A model generated the notes under the pieces. The model was not told the origin of the DNA. It worked only from the letters and a program-made list of their open reading frames with translations, and searched no databases. Shown here one piece after another: positions 1-64,000 of a stretch of DNA of 64,000 nt (its first letter is position 1; every line of letters starts with the position of its first letter). The stretch comes from Fischerella sp. CENA71 (GTDB lineage Bacteria; Cyanobacteriota; Cyanobacteriia; Cyanobacteriales; Nostocaceae). The translations under genes were made by a program, and so were the position numbers. Where the stretch lies: NCBI GenBank assembly GCA_024239075.1, contig JANBVI010000027.1, positions 186,001 to 250,000 on the forward strand, written 5' to 3'.

Positions 1-2633
1 TTACCAGTCTCTAGTGATTTGATTGCACTCAATAATTGTGCATCACTGATGTAGAGCAAAATTTTCGCTTCCAGGGAGGAACCAATCATTTTTTCCACCC
101 TAGCTTGTTCCAATACCTTATTGACATCAAGGCGAATATCACGTAATTGTTGCCAAAAAGCTGCTATTTCTGGATTATGCCAGTTTTGCTGCAACTCCAC
201 CCAACCAGATTCAAATACTGATTTGTAAGGAGTTTTGTAGGGAAGATATTGCCAGATATCCTCAGCTAAGTGAGATAGTACAGGTGCGATCGCTCTCGCT
301 AAATTTTCCAGTGCATACCAATACACTGTCTGACAACTGCGACGGCGCAAAGCATTAGCATTGCTGATGTACAACCGATCTTTGGCGATATCCATATAAA
401 AATTGGATAAATCTACCACGCAGAAGTTTTGTACTGTTTGGAAAAACCGGAAGAATTGGAAGCTATCAAAAGCTTCTGTGACTTCTTGGAAAACTTCTGT
501 CATCCGGTGCAGCATGTATTTATCTAGCTGCGGTAATTGATCATAGGGTACAGCATCTTTTTCTGGGTCAAAATCGTGTAAATTACCCAGTAAATTTTTC
601 GCAGTATTACGAATTTTGTTACGGATATCAACTAGTTGTTTGATAATATTGCTACCCAGACGCTGATCAGAAGTGTAATCTACTGACGACACCCACAATC
701 GCAACACATCAGCACCGTAAGCAGGGTCTTTTTTCTGGTCTTTACCTCCCTCAATCACCATATTTGGATCAACGACATTTCCCAGAGACTTACTCATTTT
801 CCGTCCCTGTTCGTCGAGGGTAAAGCCATGAGTTAATACGGTTTTGTATGGCGCACAGTTGTTAACCGCGACACTGGTAAGCAAACTCGACTGGAACCAA
901 CCCCGATGCTGATCTGAACCTTCTAAATATACATCCGCAGGATACCGTAATTCTGGACGCTGCTTGAGTACAGCTGCCCAAGATGAGCCAGAATCAAACC
1001 ACACGTCCATCGTATCTGTACCTTTACGGTAAGTGCGGCCGTTATTGCGATATGGTTCTGGGAGCAATTCCTCAACTGGTAATTCCCACCAAGCATCAGA
1101 ACCTTTTTCAGCAATAATGGCTTGTACGTGGGCGATGGTTTCCTCATTCAGCAGTGGTTCACCGTTGGCTTCATCGTAGAACACTGGAATTGGTACACCC
1201 CAACTACGCTGACGGGAGATACACCAGTCGGAACGATCTGCAACCATCGGTGTGATTCTATTTTCACCTTGAGCGGGAATCCATTTTGCTGACGCGATCG
1301 CTTTGAGTGCTTCTTCGCGGAATCCTTCTACTGAAGCAAACCACTGTTCTGTGGCGCGGAAAATAGTTGGTTTCTTTGTCCGCCAGTCGTAGGGGTATTT
1401 ATGCAGATACGGTTCCTCTTTCAACAAAGAACCAGCAGCGCTCAAAGCATCAATTACCGCCTGATTCCCATCACCAAGCACATTCAAACCAGCAAACTGT
1501 CCTGCTTCTGCGGTAAAGTTACCATTGTCATCAACTGGTGCTAAGACAGGTAGACCATAACGCTGACCGACAATGTAGTCTTCTTGACCGTGACCGGGGG
1601 CAGTATGGACTAAGCCAGTACCAGACTCTGTGGTAACATAATCGCCACCAATCACAATCGGGCTTTCACGGTCATATAAAGAATGACGGTAAGTAGAATG
1701 TTCTAAATCTTTCCCTCTAACTGTGGTTTTTACTGTCAACTGAGTTTCCAGTATGCCAGATAGGCGTTCTACCAAATCCGCAGCAACTATTAAGTATTTA
1801 AATCCTAAACTTTCTTGCAGTGAGGTAACTTCTACAACTGCGTAGTTTAGTTCCGGATTCAATGCCACAGCTAAGTTCGCAGGAATTGTCCAAGGTGTTG
1901 TTGTCCAAATTGCTACACCTAATTCTGGTAAAAATTCTGATAACTTAGACTTACTCGCTGCCGATAAACTCGTCACCGGAAAAGCAGCGTAGATACTGCG
2001 GGAAGTGTGACCCTCTGGATATTCTAACTCTGCTTCTGCCAAAGCAGTTTTAGAACTAGGACTCCAGTGTACTGGCTTCAAACCACGATAAATGTAACCT
2101 TTTAACACCATTTGTCCGAATACACCGATTTGTGCGGCTTCGTATTCTGGTGTCAAAGTTAAATATGGATGTTCCCAATCGCCCCAAACTCCGTAGCGTT
2201 TGAAACTATTGCGCTGTTCATTGACAGCATTGAGGGCAAATTCTTTCGCTTTTTGTCGTAGTTGTAAAGGAGTCAAGTTTTGCCGCTCGGCAGCTTTCAT
2301 ATTTTGTAAAACTTTTAACTCAATCGGCAAACCGTGACAGTCCCAACCGGGTACATAACGAACTTTACGACCACGTAATAGTTGGTAACGATTAATAATA
2401 TCTTTGAGAATTTTATTTAAAGCATGACCAATATGCAGAGAGCCGTTTGCATAGGGAGGCCCATCATGCAGTATAAATAATTCGCCGGGATTAGTTTGGG
2501 ATAGGCGATCGTAGACTTTATTTTCTTCCCAAAATTTTTGAATTTCGGGTTCACGCTTGCTAGCGTTTGCCCGCATATCAAATTTAGTTTTGGGTAGGTT
2601 TACAGTATCTTTATAACTTCCAGTTTCTGTCAC
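1..2633 (-). CDS. ileS: Isoleucyl-tRNA synthetase, C-terminus beyond window
   Basis: Class Ia aminoacyl-tRNA synthetase that charges tRNA-Ile in the cytoplasm. The reverse strand reads open from a GTG at 2633 (protein begins [20 protein letters not shown]) to the left edge, about 877 codons; full-length bacterial IleS is usually 930-960 residues, so only the C-terminal end, which normally carries the zinc-binding part, is missing. The nucleotide-binding HIGH motif is seen as [10 protein letters not shown] near residue 64 (about 2430-2445) and the second signature KMSKS near residue 609 (about 795-809), followed by LG. GTG is preferred as the start because the residues after it match cyanobacterial IleS N-termini as I remember them; the first ATG downstream would remove about 19 residues. 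It stands alone, with no gene within 270 bases upstream. Confidence 0.97.
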
Positions 2634-2904
2634 AGTTTCATGCCTGAATTAGCAGCAAATGATTTTCCAACAATTATAGAATCCACATGCCCAGAACGGC
2701 TAATGTCGAATTGATTTTATGGAATGAGCATTCCTCACTAACCATAAACTAACGAAAGATAAGATTCACCCTAACTAAGTACAATACGTCTAATTTAGTG
2801 TTATTATACACTTTATTTATTTGCGTGCATAAGTAATCAAGATGCATTCTAATAAATCAATTATAAATTATTTTTAGCCATAAAAATTTAGTTGAATTCA
2901 TGAT

Positions 2905-4551
2905 TTAGTGTTTTTTATTCTGTAGATGATTTTTGATTTTAACTTTGTTGTCGTACCGCAATTTATTACTTAGTCTTTTATTCTTTGTTGCCGAAGCAGA
3001 TAATATTTTTATTGTTTTTTGTTGTTTTTTGATTTTTCCTGAATTTTCTTTTTGCCATTTCGATTTCTTGGTTACAAAATTTTTACTTTTTTTTCGTTGA
3101 TTCTTAAATAACGAAAGTCTTCTTGGTTGTGTTTTTGAAAGACTATTTTTGATATCTTTTCTCGCTCTGTCTGCTCCATCTGACTTTATATCTGATATAT
3201 TATCTTTTTGAGTATCAATTGATGATTGATTTTTTCTAAGAGCAATGTGTTCTTGAATACGATGTTGATTACTCTGTAATTTATCTGGTTTCGATTGCGT
3301 ATTTGTTGTGTTTTTAGGAATTGAAACAGAAGCAGAAGATAGGTTAATATTTCTTGCTTTCGTTATTTGAGTATTAATTTGTTGCTCTTTTTGACTAGCG
3401 AGAGGAACTGTTGAGGAATTAGCAATCGGAGTTTTTAGAGAATCTGCTTTTTTTGTTGTCGTAACTGAGTTCGTGGTACTGAATGGGTTAAGAATCACAG
3501 TTGCAGCAGCAAATAAACTTACTCCTGAGCCAATGATAATTTTCCAAGCTTTATGTTTTTGATGACCAGAATGAGAAAAAACCGTAGTAGCAAAAGATAA
3601 AGCTGAACTTGGAAATTTTTGAAGTAATGTTCTTTGTGGCAATATGTGTGTCTGGCTAACATCTTGCTCAATTTTCTCCAGAAATTGCCAAATTACTTGT
3701 GTATTCTCAGGACGATTACTAGCTGTAGCAGCCATTAAATAGTCGATTAAATCTGCAAATATCGGCGAAATCTGCAATGCATGAGGACGCCAGTCTAACT
3801 GATTAGTTAAAGGATTATAGATATCTAAATCTTGAGGTTCTTTACCTGTAAGTAGAAAAACAAAAGTGCGTCCTAAAGCAAAAAAGTCAGATTGCTGTAC
3901 AGAATAACCATTTTGTTGTTCTGGTGGAGAATAGCCTTTAGAAACAATTCTGGTATGACAAACTCTATCTAAGATAGTTGTAGTTACTTGCCGCACTGCT
4001 CCAAAATCAATCAAAACTAGCTGCCCATTCGATCGCAGCATGATATTCTGAGGCTTAATATCTCTGTGAAAATACTGTTGGTCATGTATTATAGATAAGA
4101 TATTAACTAGTTGTTTAAGCCAATCAAAAGCTTGAATTTGAGAAATGGGTTGACAATGGCGAGATTTCATCCATTTTTCTAAATCAACACCCTCTATTTT
4201 TTCCATTACCAGACAATGCAATGGTGTAGAACTGTTGTTAGGTAGAACTGTAAAATAACCATCAGCATCTACTTTCGGAATACCAGGACTTCGCAACTGC
4301 TTTAAAACCTGTGCTTCCTGTTGAAAAAGCTCAATAGCTTTTGGGTTCTCATCTGTGAGAATTTTTAATACTTTGCGCGTACCACCATCATCCACTTCAA
4401 AAGTAGTACCAAAACCACCTTTTCCTAGTTTTTCAACAACTGTATAACGTCCTTGTAGTAGTATTTCTGAGCCACAGTGGCGACAAGTTGAATTGTTTGC
4501 ATTCTCAGGATCAAGAGGATTTGGACAACGGGGGTTGATACAGTACGACAT
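2905..4551 (-). CDS. Membrane-anchored serine/threonine protein kinase
   Basis: Eukaryotic-type (Hanks) Ser/Thr kinase of the common cyanobacterial form. Residues 4-26 hold four cysteines (C4, C9, C23, C26), probably a small zinc ribbon. The kinase domain covers about residues 36-292: glycine loop LGKGGFGTTFEV, catalytic loop HRDIKPQN, metal-binding DFGAVRQ, and a GYSPPEQQ activation segment end. A single membrane segment lies near residues 338-356 (IIIGSGVSLFAAATVIL). Everything after it, about 190 residues, is low complexity, Ser/Thr/Asn rich at first and then very rich in Lys and Arg for the last 80 residues; no known sensor domain is visible there. By the usual topology the kinase is cytoplasmic and the tail outside, which is odd for such a basic tail. 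The substrate cannot be told from sequence. Monocistronic. Confidence 0.93.
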   Translation of the reverse strand: MSYCINPRCPNPLDPENANNSTCRHCGSEILLQGRYTVVEKLGKGGFGTTFEVDDGGTRKVLKILTDENPKAIELFQQEAQVLKQLRSPGIPKVDADGYFTVLPNNSSTPLHCLVMEKIEGVDLEKWMKSRHCQPISQIQAFDWLKQLVNILSIIHDQQYFHRDIKPQNIMLRSNGQLVLIDFGAVRQVTTTILDRVCHTRIVSKGYSPPEQQNGYSVQQSDFFALGRTFVFLLTGKEPQDLDIYNPLTNQLDWRPHALQISPIFADLIDYLMAATASNRPENTQVIWQFLEKIEQDVSQTHILPQRTLLQKFPSSALSFATTVFSHSGHQKHKAWKIIIGSGVSLFAAATVILNPFSTTNSVTTTKKADSLKTPIANSSTVPLASQKEQQINTQITKARNINLSSASVSIPKNTTNTQSKPDKLQSNQHRIQEHIALRKNQSSIDTQKDNISDIKSDGADRARKDIKNSLSKTQPRRLSLFKNQRKKSKNFVTKKSKWQKENSGKIKKQQKTIKILSASATKNKRLSNKLRYDNKVKIKNHLQNKKH

Positions 4552-4770
4552 TGTAAAAATAGTATTGGTCTATGTTGCTAGTTGCGATCGCAAGAGCAGT
4601 CTCTTCGACTTGCATTTAATTTTACATTATGCGTATTTTCACTGTGCAAAAAATGATTTATCTAACTTTACTTACTAATATTGAGTATTACGAATTTCAC
4701 AGCAATTATTCTTAGGTATTTTTTCGCTACACTAGAAATTAATCCACTCACATACTAACTTGTTGCGATT

Positions 4771-4953
4771 ATGGAATTAATTATCGTGGTCGCGCTAATT
4801 ATTGGTTTCGTGCTGCTCATTACGCCACGCTCAAAGTCATCATCGAAACCGAAAACCTGTAATTGCCCACTTTATGATACATGTCAGCATAAAGAATCGA
4901 TCGAGAAAATTATGAACCCCGATCAAGGAAATACTCGTGACTCAACTAAATAG
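4771..4953 (+). CDS. Small single-pass membrane peptide with a Cys cluster
   Basis: Sixty-residue protein. Residues 2-17 (ELIIVVALIIGFVLLI) form one membrane segment directly at the N-terminus, followed by a short polar domain with three cysteines in a CNCPLYDTC arrangement. No family recognised. The composition (clear membrane anchor, clustered Cys, charged tail) and the bidirectional terminator 60 bases downstream favour a real gene over chance, but the ribosome binding site is weak. The Cys cluster could bind a metal or form a disulfide; this is inference. Confidence 0.55.
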   Translation: MELIIVVALIIGFVLLITPRSKSSSKPKTCNCPLYDTCQHKESIEKIMNPDQGNTRDSTK

Positions 4954-5015
4954 ATACATTTGATTAAGTCAGATTAATTGTGACTAAAGTTTTGTCCAGT
5001 TTACATTTAAAAAAG

Positions 5016-5055
5016 AGAAAGCTGAAAAGTCTATGCCTTCAGCTTTCTGAGTTTT
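5016..5055. terminator. Bidirectional terminator
   Basis: Perfect 11-bp inverted repeat (AGAAAGCTGAA at 5016-5026, TTCAGCTTTCT at 5038-5048) with T-rich sequence on both outer sides (gagttttt on the plus side, ctttttttaaa read on the minus side). It sits between the convergent small membrane peptide gene and ycf66 and can end both transcripts. Confidence 0.8.
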
Positions 5056-5062
5056 TACTATA

Positions 5063-5815
5063 TTAACTAGGGCGATCGCTCGGCGGTATTTGCTCAGGTG
5101 GTGCTTCTGCTGGTGGCGCAAGTTCGGCATCAGGAGCAATTTCTTCAACAGGAATATTTTCTAATTTTTCTGCCACTTCCTCTGCTTTTATAGCAGCTTC
5201 TTTCGCAGCTTCTACCAATTCAGGTGATGGGGGATGAGGTGGAATTGCTTCTGCTACAGTCTCGGTTGTGGCTTCAGTAACACTAGTCACAGATGTATCT
5301 GTAGGTTGTTCTACAGTTGTGCCTGCTTCATCTGTAGTAGTACGATTATCAACAATTTCAAGCAGTGAATTTTCTGATGGTTGAGGAGTTTCTGGTGTCT
5401 TTTTGCTCACAGTCTGTTGCACACGACTTTTTGCACCAGAGAAAATACCAGCGATACTACTTTGTATCTGCCCTAAACGTTGGGGAAGCGATAATTTATT
5501 AACCTGTTCCTGAATAGTATTTTGTACCGCTTCCGTACTAGGTACAGGAGTTTGTTGTGCAGAAGGTGCTAACTGACGACGTAATGAAAGTGTTTGCCAA
5601 CCAAACCAAACCAAAAGCGCCACACTGGCAATATGACCTAGTAACAGACCCCCAGTAATGCGTGGCGCAAACACCCATAACATTAATGCGTAAAACAGTC
5701 CTATACCACTCCAGATAAAATCATTTTTACGATGAATTTCTGGGAAAAAGAAAGCCGCTAAATAAATGGCTATACTACCAAGACCGACTGTAAGTGCTAG
5801 GACATTTGCCAGCAT
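5063..5815 (-). CDS. ycf66: Ycf66 family protein
   Basis: Ycf66 is a conserved cyanobacterial and plastid-encoded family of unknown function. The N-terminal 85 residues match the family as I know it: three hydrophobic segments and signatures such as FFFPEIHRKNDFIWSGIGLF and FAPRITGGLLLG. The remaining 165 residues are low complexity, Pro/Glu/Ala/Thr rich and acidic, typical of the variable cytoplasmic tail of cyanobacterial members. The start ATG at 5815 has a good ribosome binding site (aggag, read on the minus strand). The reading frame ends inside a HIP1-containing stretch just before the shared terminator. Confidence 0.88.
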   Translation of the reverse strand: MLANVLALTVGLGSIAIYLAAFFFPEIHRKNDFIWSGIGLFYALMLWVFAPRITGGLLLGHIASVALLVWFGWQTLSLRRQLAPSAQQTPVPSTEAVQNTIQEQVNKLSLPQRLGQIQSSIAGIFSGAKSRVQQTVSKKTPETPQPSENSLLEIVDNRTTTDEAGTTVEQPTDTSVTSVTEATTETVAEAIPPHPPSPELVEAAKEAAIKAEEVAEKLENIPVEEIAPDAELAPPAEAPPEQIPPSDRPS

Positions 5816-5843
5816 TTCGTGTTTCTCCTTAAACTACGTCATG

Positions 5844-5893
5844 ATTGGGGATCGGGGATTGGGGATTGGGGATTGGGGATTGGAAATTGGAAA
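5844..5893. repeat. Short tandem repeat, 'ggggattg' units
   Basis: Repeated heptamer-like units (ggggatcgggg, ggattgggg) between ycf66 and gnd. Such short tandem repeats are typical of Nostocales intergenic DNA and similar runs recur near 9000, 14460 and 38190. Confidence 0.75.
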
Positions 5894-6084
5894 GAAGCAA
5901 CAATTAACCATTAACTAATTTTGCAAGATAATTGTCGATTTCGATACAAATTGAAATTACTTATCTGTGTACTTTGTGCATTTATACTCTGTCGCTGAAC
6001 TTTTAATGTCTTCTTTAGGAAAGAAGCGAAAATCTCGGACTACCCTTAAAGATAAAAGATCACGAAGAGTTAGCCAAAAAATCT

Positions 6085-7515
6085 ATGACCCTACAAAGCT
6101 TTGGTGTGATTGGCTTGGCCGTCATGGGGGAAAATATTGCTCTCAACGTTGAGCGTAATGGCTTCCCAATTGCTGTTTACAATCGCTCACGCGAAAAAAC
6201 CGATAAATTCATGGCAGAACGCGCCCAGGGCAGAAACGCTAAAGCTGCTTTTACCCTGGAAGAGTTTGTCGCTTCTCTAGAACGTCCCAGAAGAATCCTA
6301 ATTATGGTACAGGCTGGCAAACCTGTGGATGCAGTGATTGCCCAGCTCAAACCTTTGCTTGATGAAGGCGACATCATTATCGACGGTGGTAACTCTTGGT
6401 TTGAAGATACAGACAGACGTACTCAAGAACTGGAACCTGCTGGATTCCGGTACATCGGTATGGGTGTAAGTGGTGGTGAAGAAGGGGCGCTGAATGGTCC
6501 CTCTTTAATGCCAGGAGGTACTGAAAGCTCTTACCAGTATCTATCGCCGATCTTCAATAAAATTGCCGCTCAAGTTGATGATGGCCCTTGTGTTACCTAT
6601 ATTGGCCCTGGTGGTTCTGGCCATTACGTGAAAATGGTACACAACGGCATTGAGTATGGCGATATGCAGCTAATTGCTGAAGCCTACGATTTGCTAAAAA
6701 ATGCTGGTGGATTGGATCACAATCAACTGCACGAAGTATTTACAGAGTGGAACACCACTGACGAACTCAATTCGTTTTTGATTGAGATCACCTCCAACAT
6801 TTTCCCCTACATCGACCCAGATACAAATTTGCCTTTGGTCGAATTGATTGTAGACTCGGCTGGACAAAAAGGTACTGGACGCTGGACTGTACAGACAGCG
6901 TTAGAGTTGGGAGTTTCCATACCGACAATCACCGCAGCAGTAAACGCTCGGATTATTTCTTCATACAAACAAGAGCGTGTAGCAGCATCTAAGGTACTTA
7001 CAGGCCCTTCTGGTAAATATAACGGCGCCACCAAAGATTTTATCAACATGGTGCGTGATGCCCTGTATTGCTCAAAAATCTGTTCTTACGCTCAAGGGAT
7101 GGCGTTGCTATCCAAAGCTTCACAAACATACAACTGGAATTTGAAGCTGAGTGAATTAGCGCGAATTTGGAAAGGTGGCTGTATTATTCGTGCTGGATTC
7201 CTGAACAAGATTAAGAAGGCTTTTAACGAAGATCCAGCATTACCTAACCTGTTATTAGCGCCAGAATTTAAGCAAACAATTCTCGATAGACAGGCTGCTT
7301 GGCGGGAAGTATTAGCAACTGCTGCTAAATTGGGAATTCCCGTACCAGCATTTAGTGCATCTTTAGATTACTTCGATAGCTATCGTCGCGATCGCTTGCC
7401 CCAAAACCTCACTCAAGCTCAACGCGACTACTTCGGCGCACATACCTATGAGCGCATTGACAAGCCAGGTACTTTCCACACTGAATGGGTTCCGATTACT
7501 GAGAAATCCCATTAA
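6085..7515 (+). CDS. gnd: 6-phosphogluconate dehydrogenase, decarboxylating
   Basis: Converts 6-phosphogluconate and NADP+ to ribulose 5-phosphate, CO2 and NADPH in the oxidative pentose phosphate pathway, the main dark and heterocyst source of NADPH in cyanobacteria. At 476 residues it is full length. The Rossmann motif is GLAVMGENIALN at the N-terminus; IDGGNSWFEDT, GVSGGEEGALNGPSLMPGG and the catalytic helix region GSGHYVKMVHNGIEYGDMQ are all present, as is the C-terminal helical domain ending in HTEW. ATG 6085 gives the standard N-terminus (MTLQSFGVIGLAVMG); an overlapping frame that begins at 5967 is not a gene. Monocistronic with a strong terminator 30 bases after the stop. Confidence 0.98.
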   Translation: MTLQSFGVIGLAVMGENIALNVERNGFPIAVYNRSREKTDKFMAERAQGRNAKAAFTLEEFVASLERPRRILIMVQAGKPVDAVIAQLKPLLDEGDIIIDGGNSWFEDTDRRTQELEPAGFRYIGMGVSGGEEGALNGPSLMPGGTESSYQYLSPIFNKIAAQVDDGPCVTYIGPGGSGHYVKMVHNGIEYGDMQLIAEAYDLLKNAGGLDHNQLHEVFTEWNTTDELNSFLIEITSNIFPYIDPDTNLPLVELIVDSAGQKGTGRWTVQTALELGVSIPTITAAVNARIISSYKQERVAASKVLTGPSGKYNGATKDFINMVRDALYCSKICSYAQGMALLSKASQTYNWNLKLSELARIWKGGCIIRAGFLNKIKKAFNEDPALPNLLLAPEFKQTILDRQAAWREVLATAAKLGIPVPAFSASLDYFDSYRRDRLPQNLTQAQRDYFGAHTYERIDKPGTFHTEWVPITEKSH

Positions 7516-7545
7516 ATCTTCATCAAGTTATAAGCTGGGAAGATA

Positions 7546-7578
7546 AAAGTGGCCCTGAAACTCAGGGCCACTTTTTTA
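7546..7578 (+). terminator. Rho-independent terminator of gnd
   Basis: AAAGTGGCCCTGA (7546-7558) pairs with TCAGGGCCACTTT (7562-7574), a 13-bp stem with a 3-base loop, followed by T residues. Located 30 bases after the gnd stop. Confidence 0.9.
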
Positions 7579-7834
7579 GTAGCTCACCAAAGATTCATTT
7601 GATTATTATGGATTATGACAAAATCAAGCCCAAGGAAAGCAAAAGCTGAACAGTGATGCGTAATCCAAAAGTAATGTATTGGTGACGCCCCTAAAGCGAT
7701 GCTCCAAAGGAGCCGCTACGCGATCGCCACTTAAGTTCATGCAATGCAAGCAATTTATTCCATCTGGAGAGCAAATCCTATCTCCGGGAAACTACTGTAA
7801 AAGTGAGCGTCTGATAAATATAAACTGTAACTAA
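7579..7834. other. Intergenic stretch upstream of the SpoIID-domain gene
   Basis: No gene seen. It contains a repeat-like piece around 7680-7735 (gacgcccctaaagcgatgctccaaaggagccgctacgcgatcgcc style) of a type frequent in cyanobacterial intergenic DNA. The promoter of the following gene must lie here but I cannot place it. Confidence 0.4.
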
Positions 7835-8992
7835 ATGATCAACGGCATGAAATTCCAACTTTTATTAGCCTCTTTGTTTTCCCAAATCAAAGGACGTCAT
7901 TGGTGGCTGGGTGTGCTTTTGTGGATTGCATTATGTCTACCCGCTCAAGCGTCTGTAATCCTGCGAGTAGCAATTGAACGGGATGTCAACCAGGTTAAAG
8001 TTGGCAGTTCTACAACTGCGGTTGTCAAGGATAGTAGCGGGCGTACTCTGGGACAACTACCAGCAATGAATGCGTATTATGCCCAAGCGGTTCCTGGTGG
8101 AGTCGCCTTAGATAAGTGGCGCTCTGGTTTATTTTGGATTGAACCATCAGGTAAGGGGGGATTTGTTTATATCGGCGATCGCTGGTATCGAGGCAGAACT
8201 TTAGTTGTCCCCACAGATAAAGGTGTGACTGCTGTCAACTGGGTAGATTTAGAAGAATATCTCTACAGTGTTTTGGGTGGCGAAATGGATAGCCGTTGGC
8301 CTTTAGAAGCCCTCAAAGCCCAAGCGATCGCAGCTCGTACCTATGCTCTTTATGAGCGATCAAGACAGCGCAATAATCCAATTTACGACTTGGGTGCAAG
8401 CCCAGATCGTTGGCAGATTTATAAAGGTGTGATCAGCGAATCTCGCCCTACTTATGCGGCTGTTGATGGTACCGCCGGACAAGTACTAACTTACAAGAAC
8501 CAACTTATCCTCTCAGTTTTTCATGCTTGTTCGGGTGGACACACCGAAAACGTCGAAGATGTTTGGTCAAGCAAAGAACCATACCTACGTGCTGTTCCCG
8601 ACTTTGACCAAAATATCCGCGAATGCTACTGGATGAGAACTTTTAGCCCTACGGAAATTAGCAGCAAATTTCCAGAAATAGGTAACACCAAGCAAATAAT
8701 AATTGAACAGCGATCGCCTTTTAACAGTGTGAAAACCCTGAAAATAGTCGGCGACAAAGGCGAAAAGGTGCTAAGAGGCGAAGAAGTGCGTACAGCTTTA
8801 AAACTAAAAAGTACACGCTTTAACGTCTCCAATGGTAACGGTGGTTTCACACTCCAAGGACTAGGTTTTGGTCATGCTATTGGCATGAGTCAATGGGGCG
8901 CTTACAATTTGGCTTTACAGGGAGCCAATCACCTGCAAATTTTAGGGTATTACTACAAAGGTGTAGCCCTGACCCCAATTAAGGTGAAATAG
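7835..8992 (+). CDS. SpoIID/LytB domain-containing protein, exported
   Basis: A 385-residue protein with an N-terminal signal segment (about residues 21-40, WWLGVLLWIALCLPAQA) and a SpoIID domain over roughly residues 130-375. Family signatures are YLYSVLGGEM, WPLEALKAQAIAARTYAL, VFHACSGGHTENVEDVW and the C-terminal GFGHAIGMSQWGAYNLA. In Bacillus, SpoIID is a lytic transglycosylase that trims peptidoglycan during engulfment; in cyanobacteria the homologues are presumably periplasmic cell-wall enzymes or modulators with no link to spores. A second in-frame ATG at 7847 (MKFQLL) is an equally possible start. Monocistronic; it is followed by repeat DNA. Confidence 0.88.
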   Translation: MINGMKFQLLLASLFSQIKGRHWWLGVLLWIALCLPAQASVILRVAIERDVNQVKVGSSTTAVVKDSSGRTLGQLPAMNAYYAQAVPGGVALDKWRSGLFWIEPSGKGGFVYIGDRWYRGRTLVVPTDKGVTAVNWVDLEEYLYSVLGGEMDSRWPLEALKAQAIAARTYALYERSRQRNNPIYDLGASPDRWQIYKGVISESRPTYAAVDGTAGQVLTYKNQLILSVFHACSGGHTENVEDVWSSKEPYLRAVPDFDQNIRECYWMRTFSPTEISSKFPEIGNTKQIIIEQRSPFNSVKTLKIVGDKGEKVLRGEEVRTALKLKSTRFNVSNGNGGFTLQGLGFGHAIGMSQWGAYNLALQGANHLQILGYYYKGVALTPIKVK

Positions 8993-9011
8993 GGATTGGG
9001 GATCAGGGATT

Positions 9012-9186
9012 GGGCATGGGGCACAAACGCGGTGACGCGGTGACGCTGAGAGTAGGAGACGCGGTGAATCAATCAAAAATATTCCCCGTGTCCCCGTGTC
9101 CCCGTGTCCCTGGTCTCCTTTGTCCCCCTTGTCTCTCGTGTCCCCGTGTCCTCGTGTCCCCTTGTCTCCGTATCCCCTTCTCTTTA
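9012..9186. repeat. Intergenic copy of the 'gtccccgtgtcc' GC-rich repeat
   Basis: Left arm made of 'gcggtgacgcggtgacg' units, a short AT core (caaaaatattcc) and a right arm of repeated 'ccgtgtcccc' units ending near 9186. Read on the minus strand it has the order ggacacgggg... aata... caccgcgtctcc, the same order as the copies found inside the oxidoreductase gene at 23172 and inside purL at 35056. It occupies the gap between the convergent SpoIID-domain gene and ald. Confidence 0.8.
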
Positions 9187-9191
9187 ATCCT

Positions 9192-10280
9192 CTACACCAA
9201 GTCAGGAAAAACCTCTTGCACGGCGGGATGTATCAAGCGGTGATTCTGCACATTGACACCTTTGGCTAATGCAGGGTTATTTTTTAGTGCCTCAACTCCC
9301 TGATTTGCTAATTGCACGACGTATGGTAAAGTACTGTTATTAAGTGCCTGAGTTGCCGTCCAAGGAACTGCCCCTGGCATGTTAGGGACACCATAGTGCA
9401 ACACACCCTCCTCGACGTAAACCGGGTTAGTGTGAGATGTTGCCCGCATAGTTTCTACACAGCCACCTTGGTCAACTGCTACATCTACAATCACTGAACC
9501 TGGTTGCATTTGTTTGACTAGTTCGCGAGATACAAGGATTGGTGGTCTCCGTCCAGGTATCAAAACTGCGCCAACTAATAGGTCAGCTTCGCGAACTGCT
9601 GCTTCAATGTAGGCTGAGTTACTGTAAAGTAGCTCTACTCGTGAGCCAAATAGAGTTTCTAAGTAGCTGAGTCGTTCGACATTCACATCCAGAATTTGAA
9701 CGCTAGCTCCCATACCAACTGCTATTCTGGCTGCTTCTGTACCAACTACACCACCACCGAGAATCACTACCCGACCGGGTTTGACTCCAGGGACTCCACC
9801 TAACAGAACACCTCTACCGCCTTGCTGACGTTCGAGAAATCTGGCTCCGAACTGCACCGACAAACGACCAGCGATGACGCTCATCGGTGTTAGCAAGGGC
9901 AATTTGTTGGCGCCTGGTTGTTCGACTGTTTCGTAGGCGATCGCACAAACGCCACTATTCATTAAATTCTCGGTTAAATTCCGACCCGCTGCTAAGTGCA
10001 GATAAGTAAATAAAACCTGCTCTTTTTGTAAAAACTTATACTCTTTTGCTAGTGGTTCTTTAACTTTTACCACTAACTCCTGATTCCAAGCAGCTTCAGG
10101 TGTTGGGACGATTTCTGCACCTGAATTTCTGTAGTCATCATCCGTAAATCCCGCACCTGCGCCTGCTTGAGTTTCTACAAATATATTGTGACCACTTTCT
10201 TTTAGTACCCTGACACTAGAGGGACTCAACCCAACTCGAAACTCCTGGTCTTTAGTTTCTTTGGGAACACCTATATCCAT
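9192..10280 (-). CDS. ald: Alanine dehydrogenase
   Basis: NAD-dependent interconversion of L-alanine with pyruvate and ammonium; in heterocystous cyanobacteria it is used for alanine catabolism and supports diazotrophic growth. The 362-residue length fits the family. Visible signatures: N-terminal [20 protein letters not shown], substrate-side YLHLA, the NAD-binding loop [20 protein letters not shown], and the catalytic-region [13 protein letters not shown] followed by [15 protein letters not shown]. Start at 10280 gives the canonical N-terminus. It converges on the upstream SpoIID-domain gene with a repeat between them. Confidence 0.97.
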
Positions 10281-10751
10281 TCACTGCCCCTAATTAATTT
10301 TTGTGTAGCTTTAGTTTGTCAGTCTTGTCATTAGTATGTTGAATCCAAAAATACGAATTCACCTGAGTTTGCCCTGATATCACCAATTTAACATTTACTA
10401 ATTTGGGGATCGGGAATTCGGAGAAGACGCAGTGACAAGTGAGAGTAGGTGACGCGGAAAATCTACCAAAAAAATTCTCCCTTGTCCACACCACGTGCTA
10501 CAACGCTCTTAACCCGACGCCAGGTGCTACCCTGCGGGAGCCGGGGAACCCGTCCAACGTACTGGCTCCGCAACGCAGTGGCTCCCCTTGTCTTTCCTAA
10601 TTCCCTATATGGGCTTGACGATTTCCTGAGTATTCCTAAAATATATTAAGAATAGTAAAAAAATGTAAAACATTTGTTGAGTGATATCGCTTAATGTGCA
10701 ATACCACAAAAGTGTAGTAACTTAACATTTCCCAACAAAGAGGTTTTTCAA
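10281..10751. other. Intergenic region between divergent ald and the HLIP gene
   Basis: About 470 bases without a gene. The middle (10425-10600) is repeat DNA, listed separately. The last 130 bases, AT-rich, must hold the promoter of the high-light-inducible protein; no clear -10/-35 pair is assigned. Open frames across the repeat are not believable genes. Confidence 0.5.
10425..10600. repeat. Composite GC-rich intergenic repeat
   Basis: First part (10425-10490) looks like the gacgcggtgacg...gtgtcc family. Second part (10515-10590) begins acgccaggtgctac and ends in two 'ctggctcc/gtggctcc' units around cgcaacgca; the same acgccaggtgctac...cgcaacgcactggctcc block occurs at about 23290-23336 inside the oxidoreductase gene, so the two repeat types travel together at both places. 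Confidence 0.7.
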
Positions 10752-10925
10752 ATGATGACACAACCACAACCAAGCGTAACCCCTAAGCTGGAAGAGCCTA
10801 AATTTGGATTTAGTGAATATGCCGAACGCTTGAATGGTCGAGCTGCAATGATCGGTTTTATCCTGATGGTGTTGATTGAATACTTCACCGATAAGGGTGT
10901 GTTATCCTGGCTCGGTCTCAAGTAA
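10752..10925 (+). CDS. High-light-inducible (HLIP/CAB-like) protein
   Basis: A 57-residue protein, MMTQPQPSVTPKLEEP at the start, with the single chlorophyll-binding helix of the CAB/ELIP/HLIP family: FGFSEYAERLNGRAAMIGF followed by a hydrophobic stretch and LIEY. The ExxNGRxAM core supplies the pigment-ligand Glu and Asn/Arg pairs known from light-harvesting helices. HLIPs sit in the thylakoid membrane, bind chlorophyll and carotenoid, and protect photosystems and chlorophyll synthesis in excess light. ATG at 10752 or 10755. A palindromic terminator candidate follows at 10978. Which hli/scp paralogue it is cannot be told. Confidence 0.93.
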   Translation: MMTQPQPSVTPKLEEPKFGFSEYAERLNGRAAMIGFILMVLIEYFTDKGVLSWLGLK

Positions 10926-10977
10926 ATCACGAAAAAGCACGAGTGTACCGCTTGTAAGTCAGTGAAATTGATAAATA

Positions 10978-11020
10978 AGATCCCCAACTTCTCAAAAAAG
11001 CCGGGGATCTATTTGTATTT
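10978..11020 (+). terminator. Possible terminator after the HLIP gene
   Basis: AGATCCCC (10978-10985) pairs with GGGGATCT (11003-11010) around a loop containing a run of A; the T tract that follows is weak (atttgtattt). It may instead be a common dispersed palindrome (agatccccgactt type). Confidence 0.5.
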
Positions 11021-11194
11021 ATCAGTACTATAGCTGTTCGGAAAACCGCCCAAAAGTAGTCTATGGAAGTACTCTGGTTTATTTAAAAAAATATCATATT
11101 ATGATGTAAATGTAGGCTCTAGTTTAGGGCGCTAAATGCAGGTGAAAAATTCTCAGTAAATTTACGCAAAAGGTGAACTGAAATCAACCAAGCT

Positions 11195-11503
11195 GTGATG
11201 AATGCTGTAAATGCTGTATTACCTCGTTTTTTAAAGTCAGCTTACCGAAAAGAACCACTAATCAGCGTATTGATTACGATGGGAGTGGTAGACGCGCTAA
11301 TCGGTGGTTTTGATGATGAGTGGTCTTTATTCGCTTTTGGTTTAGGAACAGCAGGAGTAACGCTTTTATTAAAATTGTGGCTACGTCAACAGCGTCGCCC
11401 TCTACCTGCTGAAGAGCCTGTGGTACAACATTACTTACCTTCGCGTTCTTCTAGTCCGACTTTACCAATGCTAACTATTGCTAAGAAAAAACCACCCCAG
11501 TAG
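11195..11503 (+). CDS. Conserved-looking small membrane protein, unknown function
   Basis: 102 residues, start at 11195 or the adjacent ATG at 11198. It has an N-terminal amphipathic part (LPRFLKSAYRKEPLIS), a hydrophobic stretch of about residues 23-60 containing ALIGGFDDEWSLFAFGLGTAG and a following LLLKLWL segment, then a basic, Pro/Ser-rich tail ending in AKKKPPQ. It looks like a peripheral or two-helix membrane protein. No family recognised with certainty. Confidence 0.72.
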   Translation: MMNAVNAVLPRFLKSAYRKEPLISVLITMGVVDALIGGFDDEWSLFAFGLGTAGVTLLLKLWLRQQRRPLPAEEPVVQHYLPSRSSSPTLPMLTIAKKKPPQ

Positions 11504-11679
11504 GGTTGCTGTTTTAATTTTTATATTTAAGATTAGAAAATTCACTGAGGATGGCCAAATTTCTGGTTTTGACTCTTGTGGAGTACTTTTTCCTGACTTA
11601 CAAAAGAAAGTAGGTATCAGGCGATCGCCCGTAGTTCTAATCTAGAAATATATGAATAATAGTTATAGTAAATTTTTTG

Positions 11680-11939
11680 ACAAAATTGCAAACACTAGAT
11701 TCCAAAAGCAAAATTTTAGTTAGTGGCGGTTCAGATAACGATGCGATGGCGTGGTTCGCTTATGGAGTGCTAGTGCGAGGAAACAAAGCGTAATCCAAGT
11801 ATAGGATGTAACTACAAGAAAGTTAATAAATAAATTTGAGGGACACAGCGATTGGGTAAGTGCGATCGCCTTTAGCCCTGATGGAAAATTACTTGCTAGT
11901 GGTGATTACGACAAAAAAATTCTGGTCTGGCGCATGTGA
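11680..11939 (+). pseudogene. Remnant of a WD40-repeat protein gene
   Basis: Two decayed WD40 blades in different frames. At 11841-11939 the translation is GHSDWVSAIAFSPDGK then LLASGDYDKKILVWRM and a stop, a textbook WD40 repeat (GH...V..IAFSPDG..LASGD.D..I.VW). At about 11686-11760 another frame reads KSKILVSGGSDNDAMAW, which resembles the second half of a blade. There is no start codon, and stops separate the pieces. Cyanobacteria often carry large WD40 proteins; this looks like the end of one that has been deleted. Confidence 0.7.
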
Positions 11940-12400
11940 TACTAATTCCCAAAAATTCCACGACACATAAAATTTTCTTAAGTTAACACAGCAGCATACC
12001 TCTACTAATTACTAAGCAATTACACTTTGCTGAAAAATGAAATTTTCTCTTCAGATATAGGTAAATTAAATTACGCAATTTACCTGGAAATAGATACGAC
12101 ACTGACATTAAATTTTAATTAGGGGTAGAAATTAAAATTTTGATTTTTGTCTATACGATGTAGTTAATTTTTTGATTTTTAGTCCCTACTACTCTGTCAA
12201 GTTTAATTTGATCTACAAGAAAGTTCGTAATCAGAACTACTCTATGGGTTATGCAAACTAGTACAGTCCTTATTCTTTAGTACTAAAGTGCTTACTACAA
12301 ACCCTTGATTCAAACTTGACAAAGAACTACTTAAAGTAGAGGAGAAATTGAGTAGTTTACTCAAAGTCAAAGAGCAAGTATTGACTTTTGACTGTTAACT
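11940..12400. other. AT-rich intergenic region without genes
   Basis: No coding sequence seen. Near 12340-12410 there are repeated ttgact/ttgacttttgac units of the short tandem repeat type, just upstream of the leader-peptide gene at 12428. Confidence 0.45.
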
Positions 12401-12427
12401 TTTGACTTTAAATTCAGGAGTCGTGTT

Positions 12428-12712
12428 ATGTGCCATCAATTTAACTTCAACATTTCTGAGTTGGAAAATATTGGTTTGTGTTTTGAAGAACTCAGCCACG
12501 ATCAGAGCGAAAAAGTATCAGGTGGATATAATGTCTTTTCCATTGAACCTTTTGCAGTTCTTGGACTATTGGCTATTGGCGAAGATTCAGATGAAGGTGA
12601 TCAAAACTCTGGTAGTACTACAACCAGAAAAAATTACACATCTCCAGATGGACGTACCAAGAGTACTGAGGTGGTGACAAATTCTTGGCGTTCTAATTTA
12701 GTAACAAAGTGA
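12428..12712 (+). CDS. Double-glycine leader peptide gene, bacteriocin/RiPP precursor-like
   Basis: 94 residues with a good ribosome binding site (AGGAG at 12416-12420, 7 bases before ATG 12428). The N-terminal 33 residues have the look of a double-glycine export leader: ISELENIGLCFEELSHDQSEKVSGG, with hydrophobic residues spaced before G32-G33 as in substrates of C39-peptidase ABC exporters. The predicted mature part is about 61 residues: a short hydrophobic stretch (FAVLGLLAIG), then an acidic and Ser/Thr/Asn-rich tail, no cysteines, so thioether crosslinks are unlikely. In cyanobacteria such leaders occur on bacteriocin-like and other exported peptides. No exporter or modifying enzyme is nearby, so it is an orphan. 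An overlapping frame from 12402 is rejected. Confidence 0.6.
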   Translation: MCHQFNFNISELENIGLCFEELSHDQSEKVSGGYNVFSIEPFAVLGLLAIGEDSDEGDQNSGSTTTRKNYTSPDGRTKSTEVVTNSWRSNLVTK

Positions 12713-12718
12713 CATACT

Positions 12719-12749
12719 CCTACACTGATGCTGACGCATACAGTGTAGG
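12719..12749 (-). other. Right-end hairpin of the IS element
   Basis: 9-bp perfect stem CCTACACTG/CAGTGTAGG with a 13-base loop, overlapping the last codons of tnpB. By analogy with studied IS200/IS605 elements this is the TnpA recognition hairpin and the 3' region of the omega RNA. Confidence 0.65.
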
Positions 12750-13256
12750 CTTCTCAGTGACCCCTGCTATTGCATCGGGCGTAGCCTGAGCTTTAAGAAC
12801 GGAATGCCCTACCGCTCTGTGTTTGATATTTATTGCTGCGTTGTGGTCACGGTCTAGAGAACACCCGCAATGATGGCAAGAATGCCATCGGTCGGATAGC
12901 TCTTTGTTGACCTTGTGACCGCATCCAGAGCAGTTTTGAGATGTGCCGCCAGGGAGTACAGCAATTGCAAGCAATCCGGCTCTTTCAGCCTTGATTGAAA
13001 GAATTTGTAGGAATTGACCCCATCCAGCATCATTCACTGATTTTGTCAATCGAGACTTGGCTAGACCTTTAATATTGAGCTTTTCATGTGCAACGTGCTT
13101 TCCTTGCTGTAAAAGCTTAAGAGCGGTTTTGTAGTGAAAGTCTTTCCGTTTGTTGCTGACTTTCAAATGTGCCTTACCGACTCGTTTAATCGCTTTCTTG
13201 CGGCGATTTGATCCTTTCTTTTTGCGAGATAGTGAACGCTGCAACTGATTCCGCAT
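12720..13256 (-). pseudogene. tnpB: TnpB, truncated at the N-terminus
   Basis: 178 residues, against about 380-420 for complete TnpB, the RNA-guided nuclease of IS200/IS605 elements and relative of Cas12. What remains starts at QLQRSLSRKKKGSN and keeps the RuvC-II glutamate region (VAHEKLNIKGLAKS), the zinc ribbon (CSGCGHKVN ... CHHCGC) and the last RuvC aspartate (LDRDHNAAINI). The N-terminal half with the first RuvC aspartate is gone, so nuclease activity is not expected. The 3' end of the gene overlaps the terminal hairpin of the element, where the guide (omega) RNA of intact copies is made. It shares its start region with tnpA (ATG codons overlap), which is the likely deletion joint. Confidence 0.88.
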
Positions 13257-13665
13257 GAAAAAAGATTTTGTTTCTAGGGGGCGTTCTGTGTCTGACTTAA
13301 AAGCTCATTTGGTGCTGACCACAAAGTCCCGCCGTAAGCTGTTCACCAAAGAGATGTTAGACCGCTTGCATGAGATTTTTGAAGACTTACTAGAAAAGTG
13401 GGAGTGCAAGGTAATTGAGTTCAACGGTGAGGAAAATCACGTTCACCTCCTGTTTCAGTACCATCCAGGGGTTGAACTGAGTAAACTAGTCAATAGCATC
13501 AAAACCGTAACCAGTCGTAGGTTACGGTCTGAGTTTGAAAGCAGAGTTGATGAGTTTTATTACAAGGATGTTTTATGGAATGGATCTTACTTCATTGCGT
13601 CCTGTGGAGGGGTTACGGTTTCAGCGTTGAACCGGTACATCGAAAATCAAGATTATTCGTCTTGA
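13255..13665 (+). CDS. tnpA: IS200/IS605-family transposase TnpA (Y1 HUH)
   Basis: 136 residues, full length for the single-strand transposase. The HUH metal-binding motif is ENHVHLLFQY and the catalytic tyrosine lies in LNRYIENQ near the C-terminus; SVSDLKAHLVLTTKSRRK at the N-terminus is family typical. It cuts and joins single-stranded ends at the hairpins during lagging-strand replication. Divergent from the truncated tnpB with no space between them, unlike intact IS605 copies. It may still be active, since the motif residues are present. Confidence 0.93.
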   Translation: MKKDFVSRGRSVSDLKAHLVLTTKSRRKLFTKEMLDRLHEIFEDLLEKWECKVIEFNGEENHVHLLFQYHPGVELSKLVNSIKTVTSRRLRSEFESRVDEFYYKDVLWNGSYFIASCGGVTVSALNRYIENQDYSS

Positions 13666-13879
13666 TGCCTGAGAGATTGTTCGTTTCCGCAGTCCTACCC
13701 TCCCTCGCTTCGCATTGGTCAGGTAGCCTGCCTCAACTCACTCGCATTCATCTCAACGCCAAATCAGATATTATGGCGTCAGGCTTCTGCTGCTTAAGCT
13801 AAAAAATACTAGAAATAAACGCACTCTGCGTAGTTTATCGCAGAGTACGTCCCTACTTAATTCATAATTACTAACTACC

Positions 13880-14197
13880 TTACATTAAACTTCTCAGACG
13901 CTGTACTAGTTGCGGCGCTTGTAAAACACCCTCAATTCGGTCTACTGGCTGACCCTGCTTAAACAGTACTAGAGTTGGTAGAGCCTCAATTCTATACTGA
14001 GTAGCTAATTGTTGGTATTTCTCAGTGTCAATTTTGACGATTCTGATTTGGCCTTGGAGTTGGGCATTAACTTGCTCTAAAATCGGAGCCATCATTTGGC
14101 AAGGTCCACACCAGTCAGCATAAAAGTCTACTAATACAGGTACATCAGAACCAGATAGCATCTCTTCAAAGCTATTGAATTGCTTTTTTGTAGACAT
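13880..14197 (-). CDS. trxA: Thioredoxin
   Basis: 105-residue thioredoxin with the active site DWCGPCQMM (C30 and C33), the cis-proline segment EALPTLVLF, and the usual length. It reduces protein disulfides in the cytoplasm, fed by ferredoxin-thioredoxin or NADPH-thioredoxin reductase. The family has several subtypes in cyanobacteria (m, x, y and others); the subtype is not assigned. Monocistronic, between the IS remnant and a repeat-rich gap. Confidence 0.95.
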   Translation of the reverse strand: MSTKKQFNSFEEMLSGSDVPVLVDFYADWCGPCQMMAPILEQVNAQLQGQIRIVKIDTEKYQQLATQYRIEALPTLVLFKQGQPVDRIEGVLQAPQLVQRLRSLM

Positions 14198-14315
14198 GTG
14201 ATACGCACCAGTTTTTTATTGTTTGATTTTAATAGTAGTTCCTAGCTGCCCAGATGATTGTAAAGCATGTTTGCAATATTGGGGAGCAGGGAAAAGGAGG
14301 ACAAGGGGGACAAGA

Positions 14316-14440
14316 AATTTTAGATTTTAGACTTCGTCGTGAGCGCTACTTCGACAAGGCTCAGTACAAGTCAGTCGAACGATTTTGGATTTCAATCTAA
14401 AATCCAAAATCGCAAATCCAAAATCCAAAATTCTTTCCAA
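14316..14440. repeat. 'ccaaaatctaaaatc / cgctcacgacgaa' repeat, long form
   Basis: Minus-strand reading: aatccaaaatcgttcgactg, a 24-base insert (cttgtactgagccttgtcgaagtag type), then cgctcacgacgaagtctaaaatc. Shorter copies without the insert lie directly before rnc (21628-21686) and rlmD (38295-38367). Extra ccaaaatc units follow to 14440, then 'aatgccc' and 'ccccgatc' short repeats up to fabG. Confidence 0.8.
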
Positions 14441-14501
14441 TGCCCAATGCCTAATGCCCCATTCCCGATCCCCGATCGCCAATCCCCATTAAGATAGTTA
14501 G

Positions 14502-15299
<798 letters not shown>

Positions 15300-15300
15300 A

Positions 15301-15388
15301 CATAGACACGGGGACACGGAGAGAGGGAGACACTGGGAAAATTTTCTCCGCGTCACCGTGTTTGATTGTCTCCGCGTCCTTTTCATTT
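15301..15388. repeat. Intergenic copy of the GC-rich repeat
   Basis: Order acacggggacacggaga - gggaaaattttctc - ccgcgtcaccgtgtttgattgtctccgcgtcc. The right arm (ctccgcgtcaccg.gt.tg.ttgtctccgcgt) matches the purL internal copy nearly base for base, which ties the intergenic and in-gene copies to one family. It lies between convergent fabG and the glycosyl-1-phosphate transferase gene and overlaps the latter's last codons. Confidence 0.8.
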
Positions 15389-16462
15389 TGCCTTTATCCT
15401 CTGCCAAACAGTAAAACCTAACAGGGTGATAATACTGAGAGTAGTGGCAAATATAACTACCAAGCTCATGCCTCGTATTGTCATCGCCAGCCAGTTACAA
15501 ACTAAAGCAATTGACCAGAGGGTCAGAGCTGCATGGCGCTGAGATAATCCCCAAGCTAGCAAGCGATGATGCAAGTGGTCTTTTCCGGGAGTACTGAGGG
15601 GGTTTTTACCTGCCAAGAGTCGTCGCACAAATACTTGGGTAGTGTCTAGCACTGGTAAAAGCAAAAACAAAACAGGCGGTACTAAAGAAAAGATTGTAGT
15701 GGCTTGTAGATCGCCTACAATAGCAGTTGCGGCTAGTACATAGCCGAAAAAGTATGCTCCGGCATCACCCATAATGATGTGCGACGGATGAAAGTTATGG
15801 CGTAAAAAACCTAGCGCTGCTCCTGCTAAGGCTGCTAAAACTAGTGTCGCTGCTGCCCAGTTAGGAAACTGTGCTGAAACTGCTAGTAAACTCATAGCAG
15901 TAATAAAGCTAACACCTCCTGCCAAACCATCCATACCATCCATCAAGTTGATAGCATTCGTAATTGCTACCACCCAAAACACCGTTAGTAATGTTGAGAG
16001 TAGCGAGTCAATGGGAGTACCAAAAGTAACTTGAATGCTAATACCATTCCCAACTAGCAGTAGCGCCGTTAAAATTTGTACTAACAGGCGAACTGAGGGA
16101 GGTAAACCGAATTGGTCGTCGATAAAGCCTACCAGGACTAATATCGAACCTCCCAAAAGAATGGTTAAAACCTGAGCTAGTACACCTTGAAGTTCAATTG
16201 GTCTTAACAGGCTTGCTAAAATCAAAGCCGCTAGTACTCCTGCGTAGATCGCCAGACCCCCTGCATTGGGCAAAGGTTCTCGGTTCAAACGCCGTGCATT
16301 GGGTTGATCCGCCCAACCAACTCGCAAGGCAAATTTACGTACCGCAGGAATTAAACGCCACGTCACAACCCACGCTAAGAGAAATGTAAACACTACTGCT
16401 AACCAGCCGGAACCGCTAGGTTCAGCAATACCAAGCGCCTCAAGGAAGCTGTATATATTCAT
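15383..16462 (-). CDS. WecA/MraY-type undecaprenyl-phosphate sugar-1-phosphate transferase
   Basis: 359-residue polytopic membrane protein (about ten hydrophobic segments) of glycosyltransferase family 4. Signatures: DQPNARRLNREPLPNAGGLA (cytoplasmic loop 1), VGFIDDQFG with the metal-binding Asp pair, NAINLMDGMDGLAGG, MGDAGAYFFG and PGKDHLHHRL. Such enzymes transfer a sugar-1-phosphate (often GlcNAc-1-P) from a UDP-sugar to undecaprenyl phosphate, the first step of O-antigen, exopolysaccharide or sheath polymer synthesis. The HHRL signature resembles the WecA/TagO branch more than MraY. Alone in this region, so the pathway is not shown by context. Confidence 0.92.
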   Translation of the reverse strand: MNIYSFLEALGIAEPSGSGWLAVVFTFLLAWVVTWRLIPAVRKFALRVGWADQPNARRLNREPLPNAGGLAIYAGVLAALILASLLRPIELQGVLAQVLTILLGGSILVLVGFIDDQFGLPPSVRLLVQILTALLLVGNGISIQVTFGTPIDSLLSTLLTVFWVVAITNAINLMDGMDGLAGGVSFITAMSLLAVSAQFPNWAAATLVLAALAGAALGFLRHNFHPSHIIMGDAGAYFFGYVLAATAIVGDLQATTIFSLVPPVLFLLLPVLDTTQVFVRRLLAGKNPLSTPGKDHLHHRLLAWGLSQRHAALTLWSIALVCNWLAMTIRGMSLVVIFATTLSIITLLGFTVWQRIKAK

Positions 16463-16704
16463 CTATCGCTTCCGCCATTAATGCCAGTATCCAACATCAG
16501 CATCAAGTGTATAACAATCATTTTTTTTTCTCACTACAAATATGAGGATATATGGATGTGTCTTATTTTGCTTTCAGTAGGATTTATTGAGGCAATAGGA
16601 GGAAATTTGGATTTTTATGGGTGGATTCCCCTACATCCATCAACCTATATCCTCCTATAGCCTAGTTAAAGATTAATAAACTCAACAGTTTATTGCTTAT
16701 TGAC
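16463..16704. other. groEL2 upstream region with an inverted repeat
   Basis: Besides the CIRCE operator (listed separately) there is an inverted repeat: gcaataggagga at about 16591-16602 and tcctcctatagc at about 16650-16661 (11 of 12 pairs), enclosing a second pair made of tgggtgga / tccatca-like bases. No coding sequence. Confidence 0.45.
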
Positions 16705-16731
16705 TTAGCACTCTTGCTTTGTGAGTGCTAA
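16705..16731 (+). promoter_or_regulatory. CIRCE operator upstream of groEL2
   Basis: Perfect CIRCE: TTAGCACTC, 9-base spacer, GAGTGCTAA. It is the binding site of the HrcA repressor, so this groEL is heat-inducible by release of HrcA. Located 45 bases before the groEL ATG. Confidence 0.97.
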
Positions 16732-16760
16732 ATTGTCTAATGGAAGAACTCACAAATTAA

Positions 16761-18437
<1,677 letters not shown>

Positions 18438-18469
18438 TCTCATACTGTCTGTATCTACAGATTTTGAAG

Positions 18470-18505
18470 CAGTTTGTCTTACCAAGGCAAACTGTTTTTT
18501 TATTT
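18470..18505 (+). terminator. Terminator of groEL2
   Basis: CAGTTTG (18470-18476) pairs with CAAACTG (18488-18494) with an extra CTT/AAG pairing inside, then a run of seven T. It starts 33 bases after the stop codon. Confidence 0.88.
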
Positions 18506-18554
18506 TTGTTTTAATCTAAGTAATCTTAGTGGTTAGTACGAGTCCATGACTGTG

Positions 18555-18668
18555 CAATACGGTTCGGTTAAGAATTTTTCGTCATGCTTTGGGATGTAGA
18601 AACGTGCCATGGCACGTCTCTACAGGGTATTAGATGTCTAATCGATTTGTCTTATCCGAACCGTATTG
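18555..18668. mobile_element. 114-bp MITE with target-site duplication
   Basis: Terminal inverted repeats of 19 bases (18555-18573 and 18650-18668; CAATACGGTTCGG at the outer side) with one mismatch. Both ends are flanked by the same ten bases, catgactgtg (18545-18554 and 18669-18678), which is a target-site duplication. No coding capacity. The interior has a long palindrome around tgtagaaacgtgccatggcacgtctctaca. It is therefore a non-autonomous DNA element moved by a transposase encoded elsewhere. Confidence 0.85.
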
Positions 18669-18750
18669 CATGACTGTGCGCCTGTACAGTGTTTAGTAGC
18701 AATGCTCAATAACTATTTACCTTGACTATTGACTATTTAGGTAAAAGAAT

Positions 18751-19890
18751 ATGGCTAAAAAAAAGCAGCACTCAAATTCAATAGTAACTGAACCAGATCA
18801 TGAAGATTTTTATCATTATCCTGGGACTTTACCAGGCACTATTATTGTGGATGCAGATGCGCCACCATCAAAGATTGTATTAATTGACTATAGTTCAACT
18901 GAAGCAATTACTAAAGAAGTTGAAACACCAGAAGAATGTGCTGCTTATCTAGATACTAATTCAGTAACTTGGGTAGATGTGCGTGGTTTAGGTAGTGAAG
19001 ATATCTTACAAAGATTGGGGCAGGTTTTTGAGTTACATCCCTTGGTTTTAGAAGATATTGTTAATGTACCAGAACGCCCAAAAGTAGAAGATTACGAAGA
19101 CCAATTAGTAATCATTGCGCGTATGGTTATGCCTAAAAAAAAATCTCATGGTTTCCATAGTGAACAGGTGAGTTTTGTATTAGGAAAACATTATTTGTTG
19201 ACAGTTCAAGAAGAACCAAAACGCGATTGCTTTGAACCAGTGCGATCGCGCATTTTTAAAAATAAGGGTATTATCTGCAAAAATGGACCAGATTATTTAA
19301 CCTATGCTCTTTTAGATGCAATTATTGATGGCTTTTTTCCTGTATTGGAAAAATATGGTGAACGTATTGAAGATTTAGAGGATGAAGTCATCGCTCAACC
19401 TACACCAAAAACATTAAGGAAAATCTATAAAGTTAAACGAGAATTATTACAACTACGTCGTGCTATCTGGCCCCAACGCAATGCACTTCATAGGCTGATT
19501 CAAGACGATAGTGAAATTATCAATCATGAAGTTCGTATTTACCTACGAGACTGCTATGATCATGCGGTGCAAGTAATAGATATGGTAGAAACCTATCGAG
19601 AACTTGCATCAGGCTTAATGGACGTTTACCTTTCGGCAGTCAGTAATAGAATGAATGAAATCATGAAACTGCTAACTGTGATTTCAGCTATTTTTATTCC
19701 TCTAACTTTTATTGCTGGCGTTTATGGAATGAACTTTAATACAGAAAAATCACCATATAATATGCCTGAGTTGAACTGGTATTGGGGGTATCCAGTTTGT
19801 TTAACAGTCATGGCATTAATAGCCATTATCTTACTATACATTTTCTGGCGCAGGGGTTGGCTAGAAAATAGTTCGAGGTTAGACCGTTGA
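18751..19890 (+). CDS. corA: CorA-type magnesium/cobalt transporter
   Basis: 379-residue member of the CorA/MIT family, a pentameric Mg2+ channel. A large N-terminal cytoplasmic domain and long helix (LEKYGERIEDLEDEV ... KVKRELLQLRR) lead to two C-terminal membrane helices; the loop after the first has the signature YGMNF. LTVISAIFIPLTFIAGVYGMN is the pore helix. Basic C-terminus. The gene is followed after 64 bases by an unrelated-looking membrane-associated protein in the same direction. Confidence 0.94.
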   Translation: MAKKKQHSNSIVTEPDHEDFYHYPGTLPGTIIVDADAPPSKIVLIDYSSTEAITKEVETPEECAAYLDTNSVTWVDVRGLGSEDILQRLGQVFELHPLVLEDIVNVPERPKVEDYEDQLVIIARMVMPKKKSHGFHSEQVSFVLGKHYLLTVQEEPKRDCFEPVRSRIFKNKGIICKNGPDYLTYALLDAIIDGFFPVLEKYGERIEDLEDEVIAQPTPKTLRKIYKVKRELLQLRRAIWPQRNALHRLIQDDSEIINHEVRIYLRDCYDHAVQVIDMVETYRELASGLMDVYLSAVSNRMNEIMKLLTVISAIFIPLTFIAGVYGMNFNTEKSPYNMPELNWYWGYPVCLTVMALIAIILLYIFWRRGWLENSSRLDR

Positions 19891-19954
19891 ATTCAGTTAA
19901 CAGTTAATAGTTAACAAATTGTCCACATGAAAATTTTTACAGGAGCTTATATAT

Positions 19955-20665
19955 ATGGTAGCTAGAAATGAGGGGAATTTAATTTTTTTAACGCTGTATG
20001 TTATTGGCGTAGCTTATACCTTTACGAAGATGATTGAGTCCATCGACGACAAAATTAAATTTATTTATGAAAAAAAAAATGTCGATGATCAACTCAAAGA
20101 CAAAAATCTCCAAGATGATATCGGCATATCCTTTAAACTTAACCCTTCATATTTTATTGATGAATTGAAGGAATTATCTGTAAGTATTGAGAATAAATCA
20201 CAAAACCTAGCTTTATATGTAGACTGGGACAACTGCTCTTTAGTAGTTGAATATAGCAAACAATCGCGGCGAGTAATTCGCAAATCACCAGATTTGACAC
20301 GTGATCTTGCTGTACCGCAAAGTCCTAGCTTAATTGCTCCTACCAAAACTCTTTCAGCAGCAGTGGCCGCTGAAGATGTTTTTAAGTTGGATGAGTTAAC
20401 AAAAACATATCAAGTTAATACACCTTTGATTAATATCAGTGCGCTAGAAAAAAGTCCTGTGAAAGCCCAAAGAAAATTATTTCAAGCTTTTATAGATAGA
20501 AAACAAGAATTACAATTTTCCTTGCAGCTAGTATTGAGAATCTCCGAATTGCGGGTTGGTTTAGTTCCAGGTGAGAATAAACCTACCATGTGTATTGTCG
20601 ATTGTCCTTTTACAATCAAAAAATTGCCTTGGTATTACGCAATGCCTTGGAATAAAAGGCGTTAA
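19955..20665 (+). CDS. Hypothetical protein with N-terminal hydrophobic segment
   Basis: 236 residues, preceded by a good ribosome binding site (aggag). Residues 9-27 (LIFLTLYVIGVAYTFTKMI) are a likely membrane anchor or signal; then a charged stretch (DDKIKFIYEKKNVDDQ) and a mixed alpha/beta domain that starts DDIGISFKLNPSYFIDEL and contains LALYVDWDNCSLVVEYSKQSRR. Family not recognised. The order anchor plus soluble domain suggests a membrane-attached cytoplasmic or periplasmic protein. It lies between corA and rnpB; no functional link is apparent. Confidence 0.75.
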   Translation: MVARNEGNLIFLTLYVIGVAYTFTKMIESIDDKIKFIYEKKNVDDQLKDKNLQDDIGISFKLNPSYFIDELKELSVSIENKSQNLALYVDWDNCSLVVEYSKQSRRVIRKSPDLTRDLAVPQSPSLIAPTKTLSAAVAAEDVFKLDELTKTYQVNTPLINISALEKSPVKAQRKLFQAFIDRKQELQFSLQLVLRISELRVGLVPGENKPTMCIVDCPFTIKKLPWYYAMPWNKRR

Positions 20666-20733
20666 TTTCTTAAATAATTGGGAATTCAACCCTAGAAATA
20701 ACAGAAGACAGTCAATCAAGATTAAACTAAATA

Positions 20734-21170
20734 TTGGGAAAGAGTAGGCGTAGGCGGTTGCAGATTAGTCAATGTGTGGCTAGTTTGAGGAAAGTCCGGG
20801 CTTCCGAAAGACCAAACTTGCTGGGTAACGCCCAGTGCGAGCGATCGCGAGGATAGTGCCACAGAAAAATACCGCTAATTAGTCATTTGTCAATAGTAAT
20901 TAGTCATTTGTAAAAAACAAAGGACTAATGACAAATAACAAAGGACAAAATTAGTAAGGGTGCAAAGGTGTGGTAAGAGCGCACCAGCAACATCGAGAGG
21001 TGTTGGCTCGGTAAACCCCGGTTGGAAGCAAGGCGAATGGAACTATGGTTGGTCTTTTACCAGTTCCACAGAAAGAGCCGCTAGAGGCGTCTGGTAACAG
21101 TCGTCCCAGATAGATAACCGCCCTCTTGATTTAAGAGAACAGAACCCGGCTTACTACCAACTCTTTCCCA
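20734..21170 (+). ncRNA. rnpB: RNase P RNA (M1 RNA, bacterial type A)
   Basis: Catalytic RNA of RNase P, which matures tRNA 5' ends. Conserved blocks: the 5' end gaggaaagtccgggc, the ggtaagagcgcaccagc block with tgttggctcggtaaacccc, and the 3' block agataaccgccc...acagaacccggctta. The outer stem P1 is formed by ttgggaaagagt and actctttcccaa. Between about 20880 and 20952 the RNA carries short tandem repeats (tagtcatttgt, acaaaggac) at the place of the variable P12 arm, as known for heterocystous cyanobacteria. Ends are set from P1 and may be off by a few bases. Confidence 0.95.
20880..20952 (+). repeat. Short tandem repeats inside rnpB
   Basis: attagtcatttgtc / aattagtcatttgt on one side and acaaaggactaatgacaaataacaaaggac on the other; the two halves are complementary, so the repeat forms an extended hairpin in the P12 region of the RNA. 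Confidence 0.85.
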
Positions 21171-21172
21171 AG

Positions 21173-21215
21173 ATGGAATGATAGCAATTACAAGCTACAT
21201 TCCATTCTTTTTTTT
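21173..21215 (+). terminator. Terminator of rnpB
   Basis: Perfect 8-bp stem ATGGAATG (21173-21180) / CATTCCAT (21198-21205), followed by tctttttttt. Confidence 0.92.
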
Positions 21216-21627
21216 GTTGATACGTGCTACTAAAAACAACGAATGGTTAGCAGATGAATCTTCTAGAAGATATCAACAGAAGCTTCTAGATTTGTGGAGT
21301 GTAAAACTCATGCTTGAGCAGTGTCAACGATTACTAGCTAGGTAGAAACTGATTATAAAACATAGTAGTAGTCAATAAGTAATTATGCCCCTCGATCTAC
21401 AGGGGTTATTTATCGTGAAATTTTCCCAATATACAGAGATAATGAACCTATATGAAGTCAAATAAAGCTATATATTTTAAAGACCGTATACACTAAAGTT
21501 GTACGTCAATTGTACAAAAACGCGACTAATAATGATTGACCTATACTTTTTCGAGAGTATAAGGTTGTAGATTCCACAGGTGTAACAGCACTCAATCTGG
21601 GACGTACTATGATACCTGTGCCTGATG
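21216..21627. other. Gene-free gap between rnpB and rnc
   Basis: About 410 bases, AT-rich, with many stops in all frames. Contains paired ttctaga-type short repeats near 21260-21295. No gene or RNA recognised; the rnc promoter is expected here. Confidence 0.4.
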
Positions 21628-21686
21628 AATCCAAAATCGTTCGACTGAGCGCTCACGACGAAATCCAAAATCTAAAATCTAAAATC
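21628..21686 (+). repeat. 'ccaaaatctaaaatc / cgctcacgacgaa' repeat abutting rnc
   Basis: aatccaaaatcgttcgactg agcgctcacgacgaaatcc followed by two taaaatc units; it ends 2 bases before the rnc ATG. The copy before rlmD (38295-38367) ends at exactly the same distance. Confidence 0.85.
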
Positions 21687-21688
21687 GG

Positions 21689-22408
21689 ATGACCCTCGCT
21701 TATCCACGCCGACAACGACAACTTGAAAGTCTAGTCAGAAAATTAGGTTTGGCAGTAGAAGGACCAATTAAATGGGATCTGTTGGACCTAGCACTGACTC
21801 ATCCTACCGTATCTGACTCAGCAAATTATGAACATTTGGAATTTGTTGGTGATGCTGTAGTGCGGTTGGTGGCAGCAATTGTGTTATGGGAAAATTATCC
21901 AAATTGTCCGGTAGGAGATTTTGCGGCAATTCGTTCGGTATTAGTGAGCGATCGCATTTTAGCCCAGTTAGCACGCTCTTACGGTTTTGAACTATATTTA
22001 CTTGTGGCTGGCAGTGCCACTGCTGATAAAGTTGGTCAACAGTCGAGATTAGCAGATGCCTTTGAAGCAGTTCTAGGAGCGCTTTACCTTAGTACTAACA
22101 ATCTTGATTTAATTCGTCCTTGGCTAGACCCTCACTTCAAAGAACTAGCAGCAGAAATCCGCCTTGATCCAGCCAGACTCAACTATAAAGCTGCTCTCCA
22201 AGAATGGACTCAAGCGCATTTTAAGGTTTTACCAGAATACCGAGTTGTAGAAATTAGTCAGCCTCATAATAATCAAGAACGTTTCATCGCTCAAGTGTGG
22301 CTACACGGACAAAAACTTGGTGAAGGTAAAGGACGTTCGATTAAAGCTGCCGAACAAGCCGCAGCAAAAGTTGCTTATTTAACTTTAAGTACACAGGAAG
22401 AACACTGA
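21689..22408 (+). CDS. rnc: Ribonuclease III
   Basis: 239-residue double-strand RNA endonuclease that processes rRNA precursors and structured mRNAs. RNase III signature HLEFVGDAVVRL with the catalytic Glu and Asp; second acidic site in ADAFEAVLGALYL; C-terminal double-strand RNA-binding domain from about residue 165 (NYKAALQEWTQAH ... GEGKGRSIKAAEQAAAKVAY). The repeat just upstream leaves no Shine-Dalgarno sequence. In cyanobacteria there are usually several RNase III paralogues, so this is one full-length member, not necessarily the only one. Confidence 0.95.
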   Translation: MTLAYPRRQRQLESLVRKLGLAVEGPIKWDLLDLALTHPTVSDSANYEHLEFVGDAVVRLVAAIVLWENYPNCPVGDFAAIRSVLVSDRILAQLARSYGFELYLLVAGSATADKVGQQSRLADAFEAVLGALYLSTNNLDLIRPWLDPHFKELAAEIRLDPARLNYKAALQEWTQAHFKVLPEYRVVEISQPHNNQERFIAQVWLHGQKLGEGKGRSIKAAEQAAAKVAYLTLSTQEEH

Positions 22409-22483
22409 ATTAGTTCATAGACAAAAGTTATGAGTTCAGGGTATTTAACAGTGACAACTGTTACAAATTCTACAGACGATTGA

Positions 22484-22566
22484 GTTGAGACATGAATAAT
22501 ATCGCGTCTCAACTCTTGACTCTTGTACAGACGCGATTAATCGCGTCTCTAATGACTAATGACTAA
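22484..22566 (+). repeat. 'agacgcgattaatcgcgtct' palindrome and taatgac tandem repeat
   Basis: A GTTGAGAC/GTCTCAAC pair (22484-22491 and 22505-22512), then a perfect 20-bp palindrome (22529-22548), then ctaatgactaatgactaatc, whose last atg is the start codon of the next gene at 22559. Confidence 0.75.
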
Positions 22567-23794
22567 TCAAATTAAAATCGCTGTCGTTGGAGTGGGGCGT
22601 TGGGGTGTACATTTGCTGCGGAATTTTCTGGAGCATCCCCAAGTTATAGTTGCAGCCGTGGTAGATCCAAATCCAGAGTGTTTAGCAAAGATAAAACGCC
22701 AATATTTTTCTAATAACACTACAAATAATCATGTCTTCTTTACAACTGAGTGGTCAGAAATTAAACAAATCATAGATTTAGATGCAGTAGTTATTGCTAC
22801 CCCTGCCAGCACACATTATTCCTTAATTACTGACGCCTTAAATTGGGGATACCATGTTTTAGCAGAAAAACCTTTAACTTTAGATCCAACAGAATGCCAT
22901 AAACTTTGCCAGCTAGCTGAAAAACAGCAACGGCAACTTATGGTTGATCATACTTATCTATTTCATCCAGCAGTGGAACGAGGGCAAACTGTTGTTCAAG
23001 CAGGAGAATTAGGAAATTTGCGCTACGGTTATGCTTGTCGTACTCATTTGGGACCAGTTCGCCAAGATGTTGATGCATTATGGGATTTAGCTATTCACGA
23101 TATTGCAATATTCAATGCTTGGTTAGGTCAACAACCAGTAAGTGTACAGGCTTCGGGTAGGGTGTGGCTACAAGGGGGACATGGGGACACGGAGGACACG
23201 GGGATACGGAGATATGGGGACACGGGGAATACAGATGAAATACTTTCCGCGTCACCACCTCTCTCACTCTCCGCGTCACCGCGTCTCCCAACGCCAGGTG
23301 CTACAACAGGGGGAACCCCCGCAACGCACTGGCTCCTCTCCGCGTCTTCTGAAACCGCGTCTTCTTTCACTTCATCAGGTTTAGCTGATCTAGTTTGGGT
23401 GACACTAACTTACGCTAATGGTTTTCAAGCTTATATTCATTTGTGTTGGCTCAATACTGATAAGCAGCGACGTTTAGTGGTTGTGGGTAGTCGAGGTAGT
23501 TTGATTTTTGATGAAATGTCAGCTATATCACCTTTAACGCTGTTGCATGGGGAGTTAGAAGTGCAAGGGAATAGTTATATTCCTATAAATCAAAGCCAAC
23601 AAGTGCTGCAAATTGAAAAAAATGAACCATTAAAACGAGTGTGCGATCGCTTTGTTAGCTGTGTCCACAATAATAGTCCTTGTCCAGTTTCATCTGGTTG
23701 GGTGGGGACACAGTTAGTAAATATTCTCGCTGCTCTGACACAATCGCTTAACCAGGGTGGCAAACCTGTTGTACTGAACACAAATCAGTACTGA
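22559..23794 (+). CDS. Gfo/Idh/MocA-family oxidoreductase with an in-frame repeat insertion
   Basis: 411-residue NAD(P)-dependent sugar-type oxidoreductase. N-terminal Rossmann domain with IAVVGVGRWGVHLLRNF, then VVIATPASTHY and the family lysine motif AEKPLTLD; the substrate domain includes HTYLFHPA and WDLAIHDIAIF. Around residues 205-271 (about 23172-23370) a foreign low-complexity block is spliced in, reading [13 protein letters not shown] and ending SASSETASSF; after it the normal sequence resumes with LVWVTLTYANGFQAYIH. The block is a copy of a repeat scattered between genes and also present in purL. The substrate is unknown. The 3' end overlaps the convergent sensor kinase gene by 47 bases. 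The start codon itself lies in a taatgac tandem repeat. Confidence 0.9.
   Translation: MTNQIKIAVVGVGRWGVHLLRNFLEHPQVIVAAVVDPNPECLAKIKRQYFSNNTTNNHVFFTTEWSEIKQIIDLDAVVIATPASTHYSLITDALNWGYHVLAEKPLTLDPTECHKLCQLAEKQQRQLMVDHTYLFHPAVERGQTVVQAGELGNLRYGYACRTHLGPVRQDVDALWDLAIHDIAIFNAWLGQQPVSVQASGRVWLQGGHGDTEDTGIRRYGDTGNTDEILSASPPLSLSASPRLPTPGATTGGTPATHWLLSASSETASSFTSSGLADLVWVTLTYANGFQAYIHLCWLNTDKQRRLVVVGSRGSLIFDEMSAISPLTLLHGELEVQGNSYIPINQSQQVLQIEKNEPLKRVCDRFVSCVHNNSPCPVSSGWVGTQLVNILAALTQSLNQGGKPVVLNTNQY
23172..23370 (+). repeat. GC-rich palindromic repeat inside the oxidoreductase CDS
   Basis: About 200 bases: ggggacacgg-type units, core ggggaatacagatgaaatac, then ccgcgtcacc units, an acgccaggtgctac...gcaacgcactggctcc block shared with 10515-10590, and tctccgcgtcttctgaaaccgcgt. 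The length keeps the reading frame open. Shares its core and its end with 35056-35178 in purL. Confidence 0.85.
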
Positions 23795-25724
23795 GTTCTG
23801 GTTTTTGGTTAACAGAGTTTAATTCTCCGACTTTCCCATTGTCCTCATTTTCTGTTGTCTCTTGGCGGGTATCTATCAAAGGTAAAATAATGCTCACTGT
23901 TGTACCTTGATTGATACCTCTACTTTCAAGGGTGATCCTACCTCCCATTAGTTCAATTAAGTTCCGTGAAATAGCTAGTCCCAGTCCAGTACCGCCAAAT
24001 TTGCGTGTACTACCATCATCCACCATGACAAATGGACGAAATAGCTTCTGTTGTTGGGTTGGATCAATCCCCACACCTGTGTCTTGAACACTAACAATTA
24101 CCTGGGATTTACTATCAATTTGTTGGATTTCTGTTGTGATTGTGATGCTACCTTCATCAGTAAATTTAGTGGCATTACCGATAATATTAATTAGTACCTG
24201 CTTTAATTTGGCTGGATCAGCATTCACCAAAATTAACTCACTCATCTGTTGAGGAATGTTTAACTGCAATCCTTTTTGTTGAATATTCACAGATTGCAAA
24301 TTAATGACCTCTTTGAGTAATTTTTGAAGATCAACTGGTTCTAAAGATACAGAAAGTTTACCAGCTTCTATTTTGGAAATATCAAGCAATTCATTAATGA
24401 TACCTAGTAGGTGAATAGCCGTTTCATCAGCACGCTTGAGGAACTCTAGCTCTTCTTCTCGGTTATCGCACAAGTCATCTCGAACTAGGCGAATACAGTT
24501 AATAATAATGTGTAATGGATTTCTCAATTCATGGGAAGTTGCTGCTAAAAATTGGCTTTTACTTTGGTTGGCGTTTTTCGCTTCTTTCCAAGCTATTTCT
24601 ACTTCTTCCGCCCAAGCTTTGAGGCGTTCTAGCATTTGATCTAGGGCTTGCGCTAGTTGATTGAATTCCCTGATTTTTAAATTGTGTGGGACTGGTACTG
24701 TGCTGTGGTAACTGTGGAGATTGAGAGCATAGTCACGCAATTCTTCAACCGGAAGTGCTAGACAACGAGCTAAATACAAAGATGCCAATACACTGGCAGC
24801 AATTAAGCCAACTGTCAAAACAACCAAAATTAGTTTGATTTGCCCTAAATCATACAAAGCATTATCTAAACCAGTAACTGCTAAAATCACCCATTTTTGT
24901 TGTTTTCCTTGGATGATTGGACTGTCAATAGCAGTGTAGCCAGCAAGTAATTCTTCTCCCTGTTTATCAAAAAATAGATGCAGAGTATCTTGCTTACCAG
25001 CAATAGCATTTCTCACTATCATTTGCAGACGTGAAGCATCTATGTGCTGGGCAATATTACTACCAATTCGACTGGCGATTGGATGTGCTAAAATTATGCC
25101 GTTTTCAGCAATAACAACTGTAGAGCCTGTTAGTAAACCTGGTTTATTCTTAATTTTTTCGCGTAACAATGCTGATTTGAAAACTAAGTTATAGCGCCAT
25201 TGACCAACCCGATCATAGACTGGCGCTGATAGTAATAATTTCAGTTTACTTTGTTCATCTCTATTACCAGTTGTGTTGAAATTTGATGGTAATAATACTT
25301 TGACTTCTAATCGGTTACTAGAAAAATCAGGATTGGATTGATTAAGAGGTTCCTCACCACACGTACTTGCACTTATTTGATCGCTATTAGAATCTACTAA
25401 TTGTATGCATTCGATTTGCCGTGCTTGCTGTTGTGCTAGTTGATTGATAAACTCTTCTTTTTGGGTAAGTGTACCTGATTGAATTACCTGTGTTTGAGTA
25501 GCTGTGAGTAAATTAGCTTTTAAAGCAGCGATCGCATCTGCAATTTTTTCTCCTTTGAGAACAGCACTTGCTGTTAAATTTTGACGAGCAGTTTCTAAAA
25601 GGCTATAACGTGCTTTTTGATAGGCAACTATTTCACCTATCAATAAAACAGGAACAGATAGAAGCAAAATCTTTGATACTAAAATCCGCCGAAAGGAGGA
25701 TTGACGCTGGTTAGCCATCGGCAT
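23748..25724 (-). CDS. Sensor histidine kinase with extracellular sensor domain
   Basis: About 658 residues from ATG 25724 (MPMANQRQSSF; 25718 is also possible, and a further upstream ATG at 25766 less likely). Order: first membrane helix (ILLLSVPVLLIGEIVAY), a periplasmic domain of about 260 residues resembling a Cache-type sensor, second membrane helix (LILVVLTVGLIAASVLASLY), HAMP linker, HisKA with phospho-accepting His in SHELRNPLH, and HATPase with N-box NIIGNATKF, DTGVGID and GTGLGLAI. It autophosphorylates in response to an unknown external signal. No response regulator is adjacent. The C-terminal tail overlaps the end of the oxidoreductase gene on the other strand. Confidence 0.93.
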   Translation of the reverse strand: MPMANQRQSSFRRILVSKILLLSVPVLLIGEIVAYQKARYSLLETARQNLTASAVLKGEKIADAIAALKANLLTATQTQVIQSGTLTQKEEFINQLAQQQARQIECIQLVDSNSDQISASTCGEEPLNQSNPDFSSNRLEVKVLLPSNFNTTGNRDEQSKLKLLLSAPVYDRVGQWRYNLVFKSALLREKIKNKPGLLTGSTVVIAENGIILAHPIASRIGSNIAQHIDASRLQMIVRNAIAGKQDTLHLFFDKQGEELLAGYTAIDSPIIQGKQQKWVILAVTGLDNALYDLGQIKLILVVLTVGLIAASVLASLYLARCLALPVEELRDYALNLHSYHSTVPVPHNLKIREFNQLAQALDQMLERLKAWAEEVEIAWKEAKNANQSKSQFLAATSHELRNPLHIIINCIRLVRDDLCDNREEELEFLKRADETAIHLLGIINELLDISKIEAGKLSVSLEPVDLQKLLKEVINLQSVNIQQKGLQLNIPQQMSELILVNADPAKLKQVLINIIGNATKFTDEGSITITTEIQQIDSKSQVIVSVQDTGVGIDPTQQQKLFRPFVMVDDGSTRKFGGTGLGLAISRNLIELMGGRITLESRGINQGTTVSIILPLIDTRQETTENEDNGKVGELNSVNQKPELSTDLCSVQQVCHPG

Positions 25725-26004
25725 TCTCACTTGGCATTTGCAAACCACAACAGCAACCAAATGCAATTAGATTAACTAATATTTTTAAACGATAAATATT
25801 GGTTGATGCCAAAAATTTTAAACCATTAGATAGCTGGATAGCAAAAAAATATATATTATACAAACCCTGAAAGCAACTAGTTCTAATTGCAACTTTGATG
25901 AGATGCAAATAAAGTTGTGAGATTACTTGTAAACAGGAGTTTGCCAGCATTATTTTTTTGAGAATCCCAAGTCAAAATATAGACAAAATATACAAATCAA
26001 AACA

Positions 26005-26691
26005 ATGGTGCAACATCGACCTTATACTACGGTGGTTTTAGCCATGAGTGCAGATGGCAAAATAGCTGATGTTACGCGATCGCCTGCTCGTTTTGGCTCT
26101 AAGAGTGATAAAGCACATCTGGAAAACAGAATTGCTGCTGCTGATGCAGTTTTATTTGGTGCTGGTACTCTGCGCGCCTACGGTACGACACTAACCGTAA
26201 CAAGTCCACAATTGCTGCAAAATCGGATACAAGGGGGCAAGCCCCTTCAACCAGTACATATTGTAACTACACACTCAGCTAACCTAAATCCGGAAATTCG
26301 CTTTTTTCAACAGCCTATTCAACGTTGGTTACTCACCACAAGCACAGGTGCGCTTTTTTGGCAGAAACGACCTGAATTTGAGCAGATTATGGTCTTTGAA
26401 ACAGAAGAGGGAAAAATTGATGTTGCGGCAGCTCTGGAGCATCTATCAAAATTGGGAATAGCACAATTAGCAATATTAGGTGGTGGTAAACTAGTCGCCT
26501 CAATGCTGGAATTAGATTTAATCGATGAACTTTGGCTGACTGTTTGTCCCTTGATTTTAGGTGGTGTTGCTGCGCCGACACCAGTTGAAGGTAAAGGATT
26601 TCTACCACAACTAGCTCCTCGTTTACAACTTATAGAAGTTAATAGGGTAGACCAAGAAGTTTTTCTTCATTATCGAATTGTTAATGATTAG
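26005..26691 (+). CDS. RibD C-terminal/dihydrofolate reductase-fold reductase
   Basis: 228-residue protein of the RibD_C family, which reduces the ribosyl group of pyrimidine intermediates in riboflavin synthesis with NADPH. It begins RPYTTVVLAMSADGKIAD, has FGAGTLRAYGTTL, LAILGGGKLVASML and DELWLTVCPLILGG, all family typical. The deaminase domain of bifunctional RibD is absent. A role as the separate reductase of riboflavin synthesis is plausible; other reductase roles in this family cannot be excluded. Followed by tandem repeats. Confidence 0.87.
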   Translation: MVQHRPYTTVVLAMSADGKIADVTRSPARFGSKSDKAHLENRIAAADAVLFGAGTLRAYGTTLTVTSPQLLQNRIQGGKPLQPVHIVTTHSANLNPEIRFFQQPIQRWLLTTSTGALFWQKRPEFEQIMVFETEEGKIDVAAALEHLSKLGIAQLAILGGGKLVASMLELDLIDELWLTVCPLILGGVAAPTPVEGKGFLPQLAPRLQLIEVNRVDQEVFLHYRIVND

Positions 26692-26752
26692 TCATTAGTC
26701 AATGGTCAATTGTTATTTGTCCCCCTTGTCCCCCCGATCCCCCACCATAATA
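26689..26752. repeat. tcattagtcaatggtcaatt / gtcccccttgtcc tandem repeats
   Basis: Short tandem repeat run directly after the reductase stop, then ccccct-rich units. Confidence 0.7.
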
Positions 26753-26790
26753 GGTAAAATGATTATTAACTTTTGTATCGGAAGCCCGCG

Positions 26791-27972
26791 ATGGTGGAAC
26801 AATTAAAACCTCGCTACTCTGTTGCTTGGATTAACAAAATTTCCGAAATTCCCCAATCAGCCTGGGATGCTTTAGCACTACCACTGACAACCCCGTTTTT
26901 AGAGTGGAATTGGCTGAACAATTTGGAAAATTCAGGTAGTGCTACAGCTAAAACAGGTTGGCTACCCAATCACCTAACTTTGTGGCGAGATAGGACGCTG
27001 GTTGCTGTTGCACCACTTTACTTGAAAGGACATAGTTATGGTGAATTTGTGTTTGATCATCAATGGGCTGATTTGGCGCAACGTATTGGTGTGGAATATT
27101 ATCCCAAAATGTTGGGAATGACACCGTTTACTCCTGCGGAAGGCTATCGATTTTTAATAGCGCCTGGAGAAGATGAAGATGAGATCACAGCAACTATGGT
27201 GCATGAAATTGATACTTTTTGCTCAAAACACCATATCTCTGGTTGTCATTTTCTGTATGTAGATCCCCAATGGCGTCCTGTTTTGGAACGCTGCGGTTTT
27301 ACTGCTTGGCTGCACCACAGCTATATTTGGGAAAATCTTGGCTTTCAAACTTTTGATGATTATTTGGCAGTATTTAATGCTAATCAGCGTCGTAATATTA
27401 AGCGCGAACGCAAAGCAGTAGAAAAAGCTGGTTTACGATTACAACCCTTGACTGGCGAAGAAATTCCCAAGTCTTTGTTTGGGTTAATGTATGAATTTTA
27501 TGCAGATACTTGCGATAAATTTGGCTGGTGGGGTAGCAAATATTTAACAAAGCGATTTTTTGAGCAGTTACACGAGAATTATCGCGATCGCGTTTTATTT
27601 TTCGCCGCATATAACGAACAAAATCAGCAGCAACCAATGGGAATGTCTTTTTGTTTATTCAAGGACGATAGAATGTATGGACGCTACTGGGGTAGTTTTC
27701 AAGAAATAGATTGTTTACATTTTGATGCTTGTTATTATGCCCCGATTGAATGGGCGATCGCTAACGGTATCCAAATCTTTGATCCCGGTGCAGGTGGACG
27801 CCATAAAAAACGTCGTGGTTTTCCTGCACAGCCTAATCACAGCTTACATCGTTTTTACAATAATCGTTTGCGAAAAATTTTGTGTTCTTATATTGATGAA
27901 GTAAATGAACTCGAACAGCAAGAAATTGAGACCATTAATGCTGAACTACCATTTTCTCAAAAAAATAATTGA
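26791..27972 (+). CDS. FemAB-like/GNAT-fold protein (DUF482-type)
   Basis: About 393 residues from ATG 26791, chosen because ggaag lies 6 bases upstream; the frame is open further up to a TTG at 26773. The sequence matches the peptidogalycan biosynthesis/FemAB-like N-acyltransferase family as I know it: SAWDALALPLTTPFLEWNWL, FDHQWADLAQRIGVEYYPKM, PFTPAEGYRFL, and C-terminal EWAIANGIQIFDPGAGGRHK followed by HSLHRFYNNRL. Double GNAT fold, substrate unknown. Genes of this family are widespread in Gram-negative bacteria; the often used name peptidoglycan-related transferase is not proven. Confidence 0.85.
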   Translation: MVEQLKPRYSVAWINKISEIPQSAWDALALPLTTPFLEWNWLNNLENSGSATAKTGWLPNHLTLWRDRTLVAVAPLYLKGHSYGEFVFDHQWADLAQRIGVEYYPKMLGMTPFTPAEGYRFLIAPGEDEDEITATMVHEIDTFCSKHHISGCHFLYVDPQWRPVLERCGFTAWLHHSYIWENLGFQTFDDYLAVFNANQRRNIKRERKAVEKAGLRLQPLTGEEIPKSLFGLMYEFYADTCDKFGWWGSKYLTKRFFEQLHENYRDRVLFFAAYNEQNQQQPMGMSFCLFKDDRMYGRYWGSFQEIDCLHFDACYYAPIEWAIANGIQIFDPGAGGRHKKRRGFPAQPNHSLHRFYNNRLRKILCSYIDEVNELEQQEIETINAELPFSQKNN

Positions 27973-28073
27973 GATTTTAAAATAGCTTTCACAAGAATAT
28001 TTCGAGGTAGATAAGAATTAAACTTGAGGAAGGATGAAAAATTCCTGAATCAAGTTTACGTTTTACGGTAAGT

Positions 28074-28457
28074 ATGGGTTTGAAGTTAGAAGATATAGCG
28101 CAAATAGATAATAAGCTTTCTCAGCGTCATATTGATCTTGATCCCGGTGGATATTTCATTATTTACTTAGAGCAAGAAACAGGGCTGATTTGTGCCAAGC
28201 ATTTTACAAATGTAATTGATGAGCATGGTTTAGCAGTAGATCCAGAAACAGGAAAAGTAATTCCTGCACGCGGAAAAGTAGCACGAACTCACACAACAGT
28301 ATTTACAGGTAGGACAGCAAAAGAATTATCTGTAGAAATATTTGAAAAAACAAAGCCCTGTCCCGTGACTCAGCTAGACCATGCAGCTTATTTAGGTCGA
28401 GAATTTGTTCGTGCTGAGATTGCTTTGGTGACAGGGCAAGAGTATGTTCAAGATTAG
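28074..28457 (+). CDS. DUF4346-type conserved cyanobacterial protein
   Basis: 127 residues. Recognisable conserved text: RHIDLDPGGYFIIYL, ICAKHFTNVIDEHGLAVDP, GKVARTHTTVFTGRTAKEL, LDHAAYLGREFVRAE. This resembles the DUF4346 family, found in nearly all cyanobacteria, sometimes fused to other domains; function unknown. Soluble, no membrane segment. Assignment to the DUF number is from memory. Confidence 0.8.
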   Translation: MGLKLEDIAQIDNKLSQRHIDLDPGGYFIIYLEQETGLICAKHFTNVIDEHGLAVDPETGKVIPARGKVARTHTTVFTGRTAKELSVEIFEKTKPCPVTQLDHAAYLGREFVRAEIALVTGQEYVQD

Positions 28458-28737
28458 TTGTTAATAGTTAGTAGCAGCCCTTTCAAGGTGGGTAAAAATC
28501 TTCACAAAAATACCGATTTTTGGTCTTTTCACCTTCGTGTCTTGGTGTCTACCCTCCGGGTAGGCGCGTAAGCGACTTCTGCAAGTAGCTGCTAGCGCGT
28601 CTATGGTGTTTCAAAAGTTGATTTTTTAACCACTAAGACACTAAGACACAAAGAAAAGTACATCACACCTTGAGAGAGTTAGTAGTTAGTAGATAGTAGC
28701 GAATCACGACTAACAACTAACCACTAACCATTAAGCA
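28458..28737. other. Repeat-containing gap
   Basis: No gene. Around 28550-28606 there is a ctaccctccgggtaggcgcg...agctgctagcgcg palindromic repeat, and at the end short 'ctaaccac' units. Confidence 0.45.
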
Positions 28738-29475
28738 TTAACCATTACCATCAGAAGAAGATGGTTGAACAGCCAGATAGATGTAGTAAGTCGCCATTGG
28801 GATGACAGTTGCAGCAATTAAAAGTCCCACAACCCAGGCGATCGCATTACCTTTTTCGGCTGCTTCTGTTTTCCCAAAGGTACCTTCTACCTGTACTTTT
28901 TCCACTACTTGGGGTGGACCGGGATCGGGTTCACCAGAAAGTACAGTGACTAGGCGATCGCTTGCATCTAAAAATGCTTGATTATATTTATCACCTGATC
29001 GCAAAGGCGCCATCAGGGTTTCATCTGCGACACTTTTGGCAATTTCGTCTGTCAATAAAGACTTGACGCGATCGCCACTAATAATTGCAGCACCGTTGGT
29101 AACGGTATCAATCATTAATAAAGTTTGATTGGCTTGGGCTTCTGCTGTCGGAAACCATTTTTCAAACAAAGCTTTTGTAAAGCTTTCCGGTGTTTCACCA
29201 TAATCTAAACGACGTACCGTAACAAATCTTACTTCGTTTCCGGTGTTCTTGGCCAAATCTTCTGAAGCACTACTAATCGTGCCTTCATTGATACGACTAA
29301 TGACTTCACCTTGGTCTATAACCCAAGTATTGGGTGCAAAGTTTGGCATTTCATATACACCCGTTGCAAAGGCAGGTGTAGCAAAAGATGCAGATACTAG
29401 AATCATCACCATTGGCAGAATCAGCCATTGGATATGTTTTTTCCAATTAAATAATTGGCAGAAAAACTGTTTCAT
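28738..29475 (-). CDS. psb32: Photosystem II repair protein Psb32 (TPM domain)
   Basis: About 245 residues from ATG 29475 (MKQFFCQLFNWKK). Signal peptide with ILVSASFATPAFA, mature part beginning TGVYEMPNF; TPM domain about residues 40-180 with TWVIDQGEVIS, NEVRFVTVRRLDYG, NQTLLMIDTVT; C-terminal membrane segment (GLLIAATVIPMATYYIYLAV). Psb32 is a thylakoid protein facing the lumen that helps PSII repair after photodamage. The in-frame upstream ATG at 29538 would add an unlikely segment before the signal peptide. Confidence 0.9.
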   Translation of the reverse strand: MKQFFCQLFNWKKHIQWLILPMVMILVSASFATPAFATGVYEMPNFAPNTWVIDQGEVISRINEGTISSASEDLAKNTGNEVRFVTVRRLDYGETPESFTKALFEKWFPTAEAQANQTLLMIDTVTNGAAIISGDRVKSLLTDEIAKSVADETLMAPLRSGDKYNQAFLDASDRLVTVLSGEPDPGPPQVVEKVQVEGTFGKTEAAEKGNAIAWVVGLLIAATVIPMATYYIYLAVQPSSSDGNG

Positions 29476-29631
29476 TGGATGAAAGTATAAAGACGGGCTT
29501 TCACCAAAAATACTACACAAATGCAGGACAAGTCTCACCTATTGTCATCTTTGATGTGAAGTTGGCTTGCTTTGAAGGTTTGGTAAATTAATAGTTTCTA
29601 GGTTTTTCTACACCCCTACATCCCTATATTT

Positions 29632-30282
29632 TTATACTTCTAGTTTCTTCACGGCTGCCAAGATAAATGCGATCGCTGCCTCGGTGTGCTTTTCTATCAT
29701 TTCTGGACTGAGGCGATCAATTTCTGGAGTTAAGTGTTTCCAGTTTTCATGAACTGTGAAGTAAAAAAAACAAACGCTGAGGATGTGGGTTAGCGTTAAG
29801 TATGGATCGAGGGGACGAAAACATCCTGTTGACATACCGCGTTCCAGAACCTTGATCAAAGGTTCGTGTAAGCTTTGGACATTACTCTGCTGGAAATATA
29901 AGCCTTGATTTTGGCTAGCTTCTTGAAACCAAAGCATTTGGCGATACGGGTTCGTGGCTTCATAAGCGATCGCTAAACGAATGATTTGCACCAAAGCATC
30001 TTCAGGTGGTAAATCATCAAGATTGAGTTGACTGACCATTGCCTGAACTTCATCAATTGGACGCTGCAACACTGCTTTATACAAACCTTCTTTGTTCTCA
30101 AAGTAGTAATGAAGCGTAGCAGTTGTCACATTGGCACGTTCGGCGATCGCACCCATCCGAGCGCCTTTCAAACCATGCCGCGCAAATTCTAGTTCTGCCG
30201 CATCCAAAATTTGCTGTTGCGTCAACTCTGCATCTCGCACCTGCCGAAGTGATTTGGTAACTTTTTTCACCGACCGAAGCAC
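29632..30282 (-). CDS. TetR-family transcriptional regulator
   Basis: 216 residues. N-terminal helix-turn-helix: QQQILDAAELEFARHGLKG, then AIAERANVTTATLHYYFENKEGLYKAVL, typical TetR. The C-terminal ligand domain is helical with a TetR_C-like pattern. It is divergent from the Rieske oxygenase gene at 30426 and a perfect 22-bp palindrome lies between them, which is the usual arrangement of a TetR repressor controlling its neighbour and itself. Ligand unknown, probably the substrate or product of the Rieske enzyme. An in-frame GTG or ATG elsewhere in the first residues cannot be excluded. Confidence 0.93.
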   Translation of the reverse strand: MLRSVKKVTKSLRQVRDAELTQQQILDAAELEFARHGLKGARMGAIAERANVTTATLHYYFENKEGLYKAVLQRPIDEVQAMVSQLNLDDLPPEDALVQIIRLAIAYEATNPYRQMLWFQEASQNQGLYFQQSNVQSLHEPLIKVLERGMSTGCFRPLDPYLTLTHILSVCFFYFTVHENWKHLTPEIDRLSPEMIEKHTEAAIAFILAAVKKLEV

Positions 30283-30388
30283 AGTTTCATAACCTAGTTC
30301 TTGACTTCCTTATAGTAGCAGGGAGATTTATTCAAGTTATGGACATCCTAAGTTACGCTTCATTGACGAGATTTTAACTAATTACTAT

Positions 30389-30410
30389 ACTTACTAATTA
30401 ATTAGTAAGT
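30389..30410. promoter_or_regulatory. 22-bp perfect palindrome, probable TetR operator
   Basis: acttactaattaattagtaagt split as 11+11 bases, 16 bases before the Rieske ATG and about 106 bases before the TetR ATG. Perfect dyad and its position suggest that binding here blocks translation-proximal transcription of the Rieske gene. Confidence 0.75.
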
Positions 30411-30425
30411 TAATTTCAGATATTT

Positions 30426-31415
30426 ATGCATAAGTTGCAAGGCTCACCTTGGCTGTTGGCACATCGTTCCATGCTGAAGCCAAACAAGCCTATGAAAGTT
30501 TCTCTGTTTAGCAACGATTATGTACTTTGGCAAGATAGCAAAGGCAAAATCAATTGCTTACCAAACGCTTGTCCCCACATGGGGGCGATGCTTTCCGAAG
30601 GATGGTGTGTGAAACAGTCCAATGGTAGCAGCAAAGTTGCTTGTCCATTTCATGCTCTAGAGTTTGATGGAACTGGTTGTACAGTTTTACCAGGTTCAGA
30701 CAAGCAAACAAAGCCTTTGCTAACACCTCTGGAATTAATTATCCAGGAAGACTTCATCTGGACTTATGGCGGTTATGAGCCGAAAATTTCCATTCCACCC
30801 ATCATGAATGAGATTGCAGCCGAGTATGAGTTTATCGGATTCACAGGCGATCGCACTATCACAACCGATCTGCTCACCTTGCTTTTGAATATGCACGACT
30901 ACAACCATCAAAATGGTACTCATCGTGAGTTGTTTGAAATTGAACAAGTACAAGTAAAGCAATTCATTGATGAGGGATTTCACTCCCACGCTTACCTTGT
31001 ACAGCCAAGGAAGCAACCTACTTTCTGGGGTATTCTCAAGAATCCTGGTTTAATAGCCATGCCCAAGGTACTTGAAGCACATTTGGAAAACTTTTTCCCA
31101 TTTATGGGAATGTTACATGGTGAGAATTCTATTCTTGCTCTCAAAGAATGTCATTTCTACATTCCAGAGTCAGTAAACCACTCGCGGGTATTTGTTCTCA
31201 TGTATATGAAAGCCCATTCTCCCATCGCTCATCTAATTAAGCGAAATCTTCTAAAGCTAATCGATATTGTTATTGAACAAGACGCTGATATTTTGGGCAA
31301 ACTCTACACCAATACACCACAGTACATCAAGCTGAACAACGAAGTTGGTATGGATTGGGTGCGACGTAATTTTGAGAGTTTTCCTTCAGTTGTTGAACCG
31401 AATCTCTCTCGGTGA
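30426..31415 (+). CDS. Rieske 2Fe-2S aromatic-ring-hydroxylase-type oxygenase
   Basis: 329 residues. Rieske domain in the first 80 residues: PNACPHMGAMLSEG (Cys-x-His) and ACPFHALEFDG (Cys-x2-His) ligate the 2Fe-2S cluster. The catalytic mononuclear iron site is NMHDYNHQNGTHRE, matching the D-x2-H-x4-H pattern. Such enzymes insert oxygen into aromatic or terpenoid substrates and need a reductase, not encoded here. Related cyanobacterial enzymes include chlorophyll and carotenoid-modifying oxygenases, but I cannot name the substrate. Likely under the divergent TetR regulator. Confidence 0.9.
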   Translation: MHKLQGSPWLLAHRSMLKPNKPMKVSLFSNDYVLWQDSKGKINCLPNACPHMGAMLSEGWCVKQSNGSSKVACPFHALEFDGTGCTVLPGSDKQTKPLLTPLELIIQEDFIWTYGGYEPKISIPPIMNEIAAEYEFIGFTGDRTITTDLLTLLLNMHDYNHQNGTHRELFEIEQVQVKQFIDEGFHSHAYLVQPRKQPTFWGILKNPGLIAMPKVLEAHLENFFPFMGMLHGENSILALKECHFYIPESVNHSRVFVLMYMKAHSPIAHLIKRNLLKLIDIVIEQDADILGKLYTNTPQYIKLNNEVGMDWVRRNFESFPSVVEPNLSR

Positions 31416-31642
31416 TTGTGATACAGTTTCAATACTCCCTATAAGTTCACACGTAAAATTTTTATCTTGGACTCTGCGCCCCTCTGCGCTTACCTTCGCG
31501 TCCCTCTGCGTTTCAAATCTACTCTTAGTAAGTCATCTGAAGATCCAAATAACTTGATAATTTTTGTAAAATTATATACGTGGGGAATAACAAAATTCCC
31601 CCTTTTACAGTAATTAAAAATTTTTTCAGAAAATAACAGACC

Positions 31643-32113
31643 TTACTCGGCAATCACTGAAAGCGACGGTAACTTACGAATTTCTTCTCGTACACTCATG
31701 AGAATTTTACCGAGATGGTTTTCACCTGTGTGATCTGCACCGCAACCCCAAAAATAATCCTTGGGAGAATTTTCTACCAGTAATTGATCGCCTGTAGTGA
31801 GTAGAACTTCTCTAATATCAGCATGGGTGAGAAACTTTTTGAGTACAGCTTCTCGCATGATGTTAGTCTTAACTATTTCCCAATCTAAACGCACCTTGCG
31901 GGTACAACATCGCCCTAATGCTGCTGCTTCTTCAGGCGTCTCAACCCCATGAATGACCGGTATAATGACTGCGTCTGGTGTTCCCACAAATTTTTGAGCT
32001 TGATAATAATGCTCTACTGTCCGCCAATAAATACCCTCAATTTTAATCTCGTGGGGAGAAAAGTTAGAAAAACAGCCATAAGGCTCGTAAGCTTTGTAAA
32101 AGTAAATAGTCAT
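31643..32113 (-). CDS. NADAR-family N-glycosidase
   Basis: 156 residues. YbiA/NADAR signatures: FYKAYEPYGCFSNFSPHEI, WRTVEHYYQAQKF, NIMREAVLKKF, LLVENSPKDYFWGCGADHTGENHLGKIL. These proteins act on ADP-ribose-linked or riboflavin-pathway nucleotide intermediates; some YbiA members remove a reactive riboflavin precursor and others reverse ADP-ribosylation. In this window a RibD-type reductase is present at 26005, but the two are 5 kb apart and no operon links them. Confidence 0.9.
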   Translation of the reverse strand: MTIYFYKAYEPYGCFSNFSPHEIKIEGIYWRTVEHYYQAQKFVGTPDAVIIPVIHGVETPEEAAALGRCCTRKVRLDWEIVKTNIMREAVLKKFLTHADIREVLLTTGDQLLVENSPKDYFWGCGADHTGENHLGKILMSVREEIRKLPSLSVIAE

Positions 32114-32248
32114 TTTAAAGTTGCTCTTTTAATACTTCAACTTCTATAATGCCTGGAGTTGTTAGCAGGCAAAAGATAGCGTCTTCAAAAAAGTTGGATT
32201 TTGACTGTTATAGGCAAGTAGTAACCTGGGAATCGCTATAATTTTTAT

Positions 32249-32430
32249 GAGCTTGGGGAAAAAACAGCCATGTTAGAGTATAATTTGCCGAGTTATTGAC
32301 CCTCTGCCGAAGAACTACCGGATTCTGACGAAACCCCTGTGGATAACGAAAGGAATGACGTGGCAATGTCTGACGGCAAGCCACTTAATCAAAAAGCACC
32401 TCAAAATTTGAGGTGCTTTAAAGATTTTTT
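32249..32430 (+). ncRNA. Possible small RNA upstream of/convergent to purF
   Basis: A compact, GC-richer block (about 32284-32390) between two AT-rich stretches, preceded by a TATAAT (32237-32242) suitable as -10 box, with no gene, and ended by the palindromic terminator at 32393-32419. Internal complementarity: ttgccg (32284) with cggcaa (32374), GTGGC/GCCAC (32359-32363 and 32379-32383). No reading frame fits. The terminator can also serve purF on the other strand, so the evidence for a plus-strand RNA rests on the promoter-like box and the composition. I do not recognise a family. Confidence 0.4.
32393..32430. terminator. Palindromic terminator after purF
   Basis: Perfect 13-bp stem AAAGCACCTCAAA (32393-32405) / TTTGAGGTGCTTT (32407-32419) with a 1-base centre. 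On the minus strand it is followed by tttttga (purF end), on the plus strand by aaagatttttt. Confidence 0.9.
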
Positions 32431-32441
32431 ACCGTAATTTA

Positions 32442-33941
32442 TTACATCACCACTTTCTCTAACATTAACTTAGAAGCTTTGAGTGATTCTGGTATGCCAA
32501 CAGGGTAATCTCCTGTGAAACAGGCAGAACAAAAGCTTTGTGGATCTTCTCCCGTTGCTATCAGCATTCCTTCCCAACTGAGATAGGCTAGGCTATCTAC
32601 TTCTAATTGTTTGGTAATTTCTGCTACTGATTTTGTGGCTGCAATTAGTTGATCTTGGCTATCGGTATCAATGCCGTAGAAGCAAGGGTGAGTAACTGGT
32701 GGTGAAGAAATTCGCATATGTACTTCTGTAGCCCCAGCTTCACGTAAAGTTTTGACGAGTTTGCGGCTAGTAGTTCCCCGGACAATCGAGTCATCGACAA
32801 TGATGACTCGTTTACCATTGAGTACATCTTTGAGTGGGTTAAGTTTCATACGGATGCCGGATTCGCGCATGGTTTGGGTAGGCTGAATAAATGTGCGTCC
32901 GACGTAGCGATTTTTAATCAGTCCTTCGGCATAAGCAATACCAGAGGCTTGAGAAAAACCAATGGCAGCAGGAATCCCAGAGTCAGGAACACCAATGACA
33001 ATATCTGCGTCAACAAGTGACTCTGTTGCTAATTGTCGCCCTAACCGCATCCGGTAAGTGTACAAGCTTTCATTGTGCATGACACTATCAGGACGAGCAA
33101 AGTAAATCATTTCAAAGATACACAACTTGCGTTGCTGCTGCGAACTCCAGTGATAGGAAGCCAAACCTTCTTCTGTAATCCAGACTAATTCACCTGGTTC
33201 CACATCCCGTAAATATTCAGCACCAATGATATCTAAACCGCAAGTTTCAGAAGCAAGCACATAACGCACTGGATCGCTTTTCAAAGTACCAATTACTAAA
33301 GGGCGAATACCATTCGGATCACGAACACCCATTAAACCAGCAGGTGTACCAATTACAAGACTAAAAGCTCCACTCAGGCGATTAAAAGCTTGAATGCTGC
33401 CCTCTAGCCAATTTTGACCTGCATCTATTTCTTGAGCGATCGCAAAAGCAATCATTTCGGAATCAGTTGTTGTCACCAAGTTACAGTTATTCTCTAGCAA
33501 CTGCTCACGTAACTGAATGGTATTGACTAAATTGCCATTATGTGCTAAGGCAACTTTACCTAACCGAGTATCGACCACAGCAGGCTGGGCATTTACTTTT
33601 CGGCTCGAACCTGTAGTGGAATAACGAGTGTGACCAACGCCCATCTGACCAGGCAAATTGCTTAAAATTACTTCGTTGAAGACCTGAGATACTAAACCCA
33701 TGTCTTTGTGCAGATGTACTTGTTCACCATCAAAAGTAGCAATGCCCGCAGATTCTTGTCCCCGGTGTTGAAGAGCGTATAATCCAAAATAGGTGAGTTT
33801 GGCGACATCTTCTTCTGGTGCATAGATGCCGAAAACACCACAAGCTTCTTCTGGCTTGTCTGATCGAGTGTCCTGATGAATCATTTGATTATGAATTGGT
33901 AGAGGCTGGTCATCCGCAGTGATGGGATGGGTGGGAATCAT
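32442..33941 (-). CDS. purF: Amidophosphoribosyltransferase
   Basis: First committed step of de novo purine synthesis: PRPP plus glutamine to phosphoribosylamine. 499 residues with a 33-residue N-terminal extension before the catalytic Cys34 (EEACGVFGIY), which is removed in this family to free the nucleophile. Glutaminase signatures QHRGQESAGIA, HTRYSTTGSS, LAHNGNLVN; phosphoribosyltransferase loop VIIVDDSIVRGTTSRKL. Cys in FCSACFTGDYPVG and further Cys fit the Fe-S class. It lies downstream of purL with 180 bases between; no overlap, but the same strand, so they may be cotranscribed. Confidence 0.98.
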   Translation of the reverse strand: MIPTHPITADDQPLPIHNQMIHQDTRSDKPEEACGVFGIYAPEEDVAKLTYFGLYALQHRGQESAGIATFDGEQVHLHKDMGLVSQVFNEVILSNLPGQMGVGHTRYSTTGSSRKVNAQPAVVDTRLGKVALAHNGNLVNTIQLREQLLENNCNLVTTTDSEMIAFAIAQEIDAGQNWLEGSIQAFNRLSGAFSLVIGTPAGLMGVRDPNGIRPLVIGTLKSDPVRYVLASETCGLDIIGAEYLRDVEPGELVWITEEGLASYHWSSQQQRKLCIFEMIYFARPDSVMHNESLYTYRMRLGRQLATESLVDADIVIGVPDSGIPAAIGFSQASGIAYAEGLIKNRYVGRTFIQPTQTMRESGIRMKLNPLKDVLNGKRVIIVDDSIVRGTTSRKLVKTLREAGATEVHMRISSPPVTHPCFYGIDTDSQDQLIAATKSVAEITKQLEVDSLAYLSWEGMLIATGEDPQSFCSACFTGDYPVGIPESLKASKLMLEKVVM

Positions 33942-34123
33942 GCTAGCTTTGCTCCTGATGAGGGTGTCAAGTCACTAGGATTATGTAAATAGATGGATGC
34001 AAAAATATTAATAAATGGTTAACCATCTATTAAAACAGTAGCGTAATTATTATTTTCGCGGAAGCTACCAGGTGCGAAATGTAAACTGTCCAAAGTATGA
34101 AATTCGCTTCATCTTTAGATTAT

Positions 34124-36586
34124 TTAACGTTCTTGGGTATTGGTGTAAATGGCTAAACGTTTTGCGATCGCCTTTGAGTAGCGATCGCCCATCTCCTCAA
34201 TCCTAGCGTTGATTAAAGCTTGACCATCAGAGGTTAAAACCCGCAACCCGATTTCGGAATTCCCAACTTTACCTAGTTTGTGCCAGTTTTGCTCCAGGTT
34301 TTGCTGTAAGTAAGATTCCCAATTTTCTTGTTGTTCTGGTGCTACAGAAACTACGATCCGTCCACCACCTTCACCAAACAATACTTCGTCTAGACGCTGC
34401 ATATCATTTGCAGGTAACTTGAAGCTAATTTCTGCACCCAATTTACCTGTGATACAACTTTCTGCAAGAGCAATTACCAAACCACCTTCAGCACAATCAT
34501 GAGCTGAACGTACCCAACCTTGGCGAATTCCCTCGCGACAAGCTTTTTGTACCCGTCTTTCCCAGTCAAAATCCACTCTTGGCGGTTTCCCTGCAACAGT
34601 ACCATGAATACTGGCTAAGTATTCTGAGCCACCTAAAGTTAAATCAGAAGATAATCCACCTAACAAATAAATCACATCGCCTGGTGTCTGCCAAGCTTGA
34701 CCACAAATTTTAGTGAGATCGGGAATTAATCCCACCATACCCACAACCGGAGTAGGATAAATAGGCTGGGGATTACCTTGAGAATCAAGAGTTTCATTGT
34801 ACAACGAAACATTACCCCCAGTTACCGGGGTTGCTAATTCCCGACAACCTTCAGCCAAGCCACGACAAGCTTCTGCTAATTGCCAATAACCAATTGGTTT
34901 TTCCGGACTACCAAAATTGAGGTTATCTGTCACCGCTAGAGGTTCTGCACCCACACAGCTGAGATTGCGTGCTGCTTCTGCGACTACCGCTTTTGCCCCT
35001 TCGTAAGGATCAAGATAAACGTAGCGGGGATTACAATCGACTGTCGCCGCAACAGCGCGTTGGGAAGAAGACGCGGTTTCAGAAAACGCGGAGACAACCA
35101 GACGCGGTGACGCGGAGAGTATTTCATCTGTATTCCCCGCGTCGCCGCGTCGCCGTGTCCCCGTGTCCTCTTTCTCTAGTGGACGCAAACGAATCACTGC
35201 AGCATCCGCACCACCAGGAAACATTACTGTATTGTTCTGGACTTGATGATCATACTGGCGATAGACCCAGCTTTTAGAAGCAATTGTGGGAGTATCTAGC
35301 AAAAGCAACAAAATATCATTCCAACTATGCAGTTTTGCTTTAATTTCTATGCCACCAGTTGTACATGCAGGTAAAGTATCTGGTGTCCATTCCCAGGCTT
35401 GACGCACATATTTCGGTAGTTCTGCGAGTAATTCCCTCTCATACAAAGGTGTATTTTCTGCTAAAGCTGTCGCAGGAATTTCGGCAGCGATTTTACCTTG
35501 AAATAGAATCCGCACAACTGGTTCGGCAATGACCGTACCAGCAACAACCGCATGAAGTCCCCAACGATGGAAAATATCAATTAACTCTTGTTCCCGTCCT
35601 TTTTGGGCTACAAATAGCATTCTCTCTTGAGATTCGGAAAGCAGATATTCATAGGGAACCATTCCGAGTTCGCGCACGGGTACTTTATCTAAATCAAATT
35701 CAATCCCTACACCACCTTTGGCTGCCATTTCTGAGGTTGAACAGGTGATCCCAGCAGCACCCATATCTTGGGCAGCAACAACTATACCTGTCTTAAAAGC
35801 TTCCAGACAAGCTTCAATTAAAGACTTTTCCAAAAACGGATCACCGACTTGCACCGCCGGGCGATCATCCATTGATGCATCACTGAGTTCAGCACTAGCA
35901 AAACTTGCGCCCCCCATACCATCGCGTCCGGTGGTGGAACCGACATATAATACAGGATTGCCAATGCCAGATGCCCCAGATTTGACAATTTCGGACGTTT
36001 CCATTAATCCCAGAGCCATAACGTTGACTAAGGGATTGCCAGAGTAAGCAGGGTCAAAGTAAACTTCGCCGCCAACGGTGGGTACTCCCACACTATTACC
36101 ATAATGAGCAATTCCTGCAATAACGCCGCTAAACAGCCTTTGTGTTTTGGGGTCTTCTAGAGAACCAAAACGGAGGGAATTTAAAATGGCTATGGGACGC
36201 GCGCCCATTGTAAATATATCACGTAGAATCCCTCCAACACCAGTAGCGGCACCTTGAAAGGGTTCAACTGCGCTGGGATGGTTGTGAGATTCTATTTTAA
36301 AAGCCAGTCGTAGTCCATCACCTAAGTCTACAACTCCGGCATTTTCACCAGGACCAACTAGAATGCGATCGCCTGTGGTAGGAAATTGTTTCAGTAAAGG
36401 GCGAGAATTTTTATAACAACAATGCTCCGACCACATGACCCCAAACATACCTAGTTCAGCTTTGTTGGGGTGACGCCCTAGTCGTCGGACTATTTCTTGG
36501 TATTCTTCAAGTTTAAGACCTTCAGATGCAATTTCTTCAGGAGAAAAGGGAGGTTCGCAAGCGGTGGTCATGGAAGTATGCACCAA
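34124..36586 (-). CDS. purL: Phosphoribosylformylglycinamidine synthase PurL, with in-frame repeat
   Basis: Fourth step of purine synthesis: FGAR plus glutamine plus ATP to FGAM, working with PurQ and PurS as the small-PurL type. 820 residues against the usual 770-790. Signatures: [48 protein letters not shown], and C-terminal [18 protein letters not shown]. Near residues 470-510 (35056-35178) an extra block with [11 protein letters not shown] and SETASS is inserted between RLRPLEK and [14 protein letters not shown], a linker between two domains. It is a copy of the intergenic repeat. The rest is intact, so the gene is probably functional. Confidence 0.97.
35056..35178 (-). repeat. GC-rich palindromic repeat inside purL
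   Basis: Read on the coding strand: ggacacggggacacggcgac gcggcgacgcgg, core ggggaatacagatgaaatac, then tctccgcgtcaccgcgtctgg, ttgtctccgcgttttctg, aaaccgcgt. About 123 bases, 41 codons, frame open. Same core and ends as 23172-23370; right arm equals the intergenic copy at 15301-15388. Confidence 0.87.
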
Positions 36587-37360
36587 GGGGACAGATGATT
36601 ATTGTATCGATTTTCTGTCCCATTCCTGTAATCAATTGAAAATAGGGAATGGAGAACGAGTAATGGGGGACGAGGAATAGGCAAATCTTTAACAGATGCT
36701 CAAATCTGCGTCAATTTGCTATTGATCTTGATCTTCTCGTTAACTAATTTTGCGGAATTCACCATCCCTCTCTAGGGGGATGCTTAATTTATACCAGTAA
36801 TTCACACTTCAGTATTTTCACGGATAGCAAAAAGCAAGACTATTTCATAATATATATACTTACTACATTCACAAACCAGTCAAACTTGAACTCTAATTTT
36901 GTTGTGTAAACTGGGTAATCAGTAATCGGTAATGAGAAAAAGCTTCCAGTTATTCTAATTATCAATTGACAATTACCAATTACCCAGATAACCCCGCTAC
37001 TATAAATTGAGCGAATCTCCCAAATTTAACTCTGAGGTTTCCTCTCAATGAAAAATATTCCGGATACTTATCCTAAATTCAGAACATAACAGAAGCACTA
37101 AGTACTGCTTATATTAGCAAGATTTTTACTATCTCATCATGCAATAAGCAGCCTCATTACCATCATTATACAAATCATGATACAAAACTTATTTTCGGCT
37201 TTGATGGTAAGAAGTTGTGCCATATACCAATTGACTTATACAAATTAGTGATGACAATCACAAGCGTTCATGATTAAGATCCTATTCCTGCTATTGCCAA
37301 ACAGAGAGAATAAATGACAACTGAACTCTAGCCGAGTCATTAATAGGGAACACACTAATT
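36587..37360. other. Gene-free gap upstream of purL
   Basis: About 1 kb between purL and apcD with no coding sequence. Contains ggtaatcagtaat/taccaattaccca tandem repeats (36910-36990) and, at its right end, a plus-strand terminator without an annotated gene in front of it. The purL promoter (minus strand) should lie near 36590-36700. Confidence 0.5.
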
Positions 37361-37393
37361 GCCAACAGTCTTCTTAAAGACTGTTGGCTTTTT
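37245..37393 (+). ncRNA. Candidate small RNA ending at the 37361 terminator
   Basis: Inferred only from the orphan terminator. Upstream promoter-like boxes are weak (ttgact at about 37231). Contains agggaacacac and ctgaactctagccgagtcatt; no RNA family recognised. The 5' end is not defined. Confidence 0.3.
37361..37393 (+). terminator. Strong plus-strand terminator without a gene upstream
   Basis: 12-bp perfect stem GCCAACAGTCTT (37361-37372) / AAGACTGTTGGC (37377-37388), 4-base loop, followed by tttttg. On the minus strand no T run follows, so it works for plus-strand transcription only. No open frame ends before it. Confidence 0.85.
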
Positions 37394-37637
37394 GTTTGTG
37401 AACTATTGGTTAGTAATTGATTGTTCCCCACAACAAACAATGACCAACCACCAACTTAGACAAATAAAATATCCCCACAACTTGTTGGTAACTTGACAGA
37501 AATTTTGCCAGAGCCACTAGCAAGTGTGGGGAGTATGATGGTATTAAGAAATGATGATCAATATGCAGATGCTATCTTCCACTTAGATCAACTAAGGTGG
37601 AATTAGACCTTGAGACAGCGTGAGTACTCACTTTGAA

Positions 37638-38123
37638 TTAGGACATCGCTTGGATGATGTAATCAAAGTAAGGTGCTGCTTCCAATGAATCGTCTGCATT
37701 CAGTAAATCAAGGGAGGCTTTTTTCAGACAGTTGATGGCTTCTACCATTCCAGGTACAGGAACACCCAAGGAATTGTACATTTCTCGCACACCAATCAAA
37801 CCAATCGTTTCAATTGGTTCTTTGTCGCCAGCAAGTATGCCATAAGTAATTAGGCGTAAATACCAGCCGAAGTCACGGATACATAAAGCACGCTGGCGTT
37901 CTCCGTAAGCATTACCTCCTGGCGAGATAAAATCAGGACGCTTTTGCCAAAGCTGTTTGGTAGCTTCCTGAACTATCTTTTTTTCATTTTCAGCTAGGGT
38001 ACTAACAATACGTACTCGCTGTTCGCCAGTTTGCAAAAAATCTTTGATGCTTTTAAGTTCGCCACTGCTAGGATAACGCAGTTCGTCGTCAGCTTTGAAA
38101 ATAACTTGGCTTACTACAGTCAT
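37638..38123 (-). CDS. apcD: Allophycocyanin alpha-B subunit
   Basis: 161-residue phycobiliprotein that forms the terminal emitter in the phycobilisome core and passes energy to photosystem I (and in part II). The bilin attaches to Cys81 (in [14 protein letters not shown]). The text [41 protein letters not shown] and the [10 protein letters not shown] end match ApcD rather than ApcA, ApcB or ApcF. It is alone and not in the apcEABC cluster, as usual for apcD. Divergent from rlmD. Confidence 0.93.
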
Positions 38124-38294
38124 GATATTGAATCACGAGATTTATTATTTGCTAGTTTAACGAGTCTTGTATCCACAAGTGAAGGGGGATTGGCGATTGG
38201 GAATCGGGAATCGGGGATTCAGGACAAGGAAGACAAGGGGAAAAAGCGGGATGCTTAATAACTAACCACCACCCCAGATACCATAAGTAGAGTC

Positions 38295-38367
38295 AATCCA
38301 AAATCGTGCGACTGAGCCCTCACGACGAAGTCTAAAATCCAAAATCTAAAATCCAAAATCTAAAATC
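38295..38367 (+). repeat. 'ccaaaatctaaaatc / cgctcacgacgaa' repeat abutting rlmD
   Basis: aatccaaaatcgtgcgactg agccctcacgacgaagtc, followed by taaaatccaaaatc units; ends 2 bases before ATG 38370, as the rnc copy does. Confidence 0.85.
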
Positions 38368-38369
38368 AA

Positions 38370-39731
38370 ATGACCATTACTTCTTGGAAACAAGGTGAAT
38401 TAATAGAAGTTAACATAACAGACACAACTGATACGGGCGATGGCGTGGGACGATCGCATGAACGGGTGGTGTTTGTACCAGATACTGTACCAGGTGATCG
38501 CGCTCTTGTCCGTCTAGTACACGTCAAATCTACACATGCTCACGCCAAGCTGCAACAAATATTACAACCCTCTACTTACCGGATTCGACCAAGCTGCATT
38601 GTGGCTGATAAATGTGGTGGTTGCCAGTGGCAACATATAGATTATGAATATCAGCTAGAAGCAAAACGCAATCAAGTTATTCAAGCCTTAGAACGTATTG
38701 GCGGTTTTGTGGAACCACCTGTAGATAGGGTTTTAAGAGCTGCTTCTGCTCTGGGTTATCGCAATAAAGCTACCTATCCTATGGGTGTATCTGCAACTGG
38801 AAATATCCAAACAGGTTATTACCAAAAAGGTAGCCATCAATTGATTAATTTAAATCAATGTCCAGTACAAGATTCACGATTAAATTCTTTATTGGCAGAA
38901 ATTAAACAAGATATTCAAAAGCAAAATTGGCCAATTTATAACGAACAACACCACAAAGGAATAATCCGTCATCTTGGTTTACGCATTGGTCGTCGGACGG
39001 GAGAAATATTATTGACTTTAGTAGTAAAAGATTGGAATTTACCAGGTATCAAAGATCAGGCACAAGAATGGTTAAAGCGCTATCCTACCCTAGTAGGAGT
39101 TTGTTTAAACTATAACCCAAAACGTACAAATACTATTTTCGGCTCTGAAACTCGTTGTATTTCTGGTCTTGCTTACCTGCGAGAAGAATTTGCTGGTTTA
39201 GAATTTCGTGTACGTCCAGATACGTTTTTCCAGGTTTCTACGGAGACGGCAGAAAACTTGTTACAGATTATTCAATCAGAACTACACTTACAAGGAACTG
39301 AGGTGCTACTGGATACATATTGTGGTATTGGTACGTTAACTTTGCCCTTAGCAAAACAAGTTCGTCAAGCAATTGGGTTGGAAATACAGCCAGAGGCGGT
39401 AGAACAGGCTATTGATAATGCTAAATATAATCAAATTAATAATGTCACTTTTATGACAGGTGCGGTCGAAAAATTACTGCCGCAACTGGAAATTAAACCG
39501 AATATTGTTTTACTAGATCCACCGCGAAAAGGATGCGATCGCCAAGTTGTTGAAACTTTACTAGAATTTCAACCAGAACGTATCGTTTATGTCAGTTGTA
39601 AAGTAGCAACCCTCGCGCGTGATTTGAAATTATTTTGCGAAAATGGTGTGTATACTCTTACACGTGTACAACCAGCAGATTTTTTCCCTCAAACCGCCCA
39701 TGTAGAAACAGCAGCCTTTCTAGTGCGATAG
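38370..39731 (+). CDS. rlmD: 23S rRNA (uracil-5-)-methyltransferase, RlmD/TrmA family
   Basis: 453 residues. N-terminal TRAM domain, then the 4Fe-4S cysteines C76, C82 and C85 (in CIVADKCGGCQWQH) with a fourth in NQCPVQ; SAM-binding DTYCGIGTL; catalytic Cys in VYVSCKVATLARDL. Methylates a uridine of 23S rRNA (position corresponding to E. coli U1939 or U747, not separable here). Typical single copy in cyanobacteria. Translation starts without Shine-Dalgarno directly after a repeat. Confidence 0.93.
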   Translation: MTITSWKQGELIEVNITDTTDTGDGVGRSHERVVFVPDTVPGDRALVRLVHVKSTHAHAKLQQILQPSTYRIRPSCIVADKCGGCQWQHIDYEYQLEAKRNQVIQALERIGGFVEPPVDRVLRAASALGYRNKATYPMGVSATGNIQTGYYQKGSHQLINLNQCPVQDSRLNSLLAEIKQDIQKQNWPIYNEQHHKGIIRHLGLRIGRRTGEILLTLVVKDWNLPGIKDQAQEWLKRYPTLVGVCLNYNPKRTNTIFGSETRCISGLAYLREEFAGLEFRVRPDTFFQVSTETAENLLQIIQSELHLQGTEVLLDTYCGIGTLTLPLAKQVRQAIGLEIQPEAVEQAIDNAKYNQINNVTFMTGAVEKLLPQLEIKPNIVLLDPPRKGCDRQVVETLLEFQPERIVYVSCKVATLARDLKLFCENGVYTLTRVQPADFFPQTAHVETAAFLVR

Positions 39732-40224
39732 CTATGTTGCACAGGTGCAATGAATCCATTCACAAATATCTATACATCGCATCATTTCAGTTGCATTAAA
39801 CATATATTAAATCTTTTAAAAAACTCAAACGGGAATTTTGTAGTCTGGCGGATAGTAAAAATGCTAAACTTGAATTAAGCTAAAAATATAGTTCTAATTG
39901 TGCAAAAATATAGAAGCCGCATGGGCTATTCTCAAATATGAATTGGGTCGTCTAAACTAAAGTTCGGCAGATAAAAGAGTACAAATATACTCTTTTACGT
40001 ATGCACAGCACTTTTTGAATTGCTAACTGCTTGGGCAGGTTTACTTAAGCCGTATTATGTGAGACAGCCCAAAATCATTAGGAGAGCCAATGCTCCCTAG
40101 CATTTTCAAAATTTAGTTCCAAAGACGTTAGGTTTGAAGGCAACACGACCACCTCACAAATTATCAGGGTGCCTGTGACAGCAAACTGATGTCTAGCTAA
40201 CTCTGAAGCTGCGGGGTTTCTCTT
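39732..40224. other. Gene-free gap before the anti-sigma kinase gene
   Basis: About 490 bases, no gene, RNA or repeat recognised. A GTG at 40225 starts the next gene; a gagg-like ribosome site is not obvious. Confidence 0.4.
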
Positions 40225-40680
40225 GTGATCACCATTTCACTTCGTCCAGTAGGACGTAGTTGGGGTACTATTAGTTTTGCCTCAACTCTATACCTCTGCC
40301 CAATATTAGATTTACTTTTGGCAGAAATTCCCACGCCCATGCAAGCCGAACTACGACTAGGACTCCAAGAAGCTCTAGTGAATGCGGCTAAACATGGCAA
40401 TAATCTAGATCCTAGTAAAAAGGTAGTAGTACGTTTTTCCTTAATAGATAATAAATATTGGTGGATCATCTCAGACCAAGGGGGAGGTTTTACTCCTTCT
40501 TGTAATTGTGATATAGATCCAACAGAGTATCTACCACCAGATGAGTCAGAAAACGGTCGTGGTTTATCTATTTTGCATCTTGTTTTTGACGAAGTAGAGT
40601 GGAACACCAAAGGTACTGAGTTAAGACTTTGTAAGCAATTAGAGCAAGCTCGGCCGCGTATACCGTTATTGCGAAATTAG
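40225..40680 (+). CDS. Anti-sigma regulatory factor (RsbW-like serine kinase)
   Basis: 151 residues, starting at GTG 40225. HATPase fold with N box EALVNAAKHGN, G1 SDQGGGFTPS and G2 NGRGLSILHLVFDEVEW, as in RsbW/SpoIIAB kinases that bind sigma factors or phosphorylate anti-sigma antagonists. The partner genes (STAS-domain antagonist, PP2C phosphatase) are not here. Followed by taccca/attaccca tandem repeats. Confidence 0.88.
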   Translation: MITISLRPVGRSWGTISFASTLYLCPILDLLLAEIPTPMQAELRLGLQEALVNAAKHGNNLDPSKKVVVRFSLIDNKYWWIISDQGGGFTPSCNCDIDPTEYLPPDESENGRGLSILHLVFDEVEWNTKGTELRLCKQLEQARPRIPLLRN

Positions 40681-40685
40681 AGAAT

Positions 40686-40745
40686 AAATAATGGGTAATT
40701 AGTAATGGGTTTTCCCATTACCAATTACCCATTACCCATTACCTA
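40686..40745. repeat. 'attaccc' tandem repeat
   Basis: aatgggtaattagtaatggg and attacccattacccattacc units that can pair; forms a hairpin-like short tandem repeat between the convergent genes. Confidence 0.8.
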
Positions 40746-41024
40746 TTACCCTTTTCCATGTGTAGGACACGGTGGTGCAGAAATAGAGCGATCTAACCAA
40801 CCTGTCGCTTGTTCTAACCTTGTTAAAGCTTCTTGTGGTTCTTCCTTAAGAAGGAAGACAAGAGCCGCTGCTAATTGTTCACTAGCACGAGCGTTACGGT
40901 TAGACTTGAGGCGATGCCAATCATTAGGAGAAATACTCAATCTCTCCATGAGAGCTTGAGCTAATTCTACAGTAGTAAATTCATTCAGTTGACTGTTTTT
41001 AAGCGGCTGTGTAGATTGAGACAT
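40746..41024 (-). CDS. DUF6439-type conserved cyanobacterial protein
   Basis: About 92 residues from ATG 41024 (MSQSTQPLKNS); a further ATG at 41033 is possible. Strongly cyanobacterial sequence: ELAQALMERLSISPNDWHRL, NARASEQLAAALVFLL, LEQATGWLDRSISAPPCPTHG. Helical, soluble, function unknown. DUF number from memory. Confidence 0.82.
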   Translation of the reverse strand: MSQSTQPLKNSQLNEFTTVELAQALMERLSISPNDWHRLKSNRNARASEQLAAALVFLLKEEPQEALTRLEQATGWLDRSISAPPCPTHGKG

Positions 41025-41068
41025 ACACTCCAAGGTATTGTCGCATTTACCTTTACTCTACTACTTTA

Positions 41069-41437
41069 ATGAAGCAGCCTCAAAAACCGTCAGAACCACC
41101 ACAAGGGGATAATCAAGAACTTGATTTTGAACAAGAACTGTTAGAAGTCGAGCGAGCGCTTGTGGCTTTAAAAGAACGTCACCAGCAGGTGCTACGCGAT
41201 CGCCGTCAACAAAAACAATTACAATATAAACTTTACAAACTCAGTCAAGATAAAAACCCGACACCAGAGATAGAAGCTGAGTTACGGCAAATTCAACAGC
41301 AGTTAGAAGTTTTAGAAGTGTGCTTAGAGAGTCAGCTGTTTTCTTGGAGCAGTTTTAGAGAGCCTTTTTGGCAAGCGATACGCTTTGGTGGATTAGGCGT
41401 TATCATAGGTTGGATATTAAAGTCTTGTGCTGGATAG
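41069..41437 (+). CDS. Small coiled-coil protein with C-terminal membrane anchor
   Basis: 122 residues. Residues 20-95 are highly charged and heptad-like (EQELLEVERALVALKERHQQ ... LRQIQQQLEVLEVCLES), a coiled coil; the last 20 residues (FGGLGVIIGWILKSC) are a membrane helix. Tail-anchored topology is implied. Divergent from the DUF6439 gene, 45 bases away. Family not recognised. Confidence 0.78.
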   Translation: MKQPQKPSEPPQGDNQELDFEQELLEVERALVALKERHQQVLRDRRQQKQLQYKLYKLSQDKNPTPEIEAELRQIQQQLEVLEVCLESQLFSWSSFREPFWQAIRFGGLGVIIGWILKSCAG

Positions 41438-41536
41438 GAATTGGAGATTTCTTTAAGAACTAAATCTTTTAAATTAAAATTTAAAGTCTACAATTCTAAA
41501 AATGTCCAACTCTAGATTTTATGCTCGGATACAAAC

Positions 41537-42928
41537 ATGCCAAATCAAAGAATTGTAGAAATATTACGAAATGGTCAGCCTGATGATTCACTAGAAGTTA
41601 AAGGCTGGGTGCGTACTAAACGTGAATTAAAAGGTTTTGCTTTTATAGAAGTAAATGATGGTTCATCTCTGGCTAACTTACAAGTGGTAATTAATCAAGA
41701 TCTGCCAGATTATGAAAATATCTTAAAAAAATTAAATACAGGTGCTTCAGTGGAAGTGGCTGGAGTGTTAGTTGCTTCTCCTGCGAAAGGACAGCGTGTA
41801 GAATTAAAAGCAGATAGCGTCAAAGTTTATGGAGAAGCTGATCCCGAAACTTATCCTCTGCAAAAGAAACGCCATTCCTTTGAGTTTTTACGAACAATTG
41901 GACATTTGCGATCGCGTACCAATTCCTTTGGTGCAGTTTTCCGTGTCCGCAATGCTTGTGCTACCGCCATTCACCAATTCTTTCAAGAACGCGGTTTTAT
42001 GTGGGTACATACTCCCATTATTACCGCAAGTGACTGCGAAGGTGCAGGAGAACTTTTTAGTGTCACTAGTTTAGATTTAAAAAATATTCCCCGCACAGAA
42101 AATCAGACTGTAGATTATACTAAAGACTTCTTTTCTAAACCAACATACTTAACAGTTAGCGGTCAATTAGAAGCTGAAATCATGGCGATGGCTTTTAGTA
42201 ATGTCTACACTTTTGGCCCTACTTTCCGTGCTGAAAATTCCAACACTTCCCGTCACCTAGCAGAATTTTGGATGGTTGAGCCAGAAATGGCTTTTTGTGA
42301 TATTCATGGGGATATGGATTTAGCTGAGGAATTTCTCAAATATATTTTTAAATATGTGCTGGAAAAATGCCCAGAAGACATGGAGTTTTTTAACCAGCGC
42401 ATTGATAATACTGTGTTAGCGATCGCAGATAACATTATCAACAATCAATTTGAACGTATCACCTATACAGAAGCCATCAAACTTTTAGAAAAAGCCGATG
42501 TGCAGTTTGATTATCCTGTTAGTTGGGGTTTAGATTTACAATCAGAACACGAACGTTATCTTTGTGAACAATTATTCAAAAAACCAGTGATTGTGACTGA
42601 TTATCCAGCCCAAATCAAAGCCTTTTATATGCGCTTAAACGATGATGAAAAAACCGTCGCTGCAATGGATATTCTCGCACCAAAAATTGGTGAAATTGTC
42701 GGTGGTTCCCAACGGGAAGAACGTTTAGAAGTGTTAGAAAGGCGGGTACTCGCGCAAGGAATGAAACTAGAAGATTTGTGGTGGTATTTAGATTTACGTC
42801 GTTATGGTACTGTTCCCCACGCTGGTTTTGGATTAGGTTTTGAAAGACTAGTGCAATTTATGACCGGGATGGGGAATATTCGTGATGTGATTCCTTTTCC
42901 ACGCACACCAGAGAGTGCAGAATTTTAG
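41537..42928 (+). CDS. asnS: Asparaginyl-tRNA synthetase
   Basis: 463 residues, class IIb synthetase. N-terminal OB-fold anticodon-binding domain ([19 protein letters not shown]), motif 2 with [24 protein letters not shown], and motif 3 [29 protein letters not shown] at the C-terminus. Presence of AsnS means direct charging of tRNA-Asn rather than the transamidation route. Monocistronic. Confidence 0.98.
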
Positions 42929-43104
42929 TTATTAGTTTGGAGCTAAAGATTAGGATTTTTGTAGTAGCATGTCAAGGCTAAAATAGTGGAATAGATATCA
43001 GATTTTATCTGTGTTCTCTGCGCCTGGTGCGGTTTATTAACGCAACATTTTAGCCTTAACACGCTAAATATACTGCACCATATTGAAGTTAAATTTTGAA
43101 ATAT

Positions 43105-43326
43105 TTAGACTTCCATCATCCGTGCCATTTCTTGCGGATCATTCATTGCTGTGAAATCGGGGCGCATGGAATGAAACTCAAATCCCAAGGCTTCGATTTT
43201 AAATTGATAGACTTGGTGCGTCACAAACACAATATCATGACCGCGTTGCCGCAATTCAAGTGCAACAGCAATCATGGGATGAAGATCTCCCAAAGTTCCC
43301 AACGTTGTAATTAGGATTCGGCTCAC
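43105..43326 (-). pseudogene. N-terminal remnant of a UGT-like glycosyltransferase
   Basis: About 73 residues from GTG 43326: SRILITTLGTLGDLHPMIAV, ALELRQRGHDIVFVTHQV, then ALGFEFHSMRPDF. This is the start of a nucleotide-sugar-binding (GT1/GT28) glycosyltransferase that should be about 420 residues; the frame stops at 43105 and no C-terminal half follows. It is a deletion remnant, not a small gene. Confidence 0.75.
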
Positions 43327-43422
43327 AAATAATAGATTTTTGATAACAAAAAATATTGAGTTATGAGTTTGAAATTGTAACAAATCAACTCATAACTCAA
43401 CACTTATAAATTAGAGCTTGCT

Positions 43423-44160
43423 CTATGCCATTTGATTTTCAATCGCCCACCGTGCTAATTCAGTACGATTGTGGAGATTGGTTTTGCCCAACATATTGGA
43501 CACATGGCTTTCAACTGTACGCTGACTAACATTTAGTTCTTCAGCAATTTCGCGGTTAGCTAAACCCCTAGCAACAAACTGAACAACTTTCAGTTCTGTT
43601 GGGGTTAGCTGTACATCAAAGGGAACTTGAATACGCGAACCGTTGTCTCCTCCTTTGGCTTGATGTTCTTTCCAACGAATGGTTTGTTTAAGAGACGATT
43701 CTACCTGCGCCACCAACTCTTCTGGTTCAAAGGGCTTGACCATGTATACATCAGCACCTTTATTTAGTCCTTTAACCCGGTCTGCGCTTTGTCCCTTTGC
43801 TGATAGAAATAGAACAGGAATCCAACTAGTGCGTTCGTTTTGTCGGACTTGTTCAACAAAGGTATATCCGTCCATTTCGGGCATCATCACGTCGCAGATG
43901 ATCATATCTGGAACATCCTGCTCTAAAATTTCCAAAGCTTCTCGACCGTTTTCTGCGGTGATGACTTCATATCCCCGGAATTCTAAGTAATCCTTCACCA
44001 GCAAGATGAGGTTAGGGTCATCATCAATGAGTAGAAGTCGTTTGTAATCTTTCATGCTGGGTTCTTTCATAGCAGTGGCACTTGTCGCGCGTAGATCCAT
44101 AGGGGCCTTGTATAGCGATCCTTTTTGGTGGATGATTGTGATGTTGTGCTTTTTCCCCAC
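43423..44160 (-). CDS. NarL/LuxR-type response regulator, Rre1/Ycf29-like
   Basis: 245 residues. Receiver domain with LLLIDDDPNLILLVKDYLEF, phospho-Asp in MIICDVMMPEMDGYTF, and the Lys in VYMVKPFEPEEL; C-terminal LuxR helix-turn-helix (LTPTELKVVQFVARGLANREI, TVESHVSNMLGKTNL). The text resembles cyanobacterial Rre1 (Ycf29), reported as a stress regulator of heat-shock genes, but this name is not certain. The likely start is later than the first ATG: MKDYKRLLLIDDD at about 44055 or MKEPSMKDY; the longer start 44160 is given. Confidence 0.88.
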   Translation of the reverse strand: MGKKHNITIIHQKGSLYKAPMDLRATSATAMKEPSMKDYKRLLLIDDDPNLILLVKDYLEFRGYEVITAENGREALEILEQDVPDMIICDVMMPEMDGYTFVEQVRQNERTSWIPVLFLSAKGQSADRVKGLNKGADVYMVKPFEPEELVAQVESSLKQTIRWKEHQAKGGDNGSRIQVPFDVQLTPTELKVVQFVARGLANREIAEELNVSQRTVESHVSNMLGKTNLHNRTELARWAIENQMA

Positions 44161-44380
44161 TTAACTTGCCTTTGTTGAGTAAATATCTCAAAATAGAAAC
44201 TTATTTTCCTTGAAACTACTTAATCAGTGGCAAAAGTCCAGTAAGGATACGTAGAGCAGTAGTATTTATAATGCGTTATTATATATCGGTTTTAAAGGAG
44301 CGGACAAAAAAACTTCAATAGAATAATAATCCTCATAGATTATCAAACTTCACTAGTTCCAAGATGCTCCTAGTAAACAC

Positions 44381-44902
44381 TTAACCCGCACTTTTGTAAT
44401 TGACCGCTTCACTATATCCCTCAGATGTTAAGCTTCGATTCAGCTTCTCCTCAGCAACCACGGAGGTTTCTGATAGGGGATGAACTAAAAAAGCATATTC
44501 TTCCACAACCTTATTTCTAATTAAATGTTCCTGGATAATCCGCTCGATGACTTCCGGGGTTGCTTGGCGATACCAGACACCATCCGGGTAAACCACCATT
44601 ATCGGCCCAGAGCAACAAACTCGCAAGCAATTAGCTTTGGTTCGGAATATGCAACCAGGACGATTTTGTTGAGCAACATCCAATCCCAGCTTCTTCAGCC
44701 GCTTTTTTCAGTATTCCCATGCTTCTAAACTGGCTTGCTTAGAACAACATTTAGGCAATGTTTGACCAACACAGATAAAAACATGTCGCTGAATTTTTGT
44801 TAGTCCTAAAGTTTCTATAGATTTATTTAGGGCTTTATTTTCAGGTGATAGAGTTGCTTTCTGTATTTTATGGCTGAACTGGATCACTATCTTGTTACCC
44901 AT
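44381..44902 (-). pseudogene. (2Fe-2S) thioredoxin-like ferredoxin, interrupted by one in-frame TGA
   Basis: Two in-frame halves of one 172-residue protein separated by a TGA at 44708-44710. N part ends KCCSKQASLEAWEY, then the stop, then [21 protein letters not shown]. The Cys pairs (HVFICVGQTLPKCC and [11 protein letters not shown]) are those of the thioredoxin-like 2Fe-2S ferredoxin family, conserved in cyanobacteria. The frame is exactly kept, so a single base change (for example TTA to TGA) in a leucine-type codon would explain it. Either a recent nonsense mutation, a sequencing error, or readthrough; no selenocysteine signal is visible. Confidence 0.85.
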
Positions 44903-45047
44903 CTCACGCTTTCTGATTTCTGTTCTATAACAAATTCCAAGCTTTGCAAATAAAGTTGACTATATATAACTATTCGTTACTTATATAAAAAACCCTGAAA
45001 TACTAAAATAAATGAGTATTTTTACTTGATATGAGAGTTGGAGATTG

Positions 45048-45118
45048 GAAAAGATGGGGTGATGCGGAGAGTGGAGACACGGAGATTTGAGCAAAAATAC
45101 TTCCTGTGTCCTTGATCT
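45048..45118. repeat. Degenerate copy of the GC-rich repeat
   Basis: gatgcggagagtggagacacggagatttgag, core caaaaatacttcc, then tgtgtccttgatct. Weaker similarity than other copies. Part of the 330-base gap between the ferredoxin pseudogene and groES; the rest of that gap is AT-rich with the groES promoter and CIRCE. Confidence 0.55.
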
Positions 45119-45192
45119 GCGATCCCTATTCCCAAAAGTTCGGGAACCCGTACAACCCAAAATATTGCCATTGCATACAGTCGTTCGCTAAA

Positions 45193-45219
45193 TTAGCACT
45201 CAGGAGTTGAGAGTGCTAA
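45193..45219 (+). promoter_or_regulatory. CIRCE operator upstream of groES-groEL1
   Basis: Perfect TTAGCACTC, 9-base spacer, GAGTGCTAA, 17 bases before the groES ATG. It overlaps the likely 5' untranslated region, so HrcA binding may also mask translation start. HrcA gene is not in this window. Confidence 0.97.
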
Positions 45220-45235
45220 CTCTGGAGAAATTCGT

Positions 45236-45547
45236 ATGGCAGCTGTATCTCTAAGCGTTTCTACTGTAAAACCTTTGGGCGATCGCGTATTTGTAAAAGT
45301 GAGCGCCTCTGAAGAAAAAACCGCCGGTGGTTTGTATTTACCCGACACCGCCAAAGAAAAGCCCCAAGTTGGCGAAGTTGTTGCGGTTGGTGACGGCAAA
45401 ATTAAAGATGATGGTTCCCGTCAAGCATTGGATGTGAAAGTAGGGGATAAAGTTCTCTACTCCAAATATGCTGGTACCGATATCAAGCTAGGAACCGACG
45501 AATACGTACTACTTTCTGAAAAAGACATTTTAGCGATTGTTTCTTAG
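45236..45547 (+). CDS. groES: Co-chaperonin GroES
   Basis: 103 residues, the 10-kDa lid of the chaperonin. [20 protein letters not shown], mobile loop [31 protein letters not shown] and EKDILAI. Directly followed, after a 104-base gap full of tandem repeats, by groEL1 in the same direction, so one operon under the CIRCE. Confidence 0.98.
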
Positions 45548-45645
45548 TGATTGGTCATTGGTCATTAGTCATTAATTTATTACAAATGACAAATGACAAA
45601 AGACAAATAACGAATGACAAATAACGAATGACAAAGGACTACTAG
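45548..45645 (+). repeat. tgacaaatgacaaa tandem repeats between groES and groEL1
   Basis: ggtcattggtcattagtcat on one side and aatgacaaatgacaaaagac, aaataacgaatgac repeated on the other; complementary halves can fold. It sits in the groESL operon transcript, just before an actaggaaatt ribosome site. Confidence 0.9.
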
Positions 45646-47289
<1,644 letters not shown>

Positions 47290-47310
47290 GATTCTGTAGT
47301 TACCTAAATT

Positions 47311-47350
47311 AAAAAACAGCTGCTTCCCTTGTGGAGGTGGCTGTTTTTTT
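47311..47350 (+). terminator. Terminator of groESL
   Basis: AAAAAACAGC (47311-47320) pairs with GCTGTTTTTT (47340-47349) around an 18-20 base loop, followed by a further T; 22 bases after the groEL1 stop. Confidence 0.8.
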
Positions 47351-47617
47351 ATGAACAACTTTTTTGTTTGAAACACAAAGATACAAAGAAGGCGAAGAAA
47401 AAACATGAAAATGAAAGATGTCAAAATAGCTAATCTACCCATAAATAGACTACGTTAACTATTCTTTCCATGATTTTATGCAGGCTGGCAAAAAGAGTAT
47501 TTTTAGTAAAATTCAGGTTATGAGGGCTGATATAGTGAAATCCTCCCTTTCATAAATAGTAGATTTAAATAGAGCGATCGCACTCCAAATCTATTTTCGT
47601 ATCCTCTACACTTGTCA
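47351..47617. other. Gap between groEL1 and the methyltransferase gene
   Basis: About 270 bases AT-rich, no gene seen. HIP1 site at 47575. Confidence 0.4.
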
Positions 47618-48394
47618 ATGACAACCCACCCTGAATCCACACCCTTACACACTTTCAACCCTTTGACTCGCTTCTCCGATAGAGTTGAAGATTATGTCAA
47701 GTCTCGACCAAGTTACCCAGCCGCAGCAATTGATAAAATCCTAGAAAATTTAGCCTCACCCTCTCAACTTGTCGCCGCAGATATTGGTGCGGGAACAGGA
47801 ATTTCTTCACGTTTATTAGGCGATCGCGGTGTTAATGTAATTGCTATTGAACCAAACGCGGCGATGAGAGAAGCAGCAGCACCTCATCCTTTGGTCGAAT
47901 TTTGGAATGGAACAGCAGAAACCACTAATCTCAGCGATGCATCTGTTGATTTAGTTACCTGTTTTCAGGCTTTTCACTGGTTTAACCCAGAGCCAAGTTT
48001 ATCGGAGTTCCGCCGTATTCTCAAACCATCAGGACGGTTGGCCTTGGTGTGGAATAACCGTGAAGAGGAAGATGCTTTGACTAGGGAATACAATCGCTTG
48101 GTACGTGAAGCATCGAATCATCATCCCGCCGAGTCACGGATGCAGACGCTGGAACCGTTATTAATGACAAAAAATTTTGTTAATATTCGTGAATCTAATT
48201 TTGTTTATCAACACGAATTAGATTTAACAGGATTTATTGGTCGTGCAACTAGTGCTTCCTATGTTCCGCGTCAAGGACAAGCCTATGAACAACTGATTTC
48301 TGGTTTAAGGGAAGTATATCAAAACTTTTGTGATCAACGTGGTTTTGTTCACATGGTTTATCGTACTAGCGTCCACCTGGCTGAACCTGCTTGA
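47618..48394 (+). CDS. Class I SAM-dependent methyltransferase
   Basis: 258 residues from ATG 47618 (a TTG at 47612 is in frame). SAM motif I AADIGAGTGISSRLL, motif II-like VIAIEPNAAMREAA, and DLVTCFQAFHWF, LKPSGRLALVWNN, typical of the UbiE/Coq5-like small-molecule methyltransferases. Substrate unknown. The downstream gene ndhH is convergent. Confidence 0.9.
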   Translation: MTTHPESTPLHTFNPLTRFSDRVEDYVKSRPSYPAAAIDKILENLASPSQLVAADIGAGTGISSRLLGDRGVNVIAIEPNAAMREAAAPHPLVEFWNGTAETTNLSDASVDLVTCFQAFHWFNPEPSLSEFRRILKPSGRLALVWNNREEEDALTREYNRLVREASNHHPAESRMQTLEPLLMTKNFVNIRESNFVYQHELDLTGFIGRATSASYVPRQGQAYEQLISGLREVYQNFCDQRGFVHMVYRTSVHLAEPA

Positions 48395-48430
48395 GTTTAG
48401 TAGAGTGGGCATTACCCACCCTACAATTAA

Positions 48431-49615
48431 CTAGCGGTCTACTGAACCCATAATTACATCGATACTGCCCAGAATTACCACAATATCTGCTACCTTCACA
48501 CCCCGCAGTAAATGAGGGAGAATTTGTAGGTTGTTATAATCTGCTGGGCGAATTTTCCACCGCCAAGGAAAGACGTTATCATCGCCAATCAAATAAATTC
48601 CCAATTCACCTTTACCACTTTCAACGCGGCTGTAAATTTCGCCTTTGGGAATCTTAAAAGTAGGAGCAACTTTCTTAGCAATGTATTGATAATCAAAATC
48701 ATCCCACTCAGATTTTTTACCCGCTTGCATCCGCTTGGCTTCGAGGTTTTCGTATGGGCCGCCTGGAAGTCCTTTGAGGGCTTGACGAAGAATTTTCACG
48801 GATTCACGCATTTCCCGCATCCGTACCAGGTAACGGGCTAAACAATCTCCGGCAGTTTCCCACTGTACTTCCCAGTCGAAGTCATCGTAACATTCATAGT
48901 GGTCTACTTTCCGCAAATCCCACTTGACGCCAGATGCACGTAACATTGGGCCAGAAAGTCCCCAGTTAATTGCTTCTTCGCGGGTGATAGTCCCAACGCC
49001 TTCTACACGGCGACGGAAAATAGGGTTGTTAGTAACTAAGCGCTCGTACTCATCTATTTTAGGTATTAAGTAGTCGCAGAAGTCTTCACACTTGTCTACC
49101 CAACCGTAGGGTAAATCAACCGCTACTCCCCCAATACGGAAGTAGTTGTTGTTAACCATGCGATAACCTGTAGCAGCTTCCCACAGGTCGTAAATCATTT
49201 CCCGTTCACGAAATTGGTAGAAAAAGGGAGTTTGAGCGCCCACGTCAGCAAGGAAGGGGCCAAACCACAGTAAATGGTTGGCGATGCGGTTTAACTCCAG
49301 CATAATGACGCGGATGTAGCTGGCGCGTTTGGGGACGGTAATCCCTGCTAATTTTTCGGGAGCGTTGACTGTGACGGCTTCATTAAACATACCCGCCGCA
49401 TAGTCCCAGCGACTTACGTAAGGGACATATTGGAGATTAGTGCGGTTTTCCGCAATTTTTTCCATCCCCCGGTGTAGATAGCCAATTACCGGCTCACAAT
49501 CAACAACGTCTTCGCCATCTAGAGTGACAATTAACCGCAGAACTCCATGCATTGAGGGGTGATGAGGCCCCATGTTCAGCACCATTGGTTCAGTGCGGGT
49601 TTCTATTCTTGCCAT
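48431..49615 (-). CDS. ndhH: NAD(P)H-quinone oxidoreductase subunit H
   Basis: 394-residue 49-kDa-type subunit of the NDH-1 complex of the thylakoid membrane, which takes part in respiration, cyclic electron flow and CO2 uptake. Start [44 protein letters not shown]-terminal [14 protein letters not shown] are canonical. In cyanobacteria ndhH is not linked to the ndhCKJ or ndhAIGE operons, as here. Confidence 0.98.
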
Positions 49616-50054
49616 AGATTCAGTGTTCTCCGGTTTGTGAACGATGAAGCCAGTAATCCCTACTTGGACATTTATTTGACGTTTTTGATTTCGGGTGGCT
49701 TTTTGAAGATATATTTGCTACTGATACACATAAATTCCACAAGTTAAGGTTGAAGAATTCATGCGTTTGGCTTGGATTCAACTAATTTAATTATATTGAG
49801 ATGGGTGTAGACAAGCCGATTCACACTAACAGAACTATCCATAGGCATTCGAGAAGATTACCATAGGCTATATCAGTGTGTGACATGCAAATCGCATAAA
49901 TATCACTTTAAATCAAGATCAATTTGATATATCTATTTCATAAAAACGCAAATTTCCTGGAAAAATAGAAAACTATCAATTTTTAACTGGTTTCTGTGTA
50001 AATACAGCCTGTTCATTGATATTAACTGTGCGGCTTACCTATCTATCTTGTTTA
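49616..50054. other. Gap upstream of ndhH and downstream of phoU
   Basis: About 440 bases with no gene, RNA or repeat recognised. AT-rich; ndhH promoter expected near 49640-49750. Confidence 0.4.
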
Positions 50055-50741
50055 CTAATGGCGCTGACCTGTAACAATATATGCTACTCGTTGACCAATA
50101 TTAGTTGCATGGTCTGCCATACGTTCTAGATGGCGTATTACTAGTACCAACAACAGAATTGGCTCAACTACACCTGGGACATCTCTTTGATAAGCTAAGG
50201 TTTGATAGAGATGTTCGTAGGCGCTATCTACAGCGTCATCTAGTTGTTTGATACTGCGTCCACCGACTTCATCTAAGTCAGCCAAAGCCACCAAGCTAGT
50301 TGCCAACATTGCTTGAGCATGGTGCGACATCATGGCAATTTCTGGTAGAGAAGCATGGGGCGGATAGGAAAAGATTTTGACTGCAATTTCAGCTAAATCC
50401 TTAGCATAATCTCCAATCCGTTCTAGATCACGTACCAGTTGCATAAAAGCACTCAAACAACGCAAATCTTGAGCAACAGGAGCTTGCAGCGTCATTATTT
50501 CTGCACAGTCTGATTCTATTTGTTTGTAAAAGCGATCAATCTGCTTATCTATGTGGGGAAGTTCCTCAGCTGCTTTTAAATCACGGGCGAATAAGGCTTG
50601 GTGACTTAGACGAAACGATTGTTCCACCAAAGCTCCCATGCGTAAGATATCGCGCTCTAAGCGTCTGATTTCTCGTGTGATCTGGGTCGTTCCAGAGTTA
50701 GGATCATATATAATTGCTTTCACGCTTGCATTCCCAAACAT
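50055..50741 (-). CDS. phoU: Phosphate signalling protein PhoU
   Basis: About 228 residues from ATG 50741 (MFGNASVKAIIYDP). Two three-helix bundles with the metal-binding E(D)xxxD patterns (IDRFYKQIESDCAEIMTLQ, DLERIGDYAKDLAEIA, DHATNIGQRVAYIVTG). PhoU links the phosphate transporter to the SphS/PhoR kinase and switches signalling off when phosphate is plentiful. The gene starts 10 bases after the sphS stop, so sphR, sphS and phoU are one operon. The frame is open to an earlier ATG at 50819, inside sphS; not favoured. Confidence 0.93.
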   Translation of the reverse strand: MFGNASVKAIIYDPNSGTTQITREIRRLERDILRMGALVEQSFRLSHQALFARDLKAAEELPHIDKQIDRFYKQIESDCAEIMTLQAPVAQDLRCLSAFMQLVRDLERIGDYAKDLAEIAVKIFSYPPHASLPEIAMMSHHAQAMLATSLVALADLDEVGGRSIKQLDDAVDSAYEHLYQTLAYQRDVPGVVEPILLLVLVIRHLERMADHATNIGQRVAYIVTGQRH

Positions 50742-50751
50742 GAAGATATTT

Positions 50752-52083
50752 TTAAATATAGTCTTGGTTTTGAGAATTTGCCATGACTTCAGGTAATACA
50801 AACTGTATCCACGCACCACCTGTACTGGGATGGTTCATGGCTTTGATTGAACCACCGTGAGCCAGAATGATTTGACGAACGATCGCCAAACCTAAACCGC
50901 TACCCACTATTGTTGTAGAACTACTTTCAACTGTTTGATCACGAGTTCGTGCTTGATCTCCCCGGTAGAATCGTTCAAAAACATGGGGTAAATCCGCCTC
51001 GGCAAAACCCACTCCAGAGTCAATAATATTAACTTCTAGATTAGCTAGTGCGTTTGGTTGACCACTACGATTATTGTCTACAGATGAGATTTTTATTTCA
51101 ACAGCAATACTACCACCAACAGGACTGTACTTGATGCTATTATCCAGCAAGTTGAGGAAAACTTGGTAAAGACGGGAAGCATCTGCTTGAAGCCAAATAT
51201 TTTCTGGCCCTTGATAGACAAGTTGGACTTGATAACGTGCTGCTAGGGGTTCAAGAGTTTCCCAGACTTTGCTAATGAGCGATCGCACTTCTGTGGATTC
51301 TCGATTGAGTTTGAGGGTAGGATCAGTTTCTAGTTGGGTAAGTTCTAACCAGCTTTGCACCAAAGAGATCAGTCGGTCAACTTCCTGCATCAGGCGATTT
51401 ACCCAGCGATCTAGAGGCGGTTCAATGCGGCCTTGCAAAGTTTCTACTACTAAACGGATAGAAGTTAATGGGGTTCTCAGTTCGTGAGCGAGATCAGAGA
51501 AAGCACGATCACGTGCTTGGTTAATTTCCAGCAGTATTTGGCGATTTTCCAAGAATACGCCAACTTCTCCCTTAGATAATGGCAAGCTACTAGCTCGCAA
51601 CATCACAGATTTCTGTTCTAGCATTGCTGCCGCACTTTCACAAGAGGGGTGAAATACCCATTCTTTCATCTGAGATTGCTGGCGATCGCGAGTTTGTTCA
51701 ATTAACTGGTCTAGTTCATAAGACCGTACTAACTCTAGTAACAATCGTACCTGTCCCGGCTGCCACCTTTGCAAATACAACATCTCTCGTGCTTGCTGGT
51801 TACACCACAACAGTTGATTTTCTTCATCTACCTGCAAGTATCCTACAGGTGCTGACTCTAACAGTTCTTGATAATTATATATAATTTGTTGCAAATATAA
51901 CTGCTGCTGCTTCAACTCAGCAATATCGTGACGCAAGCGGGGAATTAGCGGTAGGGCAATATCACTAGTTTGCGACTTTAATGAGGGTGGTATTTTTCCT
52001 ATCGTGCGGCGCAGTTGCACCAATTGGCAAATCCAAACCCCTAGTCCAATTGTCAATCCAAAAAGAAAACTAAATACTAACAT
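50752..52083 (-). CDS. sphS: Phosphate-sensing histidine kinase SphS (PhoR homologue)
   Basis: 443 residues. N-terminal hydrophobic segment (LVFSFLFGLTIGLGVWICQL), a PAS-like domain around LESAPVGYLQVDEENQLLWCN, HisKA with AFSDLAHELRTPLTS, and HATPase VFLNLLDNSIKYSPVGG, GVGFAEADLP, GSGLGLAIV. In cyanobacteria SphS-SphR control the phosphate regulon (alkaline phosphatase, pst genes). It is located between sphR and phoU, all minus strand, and the order is characteristic. Confidence 0.92.
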   Translation of the reverse strand: MLVFSFLFGLTIGLGVWICQLVQLRRTIGKIPPSLKSQTSDIALPLIPRLRHDIAELKQQQLYLQQIIYNYQELLESAPVGYLQVDEENQLLWCNQQAREMLYLQRWQPGQVRLLLELVRSYELDQLIEQTRDRQQSQMKEWVFHPSCESAAAMLEQKSVMLRASSLPLSKGEVGVFLENRQILLEINQARDRAFSDLAHELRTPLTSIRLVVETLQGRIEPPLDRWVNRLMQEVDRLISLVQSWLELTQLETDPTLKLNRESTEVRSLISKVWETLEPLAARYQVQLVYQGPENIWLQADASRLYQVFLNLLDNSIKYSPVGGSIAVEIKISSVDNNRSGQPNALANLEVNIIDSGVGFAEADLPHVFERFYRGDQARTRDQTVESSSTTIVGSGLGLAIVRQIILAHGGSIKAMNHPSTGGAWIQFVLPEVMANSQNQDYI

Positions 52084-52124
52084 TACAAGTTGTTAGTTGC
52101 TTTCGCACAGATTATACTAACAAC

Positions 52125-52877
52125 TTATCCAAATCTATAACCAAAACCACGTACAGTCACAATATATTCAGGACGGCTCGGATCTTGCTCTAATTTTTCC
52201 CGCAACCAACGGATGTGAACATCTACAGTTTTACTATCTCCGACAAAATCTGGTCCCCAAACTTGATCTAGTAACTGTTCTCGTGACCATACTCTACGAG
52301 CATAACTCATGAACAGTTCTAACAAGCGGAATTCTTTTGGTGACAGACTTACCTCTTGACCACGAACTAGGACACGGCACTCTTGCGGATACAAAGTAAT
52401 TTCTTTATAATTAAGTGCTGGTAATTGTGGTAAGCTGCTCAAACGCTGACGACGCAGCAAAGCGCGACACCGAGCCACTAATTCGCGCATACTGAAAGGC
52501 TTTGTCAGGTAGTCATCGGCTCCCACTTCCAGACCTAATACACGGTCAGTCTCGCTTCCTTTGGCACTGAGCATGAGAATTGGTACTGGATTGCCTTGAT
52601 AACGCAATAAGCGGCAGACATCTAAACCATTTATTTGAGGCAGCATCAAATCTAGGATCACCAAATCAAAAGTCGGTTCGCCTAAATTGATTTCAAAATT
52701 TTTTAATTGTTCTACAGCTGAACGTCCATCCGTAGCTGTTACAACTCCATAACCTTCCTCTTCCAAAGCGAGGACGATCATTTCTCGAATTAGTTCTTCA
52801 TCTTCGACAAGTAAAATACGACTTCTTTGACCGATGTCTGTCGTTGGAGAATACTTAGTTGATTCACTAGTATACAT
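52125..52877 (-). CDS. sphR: Phosphate response regulator SphR (PhoB homologue)
   Basis: 250 residues. Receiver domain: RILLVEDEELIREMI, phospho-acceptor in LVILDLMLPQINGLDV, Lys in YLTKPFSMRELVA; OmpR-type winged helix: SPKEFRLLELFMSYARRVWS, DVHIRWLREKLEQDP, RGFGYRFG. Transcriptional activator under phosphate shortage. First gene of the sphR-sphS-phoU operon. Confidence 0.93.
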   Translation of the reverse strand: MYTSESTKYSPTTDIGQRSRILLVEDEELIREMIVLALEEEGYGVVTATDGRSAVEQLKNFEINLGEPTFDLVILDLMLPQINGLDVCRLLRYQGNPVPILMLSAKGSETDRVLGLEVGADDYLTKPFSMRELVARCRALLRRQRLSSLPQLPALNYKEITLYPQECRVLVRGQEVSLSPKEFRLLELFMSYARRVWSREQLLDQVWGPDFVGDSKTVDVHIRWLREKLEQDPSRPEYIVTVRGFGYRFG

Positions 52878-53206
52878 TGATGCTTCCGAAGTCCCGTAAT
52901 CGTGGCTGTATCAATACAATTATCAGACAACCGTGGTTTTACGCTTGTTTGATGATGAACTATTTTTTTGTGATTAATATAACAATTATCTTAATTTATT
53001 ATAAACCATATAGACAACAAATATATAGGATGATTTTATAAAAGCTTATTACTAGTTATTGATTGATATTAACTTTTTGTATGAAAACCGAAACATAATA
53101 TTTCACAGATCACTGATGATCTTTGTCAAGTTTGCCTTTAATTAATTAGTGCAAATTAGAATATTAAAAACCCACCCCAATCAGAGGCGGGAATGTTATG
53201 AGACAG
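52878..53206. other. sphR upstream region
   Basis: About 330 bases, AT-rich, no gene. The operon promoter must lie here; no Pho box assigned with confidence. A hairpin-like ccacccc/gcggg piece occurs near 53170. Confidence 0.4.
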
Positions 53207-53419
53207 TTAGGTTGCACCATCAAAATTAGTTTGGAATAAATCTTTTTGCTGGAATGTAACGCGATCGCTAACTCCTGCATTTTGGGCATTAGCTTTGCTT
53301 TCCAGCACAAGTTCGGGATTGATTTCCACACCTACAGCACGACGAAGACCGTATTTCTGGGCGGCGGTGATCGGAATACGTCCGTCTCCACTACCAAGAT
53401 CGTAAACTACATCATTCAT
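53207..53419 (-). pseudogene. Fragment of a class I methyltransferase gene
   Basis: 70-residue fragment: NDVVYDLGSGDGRIPITAAQ, GVEINPELVLESKANAQ, VTFQQKDLFQTNF, stop. It starts at the SAM-binding motif and ends before the rest of the fold, so both ends are missing. It overlaps on the opposite strand the extra upstream part of the next frame. Remnant of a lost gene. Confidence 0.7.
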
Positions 53420-53548
53420 CCAGCCACACTCAAACTCACAGCACTAATTCCAGTCACTGACTTTTTCAAGGCTACTCTCGAAAAAGTATGGGGTAAGTCA
53501 CAGTCTTGCTTGTTACCAAAAATATTTTACACTAACTGGAGTTTAAGT

Positions 53549-54028
53549 ATGAGCATAGTTGCTGCTAAGGGATCTCCAAAAAATAAAATGCCCAGCCGTA
53601 TTAAATATATTTTGGTCAAACCCAAGAATTTAGGCGCTTTCGCATTAAGGGCGAAAGCGACGGCTGGGCATTTTATGACTTGGAAAGGCCTAGAAGCATT
53701 TCCTCAAGAAAAAGAAGCAGCCATCAAAAAAGCCACAGAAGAAGGTAAAGGCATAGCTCATTATCAGGCTAAAATCAAAGCAGATTTATTTGCTAAAGAA
53801 GTCGAAGGACAAAAGCGTTTTTATGAACAAAGGTTACAATCTTTAGAACAAACAATTATTAATCAGGAAACACGTATTCAAAATCTGTCTAAACAACTAG
53901 AATCAGCCTTAAAGCAAGTTAAAGACTTAGCAGTGAAAGCGATTGCAGGATCTGCAAGTATGAATTATTATCAAGCAATCAAAGAAATAGCTTTAGAACA
54001 AGCTAAAAATCAAGTAAAGAAAAAATAA
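53549..54028 (+). CDS. Phasin-like/coiled-coil hypothetical protein with internal inverted repeat
   Basis: 159 residues from ATG 53549 (ggag 8 bases upstream); the open frame extends further up but over the methyltransferase remnant. Residues 1-45 basic (SPKNKMPSRIKYILVKPKNL, AFALRAKATAGHFMTW), then charged helical sequence with coiled-coil character (FAKEVEGQKRFYEQRLQSLE, QTIINQETRIQNLSKQLESA). Ends KNQVKKK. No family recognised with confidence. A 17-bp perfect inverted repeat (53583-53599 and 53660-53676) with a nested 9-bp hairpin lies inside the coding sequence. Confidence 0.7.
   Translation: MSIVAAKGSPKNKMPSRIKYILVKPKNLGAFALRAKATAGHFMTWKGLEAFPQEKEAAIKKATEEGKGIAHYQAKIKADLFAKEVEGQKRFYEQRLQSLEQTIINQETRIQNLSKQLESALKQVKDLAVKAIAGSASMNYYQAIKEIALEQAKNQVKKK
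53583..53676. repeat. Nested inverted repeat inside a coding sequence
   Basis: Outer arms ATAAAATGCCCAGCCGT (53583-53599) and its exact complement ACGGCTGGGCATTTTAT (53660-53676). Inner arms CGCTTTCGC (53635-53643) and GCGAAAGCG (53651-53659) with a 7-base loop, the inner 3' arm ending exactly where the outer 3' arm begins. Confidence 0.9.
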
Positions 54029-54142
54029 GTTGTGTCATTTAAAGTTCTGTAACGCATCATTTATATAGTATATAGGTGCGTTACTTTTGATTATCATACA
54101 CGTTTGCAATTAAGTATTTATTTAATAAGAAGAAAAATTTAC

Positions 54143-54253
54143 TTATCCTTTGCTTTCTTTGTTAGTATTAGTTTTAGGAGTAACGCTACGCTCTGTTCTT
54201 TTCGGTCTGTCCTTAACGGGTGGTTGAGGTCGATTTGGTTTTTTCCTAGCCAT
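54143..54253 (-). CDS. Tiny basic Pro/Lys-rich peptide
   Basis: 36 residues: MARKKPNRPQPPVKDRPKRT ... then SVTPKTNTNKESKG. A good ribosome site (aaggg, 8 bases before the ATG). It is similar in style to the peptide gene at 54541 (MA/SRxK start, Pro/Lys/Asn/Thr rich), and both are in the same direction within 300 bases. Unstructured, no Cys, strongly basic. Function unknown. Confidence 0.5.
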   Translation of the reverse strand: MARKKPNRPQPPVKDRPKRTERSVTPKTNTNKESKG

Positions 54254-54382
54254 AATTTTTACCCTTAAGTTTAGTTCCTAAAATTAACAACACAACTGTT
54301 AATTTCACTTCCGGAAAATATTTAAAATCAAATCTCAATTGAATAACTTATTTAAATGACAAAGTTATCTCAATATGAAAAT

Positions 54383-54405
54383 AGAGACGCACAGTAAGCG
54401 TCTCT
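54383..54405. repeat. agagacgc/gcgtctct palindrome
   Basis: AGAGACGC (54383-54390) pairs with GCGTCTCT (54398-54405). Same family as gtagagacgcg...cgcgtctgtac near 56302 and the palindrome at 22529. Confidence 0.75.
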
Positions 54406-54540
54406 ACAAGAGAGGAAACCCATTATGAAAATTGAAAAACTCAAAGTAAAAATAAAAATTTGTAATGAAAAAGCAAATCATTTCTCAGTAAAGCAACAAG
54501 GAATCTGCTTCACCTAAGCATTTAATTTATCTAGATATAA

Positions 54541-54642
54541 TCAAGCTGCTTTTGGTTTGGATTGATTGGTTTGGGCTTTAGGTTTATTGCTTCCAGATTC
54601 GGTTCTAGGTTTATTTGTGACAGGAGGTTTTTGGCGACTCAT
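54541..54642 (-). CDS. Tiny basic Lys/Pro/Asn-rich peptide, paralogue-like
   Basis: 33 residues, MSRQKPPVTNKPRTES followed by GSNKPKAQTNQSKPKAA. Same style and start pattern as the peptide at 54143. No strong ribosome binding site. Tandem pair suggests duplication; reality of either gene is not proven. Confidence 0.45.
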   Translation of the reverse strand: MSRQKPPVTNKPRTESGSNKPKAQTNQSKPKAA

Positions 54643-54766
54643 GATAATTAGGTAACTTTTTAACTGTCTACAAAATGAACTACACCGTAGAAAATTTGGA
54701 ATCCGGAAAATAAAAAAAATAACCGACCTGATAGTCAGTTACAAAATATTAAGTTGAAAATAAGTA

Positions 54767-55540
54767 TTAGGCAAATGCCGAAAAACCGAAATCGGGAGGG
54801 ATATCCTGAATACGTCCAGAACCAACTGCTCGAACGGCTTCCGAGACAGAGATATCACCAGTGTACAAGGCACGACCAACAATTACACCTGTTACACCCT
54901 GAGGTTCTAACGCCAACAGACTCAGCAAATCTGTAATGGAACTAACCCCACCAGAAGCAATTACAGGAATACTGATTGCAGCAGCTAGTTCACGTAAAGC
55001 GTCTAAATTCGGCCCTGTGAGAGTACCATCACGATGGATGTCTGTGTAAATTACCGCAGCTGCTCCTAATTCTTGCATTTGTACAGCAAGTTGCGTGGCA
55101 AGTACTTCTGATGTTTCTAACCAACCACGAGTTGCTACCTTGCCATTACGAGCATCTATGCCGATAATTATTTTTTCGGGAAATTCTTGACAAAGTTGTT
55201 GCACAAGCTGCGGTTGTTCTACAGCCACGGTTCCCAAAATTGCCCATTGTACGCCCAAATTAAATAACTGCTGTACGCTTTCTCGTGTCCGTAAGCCTCC
55301 ACCGACTTCAATGGGTACAGACACAGCTTGAGCGATCGCTTCTATAGCATCTAAGTTTACTAACTTACCGACTTTCGCGCCATCCAAATCAACCAAATGT
55401 AACCTAGTTGCGCCTTGTTCTACCCATTGTTTAGCAACATCGACAGGATTTTCGCTGAAAACTTGTGAGCGATCGTAATCTCCCTGATAAAGTCGCACAC
55501 AACGACCTTCTAGTAAATCTATCGCTGGAATAACTTCCAT
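54767..55540 (-). CDS. hisA: Phosphoribosylformimino-5-aminoimidazole carboxamide ribotide isomerase
   Basis: 257 residues from ATG 55540 ([20 protein letters not shown]). TIM barrel isomerase of histidine synthesis, fourth step. Catalytic Asp in IPAIDLLEG, phosphate-binding [11 protein letters not shown] and [10 protein letters not shown] further ATG at 55552 adds MRVI. Single gene, no his cluster, as usual in cyanobacteria. Confidence 0.97.
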
Positions 55541-55571
55541 GATTACCCTCAAATTAGTTTGTTGTTGGTTA

Positions 55572-55636
55572 TTCTCCGCGTCCCCGCGTCTGGTGCGTCT
55601 TTGCGTCTGGTGCGTCCCCCTTGTCTCCCTTCTCCT
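55572..55636. repeat. GC-rich repeat copy, gcgtctggtgcgtc type
   Basis: tctccgcgtccccgcgtctggtgcgtctttgcgtctggtgcgtccccctt. Only the right-arm-like units of the family are present, with a doubled gcgtctggtgcgtc. Confidence 0.6.
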
Positions 55637-55925
55637 AGTGCTTCCTAGCTTTGATCACTGCTTGGCGAAAACCCAAAACAATCAAAATATTAGCAAGGGT
55701 TAAAAAAGATTCTGCACTTCCATGCAACCAATCAACATTTGCCAAAGATTGATTGTAGTGCAGTTGAGCATAAATTCCTGCGGGGATAGTCACACCGACA
55801 AACACGAGGGTGCAGTAAAAACCATATAATGCCAAACGTGGCATCTGCTTGACTCTGCTAATAAACCACAAGAAACCCAAGTAGGGAAACAGTGACAGGA
55901 TAAATAGGGCTTCTTTTGAAATCAT
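55635..55925 (-). CDS. DUF3593 membrane protein
   Basis: 96 residues with three hydrophobic segments: [53 protein letters not shown]. Matches DUF3593 as I know it, conserved in cyanobacteria and plants, usually next to DUF2499. It starts within the upstream gene's stop codon region (ATGA overlap). Predicted thylakoid or inner membrane protein, function unknown. Confidence 0.88.
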
Positions 55926-56269
55926 TGCTTTAATTCAATACTTTCTGTAGAAGTGGCTTCAGTGACTACTTCGCTAGATTTAGCATTGCGCCAAATCCAC
56001 ACAGCAGCCGCCCAAAGCGTAATATTACCAACTAAAGTCATGGTAGCTTGTAGTGTGACTAACCATTGTAGTGATTCTGCATTCTCAAAATAGTGCCAAG
56101 TGCAAGCACACATTGCACTTACTAAAGCTGGTAACATACCCAAAGATAATGTCCACCAAGCACGATTGCCAGTTACTTCACCGTATTGCCAGATTAACCA
56201 AATGGCAACAATCCATTCGATAACGCTAGAAACGTGAATGATCCAGGTGGGAATAGAAAGAACGTGCAT
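55922..56269 (-). CDS. DUF2499 membrane protein
   Basis: About 115 residues from ATG 56269. IPTWIIHVSSVIEWIVAIWL, WWTLSLGMLPALVSAMCACT, WHYFENAESLQWLVTLQA: four membrane helices, DUF2499 family. It overlaps the DUF3593 gene by 4 bases and both are found side by side across cyanobacteria, so they probably act as one complex. Start is preceded by gaccattgactaac tandem repeat. Confidence 0.88.
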   Translation of the reverse strand: MHVLSIPTWIIHVSSVIEWIVAIWLIWQYGEVTGNRAWWTLSLGMLPALVSAMCACTWHYFENAESLQWLVTLQATMTLVGNITLWAAAVWIWRNAKSSEVVTEATSTESIELKQ

Positions 56270-56275
56270 GTTAGT

Positions 56276-56346
56276 CAATGGTCAATGGTCAGTAGTCAAT
56301 GGTAGAGACGCGAGGAACATCGCGTCTGTACAATGGTCAATGGTCA
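56276..56346. repeat. gtcaatggtcaatggtc repeats and gtagagacgcg palindrome
   Basis: Short tandem units with an embedded gtagagacgcg / cgcgtctgtac hairpin (56302-56331). The rest of the gap to 56666 holds no gene. Confidence 0.75.
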
Positions 56347-56666
56347 GTTTTTAGAGGATGTCTCTTGAAGTCATAATAATACTTGCTGTGACGACTAGAA
56401 GTGAAGTTACAGCTAGACAATTTTCTACCATATGTGCTTATCTGGTGGATTACACCACAGTCTTTGCAATTTTGCTTTGACGAGAAGCTTAAGTTTTGAT
56501 GGCTATATGTGTAGCGATCGCCATCCTGACTTCAGAATACCAAAACTCTGTAGATACTGCCTTTAAACTACTAATTTATTATTAACGGATATACTTAGTG
56601 ATTTCACATCAATTTTAGTCTACCAATAAACTAGACCAGCATTGCTTTGAGTAAGAACTTAAAGCG
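56347..56666. other. Gap between the DUF2499 and pentapeptide genes
   Basis: About 320 bases without gene, RNA or clear repeat; AT-rich with a HIP1 site at 56516. Confidence 0.4.
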
Positions 56667-57290
56667 TTAATTAAAAGTGTATAAAAGTAATGATTCAGAC
56701 AAACAAGCGCCACTCAAATTTACATCACACAGATCAATATCATCCATGTTGGTACAACTGATATCCGCATAACGCAAATCTGTTCTTGACAAAAGAGCTT
56801 TAGTCATATTCGCTTTATACAGGTCTGCCTTACTCAAATTTGCACCAGTAAGATTTGTCTTACTCAAATTTGCACCCGCCAAATTTGCACCTGTTAGGTC
56901 AGCGTAGCGCAGATCCGCACCTTCCAGATTTACATTACTGAGGTCAGCATAGCGTAAATCAGCTAGCCGCAGGTCTGCCCTAACTAATACAGACTTGTGT
57001 AAATCTGCTTTTGCGAGGTTTGAGCGAATCAGACAGGCTTTGCTCAAATCAGCCCAAATTAACAAGGCTTCCCTTAAATCAGTTCTCCATAAAGTTGCTT
57101 CTACCAGATTTGCTTCATTTAAATTCGCTCCCCGCAAACAAGCTCCTGATAGATTCGCTCCACTCAAGTTACCCTGACCCAAGTTAATTCCAACTAAGCA
57201 AATTTCTTTCAAGTTAACGCGTTGCAAGTGAGCTTGCAAAAAATGTCTGTTACCCGCAGCGTAGCGTTCAAGAATATCATTAGCGTCCAT
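56667..57290 (-). CDS. Pentapeptide-repeat protein
   Basis: 207 residues, more than 25 consecutive A(D/N)LxX pentapeptides from about residue 25 to 195 (for example LSGANLSGACLRGANL), which fold into a right-handed quadrilateral beta helix. N-terminal DANDILERYAAGNRHF is the common cyanobacterial cap. Cytoplasmic, no signal peptide. Function unknown in most members. Confidence 0.93.
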   Translation of the reverse strand: MDANDILERYAAGNRHFLQAHLQRVNLKEICLVGINLGQGNLSGANLSGACLRGANLNEANLVEATLWRTDLREALLIWADLSKACLIRSNLAKADLHKSVLVRADLRLADLRYADLSNVNLEGADLRYADLTGANLAGANLSKTNLTGANLSKADLYKANMTKALLSRTDLRYADISCTNMDDIDLCDVNLSGACLSESLLLYTFN

Positions 57291-57592
57291 AATGCCAACA
57301 CTTTTGCATATTTGCTTTACTCTTTTGTAAATTTATGTAAACAAATATAACAAAAATTAGAAAAAAATCAAAGCTAAATCGTGAAAAGCATGAATGTGAA
57401 AGGAGGTTATCTCCACAAAGGACTAGTTCTCATTGACATCCTGATTAGACTTTCCCTGCTTTTGATAGATGTTTGATGTAACTGTAAAAAGCTAGTTAGT
57501 AGGATGACTTAAGCCCCATGCTCCTTGTGCTTTCTGCGTTTTTGTACTACTTATGTTTTAGGGTCATCCCCAGCAGTATTTTTTAAATAAAA
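57291..57592. other. Gap upstream of the TamB-like gene
   Basis: About 300 bases, no supported gene. A ggaggttatctcc short hairpin at about 57402. Confidence 0.4.
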
Positions 57593-60500
57593 ATGACAGG
57601 CTCTCCTAATCCAGATAATCAACCTCCGTCTAATTTCAACAGACGCTTCTGGTTCTTGCTGTTAAGTCGTACTGGTATAACTCTTGGTGTGATTTTGCTA
57701 GTTGGAATTGCAGGGGGTGCTTGGTGGGCTTGGACGTTTATCAACAAAAAGTTAGCACCATTAGTAGAAACTAATCTCGAGCAATTACTTGGACGACCTG
57801 TGCAAGTGGGAAAGGTGGCAGATTTTTCTTGGAATAGCTTGCGCTTTGGCTCATCATCGGTTCCTGCAACCACAACTGATCCAGATAATCTTAAGGCTAA
57901 GGCAATCCAAGTACAATTTGATCCTTGGCAATTAATCCGAAACCGGACTTTAAAGCTAAATGTAACGTTAGTCCAGCCTGATATTTATATTGCACAGGAT
58001 CAACAAGGTCGCTGGGTGACAACAACAATTAAGCCTAGTCTTGAAGAACAGGCTGGTTTTATTCAAACAGAATTGGAAGGAATTCAGCTTCAAGGTGGTG
58101 ATGTAACTCTACAACCATTTTCTCAAGGGAAAAAACCGAAAGCGGCTGTAGGATTTAATCAAGTCAACGGCTCGGCTCGCTTATTAGAACGAAATCAACT
58201 AATTACCTTTAAAGTCAACACTACACCCGTAAATGGGGGCGATTTACAACTTGTTGGTAACACACGCCCCAGTACAGGGAAAATTAACCTGAAAATTAAT
58301 GCTGCTAATTTATTAGCATCTGATCTTTCTCGATTAGTGGAGACGCCAGTAGATATCCAAGCTGGTCGCGTAGATAGTGACTTAACAGTTCAGTTACAAC
58401 CTAATCAGCCAGAAATTGCTCTGTTTGGAAACGTGGGATTAAATCAAATCACTGCACAAGTTGCGAACATTCCCACAAAAATTTCTCAGACCACAGGTCA
58501 ACTAAACTTTCAAAATCAACAGATTGCTCTCGAAAATCTGACTGCGCTCTATGGTAGTGTACCAGTGCAAGCTCAAGGGACAATCAATACTCAAACTGGG
58601 TATAACCTCACAGCACAGGTGAAGCCAGTTAACCTCAAGAATGCTTTAGACTCTTTGAATGCACAATTACCTGTACCTGTAGCTGGTACAGTGCAAGCAA
58701 ATATTAAAGTGCAGGGTTCACTACAAAAACCCATCGCTACTGGCAATATTAGTACAGTCAAAACTGCTCAAATTGACCGCCTCATTTTTAATCAAATTAG
58801 CACTAACTTACGGATAACTCCCAATGAGCTAGTTCTTACTGACATCCAAGCTACTCCCAATGTTGGGGGTAGGATTACTGGTAGTGGTCGAGTTGCTTTA
58901 GAAAATCAAAATAAAGTAGCTTTTAACTTGCAAGGGCAGAATTTACCAGGAGATGCGATCGCTAAAACCTATGAAGCCTCACCTCAAATTCAAATTGGTC
59001 ATCTAGCTGTAAATACGCAAATATCTGGTGTTCCTAGTAACTTGCAAACAGTAGTCCAAGTACAAGCACCTGCTGCTACCTATCCCACTAAATTAGAAGT
59101 TGCGATCGACAGCAACAACTCTGGAGTGATTAGGCTCCAAGATGCTGTTGCCAAAATTGCGGGAGGTACAATTACAGCTAGAGGACAGCTTGTACAAAAA
59201 CGCTGGCAAGGTGTGGTTGATGCTAATAGTATTCAACTTAGTAATTTTGCTCAAGTGCCGCCCCAGTATCGCCAGGGAGTTATTAACGGTAAATTTAATC
59301 TAGCTGGAACCACTGATTCTTTTGAGCTTGCTAATATTCAAGCCACAGGTCAGGCGAGATTAAATTTAGCTGAAAGTACTGTTAATCTCAGGGATATTCA
59401 ACTTAATAGTGGTAAGTGGCAAGCAGTAGCAAATGCTTCCCGAATTCCACTAAGTCGTGTTGCCCAAAATATACAGGGTCAAATCACTAGTGCTAACTTA
59501 CGCCTATCGGGAACAACTAATTCTTTCCAACTTGCAGATATTCAAGCTGCGGGACAAGCTAATGTAAATGTAGCATCAGGAACATTAAATCTAAATAATA
59601 TTCGCCTCAATAATGGTCGCTGGCAAGCAGTTGCCAATGCTGACCAAATTCAACTTAATAGTTTATCCCAGAATTTACGTGGTCAACTTAGTGGTCGAGT
59701 CGGTTTAACGGGAACTGTAGCATCATTTGGGCCATCCGCCATTCAAGCCAATGGACAAGTGCGCTTGTCTCAAGGTTTAGCCCAACTTCAACAACCACTA
59801 ACTGCCCAATTTCAATGGAACGGTGAACAATTACGAATTGTACAGGCAACTGCACCAGGTTTAAGGGCTGCGGGGACAGTGGCGATCGCATTTGCAGACA
59901 CAACTACACCACAAATCCAAAACTTCAACTTGGATGTATTGGCGCAGAACTATAACTTGCAAACCCTGCCTTTTAATTTACCCGGAAATATAGCGATCGC
60001 AGGTACACTTGATTTCGATGGCACTGTCAAAGGCACTCCCAGTACTCCCGTTGCCTCTGGTAATATCCAATTAGAGAACTTTAAGGTTAATGAACTGGCA
60101 TTTGATCCAGTATTAACTGGTCAGATTAGTTATCAACCACAACAAGGAACCCAACTGCAACTGCGAGGTAGACAAGACCAAATTGCTTTGAACCTTGACG
60201 CTAACTATCGTCCCACTTCATTTTTAGTTCGGCGTGATGGTACTGTTGCCACTGGTAGAAGTCAAGGAGACAATCTCCTAGTCAATCTGCGAGACTTTCC
60301 TTTATCTGTAGTACAAGATTTTATTCCTAGCGGTGCGAGAAATTTTGGTCCTGTGGCTGGAAATGCTTCGGGTAACTTTGTCGTTAATTTACCCGAGTCT
60401 ACCGTTGCGGGGAATGTGAATATAACTCAGCCTAAAATTGGTAGGCTTACCGCTGATCAATTTAGTGGTCAAATTGGTTTTGCTGATGGTGTTTTCAGTT

Positions 60501-62902
60501 TATCAGAAGGCGAATTGCGGCAAGGTACAAGTCGTTACTTACTCAGTGGTAAACTCCCAACAACAGGTAATCAACCATTAGATTTTCAACTCAGCTTTGA
60601 CCAAGCCAGAATCGAGAATATCTTATCGGCGTTGAATATCTATGATTTTTCAGACATTAGCACTGGTTTGCAATCTCCAAATTTAGCTGGTGCAGAAGCA
60701 CTGACTACTGTTCCTGTTGGTCAACCGAATGCATCTTTGGCAGAAAAATTAGAGTTGTATGAAAAAATCTCAGCCTTAGTAGCACAACAAAAACAGCAAC
60801 AGCAACAGCAACAGGCACGAGTACCAACCTTAGCAGAATTAAGCGGCCCAATTAACGGACAAATTCGGGTTACAGGTACTTTGCAATCAGGATTGAATAC
60901 CAGCTTTAATCTGACAGGTTCCAATTGGGTCTGGGGTAATTACAAAATCAATGAAGTTGTTGCCAATGGGACTTTTACAGATGGTGTTGTCAGGTTACAG
61001 CCCCTACGGGTAAATTTAGATGGGTCACTCCTTGCTTTTAGTGGACAGTTGAGTCAAGAACAACTATCTGGACAAGCACGAATCGAAGCATTCCCAGTAG
61101 CACTCATCAAGCCTTTTATACCAAATCTACCTGTAGAAGTTACAGGAAACTTAAATGGACTTGTGACTCTGGCGGGTAGTTTGAAAAATCCTACTGGGAT
61201 TGGGGAAATAGCGCTGGTGGATGGAAGTGTTAATCAGCAATCTATTCAGACAGCACAAGTAAGTTTTAATTACAATAATGCTCGCTTAAATTTTGGTAGC
61301 AATATCTCCGTCACCGGAACAGGTACAGAACCAGTAAATATTGTAGGTAGCATTCCCTTAAGCTTGCCTTTCGCCACAGTCAAACCAGATAGTAATCAAA
61401 TTAACATCAATGCAAATGTCAAAAATGAAGGTTTAGCAATCTTAAATGCCTTGACCAACCAAGTTAGTTGGGTGGGGGGTGAGGGAAATGTAGATATTCA
61501 AATTGGTGGTACGTTGCAGCAGCCCAACCCTACTGGTATTGTGACAGTGAGAAATGCGACCTTGAAATCACCTAACCTCTCCCAACCATTGACAGATGTC
61601 ACAGGGACAATCAGATTTGTAGGCGATCGCTTCAATGTTGAAGGTCTACAAGGAAAATATAGCCGGGGACAACTAACAGCAGCAGGGATTCTACCTATTT
61701 TTGCCACTCAAAACGCCCTACAGGAAGCAGAAACTAATCCTCTGACTGTCGTCTTAGAAAATCTCAACCTGAATCTACCACAATTGTATGCAGGGGGAGT
61801 AAGTGGAAATGTGGTAATTAGAGGCACAGCAAAAACTCCCCGACTGGGTGGAAATGTGCGACTACAAAATGGTCAGATATCCTTAAAACAGAATGCTGAA
61901 ACTACTCGAACCACAGGTGCAACACCCGCAAATAATTCTGTAACAAATAGCGAGATACTTTTAGAAAAACCTGCTCTTACAATTACAAACACTCCCTCAA
62001 GCCAGCCACAAGAAACAGTCAATTCTTCAGTTTCTCCTAGTTCAACACCTATTAACATACCTATAGAATTTGCAGATTTCCGCGTCATCCTCGATAACGA
62101 TGTGCGCGTCACACAAGAACCACTATTCAGCTTTGTCACCAAGGGAGATATTACCCTCAACGGAACTTTAGCTAATCCCCGTCCTCAAGGAGTGATAAAT
62201 CTTAAACAAGGTCAAGTCAATTTATTTGTGACTCGATTTACCTTAGCGCGTGGTTATGACCAAACCGCCACTTTCACGCCTAAACAGGGATTAGACCCTA
62301 TTTTGAATGTGCGACTAGTCACACTAGTTCCGCAATATAACAGGAGCCGATTACCAACCACACCCACATCTAGCGAAATCAATGATTCTTCTCCCAACGC
62401 CTTGGGTACTTTCAACACCGTTCGCATCCAAGCCAGTGTCCAAGGCCCAGCCAGTAAATTATCTGAAAATTTACAACTAACTAGTGAGCCTAGTCGGACA
62501 GAAGCAGAGATTGTTGCTTTATTGGGAGGTTCTTTTATCAATGTCTTTGGTCAACCTGATGCAACCAGTATTGGTATTGCGACTCTAACTAACTCTGAGA
62601 TATTTGCAAACTTTCAAGGCAGAATTAGTCAACTTGCTGAAGCGATCGGTTTAAGAGAATTCCAGATTTTTCCCACGATCCAACCTACTGCAAGTGGAGA
62701 AAGTTCAGTATTGAGTTTAGCAGCAGAAGCAGCAATTGGTATTTCTAACGATATTTCTTTTTCAGTATCACGAGTTTTTTATGGCAATGAATCCTTCCGT
62801 TACAACTTGCTTTATGAACTCAGCGATCAACTAGTCATCAGAGGTTCGACAAATTTAACTGATGAAAGTCGTGCAGAAATTCAATATGAAACAAGATTTT
62901 AA
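57593..62902 (+). CDS. TamB/DUF490-domain translocation and assembly module protein
   Basis: 1769 residues. An N-terminal membrane helix (ITLGVILLVGIAGGAWWAW, about residues 28-46), AsmA-like start (LLGRPVQVGKVADFSW), then a very long stretch of beta-rich repeats and a C-terminal DUF490/TamB domain (GDITLNGTLANPRPQGVINL, FTLARGYDQTATF, EAEIVALLGGSF, LVIRGSTNLTDESRAEIQY). TamB-like proteins bridge the inner and outer membrane and move lipids or outer membrane proteins. Contains repeated units (IQATGQARLNLAEST, LNNGRWQAVANADQIQL) and a Q-rich stretch near residue 1060. In cyanobacteria and plastids (Tic236) homologues act in outer membrane biogenesis. Monocistronic. Confidence 0.92.
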   Translation: MTGSPNPDNQPPSNFNRRFWFLLLSRTGITLGVILLVGIAGGAWWAWTFINKKLAPLVETNLEQLLGRPVQVGKVADFSWNSLRFGSSSVPATTTDPDNLKAKAIQVQFDPWQLIRNRTLKLNVTLVQPDIYIAQDQQGRWVTTTIKPSLEEQAGFIQTELEGIQLQGGDVTLQPFSQGKKPKAAVGFNQVNGSARLLERNQLITFKVNTTPVNGGDLQLVGNTRPSTGKINLKINAANLLASDLSRLVETPVDIQAGRVDSDLTVQLQPNQPEIALFGNVGLNQITAQVANIPTKISQTTGQLNFQNQQIALENLTALYGSVPVQAQGTINTQTGYNLTAQVKPVNLKNALDSLNAQLPVPVAGTVQANIKVQGSLQKPIATGNISTVKTAQIDRLIFNQISTNLRITPNELVLTDIQATPNVGGRITGSGRVALENQNKVAFNLQGQNLPGDAIAKTYEASPQIQIGHLAVNTQISGVPSNLQTVVQVQAPAATYPTKLEVAIDSNNSGVIRLQDAVAKIAGGTITARGQLVQKRWQGVVDANSIQLSNFAQVPPQYRQGVINGKFNLAGTTDSFELANIQATGQARLNLAESTVNLRDIQLNSGKWQAVANASRIPLSRVAQNIQGQITSANLRLSGTTNSFQLADIQAAGQANVNVASGTLNLNNIRLNNGRWQAVANADQIQLNSLSQNLRGQLSGRVGLTGTVASFGPSAIQANGQVRLSQGLAQLQQPLTAQFQWNGEQLRIVQATAPGLRAAGTVAIAFADTTTPQIQNFNLDVLAQNYNLQTLPFNLPGNIAIAGTLDFDGTVKGTPSTPVASGNIQLENFKVNELAFDPVLTGQISYQPQQGTQLQLRGRQDQIALNLDANYRPTSFLVRRDGTVATGRSQGDNLLVNLRDFPLSVVQDFIPSGARNFGPVAGNASGNFVVNLPESTVAGNVNITQPKIGRLTADQFSGQIGFADGVFSLSEGELRQGTSRYLLSGKLPTTGNQPLDFQLSFDQARIENILSALNIYDFSDISTGLQSPNLAGAEALTTVPVGQPNASLAEKLELYEKISALVAQQKQQQQQQQARVPTLAELSGPINGQIRVTGTLQSGLNTSFNLTGSNWVWGNYKINEVVANGTFTDGVVRLQPLRVNLDGSLLAFSGQLSQEQLSGQARIEAFPVALIKPFIPNLPVEVTGNLNGLVTLAGSLKNPTGIGEIALVDGSVNQQSIQTAQVSFNYNNARLNFGSNISVTGTGTEPVNIVGSIPLSLPFATVKPDSNQININANVKNEGLAILNALTNQVSWVGGEGNVDIQIGGTLQQPNPTGIVTVRNATLKSPNLSQPLTDVTGTIRFVGDRFNVEGLQGKYSRGQLTAAGILPIFATQNALQEAETNPLTVVLENLNLNLPQLYAGGVSGNVVIRGTAKTPRLGGNVRLQNGQISLKQNAETTRTTGATPANNSVTNSEILLEKPALTITNTPSSQPQETVNSSVSPSSTPINIPIEFADFRVILDNDVRVTQEPLFSFVTKGDITLNGTLANPRPQGVINLKQGQVNLFVTRFTLARGYDQTATFTPKQGLDPILNVRLVTLVPQYNRSRLPTTPTSSEINDSSPNALGTFNTVRIQASVQGPASKLSENLQLTSEPSRTEAEIVALLGGSFINVFGQPDATSIGIATLTNSEIFANFQGRISQLAEAIGLREFQIFPTIQPTASGESSVLSLAAEAAIGISNDISFSVSRVFYGNESFRYNLLYELSDQLVIRGSTNLTDESRAEIQYETRF

Positions 62903-63002
62903 GTAGGGATCGTCATAGGTGATGGATCATTTGGCATAGCAAGTGATAACCAAGCGTAAAAATCAGCAATTTAACCAAGATAAGAATATTGTGAGCGATC
63001 GC

Positions 63003-63626
63003 TTACATGTCCTCTGTAATTATCGGTTGGGTCTTTTGAGCAATAATATAAACATGATTTTCAGGGTATTGGTCATATTCAAGATGGCGGCATGTGCAGT
63101 AATGCTCGCTAAGAATCCGCAGTAAAGCATCTACCCCCAAAGTGCTGTACTCAAAGTCCTGACCTTGAAATTCCCCTGAAATCTCGCTGTTTGTATGTCC
63201 GCCACCACATGTAAACAGGAGTACTCCGTTAGGTTCAAGAGCATCGCATAGCTTTTTCATAACAAACTCTTGCATATTTAGCGGCAGATGAAAAATGCTG
63301 TCCCAAGCAGAAATTAGACTATAAAGTTTGGTAGGAATCCAACAGCAGATGTCTTCGGTGTAAAAGGTGATTTCTGGATGGAGCTGCTTGGCTAAATTTA
63401 TCATTTGTGTGGAAATATCAAGTCCTTCAGCCTGAAATCCATGCTTGGATAAAACGTTAATAAAACGCCCACTGCTTCCACACCCTATGTCAATAGCTGA
63501 GTGCCTCTTAGAAGTAAATTTGATTGCCCGCTCCAATTGTGCGATCCCGTATAACGAATTTTGATGTTCAGTTTGCCACCATTGGGCAATTTGATCATAT
63601 CGGGCGGCTGTAGCATTCGGATTCAT
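63003..63626 (-). CDS. Class I SAM-dependent methyltransferase
   Basis: 207 residues. AIDIGCGSSGRFINVLSKHG (SAM motif I), AEGLDISTQMINLAKQ, LISAWDSIFHLPLN, LEPNGVLLFTCGGG. Small-molecule methyltransferase of unknown substrate; the first residues NATAARYDQIAQWWQ resemble others with a YDxxAxxW start. Between TamB-like and cobO, unrelated direction. Confidence 0.9.
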   Translation of the reverse strand: MNPNATAARYDQIAQWWQTEHQNSLYGIAQLERAIKFTSKRHSAIDIGCGSSGRFINVLSKHGFQAEGLDISTQMINLAKQLHPEITFYTEDICCWIPTKLYSLISAWDSIFHLPLNMQEFVMKKLCDALEPNGVLLFTCGGGHTNSEISGEFQGQDFEYSTLGVDALLRILSEHYCTCRHLEYDQYPENHVYIIAQKTQPIITEDM

Positions 63627-63703
63627 GTGATGTAATGACTTAAATACTGACTATCAGACCTAACATTGACTTAATATATTATTTCCAAAAAATATATAGA
63701 TAG

Positions 63704-64000
63704 ATGAATACCGACAACTCTGCTGACTTGAATTTAGACACAGAGGCTAAACGCTTAACAGAGGAAGCGTCATCCTCAACTCTGACTGATGAACAGTATC
63801 GCCAAAAAATGCAGCGACGCAAGCAGGTGCAAGACCAACGCATAGCAAAAGCAATACCAGACAAAGGCTTAATAATAGTTCACACTGGCAATGGTAAAGG
63901 AAAAACTACCGCAGCCTTGGGAATGATACTGCGATCGCTCGGTCATGGATACAAAGTGGCGATCGTCCAATTTATCAAAGGTGCTTGGGAACCCTCAGAA
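63704..64000 (+). CDS. cobO: Cob(I)yrinic acid a,c-diamide adenosyltransferase, start only
   Basis: The first 99 codons: [20 protein letters not shown] and acidic linker, [20 protein letters not shown], then [20 protein letters not shown] with the P-loop, [20 protein letters not shown]. This is the CobO/BtuR ATP:corrinoid adenosyltransferase of cobalamin synthesis, running off the right edge. Only the N-terminus and P-loop are seen, about half of the ~200 residue protein. Confidence 0.93.

Follow-up and report, generated by a model that had tools for sequence, protein, structure and literature searches.

A hairpin-forming repeat lies in frame in the PurL linker of a Fischerella genome and, in unrelated genes, nearly always in one frame class

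The purL gene of Fischerella sp. CENA71 carries, in frame, a copy of a dispersed palindromic repeat that recurs within unrelated genes of this genome and its relatives and is read, in 49 of 50 distinct in-gene copies, in a single class of reading frame. The repeat forms a hairpin, occurs in many copies, occupies the same PurL site in two genomes, and is present or absent at corresponding sites of sister species. The phenomenon is real and general, and is best read as a set of coding palindromes that are tolerated and follow a strict frame rule. The window is the whole stretch of DNA that was analysed (64,000 nucleotides of contig JANBVI010000027.1, positions 186,001 to 250,000), and coordinates given without a prefix refer to it. 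It contains the following features:

34124–36586, minus strand: purL ORF with the repeat (ORF list; NCBIfam PurL match).
35068–35172, minus strand: copy of the hairpin repeat, lying in frame within the linker between PurL domains (profile match, 99.9 bits; hairpin z −5.7).
22559–23794, plus strand: Gfo/Idh-type oxidoreductase ORF with a second in-frame copy (best family below curated cut-off).
23192–23281, plus strand: the second in-frame copy, in the same frame as the purL copy (profile match; site empty in congener G003).
9030–9118, minus strand: repeat copy outside genes (profile match).
15305–15384, plus strand: repeat copy between two convergent genes (profile match).

The purL ORF starts with TTG and encodes 820 residues, the length originally predicted; the NCBIfam PurL model matches the scanned part of the protein with E = 1.5e-249. 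Its repeat copy is the top-scoring one of the examined sequence in the profile search. The bounds first proposed, 35056–35178, do enclose a repeat and are a few bases too wide on each side. Between RLRP and AVAATVDC the linker of the organism's own genome (G000, 7.47 Mb) has 41 residues, compared with 9–79 (median 16) in the 74 of 80 named relatives with a linker parsable from RLRP to [AGS]VAATVDC. Since the 41 residues are the whole linker, the net gain is about 25–30 residues; an insert is present, as had been claimed, and the figure of some 41 extra codons was too high. A match to Thermus PurL (3VIU) leaves 2 residues between the two halves of the protein there versus 40 in G000. Only two of 30 aligned orthologues, those of G000 and its congener G004, have this repeat at the site. 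The segment is thus not universal in cyanobacterial PurL, the comparison that the original prediction had put forward as a check, and its presence in the G004 orthologue means that the G000 insert is not an assembly error. Judged by eye, the linkers of many relatives hold different repeat-like text: NLKS/NPKS runs in many Nostoc, a GGQ run in a Peltigera cyanobiont (L086) and, in other cyanobacterial orders, the unrelated repeat peptides QASRL...GQDAHPTR (L131, L134, L135) and PPLAKGG/SPPLSKGGPGG (Microcoleus-like L143, L145). Together, the spread of lengths, the varied text and the Thermus comparison indicate that the PurL interdomain linker collects repeats. An AlphaFold model of PurL (25 sequences) had a mean pLDDT of 40 and was set aside.

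The repeat is ∼ 90–107 bp long (profile consensus 107 nt) and is built of 8-bp units (GGGGACAC and its variants) that run up to an AT-rich centre, GAATACAGATGAAATAC in the purL copy, and recur in inverse order beyond it. The whole element is an imperfect palindrome, so inverted terminal repeats are present. Folded as RNA, the purL copy gives one long hairpin of −60.8 kcal/mol (z = −5.7; 0 of 200 shuffles as stable), and the 93-nt consensus folded as DNA gives z −4.6. Rfam, searched at gathering thresholds, has no family at the repeat.

At E ≤ 0.001 there are at least 52 matches in G000, with 40 of 201 first-look candidates scored. We examined 792 kb of this genome, mostly centred on matches, plus the window; 63 copies reach at least 40 bits and 35 of them lie inside ORFs with coding flanks, in 32 ORFs (33 called by script and two by hand, in PriA, L043:8896, and at L057:7790). 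Copies under 40 bits were left unclassed (27 of 90 places in G000, 11 of 34 in G004). G004, one of four congeners compared (G001–G004), was sampled as 1.2 Mb in one piece and yielded 23 copies, 12 in genes. With four in-gene loci in common, the two genomes contribute 43 distinct copies. In G005, from another genus of the same family, seven of 21 copies on 20 stretches centred on matches are in genes, and none of the proteins concerned matches the script-called set at 1e-30. The total is 50 distinct in-gene copies in 46 genes of three genomes and two genera, a number that may include non-independent copies, since four genes have two each. Hosts named by NCBIfam among 30 scanned proteins include PurL, PriA, LysA, dihydroorotase, a heavy-metal P-type ATPase, gamma-glutamyltransferase, Pnkp, PfaA-like synthases, an NHLM exporter, an NnrE-type epimerase and several histidine kinases; RecG (part scanned) and a CoxB-like subunit fall below the cut-off, and three proteins (L042, L065, L062) have no family at E ≤ 1e-8. 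The view that the repeat is dispersed and lies in frame, in a linker between domains that is able to take an insert, is borne out.

Comparison of the peptides also confirmed that the copy in the oxidoreductase, an ORF with a further repeat fragment at 23337–23366, has the same orientation and frame as the purL copy. Some in-gene copies show tandem amplification of a 42-bp unit (G000:C74:150920–151136; L059 ∼ 9546–9651), which keeps the frame (14 residues per unit). By eye, many non-genic copies of G000 and G004 are embedded in longer inverted arrays of heptamers like GGGATCGGGGATT; in-gene copies mostly lack these. Beyond these genomes, at least 12 of 40, G000 included, have a match at E ≤ 0.001 (93-nt query; at most 22 candidates scored per genome): all five of the genus, G005 richly and, among the candidates scored, six others more weakly.

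Frames were named by the peptide they encode; the SASP frame and its mirror under the palindrome symmetry together form class I (the class was assigned from the peptide, not by script, for PriA (L043), L057:7790 and the seven G005 copies). In G000, the core comes out as SASPRL or a variant in every one of the 31 in-gene copies with the same orientation (30 established by script, one from the peptide). Three of the four opposite-orientation copies are in the mirror frame, with a peptide like GDAES...[FP][PS][AV]SP, and the fourth, in gamma-glutamyltransferase, is outside class I. The 12 in-gene copies of G004 behave alike: seven have the same orientation, all in frame, and the five opposite ones are four mirror copies plus the gamma-glutamyltransferase orthologue. 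Class I accounts for 42 of the 43 distinct G000 and G004 copies and, by peptide, for 7/7 in G005, hence for 49/50 overall, and the expectation that the same frame would be found again and again held. The repeat also occurs in the mirror frame in a MutS-like protein (named from its residues; G004:C1:674722–674840). A fixed orientation was considered as well and dropped: G000 has 31 same versus 4 opposite, but its copies were chosen for resembling the purL one, and the one-piece G004 sample has 7 versus 5. As the repeat is palindromic, some orientation assignments are weak (e.g. 68.9 versus 65.0 bits).

At 21 sites compared with congeners, the loop is empty, or carries the same repeat, or carries another (GGQGGQ, GIGDRG, NAQCPMP). 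The site in the ZntA-like ATPase is empty in both G003 and G002, that in the oxidoreductase is empty in G003 and that in the CoxB-like gene in G004; the NHLM, ACP-region, LpxB and L067 sites were queried and left out of the alignments with relatives. Neither a target-site duplication nor a clean insertion junction was seen by eye at eight sites DNA-aligned with relatives, all of which have diverged, and the repeat stands in the position of ∼ 12 (ATPase) and ∼ 25 (CoxB-like) other bases in the relatives. Because no clean junction was seen, insertion as one unit is what we infer. At repeat loops, LdcA of G003 (L215; G003:C8/C1, G003:C1:2025700–2027500) and an ArnT-like gene of G002 (L238; G002:C79:3600–5700) are each broken into two frames that overlap. 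In G003 the ArnT-like gene is also split at the loop (L205; G003:C1:3373300–3375900), beside VSYTHLDVYKRQ, which is presumably a sequencing artefact; draft assemblies can err at such places. No split genes were found among the copies classed as non-genic when these were compared against 2 Mb. In the unselected G004 sample, copies are under-represented in genes (12/23 versus 79% coding, P = 0.004).

On the strength of these sequences, we think it likely that the repeats are tolerated mobile coding palindromes whose frame rule is set by selection after arrival, a way of working like that of the Rickettsia palindromic elements (RPE). Copies would arrive at many places, in many frames and in both orientations. 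Most in-gene arrivals would be lost, and the survivors would be those that leave the gene open with the palindrome read in one frame. This frame, the same from either end, would yield a slightly acidic peptide rich in Ser, Asp, Gly and Thr, whereas the other often-open frame would yield a strongly basic one. A survivor would then drift nearly freely. In purL, a copy would have entered the loose interdomain linker before G000 and G004 separated and, as the open frames suggest, would form part of the translated PurL as a loop that is polar and probably unstructured. In-gene peptides have a mean charge of −2 and 18% hydrophobic residues in the frame used, versus about +6 and 25–31% in class II. 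The contrast is smaller outside genes (+0.7 versus +2.9 and +4.1) and may thus follow in part from selection inside genes. Peptide character is a possible cause of the frame rule, which is stricter than this filtering account fully explains.

The repeat could instead be a mobile palindrome that has itself been shaped by passage through genes, entering either way, being read as a mild spacer and having genes as its lasting reservoir; we regard this as conceivable but doubtful. Since its open frame looks the same from both ends, such an element could be read through whichever way round it enters a gene. The stop codons of 32 non-genic copies (not counting seven of G000 that lie at the edges of genes) bear on this. 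There are 11 and 13 stops in the two class I frames, 20 and 45 in class II, 36 and 36 in class III, and 28.7 ± 5.1 per frame in dinucleotide shuffles. These non-genic copies therefore do not have stops as often in this frame as in the others, in line with what the original prediction required. The few class I stops outside genes fit a palindrome shaped by genes; shared descent could give the same, and because the copies share one ancestor they are not 32 independent facts, which weakens the test.

Alternatively, a mobilizing process might recognize a target of fixed codon phase, so that copies enter already in frame. This would accommodate a 49/50 rule stricter than stops predict, and a Lys, Glu, Gln or Asn codon stands just before GAG-GAC in many in-gene copies. 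However, no target motif or duplication is visible at the compared sites, both orientations occur (7 versus 5 in the unselected sample), and relatives' genes are broken by repeats at the same loops. We consider insertion of this kind improbable.

We give equally little credence to a functional insert, kept because its peptide or mRNA hairpin tunes PurL or its expression. Hairpins do stay strong within genes (z below −2 in 39/47 in-gene copies versus 24/32 outside genes, by a cruder shuffle). Over 12 loci with the repeat in the orthologue (the gamma-glutamyltransferase pair left out), the pooled dN/dS of the insert is 0.72 (bootstrap 0.53–1.03; single loci 0.18 to 1.37) versus 0.13 in the flanks, a value that leaves room for weak constraint if dN/dS is taken to be below 1. 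A ratio near 0.7 nonetheless speaks against function, as do the differences between the G000 and G004 purL inserts (three non-synonymous, one synonymous), the other species with no insert or with unrelated text, and the occurrence of the same insert in unrelated enzymes. The insert peptide evolves nearly freely. Together with the depletion of copies in genes and the split LdcA and ArnT-like genes of relatives, this leaves the original suggestion, that gene-sparing insertion is itself selected for, unsupported; removal of harmful copies once they have arrived is sufficient to explain the pattern.

It is very unlikely that in-frame survival is nothing special, a chance outcome for a GC-rich repeat with few stops. 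Frames of class I, II and III are open in 67%, 45% and 27% of the 32 non-genic copies, so the first two are indeed often readable. Yet survival proportional to openness predicts 48% class I where 42/43 is seen (P = 1e-12), and a stricter null, with class II as open as in the in-gene copies and class I always open, gives P = 3e-9. Class II is open in 30/47 in-gene copies on one strand and 23/47 on the other, but only one of 50 loci lies outside class I. That the segment is removed from the RNA or skipped by the ribosome, giving a protein that lacks it, is scarcely credible: the repeat is a strong hairpin and bypassed hairpins exist in some mitochondria, but a removed segment needs no open frame, and 38/38 same-orientation in-gene copies are free of stops in the frame used.

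Among known systems, RPE are the nearest case (PMC2229807, PMC10969869, PMC6649704). Two of these reports describe RPE as hairpin repeats of 105–146 bp, intergenic as well as in frame in unrelated protein genes, with one RPE-carrying host enzyme shown to be made and active (PMC2229807, PMC10969869). The Fischerella element is likewise a repeat of about this size that folds into one long hairpin, and its copies too are found outside genes as well as in frame within unrelated protein genes, a likeness in size, fold and sites at the level of description. It differs in belonging to another phylum and in that many of its loops are common to unrelated repeat families; beside this comparison stands its frame, the same from either end of the palindrome. 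The host being a cyanobacterium, we do not file the repeat as an RPE family.

Small repeats with open frames fused to genes are also described for the archaeon Methanocaldococcus and for the enterobacterial ERIC and RU elements (PMC2229807); the open frames are the same feature, the hosts are different, and the likeness again lies in the description. The cyanobacterial MITEs (Nezha; MITEb and MITEe of Anabaena PCC 7120) are described as small repeats of non-coding origin with open frames (PMC10969869). They resemble our element in being small, open and cyanobacterial. Of the features that mark a MITE, the Fischerella repeat has inverted terminal repeats but no visible target-site duplication (eight diverged sites, by eye).

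REP/REPIN sequences are 20–40 bp palindromes that have a GTAG-type tag and go with a Y1 transposase of the RAYT type. The element is longer, and its consensus starts with AAAGAGGACACGG. Y1_Tnp has two matches in G000 at the threshold used, of which one is an IS200-like Y1 transposase gene in the window (13285–13650). The STRR (short tandemly repeated repetitive sequences) of heterocystous cyanobacteria are heptamers that are also reported inside rnpB. They are similar in being short dispersed units in tolerant loops of essential genes, and differ in being heptamers, in contrast to an 8-mer hairpin in protein genes here; within each arm the 8-mers are arranged in tandem, with their order inverted from one side to the other. 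In the window, the gene for RNase P RNA (rnpB, 20740–21169; Rfam RF00010, 257 bits) has an inserted hairpin at ∼ 20877–20949 from a different repeat family (TTAGTCATTTGT/ACAAATGACTAA), a further case of a repeat within an essential gene. No title or abstract in the literature searched, which left out most subscription papers, shows in-frame repeats in proteins of cyanobacteria.

Rickettsia is the best-known source of palindromic repeats lying in frame; the present ones occur in housekeeping genes of free-living multicellular cyanobacteria. Sister species with filled, empty and differently filled sites make the gain of disordered protein segments, and survival in one frame, directly testable. 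Such inserts should be expected, and masked, when genomes of these genera are annotated or their gene phylogenies are built.
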